This document shows positions 1 through 31,172 of a stretch of 31,172 nt of DNA, piece after piece (within the stretch, counting starts at the first letter, position 1; each line of letters opens with the position of its first letter). The stretch spans positions 1 to 31,172 of the IMG/VR virus record IMGVR_UViG_3300011116_000563, one strand, 5' to 3'. The notes under the pieces were generated by a model. The model was not told where the DNA came from and did no database searches. It saw only the letters and a list, made by a program, of their open reading frames with translations. The position numbers and the translations under genes were made by a program. The DNA comes from a virus.

Positions 1-390
1 TTCTACGACGAACTTACCGATGAAGAAAAGAAAAAGTTCTCAAACTATCTCATGATACGTTGGGGCAGTGCAGTGCAGGGCTCGCGAGAACTGCAAGAGT
101 TTTATGTGATTGCTACCAATGAGCGATTAAACAAAAGATTTTTTGACATCAACCGCCATCCCCGACTGCAATGGCTTACAGCTACCACAGTCAGTCCGGG
201 ATTGGGCGCACAACGACATCCCTGGATTGCTCCTAAAAAGAAAGAAGCTGGTGCCAGCAGCGTCAGAAAACAATTGGCCGAACTGTATCCACACCTCAAA
301 GATGACGAAGTAGAATTGATGAGTCGGATCAACGATAAAAAAGACATTGATGCCTACTTGAAAGCCAGCGGACAAGACGCGAAAAAATGA
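1..390 (+). CDS. Clamp-loader small subunit, gp62-like (5' partial)
   Basis: The reading frame is open from base 1, so the N-terminus lies outside the window; 129 residues are present. The pattern (a TDEEKKKF start, then an aromatic/Arg stretch around MIRWGSAVQG, a YP-rich linker and a C-terminal helix with LKDDEVELMS) resembles the C-terminal half of gp62-type clamp-loader subunits in marine T4-like phages. In T4, gp62 forms a 1:4 complex with the gp44 ATPase and loads the gp45 sliding clamp. The stop overlaps the next start as ATGA, suggesting translational coupling. The family call is from remembered pattern, not a search; a different small replication protein is possible. Confidence 0.6.
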   Translation, partial: FYDELTDEEKKKFSNYLMIRWGSAVQGSRELQEFYVIATNERLNKRFFDINRHPRLQWLTATTVSPGLGAQRHPWIAPKKKEAGASSVRKQLAELYPHLKDDEVELMSRINDKKDIDAYLKASGQDAKK

Positions 391-1061
391 CCTATACTTG
401 TCAGTATTGTCGCAAAAACTTTGTGAGAGAAGCCAGTCTTGCAGTACATTCTTGCGAACCACGACGCCGTCGACAGGAACGAGATGAACCCGGAGTGCGT
501 CTTGGTTTCATGGCCTACCTTAAATTTTATGAACTCACGCAAGGCAGCGCACGATTAAAAACACATGATGACTTTTGTGAAAGCCCCTACTATCGTGCCT
601 TTGTAAAATTTGGTCGCTACTGTGTAGATATTCGTGCAGTTAATCCAGCACGTTTTGTAGAATGGGTATTACGTCAAAACAAAAAGATTGATCACTGGTG
701 TCGAGATACTGTCTATACCGAATACCTAATAGACTATTTGCGTGTAGAAAATGTCAACGATGCCCTGGCTCGTGCCATGGAGTTTTCAATAGACTGGAGT
801 GAGGAGACTGGCAATCCAGCCGAGGATTGCCTGCGTTATGGCAACACTAATGCCATGGTCTATGCTGTGACCGCCGGACGCATCAGTCCTTGGGTCATTT
901 ATAATTGTAAAAACGGGCAAAAGTTTTTATCAGAATTAGACGCCACACAAATAGCCATGGTCTGGCCCTACATTGATTCGGATATATGGATGAAAAAGTT
1001 TGCCGATTACATAGCCGATCAAGAATATGTCAAAGAAATGTTACAGAAAGCAGGTTGGTGA
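387..1061 (+). CDS. Conserved T4-like phage protein with N-terminal zinc finger
   Basis: A 224-residue protein. The N-terminus carries C5-x2-C8-x12-H21-x-C23, a C2HC/C2H2-type zinc-binding knuckle, followed by a very basic stretch (RRRRQ). The rest is helical and aromatic-rich (AYLKFYELTQGSARLKT, YYRAFVKFGRY). Proteins of this pattern recur beside clamp-loader genes in marine T4-like phages but have no assigned function that I know. The finger, the basic patch and the position next to replication genes suggest nucleic-acid binding, which is inference. The start overlaps the stop of the gp62-like gene (ATGA), and its own stop overlaps the next ATG (TGATG). Confidence 0.7.
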   Translation: MTYTCQYCRKNFVREASLAVHSCEPRRRRQERDEPGVRLGFMAYLKFYELTQGSARLKTHDDFCESPYYRAFVKFGRYCVDIRAVNPARFVEWVLRQNKKIDHWCRDTVYTEYLIDYLRVENVNDALARAMEFSIDWSEETGNPAEDCLRYGNTNAMVYAVTAGRISPWVIYNCKNGQKFLSELDATQIAMVWPYIDSDIWMKKFADYIADQEYVKEMLQKAGW

Positions 1062-2041
1062 TGATCTACATTGATTTTATAGCTGGGTCACATGGTAATT
1101 TTTTAGAATTTGTGTGCAATAAATTTTTAGCCAATGTTCCTGGACCAGACACACCATTTAATAGTATGGGCGCATCACATAAAAAAAACTATCGAGGCCA
1201 GACAACTTTTGTTAGTAATCATTTTTTTCAAAAAGATATTGAAATAAAAAAAAGCAAGGTTATCAGTATACAGATTACCACAGACGATTTATTGCCGTTG
1301 GCATCCATAAGTCTTCTACGTGCAGGCGATCTGGACATAGACAACGACACCCTCGAAATAAATACCTATAACAAATTTAACAATCCTAATTACGCCTGGG
1401 TGCTTGAAAATTTAATTCAAAACTTCTTTGATAACCAAATTCAAAACAGTTACAATGTGGTCAAAGATCCAAGCTGGCCAGAAATATTTACTTTAGATCA
1501 ATACCGGGCCTTGCCCCAGTGGATTCAGGATGAATGTTCAAATCAACACAATTTGGAACTGCTAGAACTTTTTGAACATCAACCCAACTGCCCACGGTAT
1601 ATTCTCAGAGAGTTTTTTAAACTGGGATTTAAATATCCTGCTCAATCTGGATTCATGACCGAACAAAATCGTATGCAGTATGATTCCAGCAATCAGGTAC
1701 ATGTGTTTCCCTACAGTTGTTTTTACGATACAAAAAATTTTTTACATGAAATAGAAAAACTCAGCAAGTGGACTGAATTTAAGTTGTCATCGATTGACCA
1801 GTTGAAGGATCTTCATGTACAATTTCTAAGTAAACAACCCTATAAAAATTCTAAAAAATTCTGCGACGGGCTGTTGAAAAGACTAGAGTCTAAGGAGATA
1901 TTTGATTTGCCCAAACTAGATTTGTTCCAAGAAAGTTATGTTAGTGCCAAGTTAGAATTGGCGCTGAACAAAGAATTACCATTGAAAACTTGGTTTGTTA
2001 ACAGTGCTGAAATTTATGAACTTGAAAAAATTACAAGCTGA
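1061..2041 (+). CDS. Hypothetical AT-rich inserted gene, possible remote sulfotransferase/P-loop-like fold
   Basis: A 326-residue protein. I chose ATG 1061 because it overlaps the upstream stop (TGATG); an in-frame ATG at 986 would lie deep in the previous gene. The N-terminus IYIDFIAGSHGNFLEFV looks like a strand, glycine loop and helix; further on, TTFVSNHFF is followed by a hydrophobic strand (KVISIQITTDDLLPLAS). This order (strand-loop-helix, then xH and a strand) is loosely reminiscent of sulfotransferase-like phage proteins, but canonical PAPS motifs are absent and I assign no function. A motif LPQWIQDECSNQHN near residue 150 recurs in the AT-rich methyltransferase between nrdA and nrdB. 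The gene is visibly richer in A/T and poly-A runs than its neighbours, suggesting lateral acquisition. Confidence 0.65.
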   Translation: MIYIDFIAGSHGNFLEFVCNKFLANVPGPDTPFNSMGASHKKNYRGQTTFVSNHFFQKDIEIKKSKVISIQITTDDLLPLASISLLRAGDLDIDNDTLEINTYNKFNNPNYAWVLENLIQNFFDNQIQNSYNVVKDPSWPEIFTLDQYRALPQWIQDECSNQHNLELLELFEHQPNCPRYILREFFKLGFKYPAQSGFMTEQNRMQYDSSNQVHVFPYSCFYDTKNFLHEIEKLSKWTEFKLSSIDQLKDLHVQFLSKQPYKNSKKFCDGLLKRLESKEIFDLPKLDLFQESYVSAKLELALNKELPLKTWFVNSAEIYELEKITS

Positions 2042-2600
2042 CATTGACATTGATCTAGCCAACAGAGATCAAGTCTTGGCATTGATCTCTGCTATTCCGG
2101 CAAGACAAATGCAACAAGATCAAGTTCGCAAGCACAACTCTGGTGTATATGTTACCGGTATACCTTATGATCCCGTGAATAAGTGTGCTGCCATAGACTA
2201 TGAAACTGCAGAAGCCTTGGGTTATTTTAAAATAGATTTATTGAATATGAGTGTGTATCAGTTGATTACCAGCCCAGAACAATATCAACAAGCATTGACA
2301 CAAGATCCGCCATGGACCCGATTATGGACAGATCCAGACTGGGCACAGCAGTTAGCACACATAGGCAATTACAAAGAACTGTTAAACAGCATGCGGCCTG
2401 ATTCAATACCCAGAATGGCTGCCTTTATTTCAATCATACGTCCAGGCAAGGCACATTTGCAAAATCAACCTTGGGAAACTGTGTTTCAATCTGTGTGGGA
2501 CGGCGATGCCAGTCGTGGATTTGTGTTCAAGCGTAGCCATGCGATTTCTTACGCAGCCCTGGTGGCCTTGCACATGAATCTAATCAACTCTACGAACTAG
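2016..2600 (+). CDS. Miniature DnaE (Pol III alpha)-like protein
   Basis: A 194-residue protein. ATG 2016 is preferred over 1995 because MNLKKLQADIDIDL leads straight into the conserved part. Several blocks line up in order with bacterial DNA polymerase III alpha (family C): ADIDIDL (residues 8-14) with the PDIDxDF catalytic block, KHNSGVYV with the HxxGVVI block, GYFKIDLLNM (69-78) with VKFDFLGL, FISIIRPG with the xxALYRPG block and FKRSHAISYA (171-180) with FNKSHSxAYA. All three catalytic Asp positions (D401, D403, D555 of E. coli) therefore have counterparts, D11, D13 and D74. The PHP domain, most of the fingers and the beta-binding region are missing. Similar short proteins recur in marine T4-like phages. 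Whether it polymerises or only binds is unknown. It overlaps the upstream gene by 26 bases and the convergent gene by 21. Confidence 0.7.
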   Translation: MNLKKLQADIDIDLANRDQVLALISAIPARQMQQDQVRKHNSGVYVTGIPYDPVNKCAAIDYETAEALGYFKIDLLNMSVYQLITSPEQYQQALTQDPPWTRLWTDPDWAQQLAHIGNYKELLNSMRPDSIPRMAAFISIIRPGKAHLQNQPWETVFQSVWDGDASRGFVFKRSHAISYAALVALHMNLINSTN

Positions 2601-2957
2601 AGTTATACTTTTCCTTTTTGATTTTTTACGGGCCATTTCCGATAGACTACACACCGGTCCATGCAAGATTTCAAGATCTTTGTTGACAAAAGTCCTGATA
2701 TAGCCACGGAATGGATCCCATTCCGTTTTTAGGAATATGTTAATAGGTATAGAGCGATTTGACTCCCACCACCACACATTGGCCAATTCAAGGAATTTGC
2801 GTTTTTGCTCTAGGTCTTGTATAGCACCAAAATCATAGATCGTGGTGATTGAATCGTCTTGATTTTGTATGATGCCCACATATTCTGTGCTGGCATACAC
2901 GCACAAGGTAATAAATGGGTATTTTTCAGCCAGTCGGGCAAACAAGTCGTGATTCAT
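2580..2957 (-). CDS. Conserved T4-like phage hypothetical protein (minus strand)
   Basis: A 125-residue protein and the only convincing minus-strand gene in the window. It has a compact alpha/beta pattern (FITLCVYASTEYVGIIQN), an aromatic block (VWWWESNRSIPINIF) and a basic C-terminus (ARKKSKRKS). The pattern WWWESNR-x-PINxFLKxEWDxFR is one I associate with a conserved hypothetical protein of marine T4-like phages; no function is known to me. The start lies 9 bases downstream of a late-type box (GGTAAATA on the minus strand), with no clear Shine-Dalgarno. Its 3' end overlaps the 3' end of the DnaE-like gene tail to tail. Confidence 0.75.
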   Translation of the reverse strand: MNHDLFARLAEKYPFITLCVYASTEYVGIIQNQDDSITTIYDFGAIQDLEQKRKFLELANVWWWESNRSIPINIFLKTEWDPFRGYIRTFVNKDLEILHGPVCSLSEMARKKSKRKSITLVRRVD

Positions 2958-2966
2958 AGTCCGTGA

Positions 2967-2974
2967 TATTTACC
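2967..2974 (-). promoter_or_regulatory. T4-like late promoter (GGTAAATA), minus strand
   Basis: On the minus strand the 8-mer GGTAAATA matches six of eight positions of the T4 late -10 consensus TATAAATA and lies 9 bases before the start of the minus-strand gene. Its TTTACC (plus strand) also pairs with GGTAAA at 2989-2994 as an inverted repeat. Confidence 0.5.
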
Positions 2975-3003
2975 AAACCGTTTTGCACGGTAAATCTAAA
3001 AGT

Positions 3004-3011
3004 GCTAAATA
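3004..3011 (+). promoter_or_regulatory. T4-like late promoter (GCTAAATA)
   Basis: GCTAAATA fits the late box used repeatedly in this window. The ATG of the structural gene follows only 6 bases later, so a transcript starting at the usual distance would have almost no leader. Together with the minus-strand box at 2967-2974 it forms a divergent pair about 30 bases apart. Confidence 0.65.
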
Positions 3012-3017
3012 CTCTGT

Positions 3018-4181
3018 ATGTATTCCACACAAGCCTACGTGTATCAGCAGATCGCCAGAGTCCTGCTCATGGATACCGGTGCGGGCGAAACATTTATCTA
3101 TAGGTATGATCCTGTGTACGCAAAAAGACTGACCATAAACAAAGGTGTTGACAATGTGTTGTTGTTTGAGTTTATCAATCAGCAAGAAAAGCCGGTCAAC
3201 ATCACCGGTAGCTCATTTATTTTCCGTGTGATCAACACAGAAAGCGACGAGTTATTGATACAAGAACCCATGGTCACGCTGAATGCGGCCACGGGTCGTG
3301 CCAAGGTCACCTTGACCGCAGAACAGTTGTTGGAAGTGTTGGCACAACCTGCCAGTTACTCCATTACCAGAACCAGTGGCAATTTGACTGAAGCTGTGTT
3401 TACCAATGCCCAGGCTGGTGCCCGTGCGCCCCTGGACATTGTGGATTCGGCATTGCCACAGCATGTGCCCAGTTCACCTCTGACCATACCTACCACAAAA
3501 CTTTCTGCACAGTTCAGCGTGGAAGGATCCGGCTATGAAAACTATCCTGCCAGTCCCTACTGGGCTGGTGGAGCAGGAGGACCCGGTGGAGGCTGGAACA
3601 GCTATCTCAATCCACAGTATTTCAGCAGTTTTATTGAACCCAGGAACGCAGTGACCACGGTGCAGATGGATCTGGTGGGCTACACCGGCACCATCAAGTT
3701 CCAGGCCGCTGAAAACTATCAAAGCATATTCTACAATGTCACAGAAAGTGTGACCTATCTCAACAAGACCGGAACTATACACTGGAACGTGATCGGTTGG
3801 TATCCCATAATCCGTGCCTGTTTCAATTCCAGCCTGTTTGCTGTGCCCAACTATCCTACACCCAGTCCAGCTTCGGCCTATGCCATCTGTACCGACGGTG
3901 TGGTCACCAGCATAGTGATGAACAACAACGGCACCGGATATCTGGCCCAGCCACATGTGAACATCGTGGGCACTGGTTCAGGAGCCCGAGCCGAAGCAGT
4001 ATGGAATCCGGCCACCGGCGCGGTAAGTGCCATAAATGTGATCGATGGTGGCAGTGGATATTGGCGTGTGCCCAATGCCATGGTCAGCGGCAGCGGTAGT
4101 CAGTATCCTGTGAGTCCCCAAAATCAAGGTGCGGCCGTGATCATCAGCACCGGCTACATAGAAAATCTCCTGTACCGATAA
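3018..4181 (+). CDS. Virion structural protein, baseplate upper protein-like N-terminus
   Basis: A 387-residue protein. The N-terminal part (about residues 30-140; LTINKGVDNVLLFEF, KPVNITGSSFIFRV) looks like the BppU-type N-terminal domain of phage baseplate/tail proteins and closely resembles a structural protein of T4-like cyanophages. The middle is Gly/Pro/aromatic rich (YWAGGAGGPGGGW). The C-terminus has two copies of a beta motif, NNGTGYLAQPHVNIVGTGSGA and DGGSGYWRVPNAMVSGSGS, typical of repeated phage fibre modules. Expression is expected from the late box 6 bases upstream; no Shine-Dalgarno is visible. Probable role: baseplate-associated virion component; exact position unknown. Confidence 0.75.
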   Translation: MYSTQAYVYQQIARVLLMDTGAGETFIYRYDPVYAKRLTINKGVDNVLLFEFINQQEKPVNITGSSFIFRVINTESDELLIQEPMVTLNAATGRAKVTLTAEQLLEVLAQPASYSITRTSGNLTEAVFTNAQAGARAPLDIVDSALPQHVPSSPLTIPTTKLSAQFSVEGSGYENYPASPYWAGGAGGPGGGWNSYLNPQYFSSFIEPRNAVTTVQMDLVGYTGTIKFQAAENYQSIFYNVTESVTYLNKTGTIHWNVIGWYPIIRACFNSSLFAVPNYPTPSPASAYAICTDGVVTSIVMNNNGTGYLAQPHVNIVGTGSGARAEAVWNPATGAVSAINVIDGGSGYWRVPNAMVSGSGSQYPVSPQNQGAAVIISTGYIENLLYR

Positions 4182-4184
4182 CGA

Positions 4185-4213
4185 TTGATCTTGTCCAAAA
4201 AACATGCTATAAT
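4185..4213 (+). promoter_or_regulatory. Sigma70-type early promoter of the primase-helicase operon
   Basis: TTGATC (4185-4190), a 17-base spacer and a perfect TATAAT (4208-4213). Transcription would be expected to start about 7 bases after the -10, that is at about the A of the primase ATG (4220). Confidence 0.75.
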
Positions 4214-4222
4214 CGTAGCATG
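4203..4222. repeat. Perfect inverted repeat over the -10 box and primase start codon
   Basis: CATGCTA (4203-4209) and TAGCATG (4216-4222) are perfect reverse complements separated by 6 bases. The repeat covers the whole TATAAT and the ATG. It could be an operator or an RNA hairpin hiding the start codon; the function is inference. Confidence 0.6.
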
Positions 4223-5182
4223 ATTGATGTGACTGCTTTCCTGCCAGCCAAAAGAAAACAAACCACTTCGGGCTGGATCAGTTTCAATGCTCCCTGCTGT
4301 GAACACCATGGCGAAAGCCGCGATCGTCGCCAGCGTGGCGGCATCAAACCCAGCACAGATGGATCATGGTCCTACCACTGTTTTAACTGTGGATTCACTG
4401 CCAGTTTTGTACTGGGTCGCACACTGACATTCAAGGCACGTAAGTTATTGAGTTGGATGAATGTGCCCCAAGAAGAAATAGAAAGAGTCAACCTAGAAAG
4501 TCTCCGACAACGTAACATAGAAGGCATACTCAGTGAACGGCAAGAGTTGGTCAACAAGTTACACAGCATTGAGTTTGAAGACCGTGACCTGCCCGCAGAT
4601 ACACAACCTTTGAACGAAACTGCACAACAATATCTCCAGGACCGTTGCATACCTACGGACTATCCATTCCTTTATAAAACCATGCCCAGACCAGGCATAG
4701 TGATTCCATTCACTCATGATGGACAGGTCGTGGGACACACCAATAGATTCCTGGATGATCGCACGCCAAAATACATACAAGATGCTCAGCCCGGTTATGT
4801 GTTTGGCACAGATCTACAACAGGTCGATTGGTCGTCGGTATTGGTCATGGAAGGAGTATTTGATGCCCTGAGCATCAATGGCCTGGCTGTGTTGCATGCC
4901 GATATCAATGATGCCCAGGCCAGACTGATCCGCAGTCTAGGACGTGACGTTGTAGTAGTACCTGACCAGGACGAGCCCGGCATGCGCTTGGTAGATCGTG
5001 CAGTAGAACTTGGCTGGGCAGTAAGCATGCCCGAGTGGCCTGCAGATGTCAAAGATGTCAACGATGCTGTGATTCGTTGGGGAAGATTGGCAACTTTGAT
5101 AACTATCTTGCAGGCCAGAGAAACCAGTCGAATTAAAATAGAACTAAGGAAAAAACAACTTGTTAAAAGATTACGGACTTGA
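4220..5182 (+). CDS. DNA primase, T4 gp61-like
   Basis: A 320-residue protein making RNA primers at the fork. A zinc-binding region lies at residues 26-57 (C26, C27, H29, H30, then C54-x2-C57 in HCFNCGF), followed by a TOPRIM domain with the Glu motif VLVMEGVFDALS (E211, D215) and the DxD motif VVVVPDQDEPG (D249, D251). Order and length fit T4 gp61-type primases of marine phages. It is directly followed, with a 23-base overlap, by the helicase, its partner in the primosome. ATG 4220 is preferred because MIDVTAFLPAKRK is the usual start of the family as I remember it; no Shine-Dalgarno exists and the promoter predicts a leaderless mRNA. Confidence 0.9.
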   Translation: MIDVTAFLPAKRKQTTSGWISFNAPCCEHHGESRDRRQRGGIKPSTDGSWSYHCFNCGFTASFVLGRTLTFKARKLLSWMNVPQEEIERVNLESLRQRNIEGILSERQELVNKLHSIEFEDRDLPADTQPLNETAQQYLQDRCIPTDYPFLYKTMPRPGIVIPFTHDGQVVGHTNRFLDDRTPKYIQDAQPGYVFGTDLQQVDWSSVLVMEGVFDALSINGLAVLHADINDAQARLIRSLGRDVVVVPDQDEPGMRLVDRAVELGWAVSMPEWPADVKDVNDAVIRWGRLATLITILQARETSRIKIELRKKQLVKRLRT

Positions 5183-6572
5183 AGTCCAACGCCTATTCTT
5201 AGAAATGATGTTGCAAGACGCAGAGTCGTATGTGCGTGTGCAGAACATCTACAACCCCGAAAACTTTGATCGTAGTTTGCGACCAGCAGCTGAGTTTATT
5301 GCCCGGCACAGTGACGATCACAAAACTCTACCGACCACAGAACAGATCAGTGCCAGCACAGGCGTAAAACTAAATCATATTCCAGACTTGAACGACGGAC
5401 ACTTTGAGTGGTTCATGGAAGAGTTTGAAAGCTTTACTCGTAGACAAGAACTAGAACGTGCTATCCTAAAATCTGCAGACTTGCTTGAAAAAGGCGAATA
5501 TGATCCTGTGGAAAAACTGATCAAGGATGCGGTACAGATCAGCCTGACCAAGGACATGGGCACAGACTACTGGTTAGACCCCCGAGAGCGTATCAACAAA
5601 TACTTTAACAGCGGTGGACAAGTTTCAACAGGTTGGCCGCAGATGGACAAGATCCTGTATGGCGGATTCAGCAGAGGTGAGTTAAACATATTCGCAGGTG
5701 GGTCGGGATCAGGCAAGAGCTTGGTCATGATGAACATAGCCTTGAGCTGGTTACAAGCAGGACTTAGTGGTGTGTATATCAGTCTAGAACTCAGTGAAGA
5801 ACTGTGTGCGTTGAGAACTGATGCCATGTTGTCAGGCATGAGTACCAAAGAGATCCGCAAGGACATAGACCAAACCGAGCTCAAAGTCAAGCTGGTAAGC
5901 AAAAAAGCCGGACAGTACAGGATCAAGGCCTTGCCGGCACAATCAAACATCAACGATATACGAAGCTATATCAAAGAAGTGCAAGTGCAAACAGGATTGA
6001 AAGTGGACTTTGTCATGTGTGATTACTTGGACTTGCTGATGCCTGTGAGTGCCAAGGTCAGTCCCAATGACCTGTTTGTCAAAGACAAGTATGTGAGTGA
6101 AGAACTGCGTAACTTGGCCAAAGAGCTCAATGTGTTATTTGTGACAGCAAGTCAGTTGAATAGATCGGCCGTGGAAGAGATTGAGTTTGATCACAGTCAT
6201 ATTAGTGGTGGTATTAGTAAGATCAACACAGCCGACAACGTGTTTGGTATCTTTACTAGCAGAGCCATGCGTGAGCGCGGCAAGTATCAGATCCAGTGCA
6301 TGAAGTCGCGTAGTTCAACAGGTGTGGGACAAAAGATCGATCTAGACTACAACATTGAAACCATGCGTATCACAGATTCAGGAGAAGAAGCAGGTCCGGT
6401 CAACGCTTTCAAGAAATCTGATATTTTAAGCAGTATTCGCACACAGAGTCGTGTCGGCTCCAGCACGTTGACACAAGATCCTGACAGTGTTGAAGAAGTA
6501 GACATAGGCAAAATTACTGCCGATGTGCAAAGTGCCAAACTTAAACAGTTGTTGGGAAAAATTAAAACATAA
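5160..6572 (+). CDS. Replicative DNA helicase, T4 gp41-like (DnaB family)
   Basis: A 470-residue protein, close to the length of T4 gp41. Translation probably starts at TTG 5160, 9 bases after AAGGA and inside the primase gene; the sequence LLKDYGLEVQ then matches the usual N-terminus. The RecA-type motor has Walker A GGSGSGKS (residues 180-187) and Walker B VDFVMCDYLDLL (about 282-293), with a glutamate-bearing VYISLELSEE and a VTASQLNR sensor-like motif. It acts as a hexamer unwinding the lagging strand with the gp61-like primase encoded just upstream. The TTG start with a 23-base overlap suggests coupled synthesis of the two proteins. Confidence 0.93.
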   Translation: MLKDYGLEVQRLFLEMMLQDAESYVRVQNIYNPENFDRSLRPAAEFIARHSDDHKTLPTTEQISASTGVKLNHIPDLNDGHFEWFMEEFESFTRRQELERAILKSADLLEKGEYDPVEKLIKDAVQISLTKDMGTDYWLDPRERINKYFNSGGQVSTGWPQMDKILYGGFSRGELNIFAGGSGSGKSLVMMNIALSWLQAGLSGVYISLELSEELCALRTDAMLSGMSTKEIRKDIDQTELKVKLVSKKAGQYRIKALPAQSNINDIRSYIKEVQVQTGLKVDFVMCDYLDLLMPVSAKVSPNDLFVKDKYVSEELRNLAKELNVLFVTASQLNRSAVEEIEFDHSHISGGISKINTADNVFGIFTSRAMRERGKYQIQCMKSRSSTGVGQKIDLDYNIETMRITDSGEEAGPVNAFKKSDILSSIRTQSRVGSSTLTQDPDSVEEVDIGKITADVQSAKLKQLLGKIKT

Positions 6573-7654
6573 TGTTCTGTAAATTCTTACACAATGGACT
6601 GGTATACAATAATGATTCTACACAAATTACAGTGGCACCTTGTTGTTATTACTCAAAAAAATCTACACTTACAGATTTACATTCTGTAGATTATTATAGA
6701 CAACTTTGGATCAAGTCCGATGTCAAAGAGACTTGTCGTGCATGTATTGATCAAGAAAGACAAGGTATTCCTAGTTATCGTCAAGCAAGTTTTGACATGT
6801 CAGAAAATTTATCAGGACAAATTGAAATTCTCACCGTGGCAACAACCAAACAATGTAATTTGGCTTGTGCAAGTTGTGATGCCGGACAAAGCAGTTTTTG
6901 GTATCAAGAAGATTTAAGAAATCAAGTCAATCATTCAGAACAAATACACAATCTACATCGTGAGGATAGACTCAAAGACACAACAAAAAAATTCATTGAT
7001 ATACTAGCCCAACAAAATTTGTCACAATTAAAATACGTGAAGTTTGGAGGTGGCGAACCAATGATGAGCAACATGCATGTTGAAATTTTAAAATTAATTT
7101 CAAACCCTCAAAATGTCACAGTTCAGTATACCACTAATTTTAGTATCATGCCGCGGCAATCGGTGTTTGAACAATGGCAAAAATTTAAACTTGTAAAATG
7201 GGTTGCCAGCCTGGATGGTACCCACGCTCAATTTGATCTATTGAGATGGCCACATACCTGGACAAAATGTACGGACTTTGCCAAACAAGCTCTGGCCACA
7301 GCGCCGCATAATGTTATGTTTGGCGTTGAACATACATTAAATCCTTTGAACATTTATTATTATGATAGATTTCAAGATTGGTTTGACCAACATTTCTCTA
7401 CAAATCGATATGGAGACGCCACTGATCTGAATCTACATCCTTGCATTGGAGTGCTGGCAATTGATCATACTCCCCCCGGAATTCGTGAATTAGTTAAAAT
7501 CAAGTACGGCAGAATGCATTCAATCTCGCTCATGCTTGATGATCATCCTTGGTCCGGGGACACGTTTAAACTGACCACTTATCTTGATCAATTGGACACA
7601 TGGCGGGCTCAAAATTGGCGTCACACATTTTCAGAAGTTGAAAGATATTTTTGA
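6572..7654 (+). CDS. Radical SAM protein with N-terminal twitch-like Fe-S region
   Basis: A 360-residue protein. The canonical radical SAM motif C95-NLA-C99-AS-C102 sits in TTKQCNLACASCDAG and would bind a [4Fe-4S] cluster that cleaves S-adenosylmethionine; GGGEP (149-153) is the usual SAM-contact strand. The N-terminus has extra cysteines (C3, C24, C25, C55, C58; VAPCCYY and CRACIDQE), as in 'twitch domain' radical SAM proteins found in phages and surface-polysaccharide loci. The substrate is unknown. It starts by TAATG overlap with the helicase, is AT-rich like its downstream neighbour and unlike the helicase, and so looks like an inserted cassette carried on the replication operon. Confidence 0.85.
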   Translation: MFCKFLHNGLVYNNDSTQITVAPCCYYSKKSTLTDLHSVDYYRQLWIKSDVKETCRACIDQERQGIPSYRQASFDMSENLSGQIEILTVATTKQCNLACASCDAGQSSFWYQEDLRNQVNHSEQIHNLHREDRLKDTTKKFIDILAQQNLSQLKYVKFGGGEPMMSNMHVEILKLISNPQNVTVQYTTNFSIMPRQSVFEQWQKFKLVKWVASLDGTHAQFDLLRWPHTWTKCTDFAKQALATAPHNVMFGVEHTLNPLNIYYYDRFQDWFDQHFSTNRYGDATDLNLHPCIGVLAIDHTPPGIRELVKIKYGRMHSISLMLDDHPWSGDTFKLTTYLDQLDTWRAQNWRHTFSEVERYF

Positions 7655-8325
7655 AAAATCTTATTTGCTTTCCACATTACACAGCTGGAGGATTATTGTG
7701 TGATATATTAACAGATAGTTTTTCACCAATTAGCCAGAATGGTGGTATCCAGTCGCCTGCACATAGTATTGGAAAGATTGGTGATGCCGATTCAATTCTA
7801 GATCAATTTGATGTTCCTGAATTTTTATCCAAACTAAAGTATGCAAATTTCAACAACAAAACATGCGTTGGAACTCATTGTTGGCCTGGTATCCTGGATG
7901 CCTACCAGTTGGCTGATGCATCTGATCAAATAGTACTCATTACTACCACTACACATCGTAGCAAATTGTATCGATGGCTTCGTGCTTATTACCATTATTA
8001 TGAAAAATCACAACCTTGGCTAGCTGTATCCGGCCCGGCACGCATAGATAAGGAACGTGAAACAGCAAAAAATTACATTCAACCATTTTTGCCAGTTTTT
8101 GCAAAAAACATTATCAATTTGGAATTTGCAGAAATTGTTGATAATTCTCCACAATTTAAAAATCTAGTTAAAAATCATCAACCACATAAGTCTTTTAAAC
8201 GGTGGCAGATGTTGAACAATTTTTTATATCACAAAGATATTTGGAATTCTGTGCCAGTCCAACGTTTTTATGAAGCAGAGCTAGAAATTCATACAAAACA
8301 ATGTTATGTTTATGATGCAATATAG
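7651..8325 (+). CDS. Hypothetical AT-rich protein coupled to the radical SAM gene
   Basis: A 224-residue protein. The start is TTG 7651, overlapping the radical SAM stop (TTGA); no ATG fits. The N-terminus LICFPHYTAGGLLCDIL and the internal TCVGTHCWPG followed by a hydrophobic strand IVLITTTTHRSKLYRWL give the order strand-loop-helix, then THxxP and strand-Arg-helix. That resembles, distantly, the 5'-phosphosulfate and 3'-phosphate regions of sulfotransferases, and also the layout of the AT-rich gene at 1061-2041. The signature residues are too degenerate for a firm call. The tight overlap suggests it works with the radical SAM enzyme. Confidence 0.6.
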   Translation: MKNLICFPHYTAGGLLCDILTDSFSPISQNGGIQSPAHSIGKIGDADSILDQFDVPEFLSKLKYANFNNKTCVGTHCWPGILDAYQLADASDQIVLITTTTHRSKLYRWLRAYYHYYEKSQPWLAVSGPARIDKERETAKNYIQPFLPVFAKNIINLEFAEIVDNSPQFKNLVKNHQPHKSFKRWQMLNNFLYHKDIWNSVPVQRFYEAELEIHTKQCYVYDAI

Positions 8326-8346
8326 AACAAAGCATTATACTTTTCT

Positions 8347-8354
8347 AATAAATA
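8347..8354 (+). promoter_or_regulatory. T4-like late promoter (AATAAATA)
   Basis: AATAAATA matches seven of eight positions of the late consensus. It lies in the 50-base gap after the AT-rich gene pair and 21 bases before the next gene, and would begin the late unit running to about 11345. Confidence 0.6.
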
Positions 8355-8375
8355 ACAAAAAGGTCTTGGCTCAAA

Positions 8376-8624
8376 ATGCAGAAAAAAACAAGAAGTTTAT
8401 TAGAAGAATTAGATGCCATGTACATCCAGCGCGATCAGCGCCATGTGATAGAAACTCGCGCATCCAACGTCATCGCCAGTGCTATCAGACTGCTGGAAGA
8501 AATTGACGAATCTTACCCAGCTGAGCAAGCAGAAAATTTGAAGCGCAAACTGCTCAACGCCATCAACCAGCGTGACCCTGGCAAATTTACCCGCACAGTG
8601 AGGCGCACTGATGCAAATTCATGA
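8376..8624 (+). CDS. Small conserved helical phage protein
   Basis: An 82-residue protein, highly charged and probably all-helical (MQKKTRSLLEELDAM, RASNVIASAIRLLEEIDESY, LKRKLLNAINQRDPGKF). I recognise the RASNxIxxAIxLLExIxESY pattern as a small conserved protein of marine T4-like phages without known function. It is the first gene after a late box and overlaps the next gene by 14 bases, so it belongs with the late, probably head-related, genes. The start at 8376 is preferred over the other-frame ORF beginning at 8306, which is a shadow. Confidence 0.75.
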   Translation: MQKKTRSLLEELDAMYIQRDQRHVIETRASNVIASAIRLLEEIDESYPAEQAENLKRKLLNAINQRDPGKFTRTVRRTDANS

Positions 8625-9468
8625 AGTTACTATACCGCCTGCTGTAGGTAACCTGGCCAGGGGTGCCGTGCAAGGCGCAAAAAACTTGGGCCAACGTGCG
8701 GTCACAGCCATTGGTCAAACCGAGCCTTTTCAAAAAGCCAAAGCTGTATTGACCACACCCGGTGCTTTAACCACAGCTCGCGGCTACGGTGCGGCCATAG
8801 ACCAGGCCGAACGTGCTCAAGCTGACAAATACATGCAACAATATCAGCAACAACTTGCACAGCAGACACAACAACATGCTAAAAAATTGGTCCAAGGCTG
8901 GGTCAATCACGTGAAAGCCTCGGGCATCAATCCGGCCGCACCCACAACCCGTGCTGAACCCGGTCAAATGCCTGCCGATGTTGCGGCCAGTGCCCAAGGA
9001 CAAAAAATGCAACAGGCATATGGACCGCCTCGAGGCGGAATCCAGGGCATGCAATCTGATGATCTCAAAGAACAAACTGGCTCCGACAACGTGATAGATC
9101 AATTCCGGAAGTGGTCGGATTCGCAACTAACCGGCCAGATCACCGGTACACGTAACCAAGTCAGCATGGACGACGTCAGACAAGATCCAACTGAAAAAGC
9201 CAAACTAGATGCCATATTGGGTCGTATAGCCCAAAAGCCCGACGATGCCGCGGCAGTGGAAGAATATTTGACCACAGCCATGCAGGCCATGCAACGCATC
9301 TCAGCAGAAAAAAGGGCCAGCCTGGGCATACCTCGTGGCGCAACTGCCGCCACCGGCGACGAAATCTTGCCGCGATACATACCACCTACACAGTTGGAGG
9401 AACTCAAACAACTGGCCAAAAACCCTCAGGTCGCCGCAAAGATTAAAAGTGAACTGGGCATAAGATGA
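8611..9468 (+). CDS. Candidate internal head protein with capsid-targeting-like N-terminus
   Basis: A 285-residue, Ala/Gln-rich protein with no recognised enzyme domain. It begins MQIHE-VTIP: an Ile-x-Glu at residues 3-5 fits the (L/I)-x-E cleavage rule of the T4 prohead protease gp21, and the position matches the short capsid-targeting peptides of T4 (Alt begins MELITE). Residues 65-110 form a Gln-rich predicted coiled coil (QADKYMQQYQQQLAQQTQQ), and the C-terminal third is helical (LDAILGRIAQKPDDAAAVEEY). It lies between two late genes and overlaps both (14 bases upstream, ATGA downstream). Packaging in the head is inference; a scaffold or tail protein is an alternative. Confidence 0.6.
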   Translation: MQIHEVTIPPAVGNLARGAVQGAKNLGQRAVTAIGQTEPFQKAKAVLTTPGALTTARGYGAAIDQAERAQADKYMQQYQQQLAQQTQQHAKKLVQGWVNHVKASGINPAAPTTRAEPGQMPADVAASAQGQKMQQAYGPPRGGIQGMQSDDLKEQTGSDNVIDQFRKWSDSQLTGQITGTRNQVSMDDVRQDPTEKAKLDAILGRIAQKPDDAAAVEEYLTTAMQAMQRISAEKRASLGIPRGATAATGDEILPRYIPPTQLEELKQLAKNPQVAAKIKSELGIR

Positions 9469-11345
9469 TGCGCTTGAACGAAGGTGGCAACGTATTCAAA
9501 GATCAAGATGGGCGTAGTCTCACGCAACGCATCCGTCAGACTGACGTAAAGTCTACTCTGGCCTGGTTGGAAGAACTGGTGCCTGGCCTGGATCTACAAA
9601 ACAACACTCTTGGCAGCACCGGCATCCGAGATACTTCGGGTGATCTAGACATTGCCGTGGATACTGCCGAGGTCAGCAAAGAGCAAATGGTAGCACAGCT
9701 CGCACGCTGGGCACAGAGTCACGGATTCAAACCTGAAGAATGGGTTCGCAAATCTGGTACCGCGGTGCATTTCAAAACACCCATCAACGGTCGCCCAGAT
9801 CTGGGATTTGTGCAGACCGACTTCATGTTTTTAAACAATGTGCCTTGGTCAAAGTTTGTGTTGGGTGCCATGCCCGCAGATAGCAAATACAAGGGCAAAG
9901 AACGCAACGTGCTGATGAATTCCATAGCCAAAAGCCTGGGCTACAAGTTAAACCAGATAGCTGGTATTGCCGATCGTGAGACCAACAAAATCATTTCAGA
10001 TGATCCTGATGCTGTGGCCAAGATGTTGCTGAACAAGACAGCCACACGGCAAGACTTGGCTTCGGTGGAAACAATCCTGCAAGCCCTCAGCACAGACCCC
10101 GAACGTGAAGCCAAGTTGGCCGACTTCCGTGAACACATGAAGCGTGAAGGCCTGCCTTTCTTAGAAAGCGCCGAACTATATCGTCCTGTGAGTGATGTGC
10201 ATTTTTTAGCCAAGCTGAGAGATCGCATAGTAAACCAAGGCATGCAACCATTGATTGAAAGTACCTTGATGGAAGCCGAAGCTAGAATACCACACATTGA
10301 AGATCTAGTGTTTGATCGTGGTACACGTGGCATCGAAGAAGCCATGGCCATCATACGGGCAGCCGCCGAAGACACTAGAAAAACCACCACGGTCAAATGG
10401 GATGGCAAACCTGCCATCATCTGGGGCCGTGACGAACAAGGTCGTTTTGTTCTTACAGACAAGAGCGGATTTGGTGCCAAGGGCTATGCAGGCCGTGCCA
10501 CCAGCATGGCGCAACTGGCCGGTATCATGAGTCAACGTGGTGGCGAACGTGGTGAATTGATCGGCATCTATGAACGACTATGGCCCATGCTGGAAGCGGC
10601 CACACCCGACAACTTCAAGGGATATGTTCAAGGCGACTTGCTGTATACTGAAACTCCGCCTGAAGTGTCGGGCAACTATGAATTCAAACCCAACTTTGTG
10701 GAATACCGTATTCCAGCCTCCAGCAAACTAGGCCAAGCCATTGGAGCCAGTGAAGTGGGCATAGCTGTACATACCAGATACAAAACTGCTGACGCCACAG
10801 CCGAACCCATAAGAACAACGAATCTAGATCCAGTACCAGGTCTGCTCATCGTCGAGCCCACGGTCAAAGACATCCGGAATGTCACACCCAACAAAAAACT
10901 CGTAGATCAACTGCGTGCAGTGATCAGCTCGCACGGTGCCGACATCAACGGTCTGTTCAATCCTGGCGAGCTACGGGCCGCACAGCTCAGCGATTTGCCG
11001 GCGCTTTGCAAACGCTACATCAACAGCAGGATCACCACAGACTATGAAAATCTCCTGCCGGACTTTGGTGCTTGGTTGCAGAAAAATGTCACACCAAGAA
11101 AATACAACAACATAGTGGAATACCTGCAGAGCCCCAGAAGCAACATGTCGGGCATCACAGCCGCATTTACAGCGTTCTTGCTACTACACGAAATCAAAAT
11201 GGACATGCTGGCACAGCTGGATCGCCAGCAACCCGGACAAGAAGGCTGGGTCTTGGCCACCGACGCCGGACGTGCCAAGCTGGTAAATCGCTTTGGATTT
11301 TCGGCCGGAAACCGTATCTTAAACAACCCAAATCTAGTGACCTAG
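9465..11345 (+). CDS. Two-domain nucleotidyltransferase / ligase-like protein, probable internal head protein
   Basis: A 626-residue protein. Domain 1 (about 20-215) has a nucleotidyltransferase signature: LGSTGIRDTSGDLDIAVD with D60 and D62, and a third acid D119 in FVQTDFMF. Domain 2 (about 270-560) resembles a T4-like phage family related to ATP-dependent ligases (DUF6267-like in my memory): VKWDGKPAIIWG has K311-x-D-G like ligase motif I, followed by TDKSGFGAKGY and QGDLLY (389-394). The N-terminus MMRLNE-GG and the linker LIE-STLME-AEA (263-271) contain (L/I)-x-E sites as cut by the gp21 prohead protease, so it may be packaged and processed into two parts. Substrate unknown; ligase catalysis is not proven, since the later ligase motifs are unclear. 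Confidence 0.75.
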   Translation: MMRLNEGGNVFKDQDGRSLTQRIRQTDVKSTLAWLEELVPGLDLQNNTLGSTGIRDTSGDLDIAVDTAEVSKEQMVAQLARWAQSHGFKPEEWVRKSGTAVHFKTPINGRPDLGFVQTDFMFLNNVPWSKFVLGAMPADSKYKGKERNVLMNSIAKSLGYKLNQIAGIADRETNKIISDDPDAVAKMLLNKTATRQDLASVETILQALSTDPEREAKLADFREHMKREGLPFLESAELYRPVSDVHFLAKLRDRIVNQGMQPLIESTLMEAEARIPHIEDLVFDRGTRGIEEAMAIIRAAAEDTRKTTTVKWDGKPAIIWGRDEQGRFVLTDKSGFGAKGYAGRATSMAQLAGIMSQRGGERGELIGIYERLWPMLEAATPDNFKGYVQGDLLYTETPPEVSGNYEFKPNFVEYRIPASSKLGQAIGASEVGIAVHTRYKTADATAEPIRTTNLDPVPGLLIVEPTVKDIRNVTPNKKLVDQLRAVISSHGADINGLFNPGELRAAQLSDLPALCKRYINSRITTDYENLLPDFGAWLQKNVTPRKYNNIVEYLQSPRSNMSGITAAFTAFLLLHEIKMDMLAQLDRQQPGQEGWVLATDAGRAKLVNRFGFSAGNRILNNPNLVT

Positions 11346-11366
11346 ACTGCCATTTTGGCCAAAACT

Positions 11367-11374
11367 CATAAATA
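11367..11374 (+). promoter_or_regulatory. T4-like late promoter (CATAAATA) with strong ribosome-binding site downstream
   Basis: CATAAATA matches seven of eight consensus positions. AAGGAG at 11403-11408 lies 6 bases before ATG 11415, the best Shine-Dalgarno of the late region. Confidence 0.75.
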
Positions 11375-11414
11375 AAAGTAGGTCCTTTGTGACCATATAT
11401 TAAGGAGAATTAAA

Positions 11415-11840
11415 ATGGCTTATATCACCCCCGTATCTGGTGGCGCACAACCAGTATTTGCAACCGACGTTCGCAACCCAGTTGCAGCAGGTTCCACAGC
11501 AGTTGGTCAACCAGTAAACCTTGCTGGTCCCAAGTTAGACTTTTATCGCGTTGTTGCCAACGTATCTCTTGCTGCTCAGCAAGATGTCAACGAATACGTT
11601 TCTAACTGTATTCAAGGCATCCAGCGCACATCCACAGTGGCCATGTATCAGCTGGACACAGTTGGTGGTGTTGGCGTACTCAGCTTCGGCATTTACCCAA
11701 CAGGTGCATTTGGCGACTCTGCTGCCAATCCACCCACAACCACAGACACCACAATCTTCTTGGCAGCTGCCAACGTCACCTACACAGGTGTACAGTTGGA
11801 TTCTTGCCAGAGCTTGGGTTTCAAATTGGCTGCATCCTAA
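11415..11840 (+). CDS. Probable abundant virion protein, single-gene late unit
   Basis: A 141-residue protein of Ala, Val, Thr and Gly with beta-strand character (KLDFYRVVANVSLAAQQ, GVGVLSFGIYP) and no cysteine pairs or charged clusters. I do not recognise the family with certainty; the composition and the start MAYITPVSGGAQPVFATD resemble small virion proteins of T4-like cyanophages. It is isolated between its own late promoter, a strong Shine-Dalgarno and a clean terminator, an arrangement expected for a protein made in high amount, such as a head decoration or tube-type protein. That role is inference. Confidence 0.7.
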   Translation: MAYITPVSGGAQPVFATDVRNPVAAGSTAVGQPVNLAGPKLDFYRVVANVSLAAQQDVNEYVSNCIQGIQRTSTVAMYQLDTVGGVGVLSFGIYPTGAFGDSAANPPTTTDTTIFLAAANVTYTGVQLDSCQSLGFKLAAS

Positions 11841-11861
11841 TCGAATATATCGATTGCAAAC

Positions 11862-11883
11862 AACCCGCTTCGGCGGGTTTTTT
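11862..11883 (+). terminator. Rho-independent terminator
   Basis: AACCCGC (11862-11868), a TTCG tetraloop and GCGGGTT (11873-11879) form a perfect 7-bp stem, running into six T (11878-11883). It ends the single-gene unit of the 141-residue protein. Confidence 0.93.
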
Positions 11884-11884
11884 G

Positions 11885-11922
11885 TTGACTTATACAGCCC
11901 TTGTGTTACACTAGCTTAAATA
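11885..11922 (+). promoter_or_regulatory. Overlapping early-type and late-type promoters
   Basis: A possible sigma70 promoter, TTGACT (11885-11890), 16 bases, TACACT (11907-11912), lies just ahead of a late box CTTAAATA (11915-11922). The late box ends 5 bases before ATG 11928, so late transcripts would be leaderless. Confidence 0.5.
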
Positions 11923-11927
11923 CTCTC

Positions 11928-12182
11928 ATGCAGGTCAGCAAAATCACAGAACTCACAGTGTTTGAAAGTCCCGACGGTGGACGCACTGTGTATGCCAGAA
12001 AGCCCGGAAGCACTCACAGAGAACTGCACTGGCAGGATCCCAACCTACAGCGTGAGCTGGCTGAACTGGAAGCACAAAAACGCTGGGTAGATATTTTTTC
12101 AGCCCGCCGTGACAATGTGGAACTGGATCATCTGTGTGAACAGGTAGAGATCATGTATGAACTGGGTCGGAAAAACACATGA
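11928..12182 (+). CDS. Small conserved phage protein with capsid-targeting-like N-terminus
   Basis: An 84-residue protein. I use ATG 11928 rather than 11901, because the late box and possible -10 lie between them and the shorter form starts MQVSKITE-LTVFESPDGG. The TVFESPDGGRTVYARKPGS pattern is one I know from small conserved proteins of marine T4-like phages. Ile-Thr-Glu at residues 6-8 fits the prohead-protease rule (L/I)-x-E, so it may belong to the internal head set; alternatively this is coincidence in a short helical N-terminus. No Shine-Dalgarno is present. The stop overlaps the next start (ATGA). Confidence 0.72.
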   Translation: MQVSKITELTVFESPDGGRTVYARKPGSTHRELHWQDPNLQRELAELEAQKRWVDIFSARRDNVELDHLCEQVEIMYELGRKNT

Positions 12183-12607
12183 GATTTGCTTGCCAGACCT
12201 TGTTTGACATCACGGCCACAGGCGTGACCGGCCACTGCCGCACACAACGCTTGCCATTCCAAGACCGTGCCGGTCAATTGATCACGGATCAACGGTCCTG
12301 GGATCGTGCCCGGAATCAACAACGCAACTGGGAAACCCTGCAACAGATCCTGGGTCTGCGCACACAGTTGGTTGAGGTCACAGATCCCATAGCAGATCGC
12401 ACCGGCACACGCTGGATGTTTGAGTTTGAAAGTGATAGACCTGGAGTGTTTGGTCCTAACGCAGATCCTGTGGCAGTTTTGCGAGAGGATGCCCATGGTG
12501 TGCCCATGTTGCGTGAACTTGACAATGAGCCTGACCTGGACCCTTTCTTAGTGACCAAGGGCCCGCGCCAGAATATCTGGTTTGTACCTGTGTCCATAAA
12601 TACATGA
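12179..12607 (+). CDS. Conserved T4-like phage hypothetical protein
   Basis: A 142-residue protein with the recognisable block FDITATGVTGHCR followed by LPFQDRAGQ and RARNQQRNWETLQQ, a pattern I associate with a conserved hypothetical gene in the late region of marine T4-like phages. No enzyme motif, signal peptide or membrane segment is visible. It overlaps the upstream gene by ATGA, and a late box for the next gene (12595-12602) lies inside its 3' end. Confidence 0.75.
   Translation: MRFACQTLFDITATGVTGHCRTQRLPFQDRAGQLITDQRSWDRARNQQRNWETLQQILGLRTQLVEVTDPIADRTGTRWMFEFESDRPGVFGPNADPVAVLREDAHGVPMLRELDNEPDLDPFLVTKGPRQNIWFVPVSINT
12595..12602 (+). promoter_or_regulatory. T4-like late promoter (CATAAATA)
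   Basis: CATAAATA lies at the very end of the preceding gene; GGAGA at 12609-12613 serves as ribosome-binding site for ATG 12620, giving a leader of only about a dozen bases. Confidence 0.7.
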
Positions 12608-12619
12608 TGGAGACACAGC

Positions 12620-12883
12620 ATGGTTGAGCCCACTGACATCGAAAAGAAAAGCCTGGAAGCACACGTGGAACTGTGTGCTGAACGCTATAATGCCCTGGAA
12701 ACCAGGCTGGATCATGTGGATGCCAAGATCTCCAGTCTTTCTGATGTGATCCGAGAAGTGCATGACATGGTGCAACGCATGAGCGAAAAACGCACAGATC
12801 AACTCATTGGCTGGGGTGTGGGCCTGATTGGTGCCCTGTCAGCCACGGTAATATATCTAGTCACACATTACGTATTAAAATGA
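12620..12883 (+). CDS. Small coiled-coil protein with C-terminal membrane anchor
   Basis: An 87-residue protein. Residues 5-58 are a charged amphipathic helix (IEKKSLEAHVELCAERYNAL, VIREVHDMVQRMSEKR), followed by one transmembrane helix (LIGWGVGLIGALSATVIYLV). The pattern KKSLEAHVELCAERY...SEKRxDQLIGWGxG is familiar from T4-like phages. The topology (cytoplasmic coiled coil, C-terminal anchor) would suit a membrane-associated lysis regulator or assembly factor, but no function is established. It has its own late box. Confidence 0.75.
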   Translation: MVEPTDIEKKSLEAHVELCAERYNALETRLDHVDAKISSLSDVIREVHDMVQRMSEKRTDQLIGWGVGLIGALSATVIYLVTHYVLK

Positions 12884-13377
12884 CAAGCGAACGCGAAGTA
12901 GAACGGGCATTCCGCCAGGAATTCCGAGATCTCATGCCCAATGTGATCTGGCAAAACGATGATGGTGTGTACGAAGTTTTTGGACGCTACAGGATACAGC
13001 CCGAATCTCGAGGATTCCGGGTGTTTTGTAGTGCCACAGATGTGGGTGTGTTTGCCACCACAAGGACAGCACTAAGCTGGTGCATAGCCGACAAAAACCA
13101 AGCCTACAACACAGCACGAGAACTCTTGACCACTGACAACAAATTGGCCGCGCTGACTGCAGACATAGCCACACGTGCTGCCATTGGAGATCGCAGCCGT
13201 GATCCTGCTCTACGTGAAACCATTTTAACCAAGCTGGAAAGCAAGATCATACACAAAAAACACCTGGAAAATCAACTAACCAAATATGTAAACTGGGCTA
13301 AATATTCGCAACAACGAGGATTCGAAGATGAAACTGCAAGAACTGGCCGTGGCCACCCCAACAAAACAAGCCGCTAA
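12880..13377 (+). CDS. Conserved T4-like phage hypothetical protein
   Basis: A 165-residue protein that begins with an ATGA overlap and ends 50 bases inside the next gene in another frame. The N-terminal half is alpha/beta with the block VYEVFGRYRIQPESRGFRVF and CSATDVGVFATTRTALSWCI; the C-terminal half is a charged helix. I do not know a function. The extended overlap with a good ORF is unusual, but both frames have coherent protein-like composition, and the late box of the downstream gene (13297-13304) lies inside this gene. Confidence 0.7.
   Translation: MTSEREVERAFRQEFRDLMPNVIWQNDDGVYEVFGRYRIQPESRGFRVFCSATDVGVFATTRTALSWCIADKNQAYNTARELLTTDNKLAALTADIATRAAIGDRSRDPALRETILTKLESKIIHKKHLENQLTKYVNWAKYSQQRGFEDETARTGRGHPNKTSR
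13297..13304 (+). promoter_or_regulatory. T4-like late promoter (GCTAAATA)
   Basis: The late box lies inside the preceding gene; GAGGA at 13316-13320 follows and ATG 13328 starts 7 bases later, a normal promoter/ribosome-binding-site arrangement. Confidence 0.65.
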
Positions 13378-14266
13378 GGTATTTGAAAACTACTTTGGCG
13401 ATCGTGTGAATTTTGAGCAGGTCTCTGCCCAACAGGCCAAAGGTATGTTGCGTCGTGTGCGTGCTACCATAGCCGAACACCGCAGAACTCCTGAATTTCA
13501 CCACAGTGAGCGCAACCCTGCCTATCTTAAACTTGTGGTCATGGAACAGGCCTTGGCCGCACGTGTCATGGAACAACCAGTGGGCATGAGCACTGCCTCA
13601 ACAGCAGCCGGTACCGGTGCCTATATCGACAACATGCCCAATGCCCAAAGCACCACGGGCACCACAGGCAACATGCAGAAACAACAAGCGGCCATGGCCC
13701 TGCAACGGCAACAAAAACAACGTCAACTAAGTGATGAAGAAAAACAGTTGACAAAACAAAGCCAAGACATTGCAGCAAGAAAAGCTGCCATACAAAAAGA
13801 AAAAGCCATGATGGAACGTCGTGGTTCATTGAAACAACGTTTGAAAGAAGCTTCAGAAGTTCAACAAGCTCAAGTAGTGCTGGCCAGCCAAGACATGGTT
13901 GACCAAGTGCAGAAAATGAGCGAACAAGTCAGTGCCATGCAGTTCAAGGACCTGCCAGCCCTGGTAGATTCAATCAAGAACGAAGTTGGTGTAGATCAAG
14001 CCATGCAGTTCAACACCGATGCCACAGCGGCTCTAGCAGGCTTGTTGCAAAATCTACAAGGCGCCAAGACACAGTTGGAAGCTGCCTTGGGTGTGGTCAC
14101 AGGTCAAGCTCCTACAGTACCCGGCGCTGACATGGGTGCCGCAGATGCTGGACTTGGCGGCGAAATGCCAGCTGAATTACCAGCACCCGGAGAAGAAGAA
14201 ATTGATGTCACTGACATAGATGTAGAAGAGCCAGCCGCTGCTGGACTAGGCCGCGAGCGTAGATAA
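13328..14266 (+). CDS. Candidate scaffold or internal head protein, Gln-rich coiled coil
   Basis: A 312-residue protein. It starts MKLQE-LAVATP: Leu-Gln-Glu at 3-5 fits the gp21 cleavage rule. Residues 14-80 contain the pattern VFENYFGDRVNFEQ and FHHSERNPAYLKLVVMEQAL, conserved in marine T4-like phages; residues 115-230 form a long Gln/Lys/Glu coiled coil; the C-terminus is Gly/Ala/Pro and then strongly acidic (GEEEIDVTDIDVEEP). Coiled coil plus an acidic tail and a capsid-targeting-like start would suit a prohead core or packaged protein. That is inference; no mass-spectrometric support is available here. Its stop overlaps the next ATG (TAATG). Confidence 0.7.
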   Translation: MKLQELAVATPTKQAAKVFENYFGDRVNFEQVSAQQAKGMLRRVRATIAEHRRTPEFHHSERNPAYLKLVVMEQALAARVMEQPVGMSTASTAAGTGAYIDNMPNAQSTTGTTGNMQKQQAAMALQRQQKQRQLSDEEKQLTKQSQDIAARKAAIQKEKAMMERRGSLKQRLKEASEVQQAQVVLASQDMVDQVQKMSEQVSAMQFKDLPALVDSIKNEVGVDQAMQFNTDATAALAGLLQNLQGAKTQLEAALGVVTGQAPTVPGADMGAADAGLGGEMPAELPAPGEEEIDVTDIDVEEPAAAGLGRERR

Positions 14267-14601
14267 TGCGGATCACGGAAGTCACTGATCCCAACACACG
14301 AAAACTGGCTGCCTTAAGCCAGTTTTTGCTTGGCCGTAGCGAAGATGAATCCGCACGCAAACAGATCAGTCAAGACGCATTTATAGAAGCTGCCAAAAGT
14401 CTGGGAGTGAATGTCACCAGCGAAAATCTTGGCGATTTGATCAGCCAGGAACCTTTGAAAAATATCTTGGAACCCCTGGAGCCAAATTCTGGTGTGGTAC
14501 GTTTCAAAGGTGATACTGAAGCCCAGACCGGAATGAGTGTGGATCAAGCACGAGCTGTGGTAGATAGCAATGCCAAGGCCGCAATGAAGCGCCGCCAATA
14601 A
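14266..14601 (+). CDS. Small candidate internal head protein
   Basis: A 111-residue helical protein beginning MRITE-VTDPNTRKLAALSQF. Ile-Thr-Glu at 3-5 fits the prohead protease rule (L/I)-x-E, as in the gene before it. The rest is Ala/Ser/Glu-rich, with no cysteine and a basic end (AAMKRRQ). No known domain. The TAATG overlap with the coiled-coil gene suggests the two are made in fixed proportion. It is the last gene before the dual promoter of the iscU unit. Confidence 0.7.
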   Translation: MRITEVTDPNTRKLAALSQFLLGRSEDESARKQISQDAFIEAAKSLGVNVTSENLGDLISQEPLKNILEPLEPNSGVVRFKGDTEAQTGMSVDQARAVVDSNAKAAMKRRQ

Positions 14602-14611
14602 CCAAAATCAG

Positions 14612-14640
14612 TTGTAAATACTCATAGCGTGTGTTACAAT
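14612..14640 (+). promoter_or_regulatory. Sigma70-type promoter of iscU with overlapping late box
   Basis: TTGTAA (14612-14617), 17 bases, TACAAT (14635-14640). The late-type TGTAAATA (14613-14620) overlaps the -35 box, so the unit may be read both early and late. AAGGAG at 14645-14650 precedes ATG 14658. Confidence 0.65.
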
Positions 14641-14657
14641 AACTCAAGGAGTGTCAA

Positions 14658-15050
14658 ATGGCCTATTCTGAAAAAGTAATCGATCACTACGAAAATCCCA
14701 GAAACGTGGGCAAAATGGATGTAGGCGACGTCAATGTAGGTACTGGCATGGTAGGTGCGCCGGCCTGCGGTGACGTTATGAAACTGCAAATAAGAGTAGA
14801 AGATGGAATCATACAAGATGCGAAATTCAAGACTTACGGTTGTGGCTCGGCTATTGCGTCGAGTTCGTTGCTCACGGAGTGGGTCAAGGGTAAAACTCTG
14901 GAGCAAGCAGGCAAGATTAAGAACACACAGATTGCAGAAGAACTTGCCCTACCGCCGGTTAAAATCCACTGTTCAATCCTTGCGGAAGATGCTATTAAGG
15001 CTGCCATAGAAGATTACAAGAGAAAACATCTAGATGATACAAGCCACTGA
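14658..15050 (+). CDS. iscU: Fe-S cluster scaffold protein IscU
   Basis: A 130-residue protein with all hallmarks of bacterial IscU, on which [2Fe-2S] and [4Fe-4S] clusters are assembled from IscS-derived sulfur. C37 and D39 (GAPACGDVMKL), C62 (YGCGSAIASSS), H104 and C105 (KIHCSIL) are the cluster ligands, and LPPVK (98-102) is the HscA chaperone recognition motif. Length and sequence are close to E. coli IscU, so it is probably functional and able to use the host's IscS and HscA/HscB. It has its own promoter and overlaps iscA by 17 bases. Acquisition from a proteobacterial host is likely; it counts as an auxiliary metabolic gene. Confidence 0.97.
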   Translation: MAYSEKVIDHYENPRNVGKMDVGDVNVGTGMVGAPACGDVMKLQIRVEDGIIQDAKFKTYGCGSAIASSSLLTEWVKGKTLEQAGKIKNTQIAEELALPPVKIHCSILAEDAIKAAIEDYKRKHLDDTSH

Positions 15051-15354
15051 TACAGCTTCACGCAAAATAGTAGAAAATCTACAACGCAGGGGTCGCGGCT
15101 TGGGCATACGTCTTGGTGTGAGAACCACAGGTTGTAGCGGCTTGGCTTATGTGCTGGAATACATCGATCAAGTCAACAGCGAAGACATGGCCTTTGACAT
15201 GAAAGACTTTGTGATAGCGGTAGATCCCAAGAGCATGACCTATCTCCAGGATGTAGAAATAGATTATGTGCGTCAAGGTCTCAACGAAGGCTTTGAGTTC
15301 CGCAACCCTGTAGAAAAAGACCGCTGTGGTTGCGGAGAAAGTTTCCGAGTTTAA
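15034..15354 (+). CDS. iscA: Fe-S cluster carrier protein IscA
   Basis: A 106-residue A-type carrier. The three conserved cysteines are present: C34 (TTGCSGLAYV) and the pair C98-G-C100 (DRCGCGESFRV). RLGVRTTGCSGLAYVLEYID and VRQGLNEGFEFRNP match E. coli-type IscA rather than SufA-like or phage-degenerate forms. A-type carriers move clusters from the IscU scaffold to apo-proteins, mainly [4Fe-4S] targets. The overlap with iscU keeps the chromosomal U-A order, but no iscS, hscA, hscB or fdx is present, so the phage presumably supplements the host machinery. Confidence 0.96.
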   Translation: MIQATDTASRKIVENLQRRGRGLGIRLGVRTTGCSGLAYVLEYIDQVNSEDMAFDMKDFVIAVDPKSMTYLQDVEIDYVRQGLNEGFEFRNPVEKDRCGCGESFRV

Positions 15355-16066
15355 TTTGTACAATCCTCGATTTGATTACCAGCCCTTGAACAGGGTCACC
15401 GAAGACGGCCGCAGGCTGTATGACACACCCGGCGGCAAGTTACCCAGTGTTACTACAATTCTAGAAAAGACCAAACCCGAAGAAAAAAAGCAGGCCCTGC
15501 AAGAGTGGCGCAATCGTGTGGGCCATGCACAGGCACAGGCCATAACCACCGAAGCTGCCAATCGCGGCACTAGAATGCACACCTATCTTGAACACTATGT
15601 CAAAACTGGCGAGCTGAAAGAACAAGGAAGCAATCCATTTGGCTGGGCAAGTCATGCCATGGCACAAACTGTGATCGACGACGGACTGAAAAATGTTCAA
15701 GAATTTTGGGGAGTGGAAATACCCTTGTATTTCCCTAAACTTTATGCCGGAACGTCAGATGGAGCAGGCATACACATGAACGAAGAAAGTATCCTAGACT
15801 ACAAGCAAACCAACAAACCCAAGCTCAGAGAGTGGATAGAAGACTATTTTCTACAACTGGCAGCCTATGCCCTGGCCCACAACGAAATACATGGAACAAA
15901 TATACGCAAGGGTGTGGTTTTAATGTGCGTGAAACCCCCGGTTGACGCCAGTGGACGTCCTACAGCTCGTCCTGAGTATCAAGAATTTGTGCTGGAATCA
16001 GCAGATTTTGACCATTGGGCCGATGCTTGGTGGCGCAGACTTGAGCAATACTACCTGCTGACCTAA
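15326..16066 (+). CDS. PD-(D/E)XK (RecB/Cas4-like) exonuclease
   Basis: A 246-residue protein if GTG 15326 is used; TTG 15356, just after the iscA stop, is an alternative start (236 residues). The RecB-type nuclease core is visible: GTRMHTYLE (81-89), E131 in GVEIPLY, YAGTSDGAGIH with D145, ILDYKQT with D158 and K160, and QLAAYA (177-182). This is a close match to the phage exonuclease family of T4-like cyanophages, probably acting on DNA ends in recombination or degradation. Only one cysteine is present, so unlike Cas4/AddB it has no Fe-S cluster despite its Isc neighbours. Confidence 0.85.
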   Translation: MVAEKVSEFNLYNPRFDYQPLNRVTEDGRRLYDTPGGKLPSVTTILEKTKPEEKKQALQEWRNRVGHAQAQAITTEAANRGTRMHTYLEHYVKTGELKEQGSNPFGWASHAMAQTVIDDGLKNVQEFWGVEIPLYFPKLYAGTSDGAGIHMNEESILDYKQTNKPKLREWIEDYFLQLAAYALAHNEIHGTNIRKGVVLMCVKPPVDASGRPTARPEYQEFVLESADFDHWADAWWRRLEQYYLLT

Positions 16067-16069
16067 ACA

Positions 16070-16077
16070 GCTAAATA
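16070..16077 (+). promoter_or_regulatory. T4-like late promoter (GCTAAATA)
   Basis: A late box in the short gap before the fibre gene, followed by AAGGA at 16091-16095, 8 bases before the GTG start at 16104. Confidence 0.7.
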
Positions 16078-16103
16078 CTGGATAGAATTCAAGGACAACA
16101 AAA

Positions 16104-17669
16104 GTGGCCATTGTACAGATATCCCGAATAACCAACCGCAAAGGTTTACAAGAAAACCTACCGCAACTAGCCGGTGCCGAACTGGGCTGGAGCATAGATG
16201 AGCGTAGATTATACATAGGAAATGGCACCTTAGAAGAAGGCGCCCCCGTTATAGGCAACACGGAAATTCTCACAGAATTTTCAGACATCTTAGAATTACA
16301 GACCACGTATACCTACAAAGGAGAGGCAGCTGGTTACACAGTACAGACCGGTCCTACCGCAGGTACTCCGATCACTCTTAGTTTGCAATCCTGGCTGGAT
16401 CAGTTTGCCACAGTCAAGGATTTTGGTGCAGTGGGTGACGGTGTGGCCGATGACACAGATGCCATAAACCGAGCACTTTATCAGTTGTTCTGCAGAGAGA
16501 CCAATCCACAGATACGACGCAGCCTGTTTTTTCCTGCAGGAGTTTACAAGGTCAACTTGAGCATAAACATTCCGCCCTATGCCACTCTCTACGGCGAAGG
16601 TCCTGAAAATTCTGTGATACAACTACAGGTAGGCGATGACAGCACACTCCACGAATGTGTGGCTCGAACCGCCGATAGCCTACAACAAATCGGTGCCAGC
16701 ATTGGTGACAATGGTGCTACTGCACCCGAATTTATAACCATCAGTAATCTAGGATTTCAAAGTCTGGATCCCACAGTGGATGTTTTCCTTGTACAAGATG
16801 CCAGCAACTGTACTTTTACCAATGTCAGTTTTACTGGTCCCTTGACGCAGGCTAATCTTTCCAGCCCTGCCGATGATATTCGAGCCGTGGCCTTTGCCAG
16901 CACTGTGACCAATATGGTTAATCAGATTACGTTCAATGGTTGCAAGTTCACTGGTACCACCTACGGTACACAAAGCAACTACGCTATAGAATCCGTGACT
17001 TTTACTAACAGTCAATTTGATACCTTGTACCAAGGTGTAAACTTACAGGCCACTGGTATACGCATCACTGGCAATCAGTTTGATCGTATCTATGCAGAAG
17101 GTATCATATTTCCAAGTCCCTTGAATGCCAGTGGTCACAACATATTCTATGATGTGGGCAATCATTTCCTGGGTGGAGGTAATCCATTCACACCTGTGAT
17201 TGATATACAAGATGACAACAATATCAGCATCAGTGACATGTTCAACCGTGATGACATAGATGCACAGAGTTTTCCTAGAGTACAACTTGGCAGCACCGTC
17301 AGCATAGCTACTACCAATGGTTCACAGTTGGCCATGGGATCATATGTGCGTGAAACCGGTCAGACTCAAACACTAATCAATGATACCACAGCCAACGTGT
17401 TTGAAATTGATGCCACAGTAATTCGAGCATTTAGTGTCAACTACACCATAGTCAGACAATACAACTACAGGACCGGAACCATCATGGTGGCGTCAGATGT
17501 GGGTGACAGCAGCACCGGTGTGGTCAGCATGGATGATTATGTAGAAAACAACACCACCGGCGTTAGTCTCGCAGTTACTCAGACCGGGGACATAGTCAGC
17601 TTGGACTACACAGCCAACGAACAAGGTGTCAATGGCACCATGACCTACAGCATCACACATCTAGCTTGA
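16104..17669 (+). CDS. Tail fibre/tailspike protein with pectate-lyase-like beta-helix
   Basis: A 521-residue protein with a GTG start chosen from its Shine-Dalgarno and the conserved N-terminus. Residues 1-60 (QISRITNRKGLQENLPQLAG, AELGWSIDERRLYIGNG) form the attachment domain common on phage fibres. From about residue 110, VKDFGAVGDGVADDTDAI is the classic entry to a right-handed parallel beta-helix of the pectate lyase 3 family, followed by repeated short strands with N/T/S turns to about 400 and a beta C-terminal domain. It probably binds, and may cut, a host surface polysaccharide; catalytic residues cannot be named from sequence alone. Confidence 0.85.
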   Translation: MAIVQISRITNRKGLQENLPQLAGAELGWSIDERRLYIGNGTLEEGAPVIGNTEILTEFSDILELQTTYTYKGEAAGYTVQTGPTAGTPITLSLQSWLDQFATVKDFGAVGDGVADDTDAINRALYQLFCRETNPQIRRSLFFPAGVYKVNLSINIPPYATLYGEGPENSVIQLQVGDDSTLHECVARTADSLQQIGASIGDNGATAPEFITISNLGFQSLDPTVDVFLVQDASNCTFTNVSFTGPLTQANLSSPADDIRAVAFASTVTNMVNQITFNGCKFTGTTYGTQSNYAIESVTFTNSQFDTLYQGVNLQATGIRITGNQFDRIYAEGIIFPSPLNASGHNIFYDVGNHFLGGGNPFTPVIDIQDDNNISISDMFNRDDIDAQSFPRVQLGSTVSIATTNGSQLAMGSYVRETGQTQTLINDTTANVFEIDATVIRAFSVNYTIVRQYNYRTGTIMVASDVGDSSTGVVSMDDYVENNTTGVSLAVTQTGDIVSLDYTANEQGVNGTMTYSITHLA

Positions 17670-18082
17670 TCTGGCCTGCTTTATTCTCTGCCCGGCTGGC
17701 TAGCTGGAATCAGTTGCGTGATCAATGCCACAATCTCCCTGCCCAATCCGCACTTGAACACATCAATGCCTGGTGGTTTCGGGCACCCTGGCGACCCTAC
17801 TATCTACACTGGGATGATCAAAAAACCTGGCCAGATCCCTGGCAACTTTTGAGTGATGACATCTACTGTGAACTTGCAAGAGGCCTAGGAATCCTGTATA
17901 CTATAACTTTGTTGGACCGTGCAGATTTAGCCCCGGCTGAATTGGTTTTGACCCAAGATGATGTGAATTTAGTCCTGGTAGCCAAAGAAAAATATATACT
18001 TAATTGGACTGCTGATAGCGTAGTAAATACCATCCAAGCAACAACGATCAAACGGCAATACCAGCAACACCAAATAGCATAG
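17666..18082 (+). CDS. Conserved T4-like phage hypothetical protein
   Basis: A 138-residue protein with a TTG start overlapping the fibre stop (TTGA). It is Trp-rich at the N-terminus: INAWWFRAPWRPYYLHWDD and TWPDPWQLLSDDIYCELARG are patterns I know from a conserved gene of marine T4-like phages, usually next to virion genes. No function is known to me; a virion or fibre-assembly factor is a guess from position. A possible promoter for nrdA lies within it. Confidence 0.75.
   Translation: MIWPALFSARLASWNQLRDQCHNLPAQSALEHINAWWFRAPWRPYYLHWDDQKTWPDPWQLLSDDIYCELARGLGILYTITLLDRADLAPAELVLTQDDVNLVLVAKEKYILNWTADSVVNTIQATTIKRQYQQHQIA
17874..17902 (+). promoter_or_regulatory. Possible sigma70-type promoter for nrdA
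   Basis: TTGCAA (17874-17879), 17 bases, TATACT (17897-17902), inside the preceding gene and about 210 bases before nrdA. It has good form, but lies in coding sequence, so chance is possible. Confidence 0.4.
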
Positions 18083-18109
18083 CAGTAAAACAATTTAGAA
18101 CGAGAGAAA

Positions 18110-20437
18110 ATGACGCAGATCACAGTTGTAAAAAGAAGCGGACACAAAGAGCCACTACAGATTGACAAGTGGCAGGCACAGGTTGCCAAGGTCTGCCAAG
18201 GCATCGCTGACGTAAGTCAGAGCATGATAGAAATCAAAGCACAGTTGCATTTTTATGATGGTATCACCACTCAAGAGATTGATGGTATCACCTTGCGTGC
18301 CACTGTGGACTTGATTGATGTAGAAGCCAATCCTGATGTAGGCCACACCAACTACCAGTTTGTGGCAGGTAAACAAAGACTCAGCATGTTGAGAAAAGAT
18401 GTGTATGGCAGTTACACTCCTCCCCACCTGTACGAAATTGTCAAGCGTAATGTGGCCACAGGACTTTATACTCCAGAATTGCTTGAGTGGTATACCCAAG
18501 AAGACTGGAACCGCATGAACGACATGATCGATCATGAAAAAGACGAACAGTATAGTTACGCAGCTATCGAACAACTAATTGAAAAATATCTGGTACGCAA
18601 TCGTGCCACCAAGGAGATCTATGAAACACCTCAAGTACGTTACATGGTGGCTGCCGCTACCGTTTTCCATAAGGAAGAACCTAACACAGCAAGAATGCGA
18701 TACATTAAGGAATATTATAATGCCGCGAGCGATGGCCTTTTTACTCTTGCTACACCTGTGCTCGCAGGCCTTGGGACTCCTACAAAACAGTTTAGTAGTT
18801 GCGTGCTTATCCGTTCTGATGACGATTTGGACTCTATCTTTGCTTCAGGAGAAATGATGGCCAAGTATGCGGCCAAACGTGCAGGCATTGGCCTGGAAAT
18901 TGGTCGTTTGCGTCCTTTGGGTGCAGCCATACGTGGTGGTGAAGTCATGCACACTGGCATGATTCCATTTTTGAAAAAATGGTTTGGAGATTTGCGTAGT
19001 TGTAGTCAAGGAGGTATCCGTAATGCAAGTGCTACTGTGTTCTATCCTATCTGGCACTATCAGTTTGACGATCTTATTGTTCTTAAAAACAATCAAGGCA
19101 CTGAAGAAACACGAGTCCGACACATGGATTACGGAGTGGTACTATCATCGTTCTTTTGGCGGCGTTTTAAGAACAAGGAACAGATCACGTTCTTTGATCC
19201 TAACGAAGTGCCAGACTTGTATGAAGCATTTTACAAAGACACAGCGAAATTTGAAGAGCTATATGTCAAGTATGAAAAAAGAAAAGACCTTCGCAAGAAG
19301 GTAATCAGTGCCGAGGAAGTTTTCAAAGGCGGTATACTAAAGGAGAGAACTGACACAGGTCGTATCTATCTCGTGTTTATTGACAATGTCATAAACCAGG
19401 GACCCTTTGATCCTGAGTATCATACCATCTATCAGTCAAATTTATGCTGTGAAATTCTATTACCTACTAAGCCCTTTCGCCGCTTGGATGACGATGCTGG
19501 CCGTATCGCTTTATGCACACTGGGATCAATCAACTGGGGTGCGTTCCGGAATCCGGAAGACATGCGTCGGGCTTGCCGCATACTGCAGCGCAGTCTATGT
19601 AATATATTGGACTATCAAGACTATCTGAGCATCCAGAGCATGCTGAGCAATCAAGAGATCCAGCCCCTGGGCATTGGCATTACTAATCTAGCATACTGGC
19701 ACGCAAAACGTGGCTTGCTGTATGGTGAGAAAGATGCCTTGCAAGAAGTCAAGTCGTGGATGGAACATCAAGCCTACTACCTGACAGAAGCTACAGTTGA
19801 ATTGGCCCGGGAACGTGGACCATGCAGCCACAGCGGACTCACACGCTACGGTCAAGGAAAATTTCCTTGGGAACTTCGTGCCCAGGCAGTCAACGAGCTG
19901 GCCAACTTTAAACCAGAGCTTGATTGGGAATCACTGCGCGAGAAAATGAAGATCCATGGTGTACGCAATGCCACACTCATGGCCGTGGCCCCGGTGGAGT
20001 CATCATCGGTCGTAATCAACTCAACCAATGGCATCGAAATGCCCATGAGTTTAATCACTGTCAAAGAAAGCAAAGCAGGAAGTTTGATCCAAGTGGCTCC
20101 AGAGTACAACAAGTTGAAGAACCGGTATCAACTCATGTGGGAACAACGAGACTGTGCAAATTACTTGAAGACAGCGGCTGTGATTGCTGCCTATGTGGAT
20201 CAAAGTATATCAACCAACACATTCTACAACCCTGCACACTTTGCGGATCGCAAGGTGCCCACCACCTTGATCGCCACCAACCTCATGCAGGCACATCGTT
20301 GGGGTTTGAAAACATTCTACTACAGCCTGATCAACAAGCAAGGATCAAAAGGTCAAGACGACGCACCACAGGTCTTGCACACACAAGAACCCGACAGCGA
20401 CCTCTTAGAGGAAGACTGTGAGGCATGTAAATTATGA
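18110..20437 (+). CDS. nrdA: Class Ia ribonucleotide reductase, large subunit NrdA
   Basis: A 775-residue protein, near the size of E. coli NrdA. It reduces ribonucleoside diphosphates to deoxy forms. The N-terminal ATP-cone (about 1-95; VVKRSGHKEPLQIDKW) is present, suggesting dATP/ATP activity control. Active-site residues: C231 (FSSC), N444, C446 and E448 (SNLCCEI) and C469 (LCTLGSIN); the radical-transfer pair Y737-Y738 (TFYY); and the C-terminal redox pair C770/C773 (CEACKL), normally re-reduced by glutaredoxin or thioredoxin. No intron or intein interrupts it. Its stop overlaps the inserted methyltransferase start (ATGA). Confidence 0.97.
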   Translation: MTQITVVKRSGHKEPLQIDKWQAQVAKVCQGIADVSQSMIEIKAQLHFYDGITTQEIDGITLRATVDLIDVEANPDVGHTNYQFVAGKQRLSMLRKDVYGSYTPPHLYEIVKRNVATGLYTPELLEWYTQEDWNRMNDMIDHEKDEQYSYAAIEQLIEKYLVRNRATKEIYETPQVRYMVAAATVFHKEEPNTARMRYIKEYYNAASDGLFTLATPVLAGLGTPTKQFSSCVLIRSDDDLDSIFASGEMMAKYAAKRAGIGLEIGRLRPLGAAIRGGEVMHTGMIPFLKKWFGDLRSCSQGGIRNASATVFYPIWHYQFDDLIVLKNNQGTEETRVRHMDYGVVLSSFFWRRFKNKEQITFFDPNEVPDLYEAFYKDTAKFEELYVKYEKRKDLRKKVISAEEVFKGGILKERTDTGRIYLVFIDNVINQGPFDPEYHTIYQSNLCCEILLPTKPFRRLDDDAGRIALCTLGSINWGAFRNPEDMRRACRILQRSLCNILDYQDYLSIQSMLSNQEIQPLGIGITNLAYWHAKRGLLYGEKDALQEVKSWMEHQAYYLTEATVELARERGPCSHSGLTRYGQGKFPWELRAQAVNELANFKPELDWESLREKMKIHGVRNATLMAVAPVESSSVVINSTNGIEMPMSLITVKESKAGSLIQVAPEYNKLKNRYQLMWEQRDCANYLKTAAVIAAYVDQSISTNTFYNPAHFADRKVPTTLIATNLMQAHRWGLKTFYYSLINKQGSKGQDDAPQVLHTQEPDSDLLEEDCEACKL

Positions 20438-20442
20438 GTCAA
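20429..20442 (+). repeat. Left copy of the junction repeat around the inserted methyltransferase
   Basis: AAATTATGAGTCAA spans the end of nrdA (Lys-Leu-stop) and the start of the inserted gene (Met-Ser-Gln). It matches 13 of 14 bases of the copy at 21445-21458. Confidence 0.75.
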
Positions 20443-21453
20443 CTGGTCACAGACAAGGCCAAGTTTCTACAACTGGTGTCTCAGAGGAAAATTGACGCTG
20501 CCTTAAAAACTTTTTCTGACACTATTTTATTTTACTATTTAGGACATCTGTCGCTTAATAATTCCGAAGGAGACCTTTCTGAAATAGGTGTCGGTGGAAG
20601 TACTTATCCTTTGATTGAACTTACACAACAACATAACAAAACATTTTATGTAATTGATATAGTCAAAGATAACCTCTATAAATGGATTGATACCTTAAAT
20701 TGGCCAAAAGCAAATTTAGAAAAAATTTGTATTGATAGTAACAAACTAAATGAATACAATCTTAAAACTAAGTTTTCATATTGTCACGTAGATGGAGATA
20801 AAAATTACAACACCACACTTAACGACATTAAATTTTATTTGGATAATTTGTCAATCAATGGGTTGATTTGTCAGGATGACTATGGCAATCATAAATGGCC
20901 AACAGTGACTGATGCAGTCAAAGAACTAGAATTTCAACAAAAAATAAAAATAATACTTGTAGGTGATTCAAGTGTTTGGTTTACAAAACCTGAATACTAT
21001 GATTATTGGTTTGATTTGCTTGAACACGATTATGAATACTCCTTGTTAAAATCTGCTTGTAATATATGCAGTTCAACAATCCTTGGCAAAAACCCACCGT
21101 ATTTTTTTATGCAAAGTTTGCATAATTTCTCTGTGCCGGACGAATACTCAGAAACACAATTAGAATACTTTAACAATTTAAACAATCTTAATATTTCAGC
21201 AAATGATTATCTAAAAATGCCTTATGTGGACCAAAGTAAATTTGCCTCCATTTTAACCAGAGAGTCAAAAGAATATTTGGTGTCAAGGGATTGGGAGGAC
21301 ATAAAAGGCGTCAATTGGCCATCAAAACCACATACCAGACAAGAAATTGAAGAGTTGCCTAACTGGGTAAAAGATGAACTTGTAAAACTACACAACATAG
21401 ATGATATATACAAAAAAGTTCCAATTTGGAATTCTACTCGGAAAAAATTATGA
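20434..21453 (+). CDS. Class I SAM-dependent methyltransferase (Methyltransf_24-like), AT-rich insertion
   Basis: A 339-residue protein inserted between nrdA and nrdB. LSEIGVGGSTYPLIEL (about 46-61) is a Rossmann SAM-binding motif I, FYVIDIVKDN has the acidic motif II, and CHVDGDKNY with CQDDYGNHKWPTV fits the VDGDHxY...DDY pattern of methyltransferases related to rhamnosyl O-methyltransferase/cephalosporin hydroxylase. That group usually acts on sugars or small metabolites; the target here is unknown. The C-terminal part adds LPNWVKDELVKLHN, a motif shared with the AT-rich gene at 1061-2041. Codons are strikingly A/T rich compared with the nrd genes. It overlaps both neighbours by ATGA. Confidence 0.8.
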   Translation: MSQLVTDKAKFLQLVSQRKIDAALKTFSDTILFYYLGHLSLNNSEGDLSEIGVGGSTYPLIELTQQHNKTFYVIDIVKDNLYKWIDTLNWPKANLEKICIDSNKLNEYNLKTKFSYCHVDGDKNYNTTLNDIKFYLDNLSINGLICQDDYGNHKWPTVTDAVKELEFQQKIKIILVGDSSVWFTKPEYYDYWFDLLEHDYEYSLLKSACNICSSTILGKNPPYFFMQSLHNFSVPDEYSETQLEYFNNLNNLNISANDYLKMPYVDQSKFASILTRESKEYLVSRDWEDIKGVNWPSKPHTRQEIEELPNWVKDELVKLHNIDDIYKKVPIWNSTRKKL

Positions 21454-21458
21454 GCCAA
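21445..21458 (+). repeat. Right copy of the junction repeat around the inserted methyltransferase
   Basis: AAATTATGAGCCAA spans the end of the methyltransferase (Lys-Leu-stop) and the start of nrdB (Met-Ser-Gln), repeating the nrdA/methyltransferase junction with a single T-to-C difference. Confidence 0.75.
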
Positions 21459-22550
21459 GCACAATACAACCTAACAACTAAAACGGATTACCTTAACCGC
21501 AAGATGTTTTTGGATCCTGCAGGGCCGGTGACCATACAACGCTTTGAAGAAGTCAAATACAACAAGGTCGTAAAATTTGAACAAGAAGCCCGAGGATTCT
21601 TTTGGGTGCCTGAAGAAATCAGCCTGACCAAGGATGCCGGTGACTTCAAAGAAGCCAGCGATACTGTGCGTCATATCTTTACCAGCAACTTATTACGCCA
21701 GACCGCACTGGATAGCCTGCAAGGTCGTGGTCCCACACAGGTATTCACGCCTGTGGTCAGCATTCCAGAACTTGAAGCACTCATGTACAACTGGGGATTC
21801 TTTGAAACCAACATCCACAGCCGTAGCTATTCACACATTATTCGTAACATCTACAACGTGCCCAAGGAAGAGTTCAACAAGATCCATGACACCGCAGAGA
21901 TTGTGGACATGGCTTCGACCATTGGTCTTTATTACGATCGCTTGCATATGATCAACTGCCGCAAAGAGTTGCAGGAAGAGTTTGATGAGTACGAACACAT
22001 CAAGGCCATATGGTTGGCTTTAAATGCCAGCTATGGCTTGGAAGCCTTCCGATTCATGGTCAGCTTTGCCACCAGCCTGGCCATGGTTGAGAATCGCATA
22101 TTCATTGGCAACGGCAATATCATACAACTGATCCTACAAGACGAGATTCTACACAAAGACTGGACTGCCTGGATCATCAACCAAGTGGTCAAAGAAGATC
22201 CACGTTTCGCACGTGCCAAACAGGAATGTGAAGCTGAAGTATATGCCATGTATCAGGATGTGATCCGTGAGGAAAAAGCCTGGGCTGATTACCTGTTCAA
22301 GAAAGGACCAGTGATTGGTCTCAATGCCAACATCCTGCGTGACTTTGTGGATTATACCGCAGTCAACGCACTCAAAGAAATTGGGGTCAAGTATCAAGGT
22401 GTGGCTCCTAGGACCACTCCAATTCCTTGGTTCAACAAACACGTGAACACATCCAACAAGCAGACAGCGTTACAAGAAAATGAATCAACCAACTATGTGA
22501 TTGGTGTCATGAGTGATACCATTGACTACAACGCATTACCTAGCTTATAA
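21450..22550 (+). CDS. nrdB: Class Ia ribonucleotide reductase, small subunit NrdB
   Basis: A 366-residue protein from ATG 21450 (MSQAQYNLTT), preferred over 21426 because of the ATGA overlap with the upstream stop. It houses the di-iron/tyrosyl-radical centre that starts catalysis in NrdA. Candidate ligands: D88 (LDSLQGR), E119 and H123 (FFETNIHSRSY), E198 (YGLEAFRF), E232 and H235 (QDEILHKD); Y127 would be the radical tyrosine. In E. coli the corresponding motif is SETIHSRSY, so one residue is inserted between Glu and His here. The C-terminus (TIDYNALPSL) is shorter than, but similar in place to, the NrdA-binding tail. Confidence 0.96.
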   Translation: MSQAQYNLTTKTDYLNRKMFLDPAGPVTIQRFEEVKYNKVVKFEQEARGFFWVPEEISLTKDAGDFKEASDTVRHIFTSNLLRQTALDSLQGRGPTQVFTPVVSIPELEALMYNWGFFETNIHSRSYSHIIRNIYNVPKEEFNKIHDTAEIVDMASTIGLYYDRLHMINCRKELQEEFDEYEHIKAIWLALNASYGLEAFRFMVSFATSLAMVENRIFIGNGNIIQLILQDEILHKDWTAWIINQVVKEDPRFARAKQECEAEVYAMYQDVIREEKAWADYLFKKGPVIGLNANILRDFVDYTAVNALKEIGVKYQGVAPRTTPIPWFNKHVNTSNKQTALQENESTNYVIGVMSDTIDYNALPSL

Positions 22551-22551
22551 T
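22522..22551 (+). promoter_or_regulatory. Sigma70-type promoter for glutaredoxin
   Basis: TTGACT (22522-22527), 18 bases, perfect TATAAT (22546-22551), at the end of nrdB. AAGGAG follows at 22559-22564, 6 bases before ATG 22571, giving a very short leader. Confidence 0.65.
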
Positions 22552-22570
22552 AACAATCAAGGAGACCTAT

Positions 22571-22795
22571 ATGAAAGCCATAGTCTGGAGCAAAAACGCC
22601 TGTCCATTTTGCGATCAAGCCAAAAATTTACTCAAGTTAAAAGGCATTGAGTTTGAAGAACGCAACATCAGCACAGACTGGACACGTGAACAGTTGCTGG
22701 AAGCGGTACCCGATGCCCGCACGGTGCCGCAGATATTTTTAAACGAGCAGTTGATTGGCGGGTTTACAGAATTACGCAAACATTTACAAGGATAA
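22571..22795 (+). CDS. Glutaredoxin
   Basis: A 74-residue protein of the T4 NrdC/Grx type. The redox motif is C11-P-F-C14 (NACPFCDQAK), the cis-proline loop is TVPQIF, and GGFTEL is the glutathione-site Gly pair. It lies directly after nrdB and probably re-reduces the C-terminal cysteines of NrdA. It can be read with nrdAB or from its own promoter. Confidence 0.93.
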   Translation: MKAIVWSKNACPFCDQAKNLLKLKGIEFEERNISTDWTREQLLEAVPDARTVPQIFLNEQLIGGFTELRKHLQG

Positions 22796-22796
22796 A

Positions 22797-23099
22797 ATGA
22801 AAGTAGAATTGGATCAGGTTTACACAATGAAAATTGCCAACGGCGACGAACTGGTGGCAAAAATCACCGCAGAAGATGATGCAACATATACCATTAGCCG
22901 CCCACTGACCGTGGTTCCAGGCCGAGAAGGGATACAGATGATTTTTGCCTTGTTTACTGCAAATCCTGACAAATCCGTGACTATAAATAAATCACAAGTG
23001 AGCCTGATGGCTGTCAGCAGAGATGAAGTGCAGGACAGCTATGTGGAAGCCACAACTGGGATCAAACCAGTGAGAAACAGCAAAATTTTGATGGGATAA
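22797..23099 (+). CDS. Small conserved phage protein, beta-rich, Sm-like in appearance
   Basis: A 100-residue protein. ATG 22797, after AAGGA at 22787-22791, is the start; the longer frame from 22755 lies inside glutaredoxin. The first 50 residues (YTMKIANGDELVAKITAEDD, TYTISRPLTVVPG) look like a five-strand barrel of Sm/Hfq type, and the end EATTGIKPVRNSKILMG is a block I remember from conserved T4-like phage proteins. The function is unknown; the Sm resemblance is weak. An exact late box (22982-22989) for the tail-tip genes is buried inside it. Confidence 0.72.
   Translation: MKVELDQVYTMKIANGDELVAKITAEDDATYTISRPLTVVPGREGIQMIFALFTANPDKSVTINKSQVSLMAVSRDEVQDSYVEATTGIKPVRNSKILMG
22982..22989 (+). 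promoter_or_regulatory. Exact T4 late consensus TATAAATA inside a gene
   Basis: All eight bases match the T4 late -10 consensus. It lies 114 bases before the PAAR gene, which otherwise has no promoter and must switch from the early Grx unit to late virion expression. Confidence 0.55.
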
Positions 23100-23103
23100 C
23101 AAA

Positions 23104-23394
23104 ATGCCAGCAGTACAACGGGTAGGAGATCTAAACGCCGGTGGAGGTGTGGCTCTGGGCCCCGGTCACAACAATGTGTTGATCAACGGTCGTCCGGCCT
23201 TGTTACCTAACACACCATTTACTCCTCATAGTGGTTGTAATCCAAAATTTCCCATACACTGTGTCGGGGTAGTAGGTGTTTCAGGTGGATCAGCCTCGGT
23301 ACGTGCAAATGGTATACCTTTGGTGTTAACCGGAGACAACGATTCATGTCGACATGGGCGGTCTGGCGGTAGCCCCAACGTGCGAGCAAGATAA
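23104..23394 (+). CDS. PAAR-repeat tail tip protein
   Basis: A 96-residue protein of the PAAR family, the sharpened zinc-bearing cone at the tip of the contractile-tail spike (as gp5.4 in T4). It begins PAVQRVGDLNAGGG, has the central NVLINGRPALLP turn that gives the family its name, candidate zinc ligands in TPHSGCNPKFPIHC, and ends with the repeat-like VRANGIPLVLTGDNDSC. Its stop overlaps the next ATG (TAATG), and the two following genes may be tail-tip partners. Confidence 0.92.
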   Translation: MPAVQRVGDLNAGGGVALGPGHNNVLINGRPALLPNTPFTPHSGCNPKFPIHCVGVVGVSGGSASVRANGIPLVLTGDNDSCRHGRSGGSPNVRAR

Positions 23395-24368
23395 TGGCAG
23401 TTCTTGGCACCCTTAGTAGCGTTAATCTCATAGCCGGTGCCGGCATCCTGGGCAACGTGGGCGGAGTTCCTATCACGGCCAACTCAAGTGTTGCCAACAG
23501 CATCAGTGCCTATACTTCTCTTGCCATAGTTTCAAGATTTGCTGCTCTGGTGGCCACGGGCTATGTGCCACTAAACATCGTGGCTTCGACTTTTCCAGCT
23601 TTGACCAATAGCATACCCACGGCCTATCAATCAAACCTGGGTACAGCCACCTTGACCAGCACTGTGTCCACCGAAGTCAACAACTTGTTGGGCAACGGTG
23701 ACATTGGCAAGTTTGCACAGGTGTTGTCGGCCGCACAAGGGTACGTGAGTCAGACCAATCGCTTGATCAAGACCACGCTGAATGCCACAGATGCCAACAA
23801 TGTCACAGGATTTAACACGCAAGATAATCTCAGCACCGGGGGTCTCAGTGGTGTCAGCCAGGCCTTTGCGGCCTTGGGTGCGGATCTTGCACAGTTGGGT
23901 TTCTTGATAGACCTCAATAATCTCAACAATCTTGGCAGTCCTGCTGCACTGCTACGACAGATAGCGTTTATAGCAAGTACCACACCGGCCTTGAACACAG
24001 CCTTGTTAAACACAGGACTGCCAGCAGATCTAGTGGACGCACCAGACACCGCCGAATACACCGATCAACAACAACGTCTGATATATCAAGCAATGACCAA
24101 GATCACCGGTGAAGAACTGGCACAAATACTTAGACTGTTGCGTGTGACCACTCCGGGTATTACCACCATGGCTGACTTGTTGAATCCTGTAAAAATATTA
24201 CCCAGGAGTTACAATACCTTGACAGCTCCTACAGCCAACGGATTACGAGGCATCTATATCAACGAAGCAGGTGCCGTAAACAGTAGATTGGAAACTGAAC
24301 TACCAGCTAGTGTGCTGGCGCCGTTGACTGGAAACCCCCTGCAAAATCTGTCACCCCGACAACAATGA
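23394..24368 (+). CDS. Virion structural protein downstream of PAAR
   Basis: A 324-residue protein rich in Ala, Leu, Asn and Thr, with a hydrophobic N-terminus (MAVLGTLSSVNLIAGAGILG) and helical segments such as AAQGYVSQTNRLIK and AALLRQIAFIAST. I recall related proteins in T4-like cyanophages annotated only as structural. It is coupled to PAAR by TAATG and to the next gene by ATGA, which puts it in the baseplate/tail-tip unit. The hydrophobic start could be membrane-active on injection, which is inference; it is not a cleavable signal peptide. Confidence 0.72.
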   Translation: MAVLGTLSSVNLIAGAGILGNVGGVPITANSSVANSISAYTSLAIVSRFAALVATGYVPLNIVASTFPALTNSIPTAYQSNLGTATLTSTVSTEVNNLLGNGDIGKFAQVLSAAQGYVSQTNRLIKTTLNATDANNVTGFNTQDNLSTGGLSGVSQAFAALGADLAQLGFLIDLNNLNNLGSPAALLRQIAFIASTTPALNTALLNTGLPADLVDAPDTAEYTDQQQRLIYQAMTKITGEELAQILRLLRVTTPGITTMADLLNPVKILPRSYNTLTAPTANGLRGIYINEAGAVNSRLETELPASVLAPLTGNPLQNLSPRQQ

Positions 24369-25339
24369 CCACCTACAATCAACTGCGCAGAATTATCCCC
24401 CCGGATCAGGCCTTGGCCAACAAAGGTTTGCAGGCCGGACTTGAACAGGTCAAAAACATATTTGACACTGCGTTACCCACGCTGGCCGCAGCCACAGAAG
24501 GTCTAGAAAGCAACACAGACCTAAACAGTATAAATTCTCTTACATCACCCTTGCCGGCCAATGTCACAGTGTACTACACACAAACTTTAGCCACTGGATC
24601 GGGCCCCGACGGTTTGTTGTTGCTCACTGATGTAATAGGCAGCATCACTGGCTTCAACATCAGTGAACCTTTGGCCAGTACCACGGTCATACTCAACACT
24701 ATGACAAGTCAAGGTGATTTTGTTGCCTTGACCAATGGCACCACGGGAGTTTATACCGTGATGGAAACTACTGCAGCTGGAACCTATACTGTGGATAATG
24801 AAGGGACATTTGTCACAACCATACCCTTTGGATTACCCGGGGCCGGCACATATAGTGCAAACACTGCGGGCGAAAGTATTGGCAATGCTTTCAGTCAAGG
24901 ACTCAACCCAGCCATGGTCAGCACTGTTAACAGTATTGTCAGCGCCAATCCTACGCAGGTATCCGAGACCACGGCCTCGTTCAATGTAATCTGCAATCAG
25001 TTGTTGACCGAAAAGATAAATTTGGCACGTGCCGACATACAGTTTGCCAATCTAATACCAAACAATATTCCTTGGAGCTTGGTCTATAATCTGGCCAGCG
25101 ATGGTCTGGACATAGTAGAAGGTGGCACAGCTTATGTGTTACAGAGCGTGGCCAACACAGCCACCCAGGGCGGACAAGCCATAATCAGCACCATGCGTGA
25201 AGCTAGAAATCAGGTAAGATTGAACGAAGCAGGCATGCAGACCGATATCACCATCAGCGATCAATATCCCGAACCCGAAGCCGATCTTGGCACCACGCAA
25301 TACACAGTTGCCCAAGCGGTCAACCAAAAAATCATATAA
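24365..25339 (+). CDS. Virion structural protein, tail-tip unit
   Basis: A 324-residue protein, by chance the same length as its upstream neighbour but not visibly similar. The N-terminal 60 residues are helical (LANKGLQAGLEQVKNIFD); a middle Thr/Gly-rich beta region (TVILNTMTSQGDFVALTN, GVYTVMETTAAGTYTV) follows, and the C-terminus is helical and polar. It is the last gene of the PAAR unit, followed by 88 bases holding a new late promoter. I recognise it only as a likely T4-like virion protein. Confidence 0.7.
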   Translation: MTTYNQLRRIIPPDQALANKGLQAGLEQVKNIFDTALPTLAAATEGLESNTDLNSINSLTSPLPANVTVYYTQTLATGSGPDGLLLLTDVIGSITGFNISEPLASTTVILNTMTSQGDFVALTNGTTGVYTVMETTAAGTYTVDNEGTFVTTIPFGLPGAGTYSANTAGESIGNAFSQGLNPAMVSTVNSIVSANPTQVSETTASFNVICNQLLTEKINLARADIQFANLIPNNIPWSLVYNLASDGLDIVEGGTAYVLQSVANTATQGGQAIISTMREARNQVRLNEAGMQTDITISDQYPEPEADLGTTQYTVAQAVNQKII

Positions 25340-25375
25340 TTTGCCAAAAAAGTCAACGCAGACCTGTGTCAAAGC

Positions 25376-25407
25376 GTTAAATATATAACACAGGATACCA
25401 CTGTGTT
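25376..25407 (+). promoter_or_regulatory. Late promoter plus 5'-leader hairpin
   Basis: GTTAAATA (25376-25383) is followed at the expected start of transcription by AACACAG (25387-25393), a 7-base loop and CTGTGTT (25401-25407), a perfect 7-bp hairpin at the 5' end of the RNA. AAAGGA at 25415-25420 then precedes ATG 25428. Confidence 0.6.
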
Positions 25408-25427
25408 TTAACCTAAAGGAAATTTAA

Positions 25428-25613
25428 ATGAAAGCATTATTCGCAATCGTAGCATCCGTATTCGCACTTTCCGCAATGGCTCAAACAGCTCCTGCCAAGA
25501 AAGAAGAAGCAAAGCCAGCCGCTGCTGCTCCTGCTAAGAAAGAAGAAGCCAAAAAGGCTGACGCCAAAAGCGACGCCAAGGCTGCTCCTGCCAAGGACGC
25601 TGCAAAGAAGTAA
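25428..25613 (+). CDS. Small secreted Lys/Ala/Pro-rich protein
   Basis: A 61-residue protein. Residues 1-18 are a textbook Sec signal peptide (MKALFAIVASVFALSAMA, cleavage after AMA). The mature 43 residues are built from Ala, Lys, Pro, Glu and Asp in near repeats (APAKKEEAKPA, APAKKEEAKKA), with no hydrophobic core, so they are probably disordered. Similar peptides are common in Betaproteobacteria; in a phage, a periplasmic polycation made late could help neutralise or disrupt the envelope, which is inference. It has a strong late promoter, leader hairpin and Shine-Dalgarno. Confidence 0.85.
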   Translation: MKALFAIVASVFALSAMAQTAPAKKEEAKPAAAAPAKKEEAKKADAKSDAKAAPAKDAAKK

Positions 25614-25614
25614 T

Positions 25615-25791
25615 TTAGCCTTTGAGGACGATGATGTCCAATACTACGATGAGACCTGCGGGTTTCATGTTGGATATCGTCGCCCAGAACTGGAACCAGT
25701 CAAAGATTCTGAACTTTCAGATGAAATACGACTAAGATTGTTGATAGCCCGAATCCGGGCCATGCAACGATACCAGGAAGTCTGGGGATGA
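25615..25791 (+). pseudogene. Small conserved ORF without a start codon
   Basis: A protein-like frame of 58 codons (ending TGA 25789) reads LAFEDDDVQYYDETCGFHVG then YRRPELEPVKDSELSDEIRL and LLIARIRAMQRYQEVWG, a pattern I associate with a small conserved T4-like phage protein. No ATG, GTG or TTG opens this frame before its C-terminal part, and upstream it runs in frame through the secreted-peptide gene to a TAG at 25450. Either it lost its start (the TTA at 25615 is where an ATG would be expected), or it is reached by a +1 shift. An overlapping ATG at 25631 opens only a 34-residue shadow frame. Confidence 0.55.
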
Positions 25792-25793
25792 AC

Positions 25794-25818
25794 AAGCCCA
25801 CATTTTTGTGGGCTTTTT
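25794..25818 (+). terminator. Rho-independent terminator
   Basis: AAGCCCACA (25794-25802), TTTT loop, TGTGGGCTT (25807-25815): a perfect 9-bp stem followed by T residues to 25818. Confidence 0.93.
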
Positions 25819-25824
25819 CTTGGC

Positions 25825-25832
25825 TATAAATA
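25825..25832 (+). promoter_or_regulatory. Exact T4 late promoter TATAAATA
   Basis: All eight bases match the consensus; the box directly follows a terminator and ends 5 bases before ATG 25838, so the mRNA should be leaderless. Confidence 0.85.
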
Positions 25833-25837
25833 TTTCC

Positions 25838-26029
25838 ATGATAGAATGGATCCTGATCGTGCATTTATCCGTGACCAGTTCAGAGTTTGAGGTCTGGGGA
25901 GGATATCAAAATCACACCCAATGTTTGGCCACCATGGACAGATTGCATGCCAGATATCAACAAAAGAAACAACAAATCCGTACTCGTTGCCAGCCAGTGA
26001 TGGCCGTGCAGTTGGAGCCCAGGAAATAA
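25838..26029 (+). CDS. Small protein with N-terminal hydrophobic segment
   Basis: A 63-residue protein. ATG 25838 is chosen because the late box ends just before it; a longer frame from 25808 would start inside the terminator. The hydrophobic N-terminus (MIEWILIVHLSVTSS) could be a signal or membrane anchor; the rest is polar, with two cysteines (TQCLATMDRL, RTRCQPVM) that might form a disulfide outside the cytoplasm. Similar small late proteins occur in T4-like phages; the function is unknown, with lysis or superinfection control possible guesses. Confidence 0.72.
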   Translation: MIEWILIVHLSVTSSEFEVWGGYQNHTQCLATMDRLHARYQQKKQQIRTRCQPVMAVQLEPRK

Positions 26030-26030
26030 A

Positions 26031-26048
26031 GGTTAGTGCTCACTAACT
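26031..26048. repeat. Palindrome copy 1 (GTTAGTG-CT-CACTAAC)
   Basis: Arms at 26032-26038 and 26041-26047. It is nearly identical to 26303-26320 and ends 8 bases before the -35 box of the next promoter, which suggests an operator. No T-tract follows, so it is not a terminator. Confidence 0.7.
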
Positions 26049-26055
26049 TTAGCGG

Positions 26056-26084
26056 TTGACCAAAAACTCGCCTTTTCGTATAAT
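26056..26084 (+). promoter_or_regulatory. Strong sigma70-type early promoter
   Basis: TTGACC (26056-26061), 17 bases, TATAAT (26079-26084). It is the first of three promoters sharing TTGACCA-N16-TATAAT. Confidence 0.88.
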
Positions 26085-26115
26085 AGCAGTATAGTTAATC
26101 AAAAGGAGCCACAGT

Positions 26116-26271
26116 ATGTCCAAGAAACATTTCGAACTACTCGCCAAATACATCAACTCAATCATGGATCCACATTCCAGATTACAGGCCGCGATTGCAG
26201 TAGCGTCGGCCTGAAAAGAAGCAAATCAGAGATTCGATCAGGACCGTTTTTTCTCGGCCTGCAACATATAG
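26116..26271 (+). pseudogene. Small conserved gene with in-frame TGA
   Basis: From ATG 26116 (AAGGAG at 26103-26108) the frame codes 32 residues, MSKKHFELLAKYINSIMDPH then SRLQAAIAVASA, hits TGA at 26212-26214, and then continues in the same frame for 18 more residues, KEANQRFDQDRFFSACNI, to TAG 26269. The part after the TGA (NxRFDxxRFxxAC) matches, as I remember it, the C-terminus of a small protein family whose N-terminus is MSKKHFxxLA. The TGA therefore interrupts one gene. It could be a nonsense mutation, a readthrough site, or a shortened but functional protein. The gene has its own strong promoter. Confidence 0.65.
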
Positions 26272-26302
26272 TCATATCTCCGACTCGGCGGCAACCAGGG
26301 TA

Positions 26303-26320
26303 GGTTAGTGTTCACTAACC
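26303..26320. repeat. Palindrome copy 2 (GGTTAGTG-TT-CACTAACC)
   Basis: Perfect 8-base arms with a 2-base centre, identical to copy 1 at 16 of 18 positions. It stands 26 bases before the -35 box of the next promoter, in the gap between the interrupted gene and the 88-residue gene. Confidence 0.75.
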
Positions 26321-26346
26321 AATAAATCCTAAGTCCGGGACAATGG

Positions 26347-26375
26347 TTGACCAATAATGACAAATCGGTTATAAT
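26347..26375 (+). promoter_or_regulatory. Strong sigma70-type early promoter
   Basis: TTGACC (26347-26352), 17 bases, TATAAT (26370-26375), followed by TATAGTTA as at the previous promoter and AGGAG before ATG 26405. Confidence 0.88.
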
Positions 26376-26404
26376 TTATGTATAGTTAGAAATTAGGAGC
26401 AAAT

Positions 26405-26671
26405 ATGTATATAGGAATGTTAGAACCCACAGAACAAGAAAAAATCGTCCAGGCCTTGCGTGGCGAACAGTTTGATCGCAAACTTCACGGTGCCTTGTTT
26501 GACCGTGGCAGTGCAGATAGTTATTATGGTCGTCCGAGAGACCCGCACTGGTGGCCCGAAGGCACTGGTCATGGTCAGAAGGTTACCGACCTCAATGAAG
26601 CTGAAATTGAGGAGTATTTGGCCGGTTACGACTGGAACGAGCAGTATGGTGACAAAAAGTCGTGGGATTGA
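26405..26671 (+). CDS. Small conserved early phage protein
   Basis: An 88-residue protein. The core HGALFDRGSADSYYGRPRDP then HWWPEGTGHG and AGYDWNEQYGDKKSWD is a pattern I recognise from small conserved genes of T4-like marine phages and of some bacteria; function unknown. It is acidic and aromatic-rich, without cysteines or membrane segments. It is served by its own early promoter with an upstream palindrome, so it is probably a host-takeover protein, an inference from position. Confidence 0.78.
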   Translation: MYIGMLEPTEQEKIVQALRGEQFDRKLHGALFDRGSADSYYGRPRDPHWWPEGTGHGQKVTDLNEAEIEEYLAGYDWNEQYGDKKSWD

Positions 26672-26696
26672 CCAGAAAAGGCCCATTTGTTATAAT
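26668..26696 (+). promoter_or_regulatory. Strong sigma70-type early promoter
   Basis: TTGACC (26668-26673), 17 bases, TATAAT (26691-26696). The -35 overlaps the stop of the previous gene; AAAGGAG at 26713-26719 precedes ATG 26726. No palindrome accompanies this copy. Confidence 0.88.
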
Positions 26697-26725
26697 AGTA
26701 TTATAAACAATAAAGGAGCGACGCA

Positions 26726-27037
26726 ATGGCACACAGCGATTTTGCAGATTTATCAGTAGAAGACTTGCAGAGCTATTACAGTGATTTCCACAAGGATTTC
26801 CACGGTTGGCGTCCACGTGGTGCCACACCTGAGCAGTGGCGTGATCGTGAGTACTTGGTAGCCCAGATCAACGGTATCCATGACGCATTGGATGCCATGA
26901 AGAAGACCGAATCGGGCCGTGCAGAATTACGTCGGGCCGGTTGGGTGATCGACGATGAACCCGAAGTCGTCGATCCACGAGAATACGCTGAATGGTCAGC
27001 TGACCTGGATGCACAAGCCTATGGGGAGATGGTGTAA
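26726..27037 (+). CDS. Small conserved early phage protein
   Basis: A 103-residue acidic protein: a helical N-terminus (FADLSVEDLQSYYSDFHKDF), then HGWRPRGATPEQWRDREYLV, a pattern I recall from T4-like phage small genes, then a helical middle (AQINGIHDALDAMKK) and an acidic tail. No known function. It begins the early unit that runs through two small genes and a further ORF to the DNA ligase, each joined by stop/start overlap or near-contact. Confidence 0.8.
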   Translation: MAHSDFADLSVEDLQSYYSDFHKDFHGWRPRGATPEQWRDREYLVAQINGIHDALDAMKKTESGRAELRRAGWVIDDEPEVVDPREYAEWSADLDAQAYGEMV

Positions 27038-27189
27038 TGGGATTCTACAAAGACATCGAAATAGAAATCATGCAATGGCAGGCCCGTGGTCGCTCCCAGG
27101 ATGAAACTTATATCTATTTCAAAGACTATGTGACCCAGGAAGATGTGGCTCGTATCTTTGCCAGAGACTGTGATGAGGAGACTGTGTAA
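27037..27189 (+). CDS. Very small early protein (50 residues)
   Basis: Opens by TAATG overlap and closes by TAATG overlap with the next gene. The sequence MGFYKDIEIEIMQWQARGRS then QDETYIYFKDYV and ARDCDEETV is acidic, with a helix rich in Gln and aromatics. It is unrecognised apart from its general likeness to T4 early small proteins. GGGGAGA at 27023-27029 provides the ribosome-binding site. Confidence 0.7.
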   Translation: MGFYKDIEIEIMQWQARGRSQDETYIYFKDYVTQEDVARIFARDCDEETV

Positions 27190-27404
27190 TGTTTGACGAA
27201 TATGAAGAACAACCAAGTGCCAATCGCAAACGCCAGATCATGGGAAATATTAAAATGACCTTGACTCGTGACCAGATCATGACCTTTGTGGGCGGCCTGC
27301 ATGAAACACAGATGGAACTGATTGAAGCCGTGGTATCAAGTCGTGAGCGTCAAGGCTTTCCTGAAGCCACAGCCGCAATCAAGCGGATCATGGAGATGAG
27401 ATGA
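27189..27404 (+). CDS. Small early protein
   Basis: A 71-residue protein, starting MFDEYEEQPSANRKRQIMGN, then helical (MTLTRDQIMTFVGGLHETQM, AATAAIKRIMEMR). TAATG-coupled to the gene before it; GAGGAG at 27176-27181 serves as ribosome-binding site. ATG 27255 (MTLTRDQ) is a possible internal start, but the upstream start fits the overlap. Function unknown. Confidence 0.7.
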   Translation: MFDEYEEQPSANRKRQIMGNIKMTLTRDQIMTFVGGLHETQMELIEAVVSSRERQGFPEATAAIKRIMEMR

Positions 27405-27405
27405 A

Positions 27406-27576
27406 ATGAAACGATCTGATACTCCATTTCAAATTTGGTTGCAACGTATCTATATGGATCACAAAGACGAAGCCAACGCTTACGGCTTTCCTACCTGTGA
27501 TTCTGCTACCTATTTTCGCATGTACAAGTATTGGTTAAAGCGCGAGTATAAACACCAACTGGAGCAGAGTAAATAA
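27406..27576 (+). CDS. Small early protein (56 residues)
   Basis: ATG 27406 follows the previous stop (TGA 27402-27404) by one base; the stop TAA overlaps the ligase ATG. The sequence is MKRSDTPFQIWLQRIYMDHK then DEANAYGFPTCDSATYFRMY and KYWLKREYKHQLEQSK, basic and aromatic-rich. No family recognised; the codon pattern and double coupling support a real gene. Confidence 0.65.
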   Translation: MKRSDTPFQIWLQRIYMDHKDEANAYGFPTCDSATYFRMYKYWLKREYKHQLEQSK

Positions 27577-28940
27577 TGTTAGACATGCAAGATGTCAAAT
27601 TCCAAGGATTAAAATTGGCCGCAGACTGGATCCGCGATCTCGAAAGCTCAGACAGCAGAATACACAAAGAGAAGGTAATTGAAAAAGCACTCATGGCCGC
27701 CAAGCTGGGCAGTGCCAATGCTCAATGTTTCTTGTTCAACTGCTATGAAGCCTACAACCCCTTCCATGTGTTTGGTGTGCGTCAGGTTGCAGAGACCGAA
27801 GGATTAACAGACAGGCCTAACCCTTGGCCGGCTTTTTGGGGCCTGTTGGAAAGTTTGCGGACCCGAAGTGTCACAGGGCATGATGCCAGAGATGCCATTA
27901 TATCCATGAGCGAGCAGTTTGACTCAGAAGAGTGGAATGGTCTATGCCGCCGAGTCATTATCAAAGACCTGCGCTGTGGCATCAGCGAAAAAACCTTGAA
28001 CAAGATTCTTGGCAAGACCGAATGGAAAATACCAGTGTTCACCTGCCAGTTGGCCACAGACAGCAATGATCACGCCAACAAGATGAAGGGCACTAAACGT
28101 ATCGAGTGCAAGCTGGATGGTGTGCGTGTGCTGGCCCTGTGTACCAAGAACCGCGTGACCTTGTACAGTCGCAACGGCAAGATCTTTGAAAACTTTCCTG
28201 ACATACAAGAACAACTGAACCGAATCAAGCATCGCATCAGTCTTGAAACCAAAGGACCATTTGTTCTAGATGGCGAGATCGTGGGCGAAAGTTTCCAGGC
28301 CTTGATGAAACAGGCACAACGCAAGAGTGATGTGAAGACCAAGGACATGACTTATTATGTGTTTGATGTGATTCCTTTGGCAGATTTTGAGCGTGGATAC
28401 TGGAATGCCCAACAACACAAGCGAACCTTGATGTTGGAGATCAACAAACAAGAGATCGAAGCTGAACCAAATCTTAGACTCATGCCGGGCATGGATGTGG
28501 ATCTCGGCACCGCAGAAGGACAAGATGTCATGCGCAGGTTTGCCGAAGATGCTGTGGCCCAAGGCTTTGAAGGCATCATGATCAAAGACGTAGATGCACC
28601 CTACGAATGCAAACGAAGCAGTTTCTGGATGAAATGGAAACCTGTGATGACCGTGGACTTAAATATTGTAGGATTTGAAGAAGGCACAGGTCGCAATCAA
28701 GGTAGATTGGGTGCTATAATATGCGAAGGAGTAGACAATGATCGTAATATTCGTGTTAATGTGGGCAGTGGCCTTTCCGATGCTGATCGTGATGAATATT
28801 GGCATTCCCGAGATGACCTACTTGGCCGAGTGGTTGAGGTTGCGGCAGACGCTGTTACCCAAAACCAAGACGGCAGTTACAGCCTGAGATTCCCCCGCTT
28901 TGTGCGATTCCGTGGATTTGAACAAGGAGAGAAACTGTAA
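27576..28940 (+). CDS. ATP-dependent DNA ligase, T4 gp30-like
   Basis: A 454-residue protein that seals nicks between Okazaki fragments. Residues 1-160 form the helical N-terminal domain seen in T4 gp30 (CYEAYNPFHVFGVRQ, LRCGISEKTLNKIL). The nucleotidyltransferase core has motif I K179-LDG (IECKLDGVRV), motif III FVLDGEIV (E234), motif IV GFEGIMIKD (331-338) and motif V FWMKWKP; the rest is the OB-fold. All catalytic motifs are intact. It is the largest gene of the early unit and is coupled to small genes on both sides. Confidence 0.95.
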   Translation: MLDMQDVKFQGLKLAADWIRDLESSDSRIHKEKVIEKALMAAKLGSANAQCFLFNCYEAYNPFHVFGVRQVAETEGLTDRPNPWPAFWGLLESLRTRSVTGHDARDAIISMSEQFDSEEWNGLCRRVIIKDLRCGISEKTLNKILGKTEWKIPVFTCQLATDSNDHANKMKGTKRIECKLDGVRVLALCTKNRVTLYSRNGKIFENFPDIQEQLNRIKHRISLETKGPFVLDGEIVGESFQALMKQAQRKSDVKTKDMTYYVFDVIPLADFERGYWNAQQHKRTLMLEINKQEIEAEPNLRLMPGMDVDLGTAEGQDVMRRFAEDAVAQGFEGIMIKDVDAPYECKRSSFWMKWKPVMTVDLNIVGFEEGTGRNQGRLGAIICEGVDNDRNIRVNVGSGLSDADRDEYWHSRDDLLGRVVEVAADAVTQNQDGSYSLRFPRFVRFRGFEQGEKL

Positions 28941-29083
28941 TGTTTGATCAATATGTGAAACTGTTTCACCTTGACTGGATTGAGCCTTGGATGGTTGAAG
29001 CCTTGGCTATTATGTTCGGTGCTTTGATGGTGGCCTTTATAATTTGCAAGGCCAACGATTGTTTTTTTAATAGGGATCAATAA
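28940..29083 (+). CDS. Small membrane protein (47 residues)
   Basis: Joined by TAATG to the ligase. The sequence has one clear transmembrane helix (VEALAIMFGALMVAFIICKA) after an amphipathic N-terminus (MFDQYVKLFHLDWIEPW), and a short tail with a cysteine. Unrecognised; an early single-span membrane protein could act in superinfection exclusion or on host membrane proteins, which is only a guess. Confidence 0.65.
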   Translation: MFDQYVKLFHLDWIEPWMVEALAIMFGALMVAFIICKANDCFFNRDQ

Positions 29084-29166
29084 TGATACATCCAAAAGAA
29101 TGGATACATTATATTAAATGGCGCATTGAAAAAGCTCTAAAACGTATTCGACAGTTCATGTCATGA
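29083..29166 (+). CDS. Micro-ORF (27 residues), basic amphipathic
   Basis: Starts by TAATG overlap and ends by ATGA overlap with the next gene. MIHPKEWIHYIKWRIEKALK then RIRQFMS would form a basic, aromatic amphipathic helix. Its coupling on both sides argues for translation; at this length it may merely link translation of its neighbours. Confidence 0.5.
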   Translation: MIHPKEWIHYIKWRIEKALKRIRQFMS

Positions 29167-29372
29167 ACGGACACGATTTTCCGACCATGGCTCATGTACC
29201 ATCCAACACAATCAAATGCCTGGCCGGTGGAGAAGAGTTACTCCGGTGTAGTCCTGAAGGATTTTGGGTGCGTGGTGAGAAGGTTGCCCAGGATGACAAT
29301 GAAGCCCAAGTCGTGTATAATGCATTCAAGGCCTGGATGACCTGGGCACAGTTAAACAAAGATTACCAGTAA
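29163..29372 (+). CDS. Small conserved phage protein
   Basis: A 69-residue protein with the block EELLRCSPEGFWVRGEKVAQ followed by DDNEAQVVYNAFKAWMTWAQ, a pattern I recall from a small conserved gene of T4-like phages. Coupled by ATGA to the micro-ORF. Function unknown. A candidate promoter for the next gene lies inside it. Confidence 0.75.
   Translation: MNGHDFPTMAHVPSNTIKCLAGGEELLRCSPEGFWVRGEKVAQDDNEAQVVYNAFKAWMTWAQLNKDYQ
29293..29321 (+). promoter_or_regulatory. Candidate sigma70-type promoter inside a gene
   Basis: ATGACA (29293-29298), 17 bases, perfect TATAAT (29316-29321), 58 bases before the acidic protein gene. It lies in coding sequence, so moderate confidence only. Confidence 0.45.
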
Positions 29373-29378
29373 GGAAAG

Positions 29379-30566
29379 ATGATGGCAACCAAAGAAGAGA
29401 AACAACAACTCATAGACACACTGAAGTTCACACCCAGAACCTACAAGATTTCTATGTGGGGCTACGGTGGTGAAAAGGTCATGGGCACTGTGGATCCCAA
29501 ATGCTGGGACTACTGCATGGAGCACCAAGTTGATCTGTCAGACATAGCTTGGAACTATGATGCCTGTGAAGAAATGGACCTGGATGAAGACATGCTACCA
29601 TTCACTCCTGGTTCATGGTACGAATGCGACAGCATGACACACGTTAACGGTGTGAGCCGCAACGCCGGACACATACAGATCGAAGATGAAAATGGGAATT
29701 CTGTGTTTGAAAAACAGCTGGAAGACTGCGACGGTGCCCAGGACAGTCCTGAGTGGTGTTGCGATGATGAGACCTATATTGGTCAGCGCAAGAAAGGTGA
29801 AGTGGTGTTTGTTGGAAGCTCCAACGAAAAAGGCACTTTCTTTGAAGGTGACATTGAACTGCGAGCACCATTTGACATCACCAAACTGGAACTGCACTAC
29901 GAAGAAGTAGATGGTGAAGAGATCGTTAACTCAGTGTACTATGATGGCGAAGAAATTGACAACAACGGCGGCAGCACCGACGGTAAGAGTTCTGACTTTA
30001 CCATGGCACGAATTACCGACGATGAAGGCAACTGGGAACGCTATGAACCTGAGGAAAAGGACTGGGGACATCCTGAATATGGTACCAGCCCCAGCGACTG
30101 GGAAAAGAGTGCCCAGTTCAAATTCAAAACTCACAAGCCAGTACACGCAGGATATTATAGTTGCAACTACGGGTTTGGTAGCACATATGGTAGTTTGTAT
30201 TGGGATGGCAAGAACTTTGGTGAATGGGAATATGGCAAATTCCATGCCAAGGACAACGACGGCATAGTCTACTGGCAGGGCTACAACTGGAACACAACAT
30301 CGTGGGTCAACCAACCACCCGAGCCGCCTAGTTTGATTTGCGATAATAAAAAGTGTGGTTGGGTAGGCATGAGCGACGACCGACGTGATGATGAAGAATA
30401 CAATAGTCATTGTCCGGAATGTGATGGCACAGAGTTTTCGTGGATTGACTACGATCCTGACACAGCCACGGGTCGTAAAAACCGTGATAAGTATTGTCGT
30501 GAATGGGATCCAAAGGTGGCATTCGAAAGAATCCCAGTTCCAGAATCAGAGGAGCAAGCACAATGA
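29379..30566 (+). CDS. Large acidic conserved protein with C-terminal zinc ribbon
   Basis: A 395-residue protein (ATG 29379 or 29382; AAGGA at 29371-29375). It is very rich in Asp, Glu, Trp and Tyr (EEMDLDEDMLPFTPGSWYEC, YEPEEKDWGHPEYG) and resembles a conserved hypothetical of marine T4-like phages (LKFTPRTYKISMWGYGGEKV at the start; NEKGTFFEGDIELRAPFD). The C-terminal 70 residues contain C-x4-C (LICDNKKCGW) and C-x2-C (SHCPECDGTE), a zinc ribbon. Strong acidity could mean DNA mimicry or a binding partner for basic host proteins; that is inference. Confidence 0.8.
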   Translation: MMATKEEKQQLIDTLKFTPRTYKISMWGYGGEKVMGTVDPKCWDYCMEHQVDLSDIAWNYDACEEMDLDEDMLPFTPGSWYECDSMTHVNGVSRNAGHIQIEDENGNSVFEKQLEDCDGAQDSPEWCCDDETYIGQRKKGEVVFVGSSNEKGTFFEGDIELRAPFDITKLELHYEEVDGEEIVNSVYYDGEEIDNNGGSTDGKSSDFTMARITDDEGNWERYEPEEKDWGHPEYGTSPSDWEKSAQFKFKTHKPVHAGYYSCNYGFGSTYGSLYWDGKNFGEWEYGKFHAKDNDGIVYWQGYNWNTTSWVNQPPEPPSLICDNKKCGWVGMSDDRRDDEEYNSHCPECDGTEFSWIDYDPDTATGRKNRDKYCREWDPKVAFERIPVPESEEQAQ

Positions 30567-30811
30567 TGCCAAAACCAGAAGTAGCAGGCCGTTGCGGGTG
30601 TGGGCGTAGCCCCACTGGCGTGTGTTGTGGATGGCATGCTCTGACCGAAGAAGCCTACCAACAACGCTTGGCTGAATACCGTGACAGTGAACAGCAAAAG
30701 CAACGACAAGATGAGTTAGAGTCTTACCGCGATCAGGCCATGAGTTTGTGGTTTGACAACGGCGGTTCGTGTACGGGAGCCAAGGGCCCCGGCACACCCA
30801 ATATCAACTAA
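30563..30811 (+). CDS. Small protein with CDGSH-like cysteine motif
   Basis: An 82-residue protein from ATG 30563 (GGAG at 30551-30554; ATGA overlap with the previous stop). Near the N-terminus is C11-G-C13-G-R-S-P-T-G-V-C21-C-G-W-H25. This follows the CDGSH-type [2Fe-2S] rule (C-x-C-x2-S ... C-x-G-x-H; three Cys and one His), with the loop one residue shorter. The remainder is a charged helix (EEAYQQRLAEYRDSEQQKQR) and a Gly-rich tail. It might instead be a zinc knuckle. With IscU, IscA and the radical SAM protein it would be a further Fe-S-related gene here. Confidence 0.68.
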   Translation: MMPKPEVAGRCGCGRSPTGVCCGWHALTEEAYQQRLAEYRDSEQQKQRQDELESYRDQAMSLWFDNGGSCTGAKGPGTPNIN

Positions 30812-30821
30812 GGAAAACGAT

Positions 30822-31172
30822 ATGAATACCTATGCAAGTGTGAGTGATATCAACAACCGAATGATTTCGGTCTACAACAACATGTTCTTGGCCGTGGTCA
30901 ACAGCATGTTGGTCAGTTTATTGGTAGCGTCAAGTCCCGGACTCATGGCATTCCTGTTCACTGGTATCATGAAATGGATTGTGATATTTGCACCCCTTGT
31001 AATGATTCTGGCCATGACCTGGATCATGCAAAAAGCCACCTACGGTGAAGCCCGAGGCATGCTACACGTCTTTGCGGCCTTGATGGGTCTCAGCATGAGC
31101 ACCATATTCATTACGTTTACTACCACCAGTATAGTCACTGCTTTCATGGGCGCAGCCATCTTGTTTGGTACC
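30822..31172 (+). CDS. Bax inhibitor-1 / YccA-YbhL-like membrane protein (3' partial)
   Basis: Opens at ATG 30822 (AAGGA at 30810-30814) and runs off the window after 117 codons without a stop. Hydrophobic helices appear in succession: NMFLAVVNSMLVSLLVASS, WIVIFAPLVMILAMTWIM, HVFAALMGLSMSTIFITF and VTAFMGAAILFGT. The spacing and the G-LSMSTIF...FGAAILF-like pattern fit the UPF0005/BI-1 family. In E. coli the member YccA restrains the FtsH protease; other members act in ion leakage. A phage copy may protect phage proteins from proteolysis or delay cell death, which is inference. Confidence 0.8.
   Translation, partial: MNTYASVSDINNRMISVYNNMFLAVVNSMLVSLLVASSPGLMAFLFTGIMKWIVIFAPLVMILAMTWIMQKATYGEARGMLHVFAALMGLSMSTIFITFTTTSIVTAFMGAAILFGT

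Follow-up and report, generated by a model that had tools for sequence, protein, structure and literature searches.

A metagenomic phage gene for the predicted palm-and-fingers half of a split minimal DNA polymerase III alpha

The protein encoded at positions 2016–2600 of the window (the whole stretch of 31,172 nucleotides analysed here, IMG/VR record IMGVR_UViG_3300011116_000563) is related to DNA polymerase III alpha, as judged from profile comparisons and a predicted fold. By the same evidence it represents the metal-binding palm strands and the fingers of a minimal DNA polymerase III alpha that is split in two. The missing NTP-binding part is a separate gene of about 170 aa with a GRGS motif (phrog_11127), referred to here as the N half; the window gene is the C half. 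We consider it probable (roughly 0.7) that both proteins together form a minimal family C DNA polymerase of large T4-related phages, which would act as an accessory enzyme of low processivity at the replication fork or in repair.

Split minimal Pol III as a kind has been known since 2021, and the window gene adds one member to it. According to the passages of Iyer et al. 2021 (PMC7824862) considered here, jumbo phages of group 2.2 carry a minimal Pol III alpha as two separate proteins, an N-terminal NTP-binding and a C-terminal Mg- and template-binding one, which are encoded far apart and were suggested to work together with the family B polymerase (PolB), either on one strand or during repair. 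The window gene belongs to the same family as this split minimal Pol III of RaK2/Atu_ph07-type phages, where it occurs beside PolB. Beyond the content of these passages, the present analysis adds a metagenomic member and the spread of the family in IMG/VR, the tiling of both halves with a junction at DnaE 393/395, the measured invariance of residues, the near loss of the thumb and a quantitative description of two constant gene neighbourhoods.

Homology and predicted fold of the C half

The gene and its motifs are located in the window as follows.

2016–2600, plus strand: coding sequence of the C half, 194 aa; intact open reading frame of 194 codons with ATG at 2016 and stop at 2600; phrog_11778
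2040–2054, plus strand: DxDxD motif, residues D9–D13; D11 and D13 correspond to DnaE D401 and D403
2229–2237, plus strand: K72-I-D74 motif, corresponding to DnaE K553-F-D555; D74 is the third catalytic aspartate
2439–2450, plus strand: R142-P143-G-K145 motif of the fingers, corresponding to DnaE RPG 639–641
2538–2552, plus strand: H175...Y179 motif of the fingers, corresponding to DnaE KSHxxxY, 760/764

Searched as a single sequence, the C half matched phrog_11778 ('DNA polymerase') with an E-value of 7e-51 (residues 3–191 of 193 onto 3–193 of 197) and also phrog_405, a phage Pol III alpha family, with 1.2e-5. Pfam and NCBIfam searches with the single sequence gave no Pol III match, and by sequence the PDB returned merely weak Pol III matches (E 0.05–0.3). 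Hence, the case for the C half is built on PHROG, on HHalign and on the fold. In the profile–profile comparison, an alignment of 45 C-half sequences was matched by HHalign to eight diverse DnaE/Pol III proteins with a probability of 94.9, an E-value of 4.5e-8 and a score of 67. None of 60 column shuffles exceeded 24.2, and reversing the alignment gave 18.7.

A sequence-only reading of the window had already proposed homology to Pol III alpha, with five DnaE blocks in the right order and counterparts of the three catalytic aspartates. The profile comparison agrees with the homology, and the blocks were recovered by per-block HMMER and HHalign: D11/D13, H40, K72/D74, RPG 142–144 and H175/Y179 are collinear with DnaE. 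HHalign columns pair H40 with H511, K72 with K553, D74 with D555 and RPG 142–144 with 639–641; the equivalences of D11/D13 and H175/Y179 were taken from the per-block HMMER alignments.

Relatives of the C half (137 distinct sequences) diverge down to about 30% identity with their catalytic residues kept. D9, D11, D13, K72 and D74 are each present in 137/137, P50 is unchanged throughout, and H40 and G43 show no variation at any aligned position. Where aligned, R142, P143 and K145 are found in 136 of 136 sequences, H175 in 135 of 135 and Y179 in 134 of 135. The C and N halves have median dN/dS ratios of 0.065 and 0.079, respectively; values around 0.07 indicate strong purifying selection on both.

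An AlphaFold2 model of the C half, built solely from the window and IMG/VR sequences, has a pLDDT of 90.8 and a pTM of 0.83 and was aligned over its whole length (residues 1–194). It superposes on PolC (3f2b, residues 966–1294) with Z 9.8 over 190 residues at 3.4 Å, and on E. coli DnaE (2hnh, range 395–780) with Z 8.2 over 188 residues at 3.9 Å. The best structural matches are all Pol III alpha or PolC, the next unrelated chain following at Z 4.0; thus the predicted palm and fingers have no close rival. A fold unrelated to the Pol beta-like palm, which would have spoken against the sequence-only reading, was therefore not what the prediction gave. In the predicted palm, D11 and D13 are located on strand 10–14 and D74 on strand 73–77, as in Pol III.

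Measured against the features of family C, the chain carries the three palm aspartates (DnaE D401, D403 and D555, here D11, D13 and D74), and its model combines a Pol beta-like palm and the fingers of Pol III. A GS-motif NTP-binding segment is absent from the 194 residues, and the protein is not a single chain of about 900–1200 aa that includes a PHP domain, a thumb and a clamp-binding domain. Only 26 residues separate D13 from H40, compared with about 107 between D403 and H511 of DnaE. We take this span of DnaE to be mostly thumb (domain boundaries as reported by Lamers et al. 2006). Consequently, by sequence comparison the thumb is almost absent from the C half, with about 26 residues left. 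The PHP domain of DnaE and its regions for binding the beta clamp and tau lie beyond the matched range 395–780 and are likewise absent.

The N half and the split point

The N half is known from genome papers. In PMC5259590, CBB_328 (172 aa) and its counterpart in GAP32 were described as a 'truncated DNA polymerase III alpha'; that paper and the one on Atu_ph07 (gp316; PMC6102473) each report one Pol III alpha-like gene. CBB_328 matches phrog_11127 and PF07733 (E 2e-8) and belongs, as its N half, to the same split enzyme as the C half of the window; the C-half gene of CBB initially carried the annotation of a putative membrane protein. The N family was aligned to DnaE by HHalign with a probability of 94.3, and shuffle controls were run. 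A broader profile of the N half (A2) found DnaE in the PDB with an E-value of 7e-5; a further profile (A5) had no match in the PDB at E 0.01. The GxGRGS residues are present in 101/101 N halves, partial ones included.

An AlphaFold2 model of the N half from a 320 kb relative (G001) has a pLDDT of 87.7. Its residues 71–170 align to DnaE 278–393, with Z 9.0 for 2hnh and 11.0 for 5lew. Since the N half falls on 278–393 and the C half on 395–780, both halves tile the palm and fingers of Pol III. In the models, the split point lies at DnaE 393/395, immediately ahead of the D401/D403 strand. The description of the window gene as a miniature of Pol III alpha agrees with the predicted palm and fingers but errs in an essential respect: by sequence and model, the gene represents the C-terminal half of a split enzyme and no complete miniature, the GRGS site being encoded elsewhere. 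Among the fetched loci, none has the two halves adjacent or fused, and a single locus holds both, 33 kb apart.

Compared with bacterial DnaE/PolC, the phage pair has the same palm and fingers fold and the same DxD plus D, RPG and KSHxxxY residues, with GRGS in the partner protein. It differs in comprising about 365 aa in two chains instead of 1160 aa in one, in lacking PHP, clamp-binding and tau-binding domains, and in its thumb of about 26 residues.

A comparable break occurs in Bacteroides phage BS-TP1 (L092), where Pol III is also interrupted just before the DxD strand and encoded by two open reading frames (3825–5555 and 6795–8501). The first comprises PHP and palm up to FLLPERAGL and the second begins at the DxD strand; a Dda-like helicase gene lies between them. 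These halves are much larger than those of the split minimal enzyme and include PHP and HHH domains. Their ends appear intein-like by eye; Pfam gave no intein. By analogy, the BS-TP1 split could show how a permanent split arises.

Gene neighbourhoods and distribution

The C half is located in a conserved block in the order phrog_11058, C half with antisense phrog_11637, then primase and DnaB helicase. The window has the following neighbours.

387–1061, plus strand: upstream neighbour of 224 aa, phrog_11058 (E 7e-54), with a weak C2H2-like zinc-finger start
2580–2957, minus strand: antisense neighbour, phrog_11637 (E 1e-32), overlapping the 3' end of the C-half gene
4220–5182, plus strand: DNA primase with Toprim domain (gp61-like), phrog_47 (E 2.7e-36), PF13155
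5160–6572, plus strand: DnaB-type replicative helicase (gp41-like), phrog_19 (E 2e-71), PF03796 (E 4e-21)

Where the flank was sufficient, 61 of 68 loci have phrog_11058 no more than 2.5 kb upstream of the C half, and 69 of 74 have phrog_11637 at its 3' end. The N half has a second constant neighbourhood: in the 15 genomes with both genes located, it lies on the same strand as the clamp-loader gene gp44, 0.7–4 kb upstream. The window gene had been placed beside a clamp-loader gene in the sequence-only reading. This was an error, since a profile search detected no clamp-loader gene in the 31-kb window and it is the partner N half that adjoins gp44 in relatives. The family of the other clamp-loader protein, phrog_225 (gp62), was matched in XacN1, RAS14 and T4 only; phrog_11058 is a candidate for the clamp-loader small subunit.

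Three further genes of the window are recorded here. A 326-aa open reading frame (1061–2041) separates phrog_11058 from the C half, and only 7 of the loci compared have this insertion. A radical SAM protein (6572–7654; phrog_14086, E 1e-9) directly follows the replicative helicase gene. A 130-aa open reading frame (14658–15050) resembles by eye an IscU/NifU-type iron-sulphur scaffold, which is unusual in a phage.

By tblastn, 65 phage records contain a match to the C half, and in 63 of them the match spans most of the query. The carriers include RaK2, K64-1, 121Q, PBECO4, GAP32, CBB, PA5oct/Paride, Phosso, Atu_ph07 and XacN1, and their genomes are nearly all 280–490 kb in size. In IMG/VR, at least 584 stretches contain a relative of the C half. 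An N-half match was found in 59 of 60 listed C-half phage records, the exception being a partial record of 109 kb. All of the 11 complete phage records examined hold both halves together with PolB, which supports the co-occurrence with a family B polymerase implied by the sequence-only reading. Fourteen IMG/VR contigs with a length of 200 kb or more were chosen by their N half (one of them, G001, was originally found via its C half); a C half is present in 12 of these and PolB in 13. The two contigs without a C half (228 and 262 kb) are possibly fragments. The window, a 31 kb fragment, contains neither an N half nor PolB; therefore, the pairing in this particular phage is deduced from relatives.

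Inactivation of PolB was considered as a reason for a second polymerase and gained no support: 15 of 16 genomes have a PolB with both motif A and motif C intact, and in SCTP-2 motif C was not found by pattern. PolB is divided in two phages: in Paride (L321) into open reading frames of 825 and 379 aa with a 565-aa frame between them, and in Atu_ph07 (L324) into frames of 578 and 418 aa. Two large contigs of related phages have, beside split Pol III and PolB, a further Pol III that is fused, lacks PHP and comprises about 585 aa (L110 1354–3108, equal to G001 45967–47721, and G010 93752–95485). The G010 copy has two in-frame stops, and this gene was not found in 28 other genomes.

Proposed working, alternatives and significance

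From homology, predicted fold, tiling, invariant catalytic residues, co-occurrence and gene neighbourhood we infer that the halves assemble, are active and have a role in the cell, as follows. N and C halves would join without covalent linkage and form one Pol beta-like active site. The GRGS motif of the N half would grip the phosphates of the incoming nucleotide, D11, D13 and D74 of the C half would coordinate two metals, and its fingers would touch template and nucleotide. The assembled pair would then add nucleotides to a primer. Poor processivity is expected, since thumb and clamp-binding part are missing, and an accessory role is likelier than bulk replication. With the PHP, thumb, clamp-binding and tau-binding parts missing and an intact PolB in every complete genome checked, an accessory polymerase is the most likely form of the enzyme; in broader terms, both proteins together most likely make up an active accessory polymerase or nucleotidyltransferase. 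Of the functions named in the sequence-only reading, the minimal nucleotidyltransferase thus survives in a two-protein form. Beside PolB it may serve in primer extension before hand-off, gap filling or repair. The reduction of the thumb from about 107 to 26 residues counts against this best explanation, because DNA binding would weaken. We give even odds to an active, nearly thumb-less family C polymerase of two proteins (about 170 and 190 residues) that shares its forks with PolB. A literature search found no work testing activity, assembly or role of split Pol III.

The pair might instead be an active nucleotidyltransferase with another substrate, tailing DNA ends or RNA, and neither a DNA replicase nor a repair polymerase. 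A Pol beta-like palm is common to many nucleotidyltransferases, the thumb that holds the primer-template is almost gone and PolB is intact; against it, the fingers residues for template-directed synthesis (RPG, H, Y) are kept and both genes lie within replication gene clusters, so that we regard this as unlikely. Less probable still is an inactive structural relic that merely scaffolds the phage replisome. The small size, the loss of the thumb and the presence of PolB would fit a relic, but 137 sequences with invariant catalytic residues, the strong purifying selection and the GRGS site kept by the partner conflict with it. The C half resembles the core of the host enzyme and phages often interfere with host replication, but a decoy that binds clamp, tau or epsilon of the host Pol III to block its replication is very improbable, because the DnaE parts that bind these partners lie outside 395–780 and are absent, as are PHP and thumb, and a decoy would need neither invariant catalytic aspartates nor a partner gene with the missing NTP site.

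If the halves of the proposed split polymerase form a working enzyme, the catalytic core of Pol III would be reducible to about 365 residues, splittable through its active-site domain and able to run beside a family B polymerase. Were the active two-protein reading true, it would be, to our knowledge, the smallest Pol III catalytic module known, and these phages would have a replisome of two polymerase families with a break inside an active-site domain. This is directly testable, because the two proteins are small, are conserved across hundreds of phages and occur in cultured phages that infect laboratory E. coli. The answer would bear on the minimal replicative core of bacteria and on how one replisome can be shared by two polymerase families.

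Follow-up and report, generated by a model that had tools for sequence, protein, structure and literature searches.

Short, probable capsid-targeting leaders of T4 type on predicted cargo proteins of an uncultured giant T4-like phage

In an uncultured giant T4-like phage, five neighbouring genes begin with short peptides that very probably act as T4-type capsid-targeting and gp21-processing leaders on injected cargo. An earlier note on this DNA had claimed such tags, and the claim was supported by conservation of the leaders, by the gp21-family protease that close relatives encode and by tagged proteins in the virion proteomes of two cyanophages. According to the proposed mechanism, the leaders would, during head assembly, draw proteins that otherwise have nothing in common into the core of the prohead; a gp21-type protease would then remove the leader by cleaving behind the Glu of (L/I/V)-x-E, and the mature cargo would stay in the DNA-filled head and be ejected from it into the next host cell. 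For this phage we infer packaging, cleavage and injection, with the cargo presumably acting in early takeover of the host or in protection of the incoming DNA. Systems of this kind, with T4 capsid targeting and gp21 processing, are already known; the literature searched appears to contain no report of one in this phage group, nor of its short leaders and its cargo. Related genomes also have similar tags at other sites, on further genes.

The tagged block

The stretch of DNA analysed (the window) is the entire record IMGVR_UViG_3300011116_000563, of 31,172 nt. This 31-kb fragment stops short of the head module and contains no protease gene. It was compared with 80 related loci in IMG/VR, some of them on contigs of 317–343 kb. 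The five tagged ORFs belong to a single run of genes on the + strand, with the following features (a slash marks a candidate cut).

8611..8625, + strand: leader MQIHE, with V next; conserved in 51 homologues; overlaps the ORF at 8376–8624 by 14 nt
8611..9468, + strand: cargo candidate 1, 285 aa, Ala/Gln-rich and variable, evolving like internal proteins
9465..9482, + strand: leader M(M)RLNE, candidate cut before GGNVFKD; [LIV]xE in 33 of 33 distinct leaders
9465..11345, + strand: cargo candidate 2, 626 aa, predicted fusion of a nucleotidyltransferase and DUF6267 (PF19782, invariant residues, AlphaFold, Foldseek)
11928..11963, + strand: leader MQVSKITE/LTVFE/SPDGG, with two candidate cut sites (short homologues)
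11928..12182, + strand: cargo candidate 3, 84 aa, no known family
13328..13342, + strand: leader MKLQE/L; MKL(Q/N)EL in 14 of 14 distinct N-termini; overlaps the ORF at 12880–13377
13328..14266, + strand: cargo candidate 4, 312 aa, with a match to a PHROG of virion structural proteins
14266..14280, + strand: leader MRITE/V; M1 and E5 kept in each of 27 sequences
14266..14601, + strand: cargo candidate 5, 111 aa, helical with a basic COOH-terminus (family alignment)

All five starts given in the earlier note (MQIHE-V, M(M)RLNE-G, MQVSKITE-L, MKLQE-L and MRITE-V) were found in the sequence, and the P3 residues, in order I, L, I, L and I, follow the strict (L/I)-x-E rule. The five proteins are, as had been stated, alike only in this start, their bodies having no significant similarity to one another. 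The neighbouring genes at 11415, 12179, 12620 and 12880 in the same run do not have a start of the (L/I)-x-E type. The block is flanked upstream by a primase-like gene at 4220 and a DnaB-helicase-like gene at 5160, which we take by eye to be replication genes, and downstream by genes at 14658 and 15034 that, again by eye, are presumably iron-sulphur genes. A radical-SAM-like protein (6572–7654) and IscU/IscA-like iron-sulphur genes (14658–15354) were also noticed near the block, by eye only. No exact T4-like late promoter TATAAATA was found before the block, and only weak one-mismatch sites lie nearby, such as CATAAATA at 11367.

The loose form of the motif, M.{0,6}[LIVM].E, is present at 47 of the 345 predicted genes of a 337-kb relative (~14%), compared with 10% after an internal Met, and at 8 of the 42 gene starts within the window, three of which (at 8376, 15326 and 26405) are unlikely to be tags. 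In its strict form, M(M)x[LIVMF]xE, the motif marks 14 of the same 345 genes (4.1%, versus 1.7% after an internal Met) and four of the ten genes of the block (P = 3e-4). Given that the loose form occurs in ~14% of genes and that the strict form is also found on clear non-cargo, for example an iron-sulphur protein starting MITVTES, the motif count alone was dropped as proof of tagging. Conservation of the leader among relatives is instead the decisive evidence.

Conservation of the leaders

The earlier note had proposed that an alignment of homologues might show the first residues kept and the rest diverging, and this was seen in several independent families. For the 9465 family, 33 different leaders of 4–8 residues were found over 68 readable loci (examples being MRLNE, MNVFE, MKQIVE, MSTSLFE, MTYHVITE and MIGILKE), and each ends in [LIV]xE directly before the invariant GGN.FK of the body (GGNVFKD in the window). 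Position P2 is unconstrained, with 12 residues occurring there. All six Leu, three Ile and three Val codons are used at P3, and both GAA and GAG at P1; given this synonymous variation, the constraint acts on the protein. One copy (L060) has no leader and starts M-GGNVF.

In the 14266 family, all 27 sequences have an [LIV/M]-x-E start, with M1 and E5 invariant and I, L, V or M at P3, whereas residues 6–20 vary in kind and number, so that Glu5 is isolated inside a length-changing stretch. In the 11928 family, the leader pattern is present in 19 of 21 cases, and the short homologues begin MTYIFE/SPDGG, MPKIYE/SPDGG and MSFIYE/SPDGG. By these short forms, the second site of the window protein, VFE/S, may be the working cut site. 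The 13328 family has MKL(Q/N)EL at all of its distinct N-termini listed above. One homologue, at L061:13502–14347, reads MIMKLHDL (MKLHD-L), and its P1 residue is Asp. A P1 Asp in T4 IPIII blocks processing and leaves packaging unaffected (PMC9026906).

The string MQIHE is present in 51 of 51 copies of the 8611 family, these copies having been found with that string, and in 18 of the 20 distinct N-termini of an unbiased homologue list. A further [LIV]xE follows at residue ~11–16 in most 8611 homologues; the window copy is without the usual (L/V)xE/G second site. From the sequences, the second (L/I/V)xE in both the 11928 (VFE/SPDGG) and the 8611 (LDE/G) families may be as good a cut site as the first, or a better one. 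The 8611 bodies are mostly only 19–40% identical in phages whose adjoining 9465 body is 57–93% identical. A kept leader with a diverged body recalls the internal proteins of T4, which are described as very diverse and as conserved in the targeting sequence alone (PMC3012670).

Not all of these families count equally. The start of 13328 overlaps the ORF at 12880–13377 by 50 nt (13328–13377), and its leader is thus encoded in two frames. Since the 8611 and 13328 leaders both overlap upstream ORFs, their conservation is not independent evidence and is partly explained otherwise. The 9465, 11928 and 14266 leaders are essentially free of overlap.

These overlaps, together with the Glu of the 9465 family abutting the invariant GGN.F and the fact that M-x-L-x-E is common by chance, are what might be expected if the Glu and the hydrophobic residue were part of a folded domain or reflected a translation-start preference, with no protease involved. 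We consider this explanation very improbable. The copy L060, Atu_ph07 gp65 and a Phosso homologue all start M-GG without the Glu; the leaders differ in length and sequence while P3 and P1 are kept; Glu5 of the 14266 family stands alone in a variable stretch; AlphaFold pLDDT is below 50 at residues 1–4 of the 9465 protein and 4–6 of the 14266 protein; and the pattern is common to several unrelated families.

Protease, head module and virion proteins of relatives

A gp21-family prohead protease (PF03420, E about 1e-26, above the cut-off) is encoded by the relatives G001 and G002 (337 and 317 kb), and one PF03420-bearing relative encodes a 9465 protein ~91% identical to that of the window. PF03420 was not found in a third relative contig, G003, which may be incomplete. 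Judging from gene names that we assigned by eye, the protease presumably sits in a T4-like head module. In the major capsid protein of G001, LRE/N immediately precedes the part that resembles the folded domain, where a cut site would be expected. T4 gp21 itself cleaves after L/I-x-E (PMC9026906).

The same protease and motif also process core proteins (PMC9026906), and the tagged proteins might therefore be parts of the prohead core or scaffold, comparable to T4 gp67, gp68 and gp22; they would then be fragmented and lost from the head instead of being injected. The 13328 protein, given its coiled-coil-like character, its acidic tail of low complexity and its match to a virion structural PHROG, would suit such a role, and G001 has a tagged small gene (MILKEIYERS) between portal and protease. 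We nevertheless regard this origin as distinctly unlikely. In the 337-kb relative, the head module includes core genes of its own, ~260 kb from the tagged block, and the block itself adjoins replication genes. The 8611 protein evolves far faster than a scaffold needs, and at least one member, 9465, appears from its sequence to be a two-domain enzyme with invariant residues of catalytic type.

Leaders of other families in three large relatives include MRASEFIVE, MKNFQEYLAE, MRAREFLAE, MRAREFITE and MNIHEL. In G002 (266855–270148; L117:6855–10148), four genes in a row start MRAQEFLAE, MRSDEFISE, MRFSEFVAE and MRAQEFLLE; by sequence, this run of long leaders of T4-like form may mark another cargo-like cluster. 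A 1851-aa protein of G001 with the MNIHEL start (L094:115–5667) has an N-terminal nucleotidyltransferase domain as well as an amidoligase domain and is polyvalent-protein-like; its orthologues of 1545 and 1373 aa retain an MNI(H/N)EL start.

Ten genes in a row in the cultured Agrobacterium phage Atu_ph07 start M(K/R)WxxL(T/N/I)E, close to gp65, which is related to the N-terminal domain of the 9465 protein and starts directly at GG without a leader. With gene numbers aligned via clpX (gp2) and topoisomerase (gp4–5), the tagged genes (gp53–gp62 and gp67; L138:39484–49507 and L139:3224–3943) fall inside the cluster CDS 31–76, for which mass spectrometry (MS) detected 29 products in virions as a cluster-level count; 131 virion proteins are given for the phage (PMC6102473). 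Domains noticed among these proteins are a zeta-toxin-like kinase domain in gp53 and a weak large-polyvalent-protein domain (LPD3) in gp67, and several members of 250 aa have a PLYRG-like motif that resembles ADP-ribosyltransferases by eye. The Atu_ph07 cluster gp53–gp69 resembles the window in that the nucleotidyltransferase homologue gp65 and the RNA-ligase-like gp66 lie beside ten (L)xE-leader genes in a cluster rich in virion proteins. It differs from 9465 in that the two domains are separate and gp65 begins at GG.

DUF6267 proteins elsewhere occur with a leader, as in HTVC008M (MYNDLLVE/DKNTHLEHLEDD), Melnitz (MINFSKYITE/DKGG) and DLP_6 (MMKFTQFLAE/SKD), or without one, as in S-WAM1, S-SZBM1 and P-TIM40, which start M(S/A)KNTHLEHLED. 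The leader therefore behaves as a module that is gained and lost across phages.

We compared the leaders with the virion proteome of the cyanophage S-CREM2 (Table 3 of PMC10665884), with 52 detected and 167 undetected proteins. A leader of the MKxFxSFLTE type is present in six of the 52 detected proteins, all six non-structural, and in none of the 167 undetected ones (P = 1.4e-4), a figure that is descriptive because the pattern was picked after the sequences had been viewed. The leaders include those of the SAM hydrolase (MKDFDSFLEE), two small uncharacterised proteins, gp13 and gp136 (MKDLHSFLTE and MQTFSMFFSE), an APH-like kinase (MKRFDAFLTE) and a cytidylyltransferase (MKNFSSFLTE). The loose motif is modestly enriched, being present in 10 of 28 non-structural virion proteins versus 26 of 167 undetected proteins (P = 0.015). 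The S-CREM2 paper does not mention targeting peptides (PMC10665884). The sixth of the tagged proteins detected in S-CREM2 virions, the Cas9-like gp12 (L141:7704–10313), contains RFASFMAE/AA ~18–25 residues from the annotated start, which suggests that it bears a capsid-targeting leader, possibly behind a mis-annotated start. In S-SZBM1, the tagged cytidylyltransferase (MRFRQFIIEA) was detected in virions, and the leaderless DUF6267 protein adjoining it is absent from the virion table (PMC9146016).

These cyanophage enzymes (cytidylyltransferase/NMNAT, SAM hydrolase and APH-like kinase) resemble the window proteins in that their leaders end in (L/I)xE and MS places them in particles, and S-CREM2/S-SZBM1-type cyanophages share the genomic neighbourhood of DUF6267. 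They differ in having long-form leaders, with cyanophage DUF6267 usually being leaderless.

The window leaders share with those of T4 IPI, IPII, IPIII and Alt the N-terminal position, the L/I-x-E cut rule, unrelated bodies behind one leader type and fast-evolving cargo behind a conserved leader, with a gp21-family protease in the relatives. They differ in being mostly of a short, 5–6-residue form (including MRLNE, MRITE and MQIHEITQCKLDE), with relatives also having the longer MRAREFLAE type. Residues 1–10 of T4 IPIII suffice for packaging, with residues 8 and 10 (P3 and P1) setting processing (PMC9026906). The short form is without the longer upstream half that carries targeting in T4 IPIII (residues 4 and 7; PMC9026906), which raises the alternative that the prohead protease cuts these peptides and other parts of the proteins bring them into the head. 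That the peptides have no targeting role is, in our view, unlikely: the propeptide of T4 Alt is also very short, at seven residues (PMC9026906), and in both S-SZBM1 and S-CREM2 detection in virions goes along with having a leader. Ejection proteins of the phiKZ/SPN3US type likewise are head cargo that the prohead protease cuts after Glu and that is then injected (PMC9026906), but they have another motif (S/A-x-E in phiKZ) and a distantly related protease.

Predicted cargo and its significance

The predicted cargo of the window differs from that of T4 and includes a polymerase-X-like/ligase-like fusion and small proteins of no known family. The 9465 protein matches DUF6267 (PF19782) in a profile search. 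Given that its sequence profile had no real match among solved structures, a fold search was performed with an AlphaFold model (pLDDT 84). Residues ~20–230 contain a GS...(D/E)xD-type domain of the polymerase-beta superfamily with D60, D62 and D119 invariant, and Foldseek matched pol lambda/beta (prob 1.0, E 1.8e-3, TM-score by target 0.32–0.45). This region is thus predicted, on the model, to be a polymerase X (pol beta superfamily) nucleotidyltransferase. In residues ~275–620, which correspond to DUF6267, K311-W312-D313-G314 (KWDG) is invariant and resembles the KxDG lysine motif of ligases. Structural matches of this region were weak for DNA ligase 6wbo (prob 0.35) and for viral RNA/DNA ligases (prob up to 0.77), and that for Atu_ph07 gp66 reached prob 0.96; gp66 itself has a sub-threshold RNA_ligase match in Pfam, and the DUF6267 profile did not match it.

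Given polymerase-X-like and ligase-like domains that in Atu_ph07 are split, with the nucleotidyltransferase domain (gp65) a separate gene beside the RNA-ligase-like gp66, we tentatively propose that the 9465 protein is an injected end-processing enzyme. On this proposal, which we hold to be possible rather than probable, the phage head would carry a polymerase-X-like/ligase-like enzyme that heals DNA (or RNA) ends, with a minimal leader, and inject it with the genome, so that ahead of any phage gene expression it would fill, seal or protect the DNA coming in, or repair nucleic acid that host defences have cut. No report of a packaged polymerase-ligase-like enzyme was found in the literature searched, and DUF6267 is nowhere named there.

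The 13328 protein matches phrog_14154 (virion structural protein) over residues 153–295 (E = 2.7e-13). Neither it nor the 14266 protein, whose AlphaFold model is of low confidence (pLDDT only 68), has direct sequence relatives in the phage collection, and no known family was found for the 8611, 11928 and 14266 proteins.

If the leaders act as proposed, a peptide readable from sequence would tell which of the unknown proteins of T4-like phages travel in the head and are first into the cell. Many genes of uncultured phages that are now called 'hypothetical' could then be put forward as coding for injected proteins of takeover or anti-defence, and new ones could be sought where a conserved leader precedes a rapidly evolving body. 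The finding would also point to a packaged polymerase-ligase-like enzyme.
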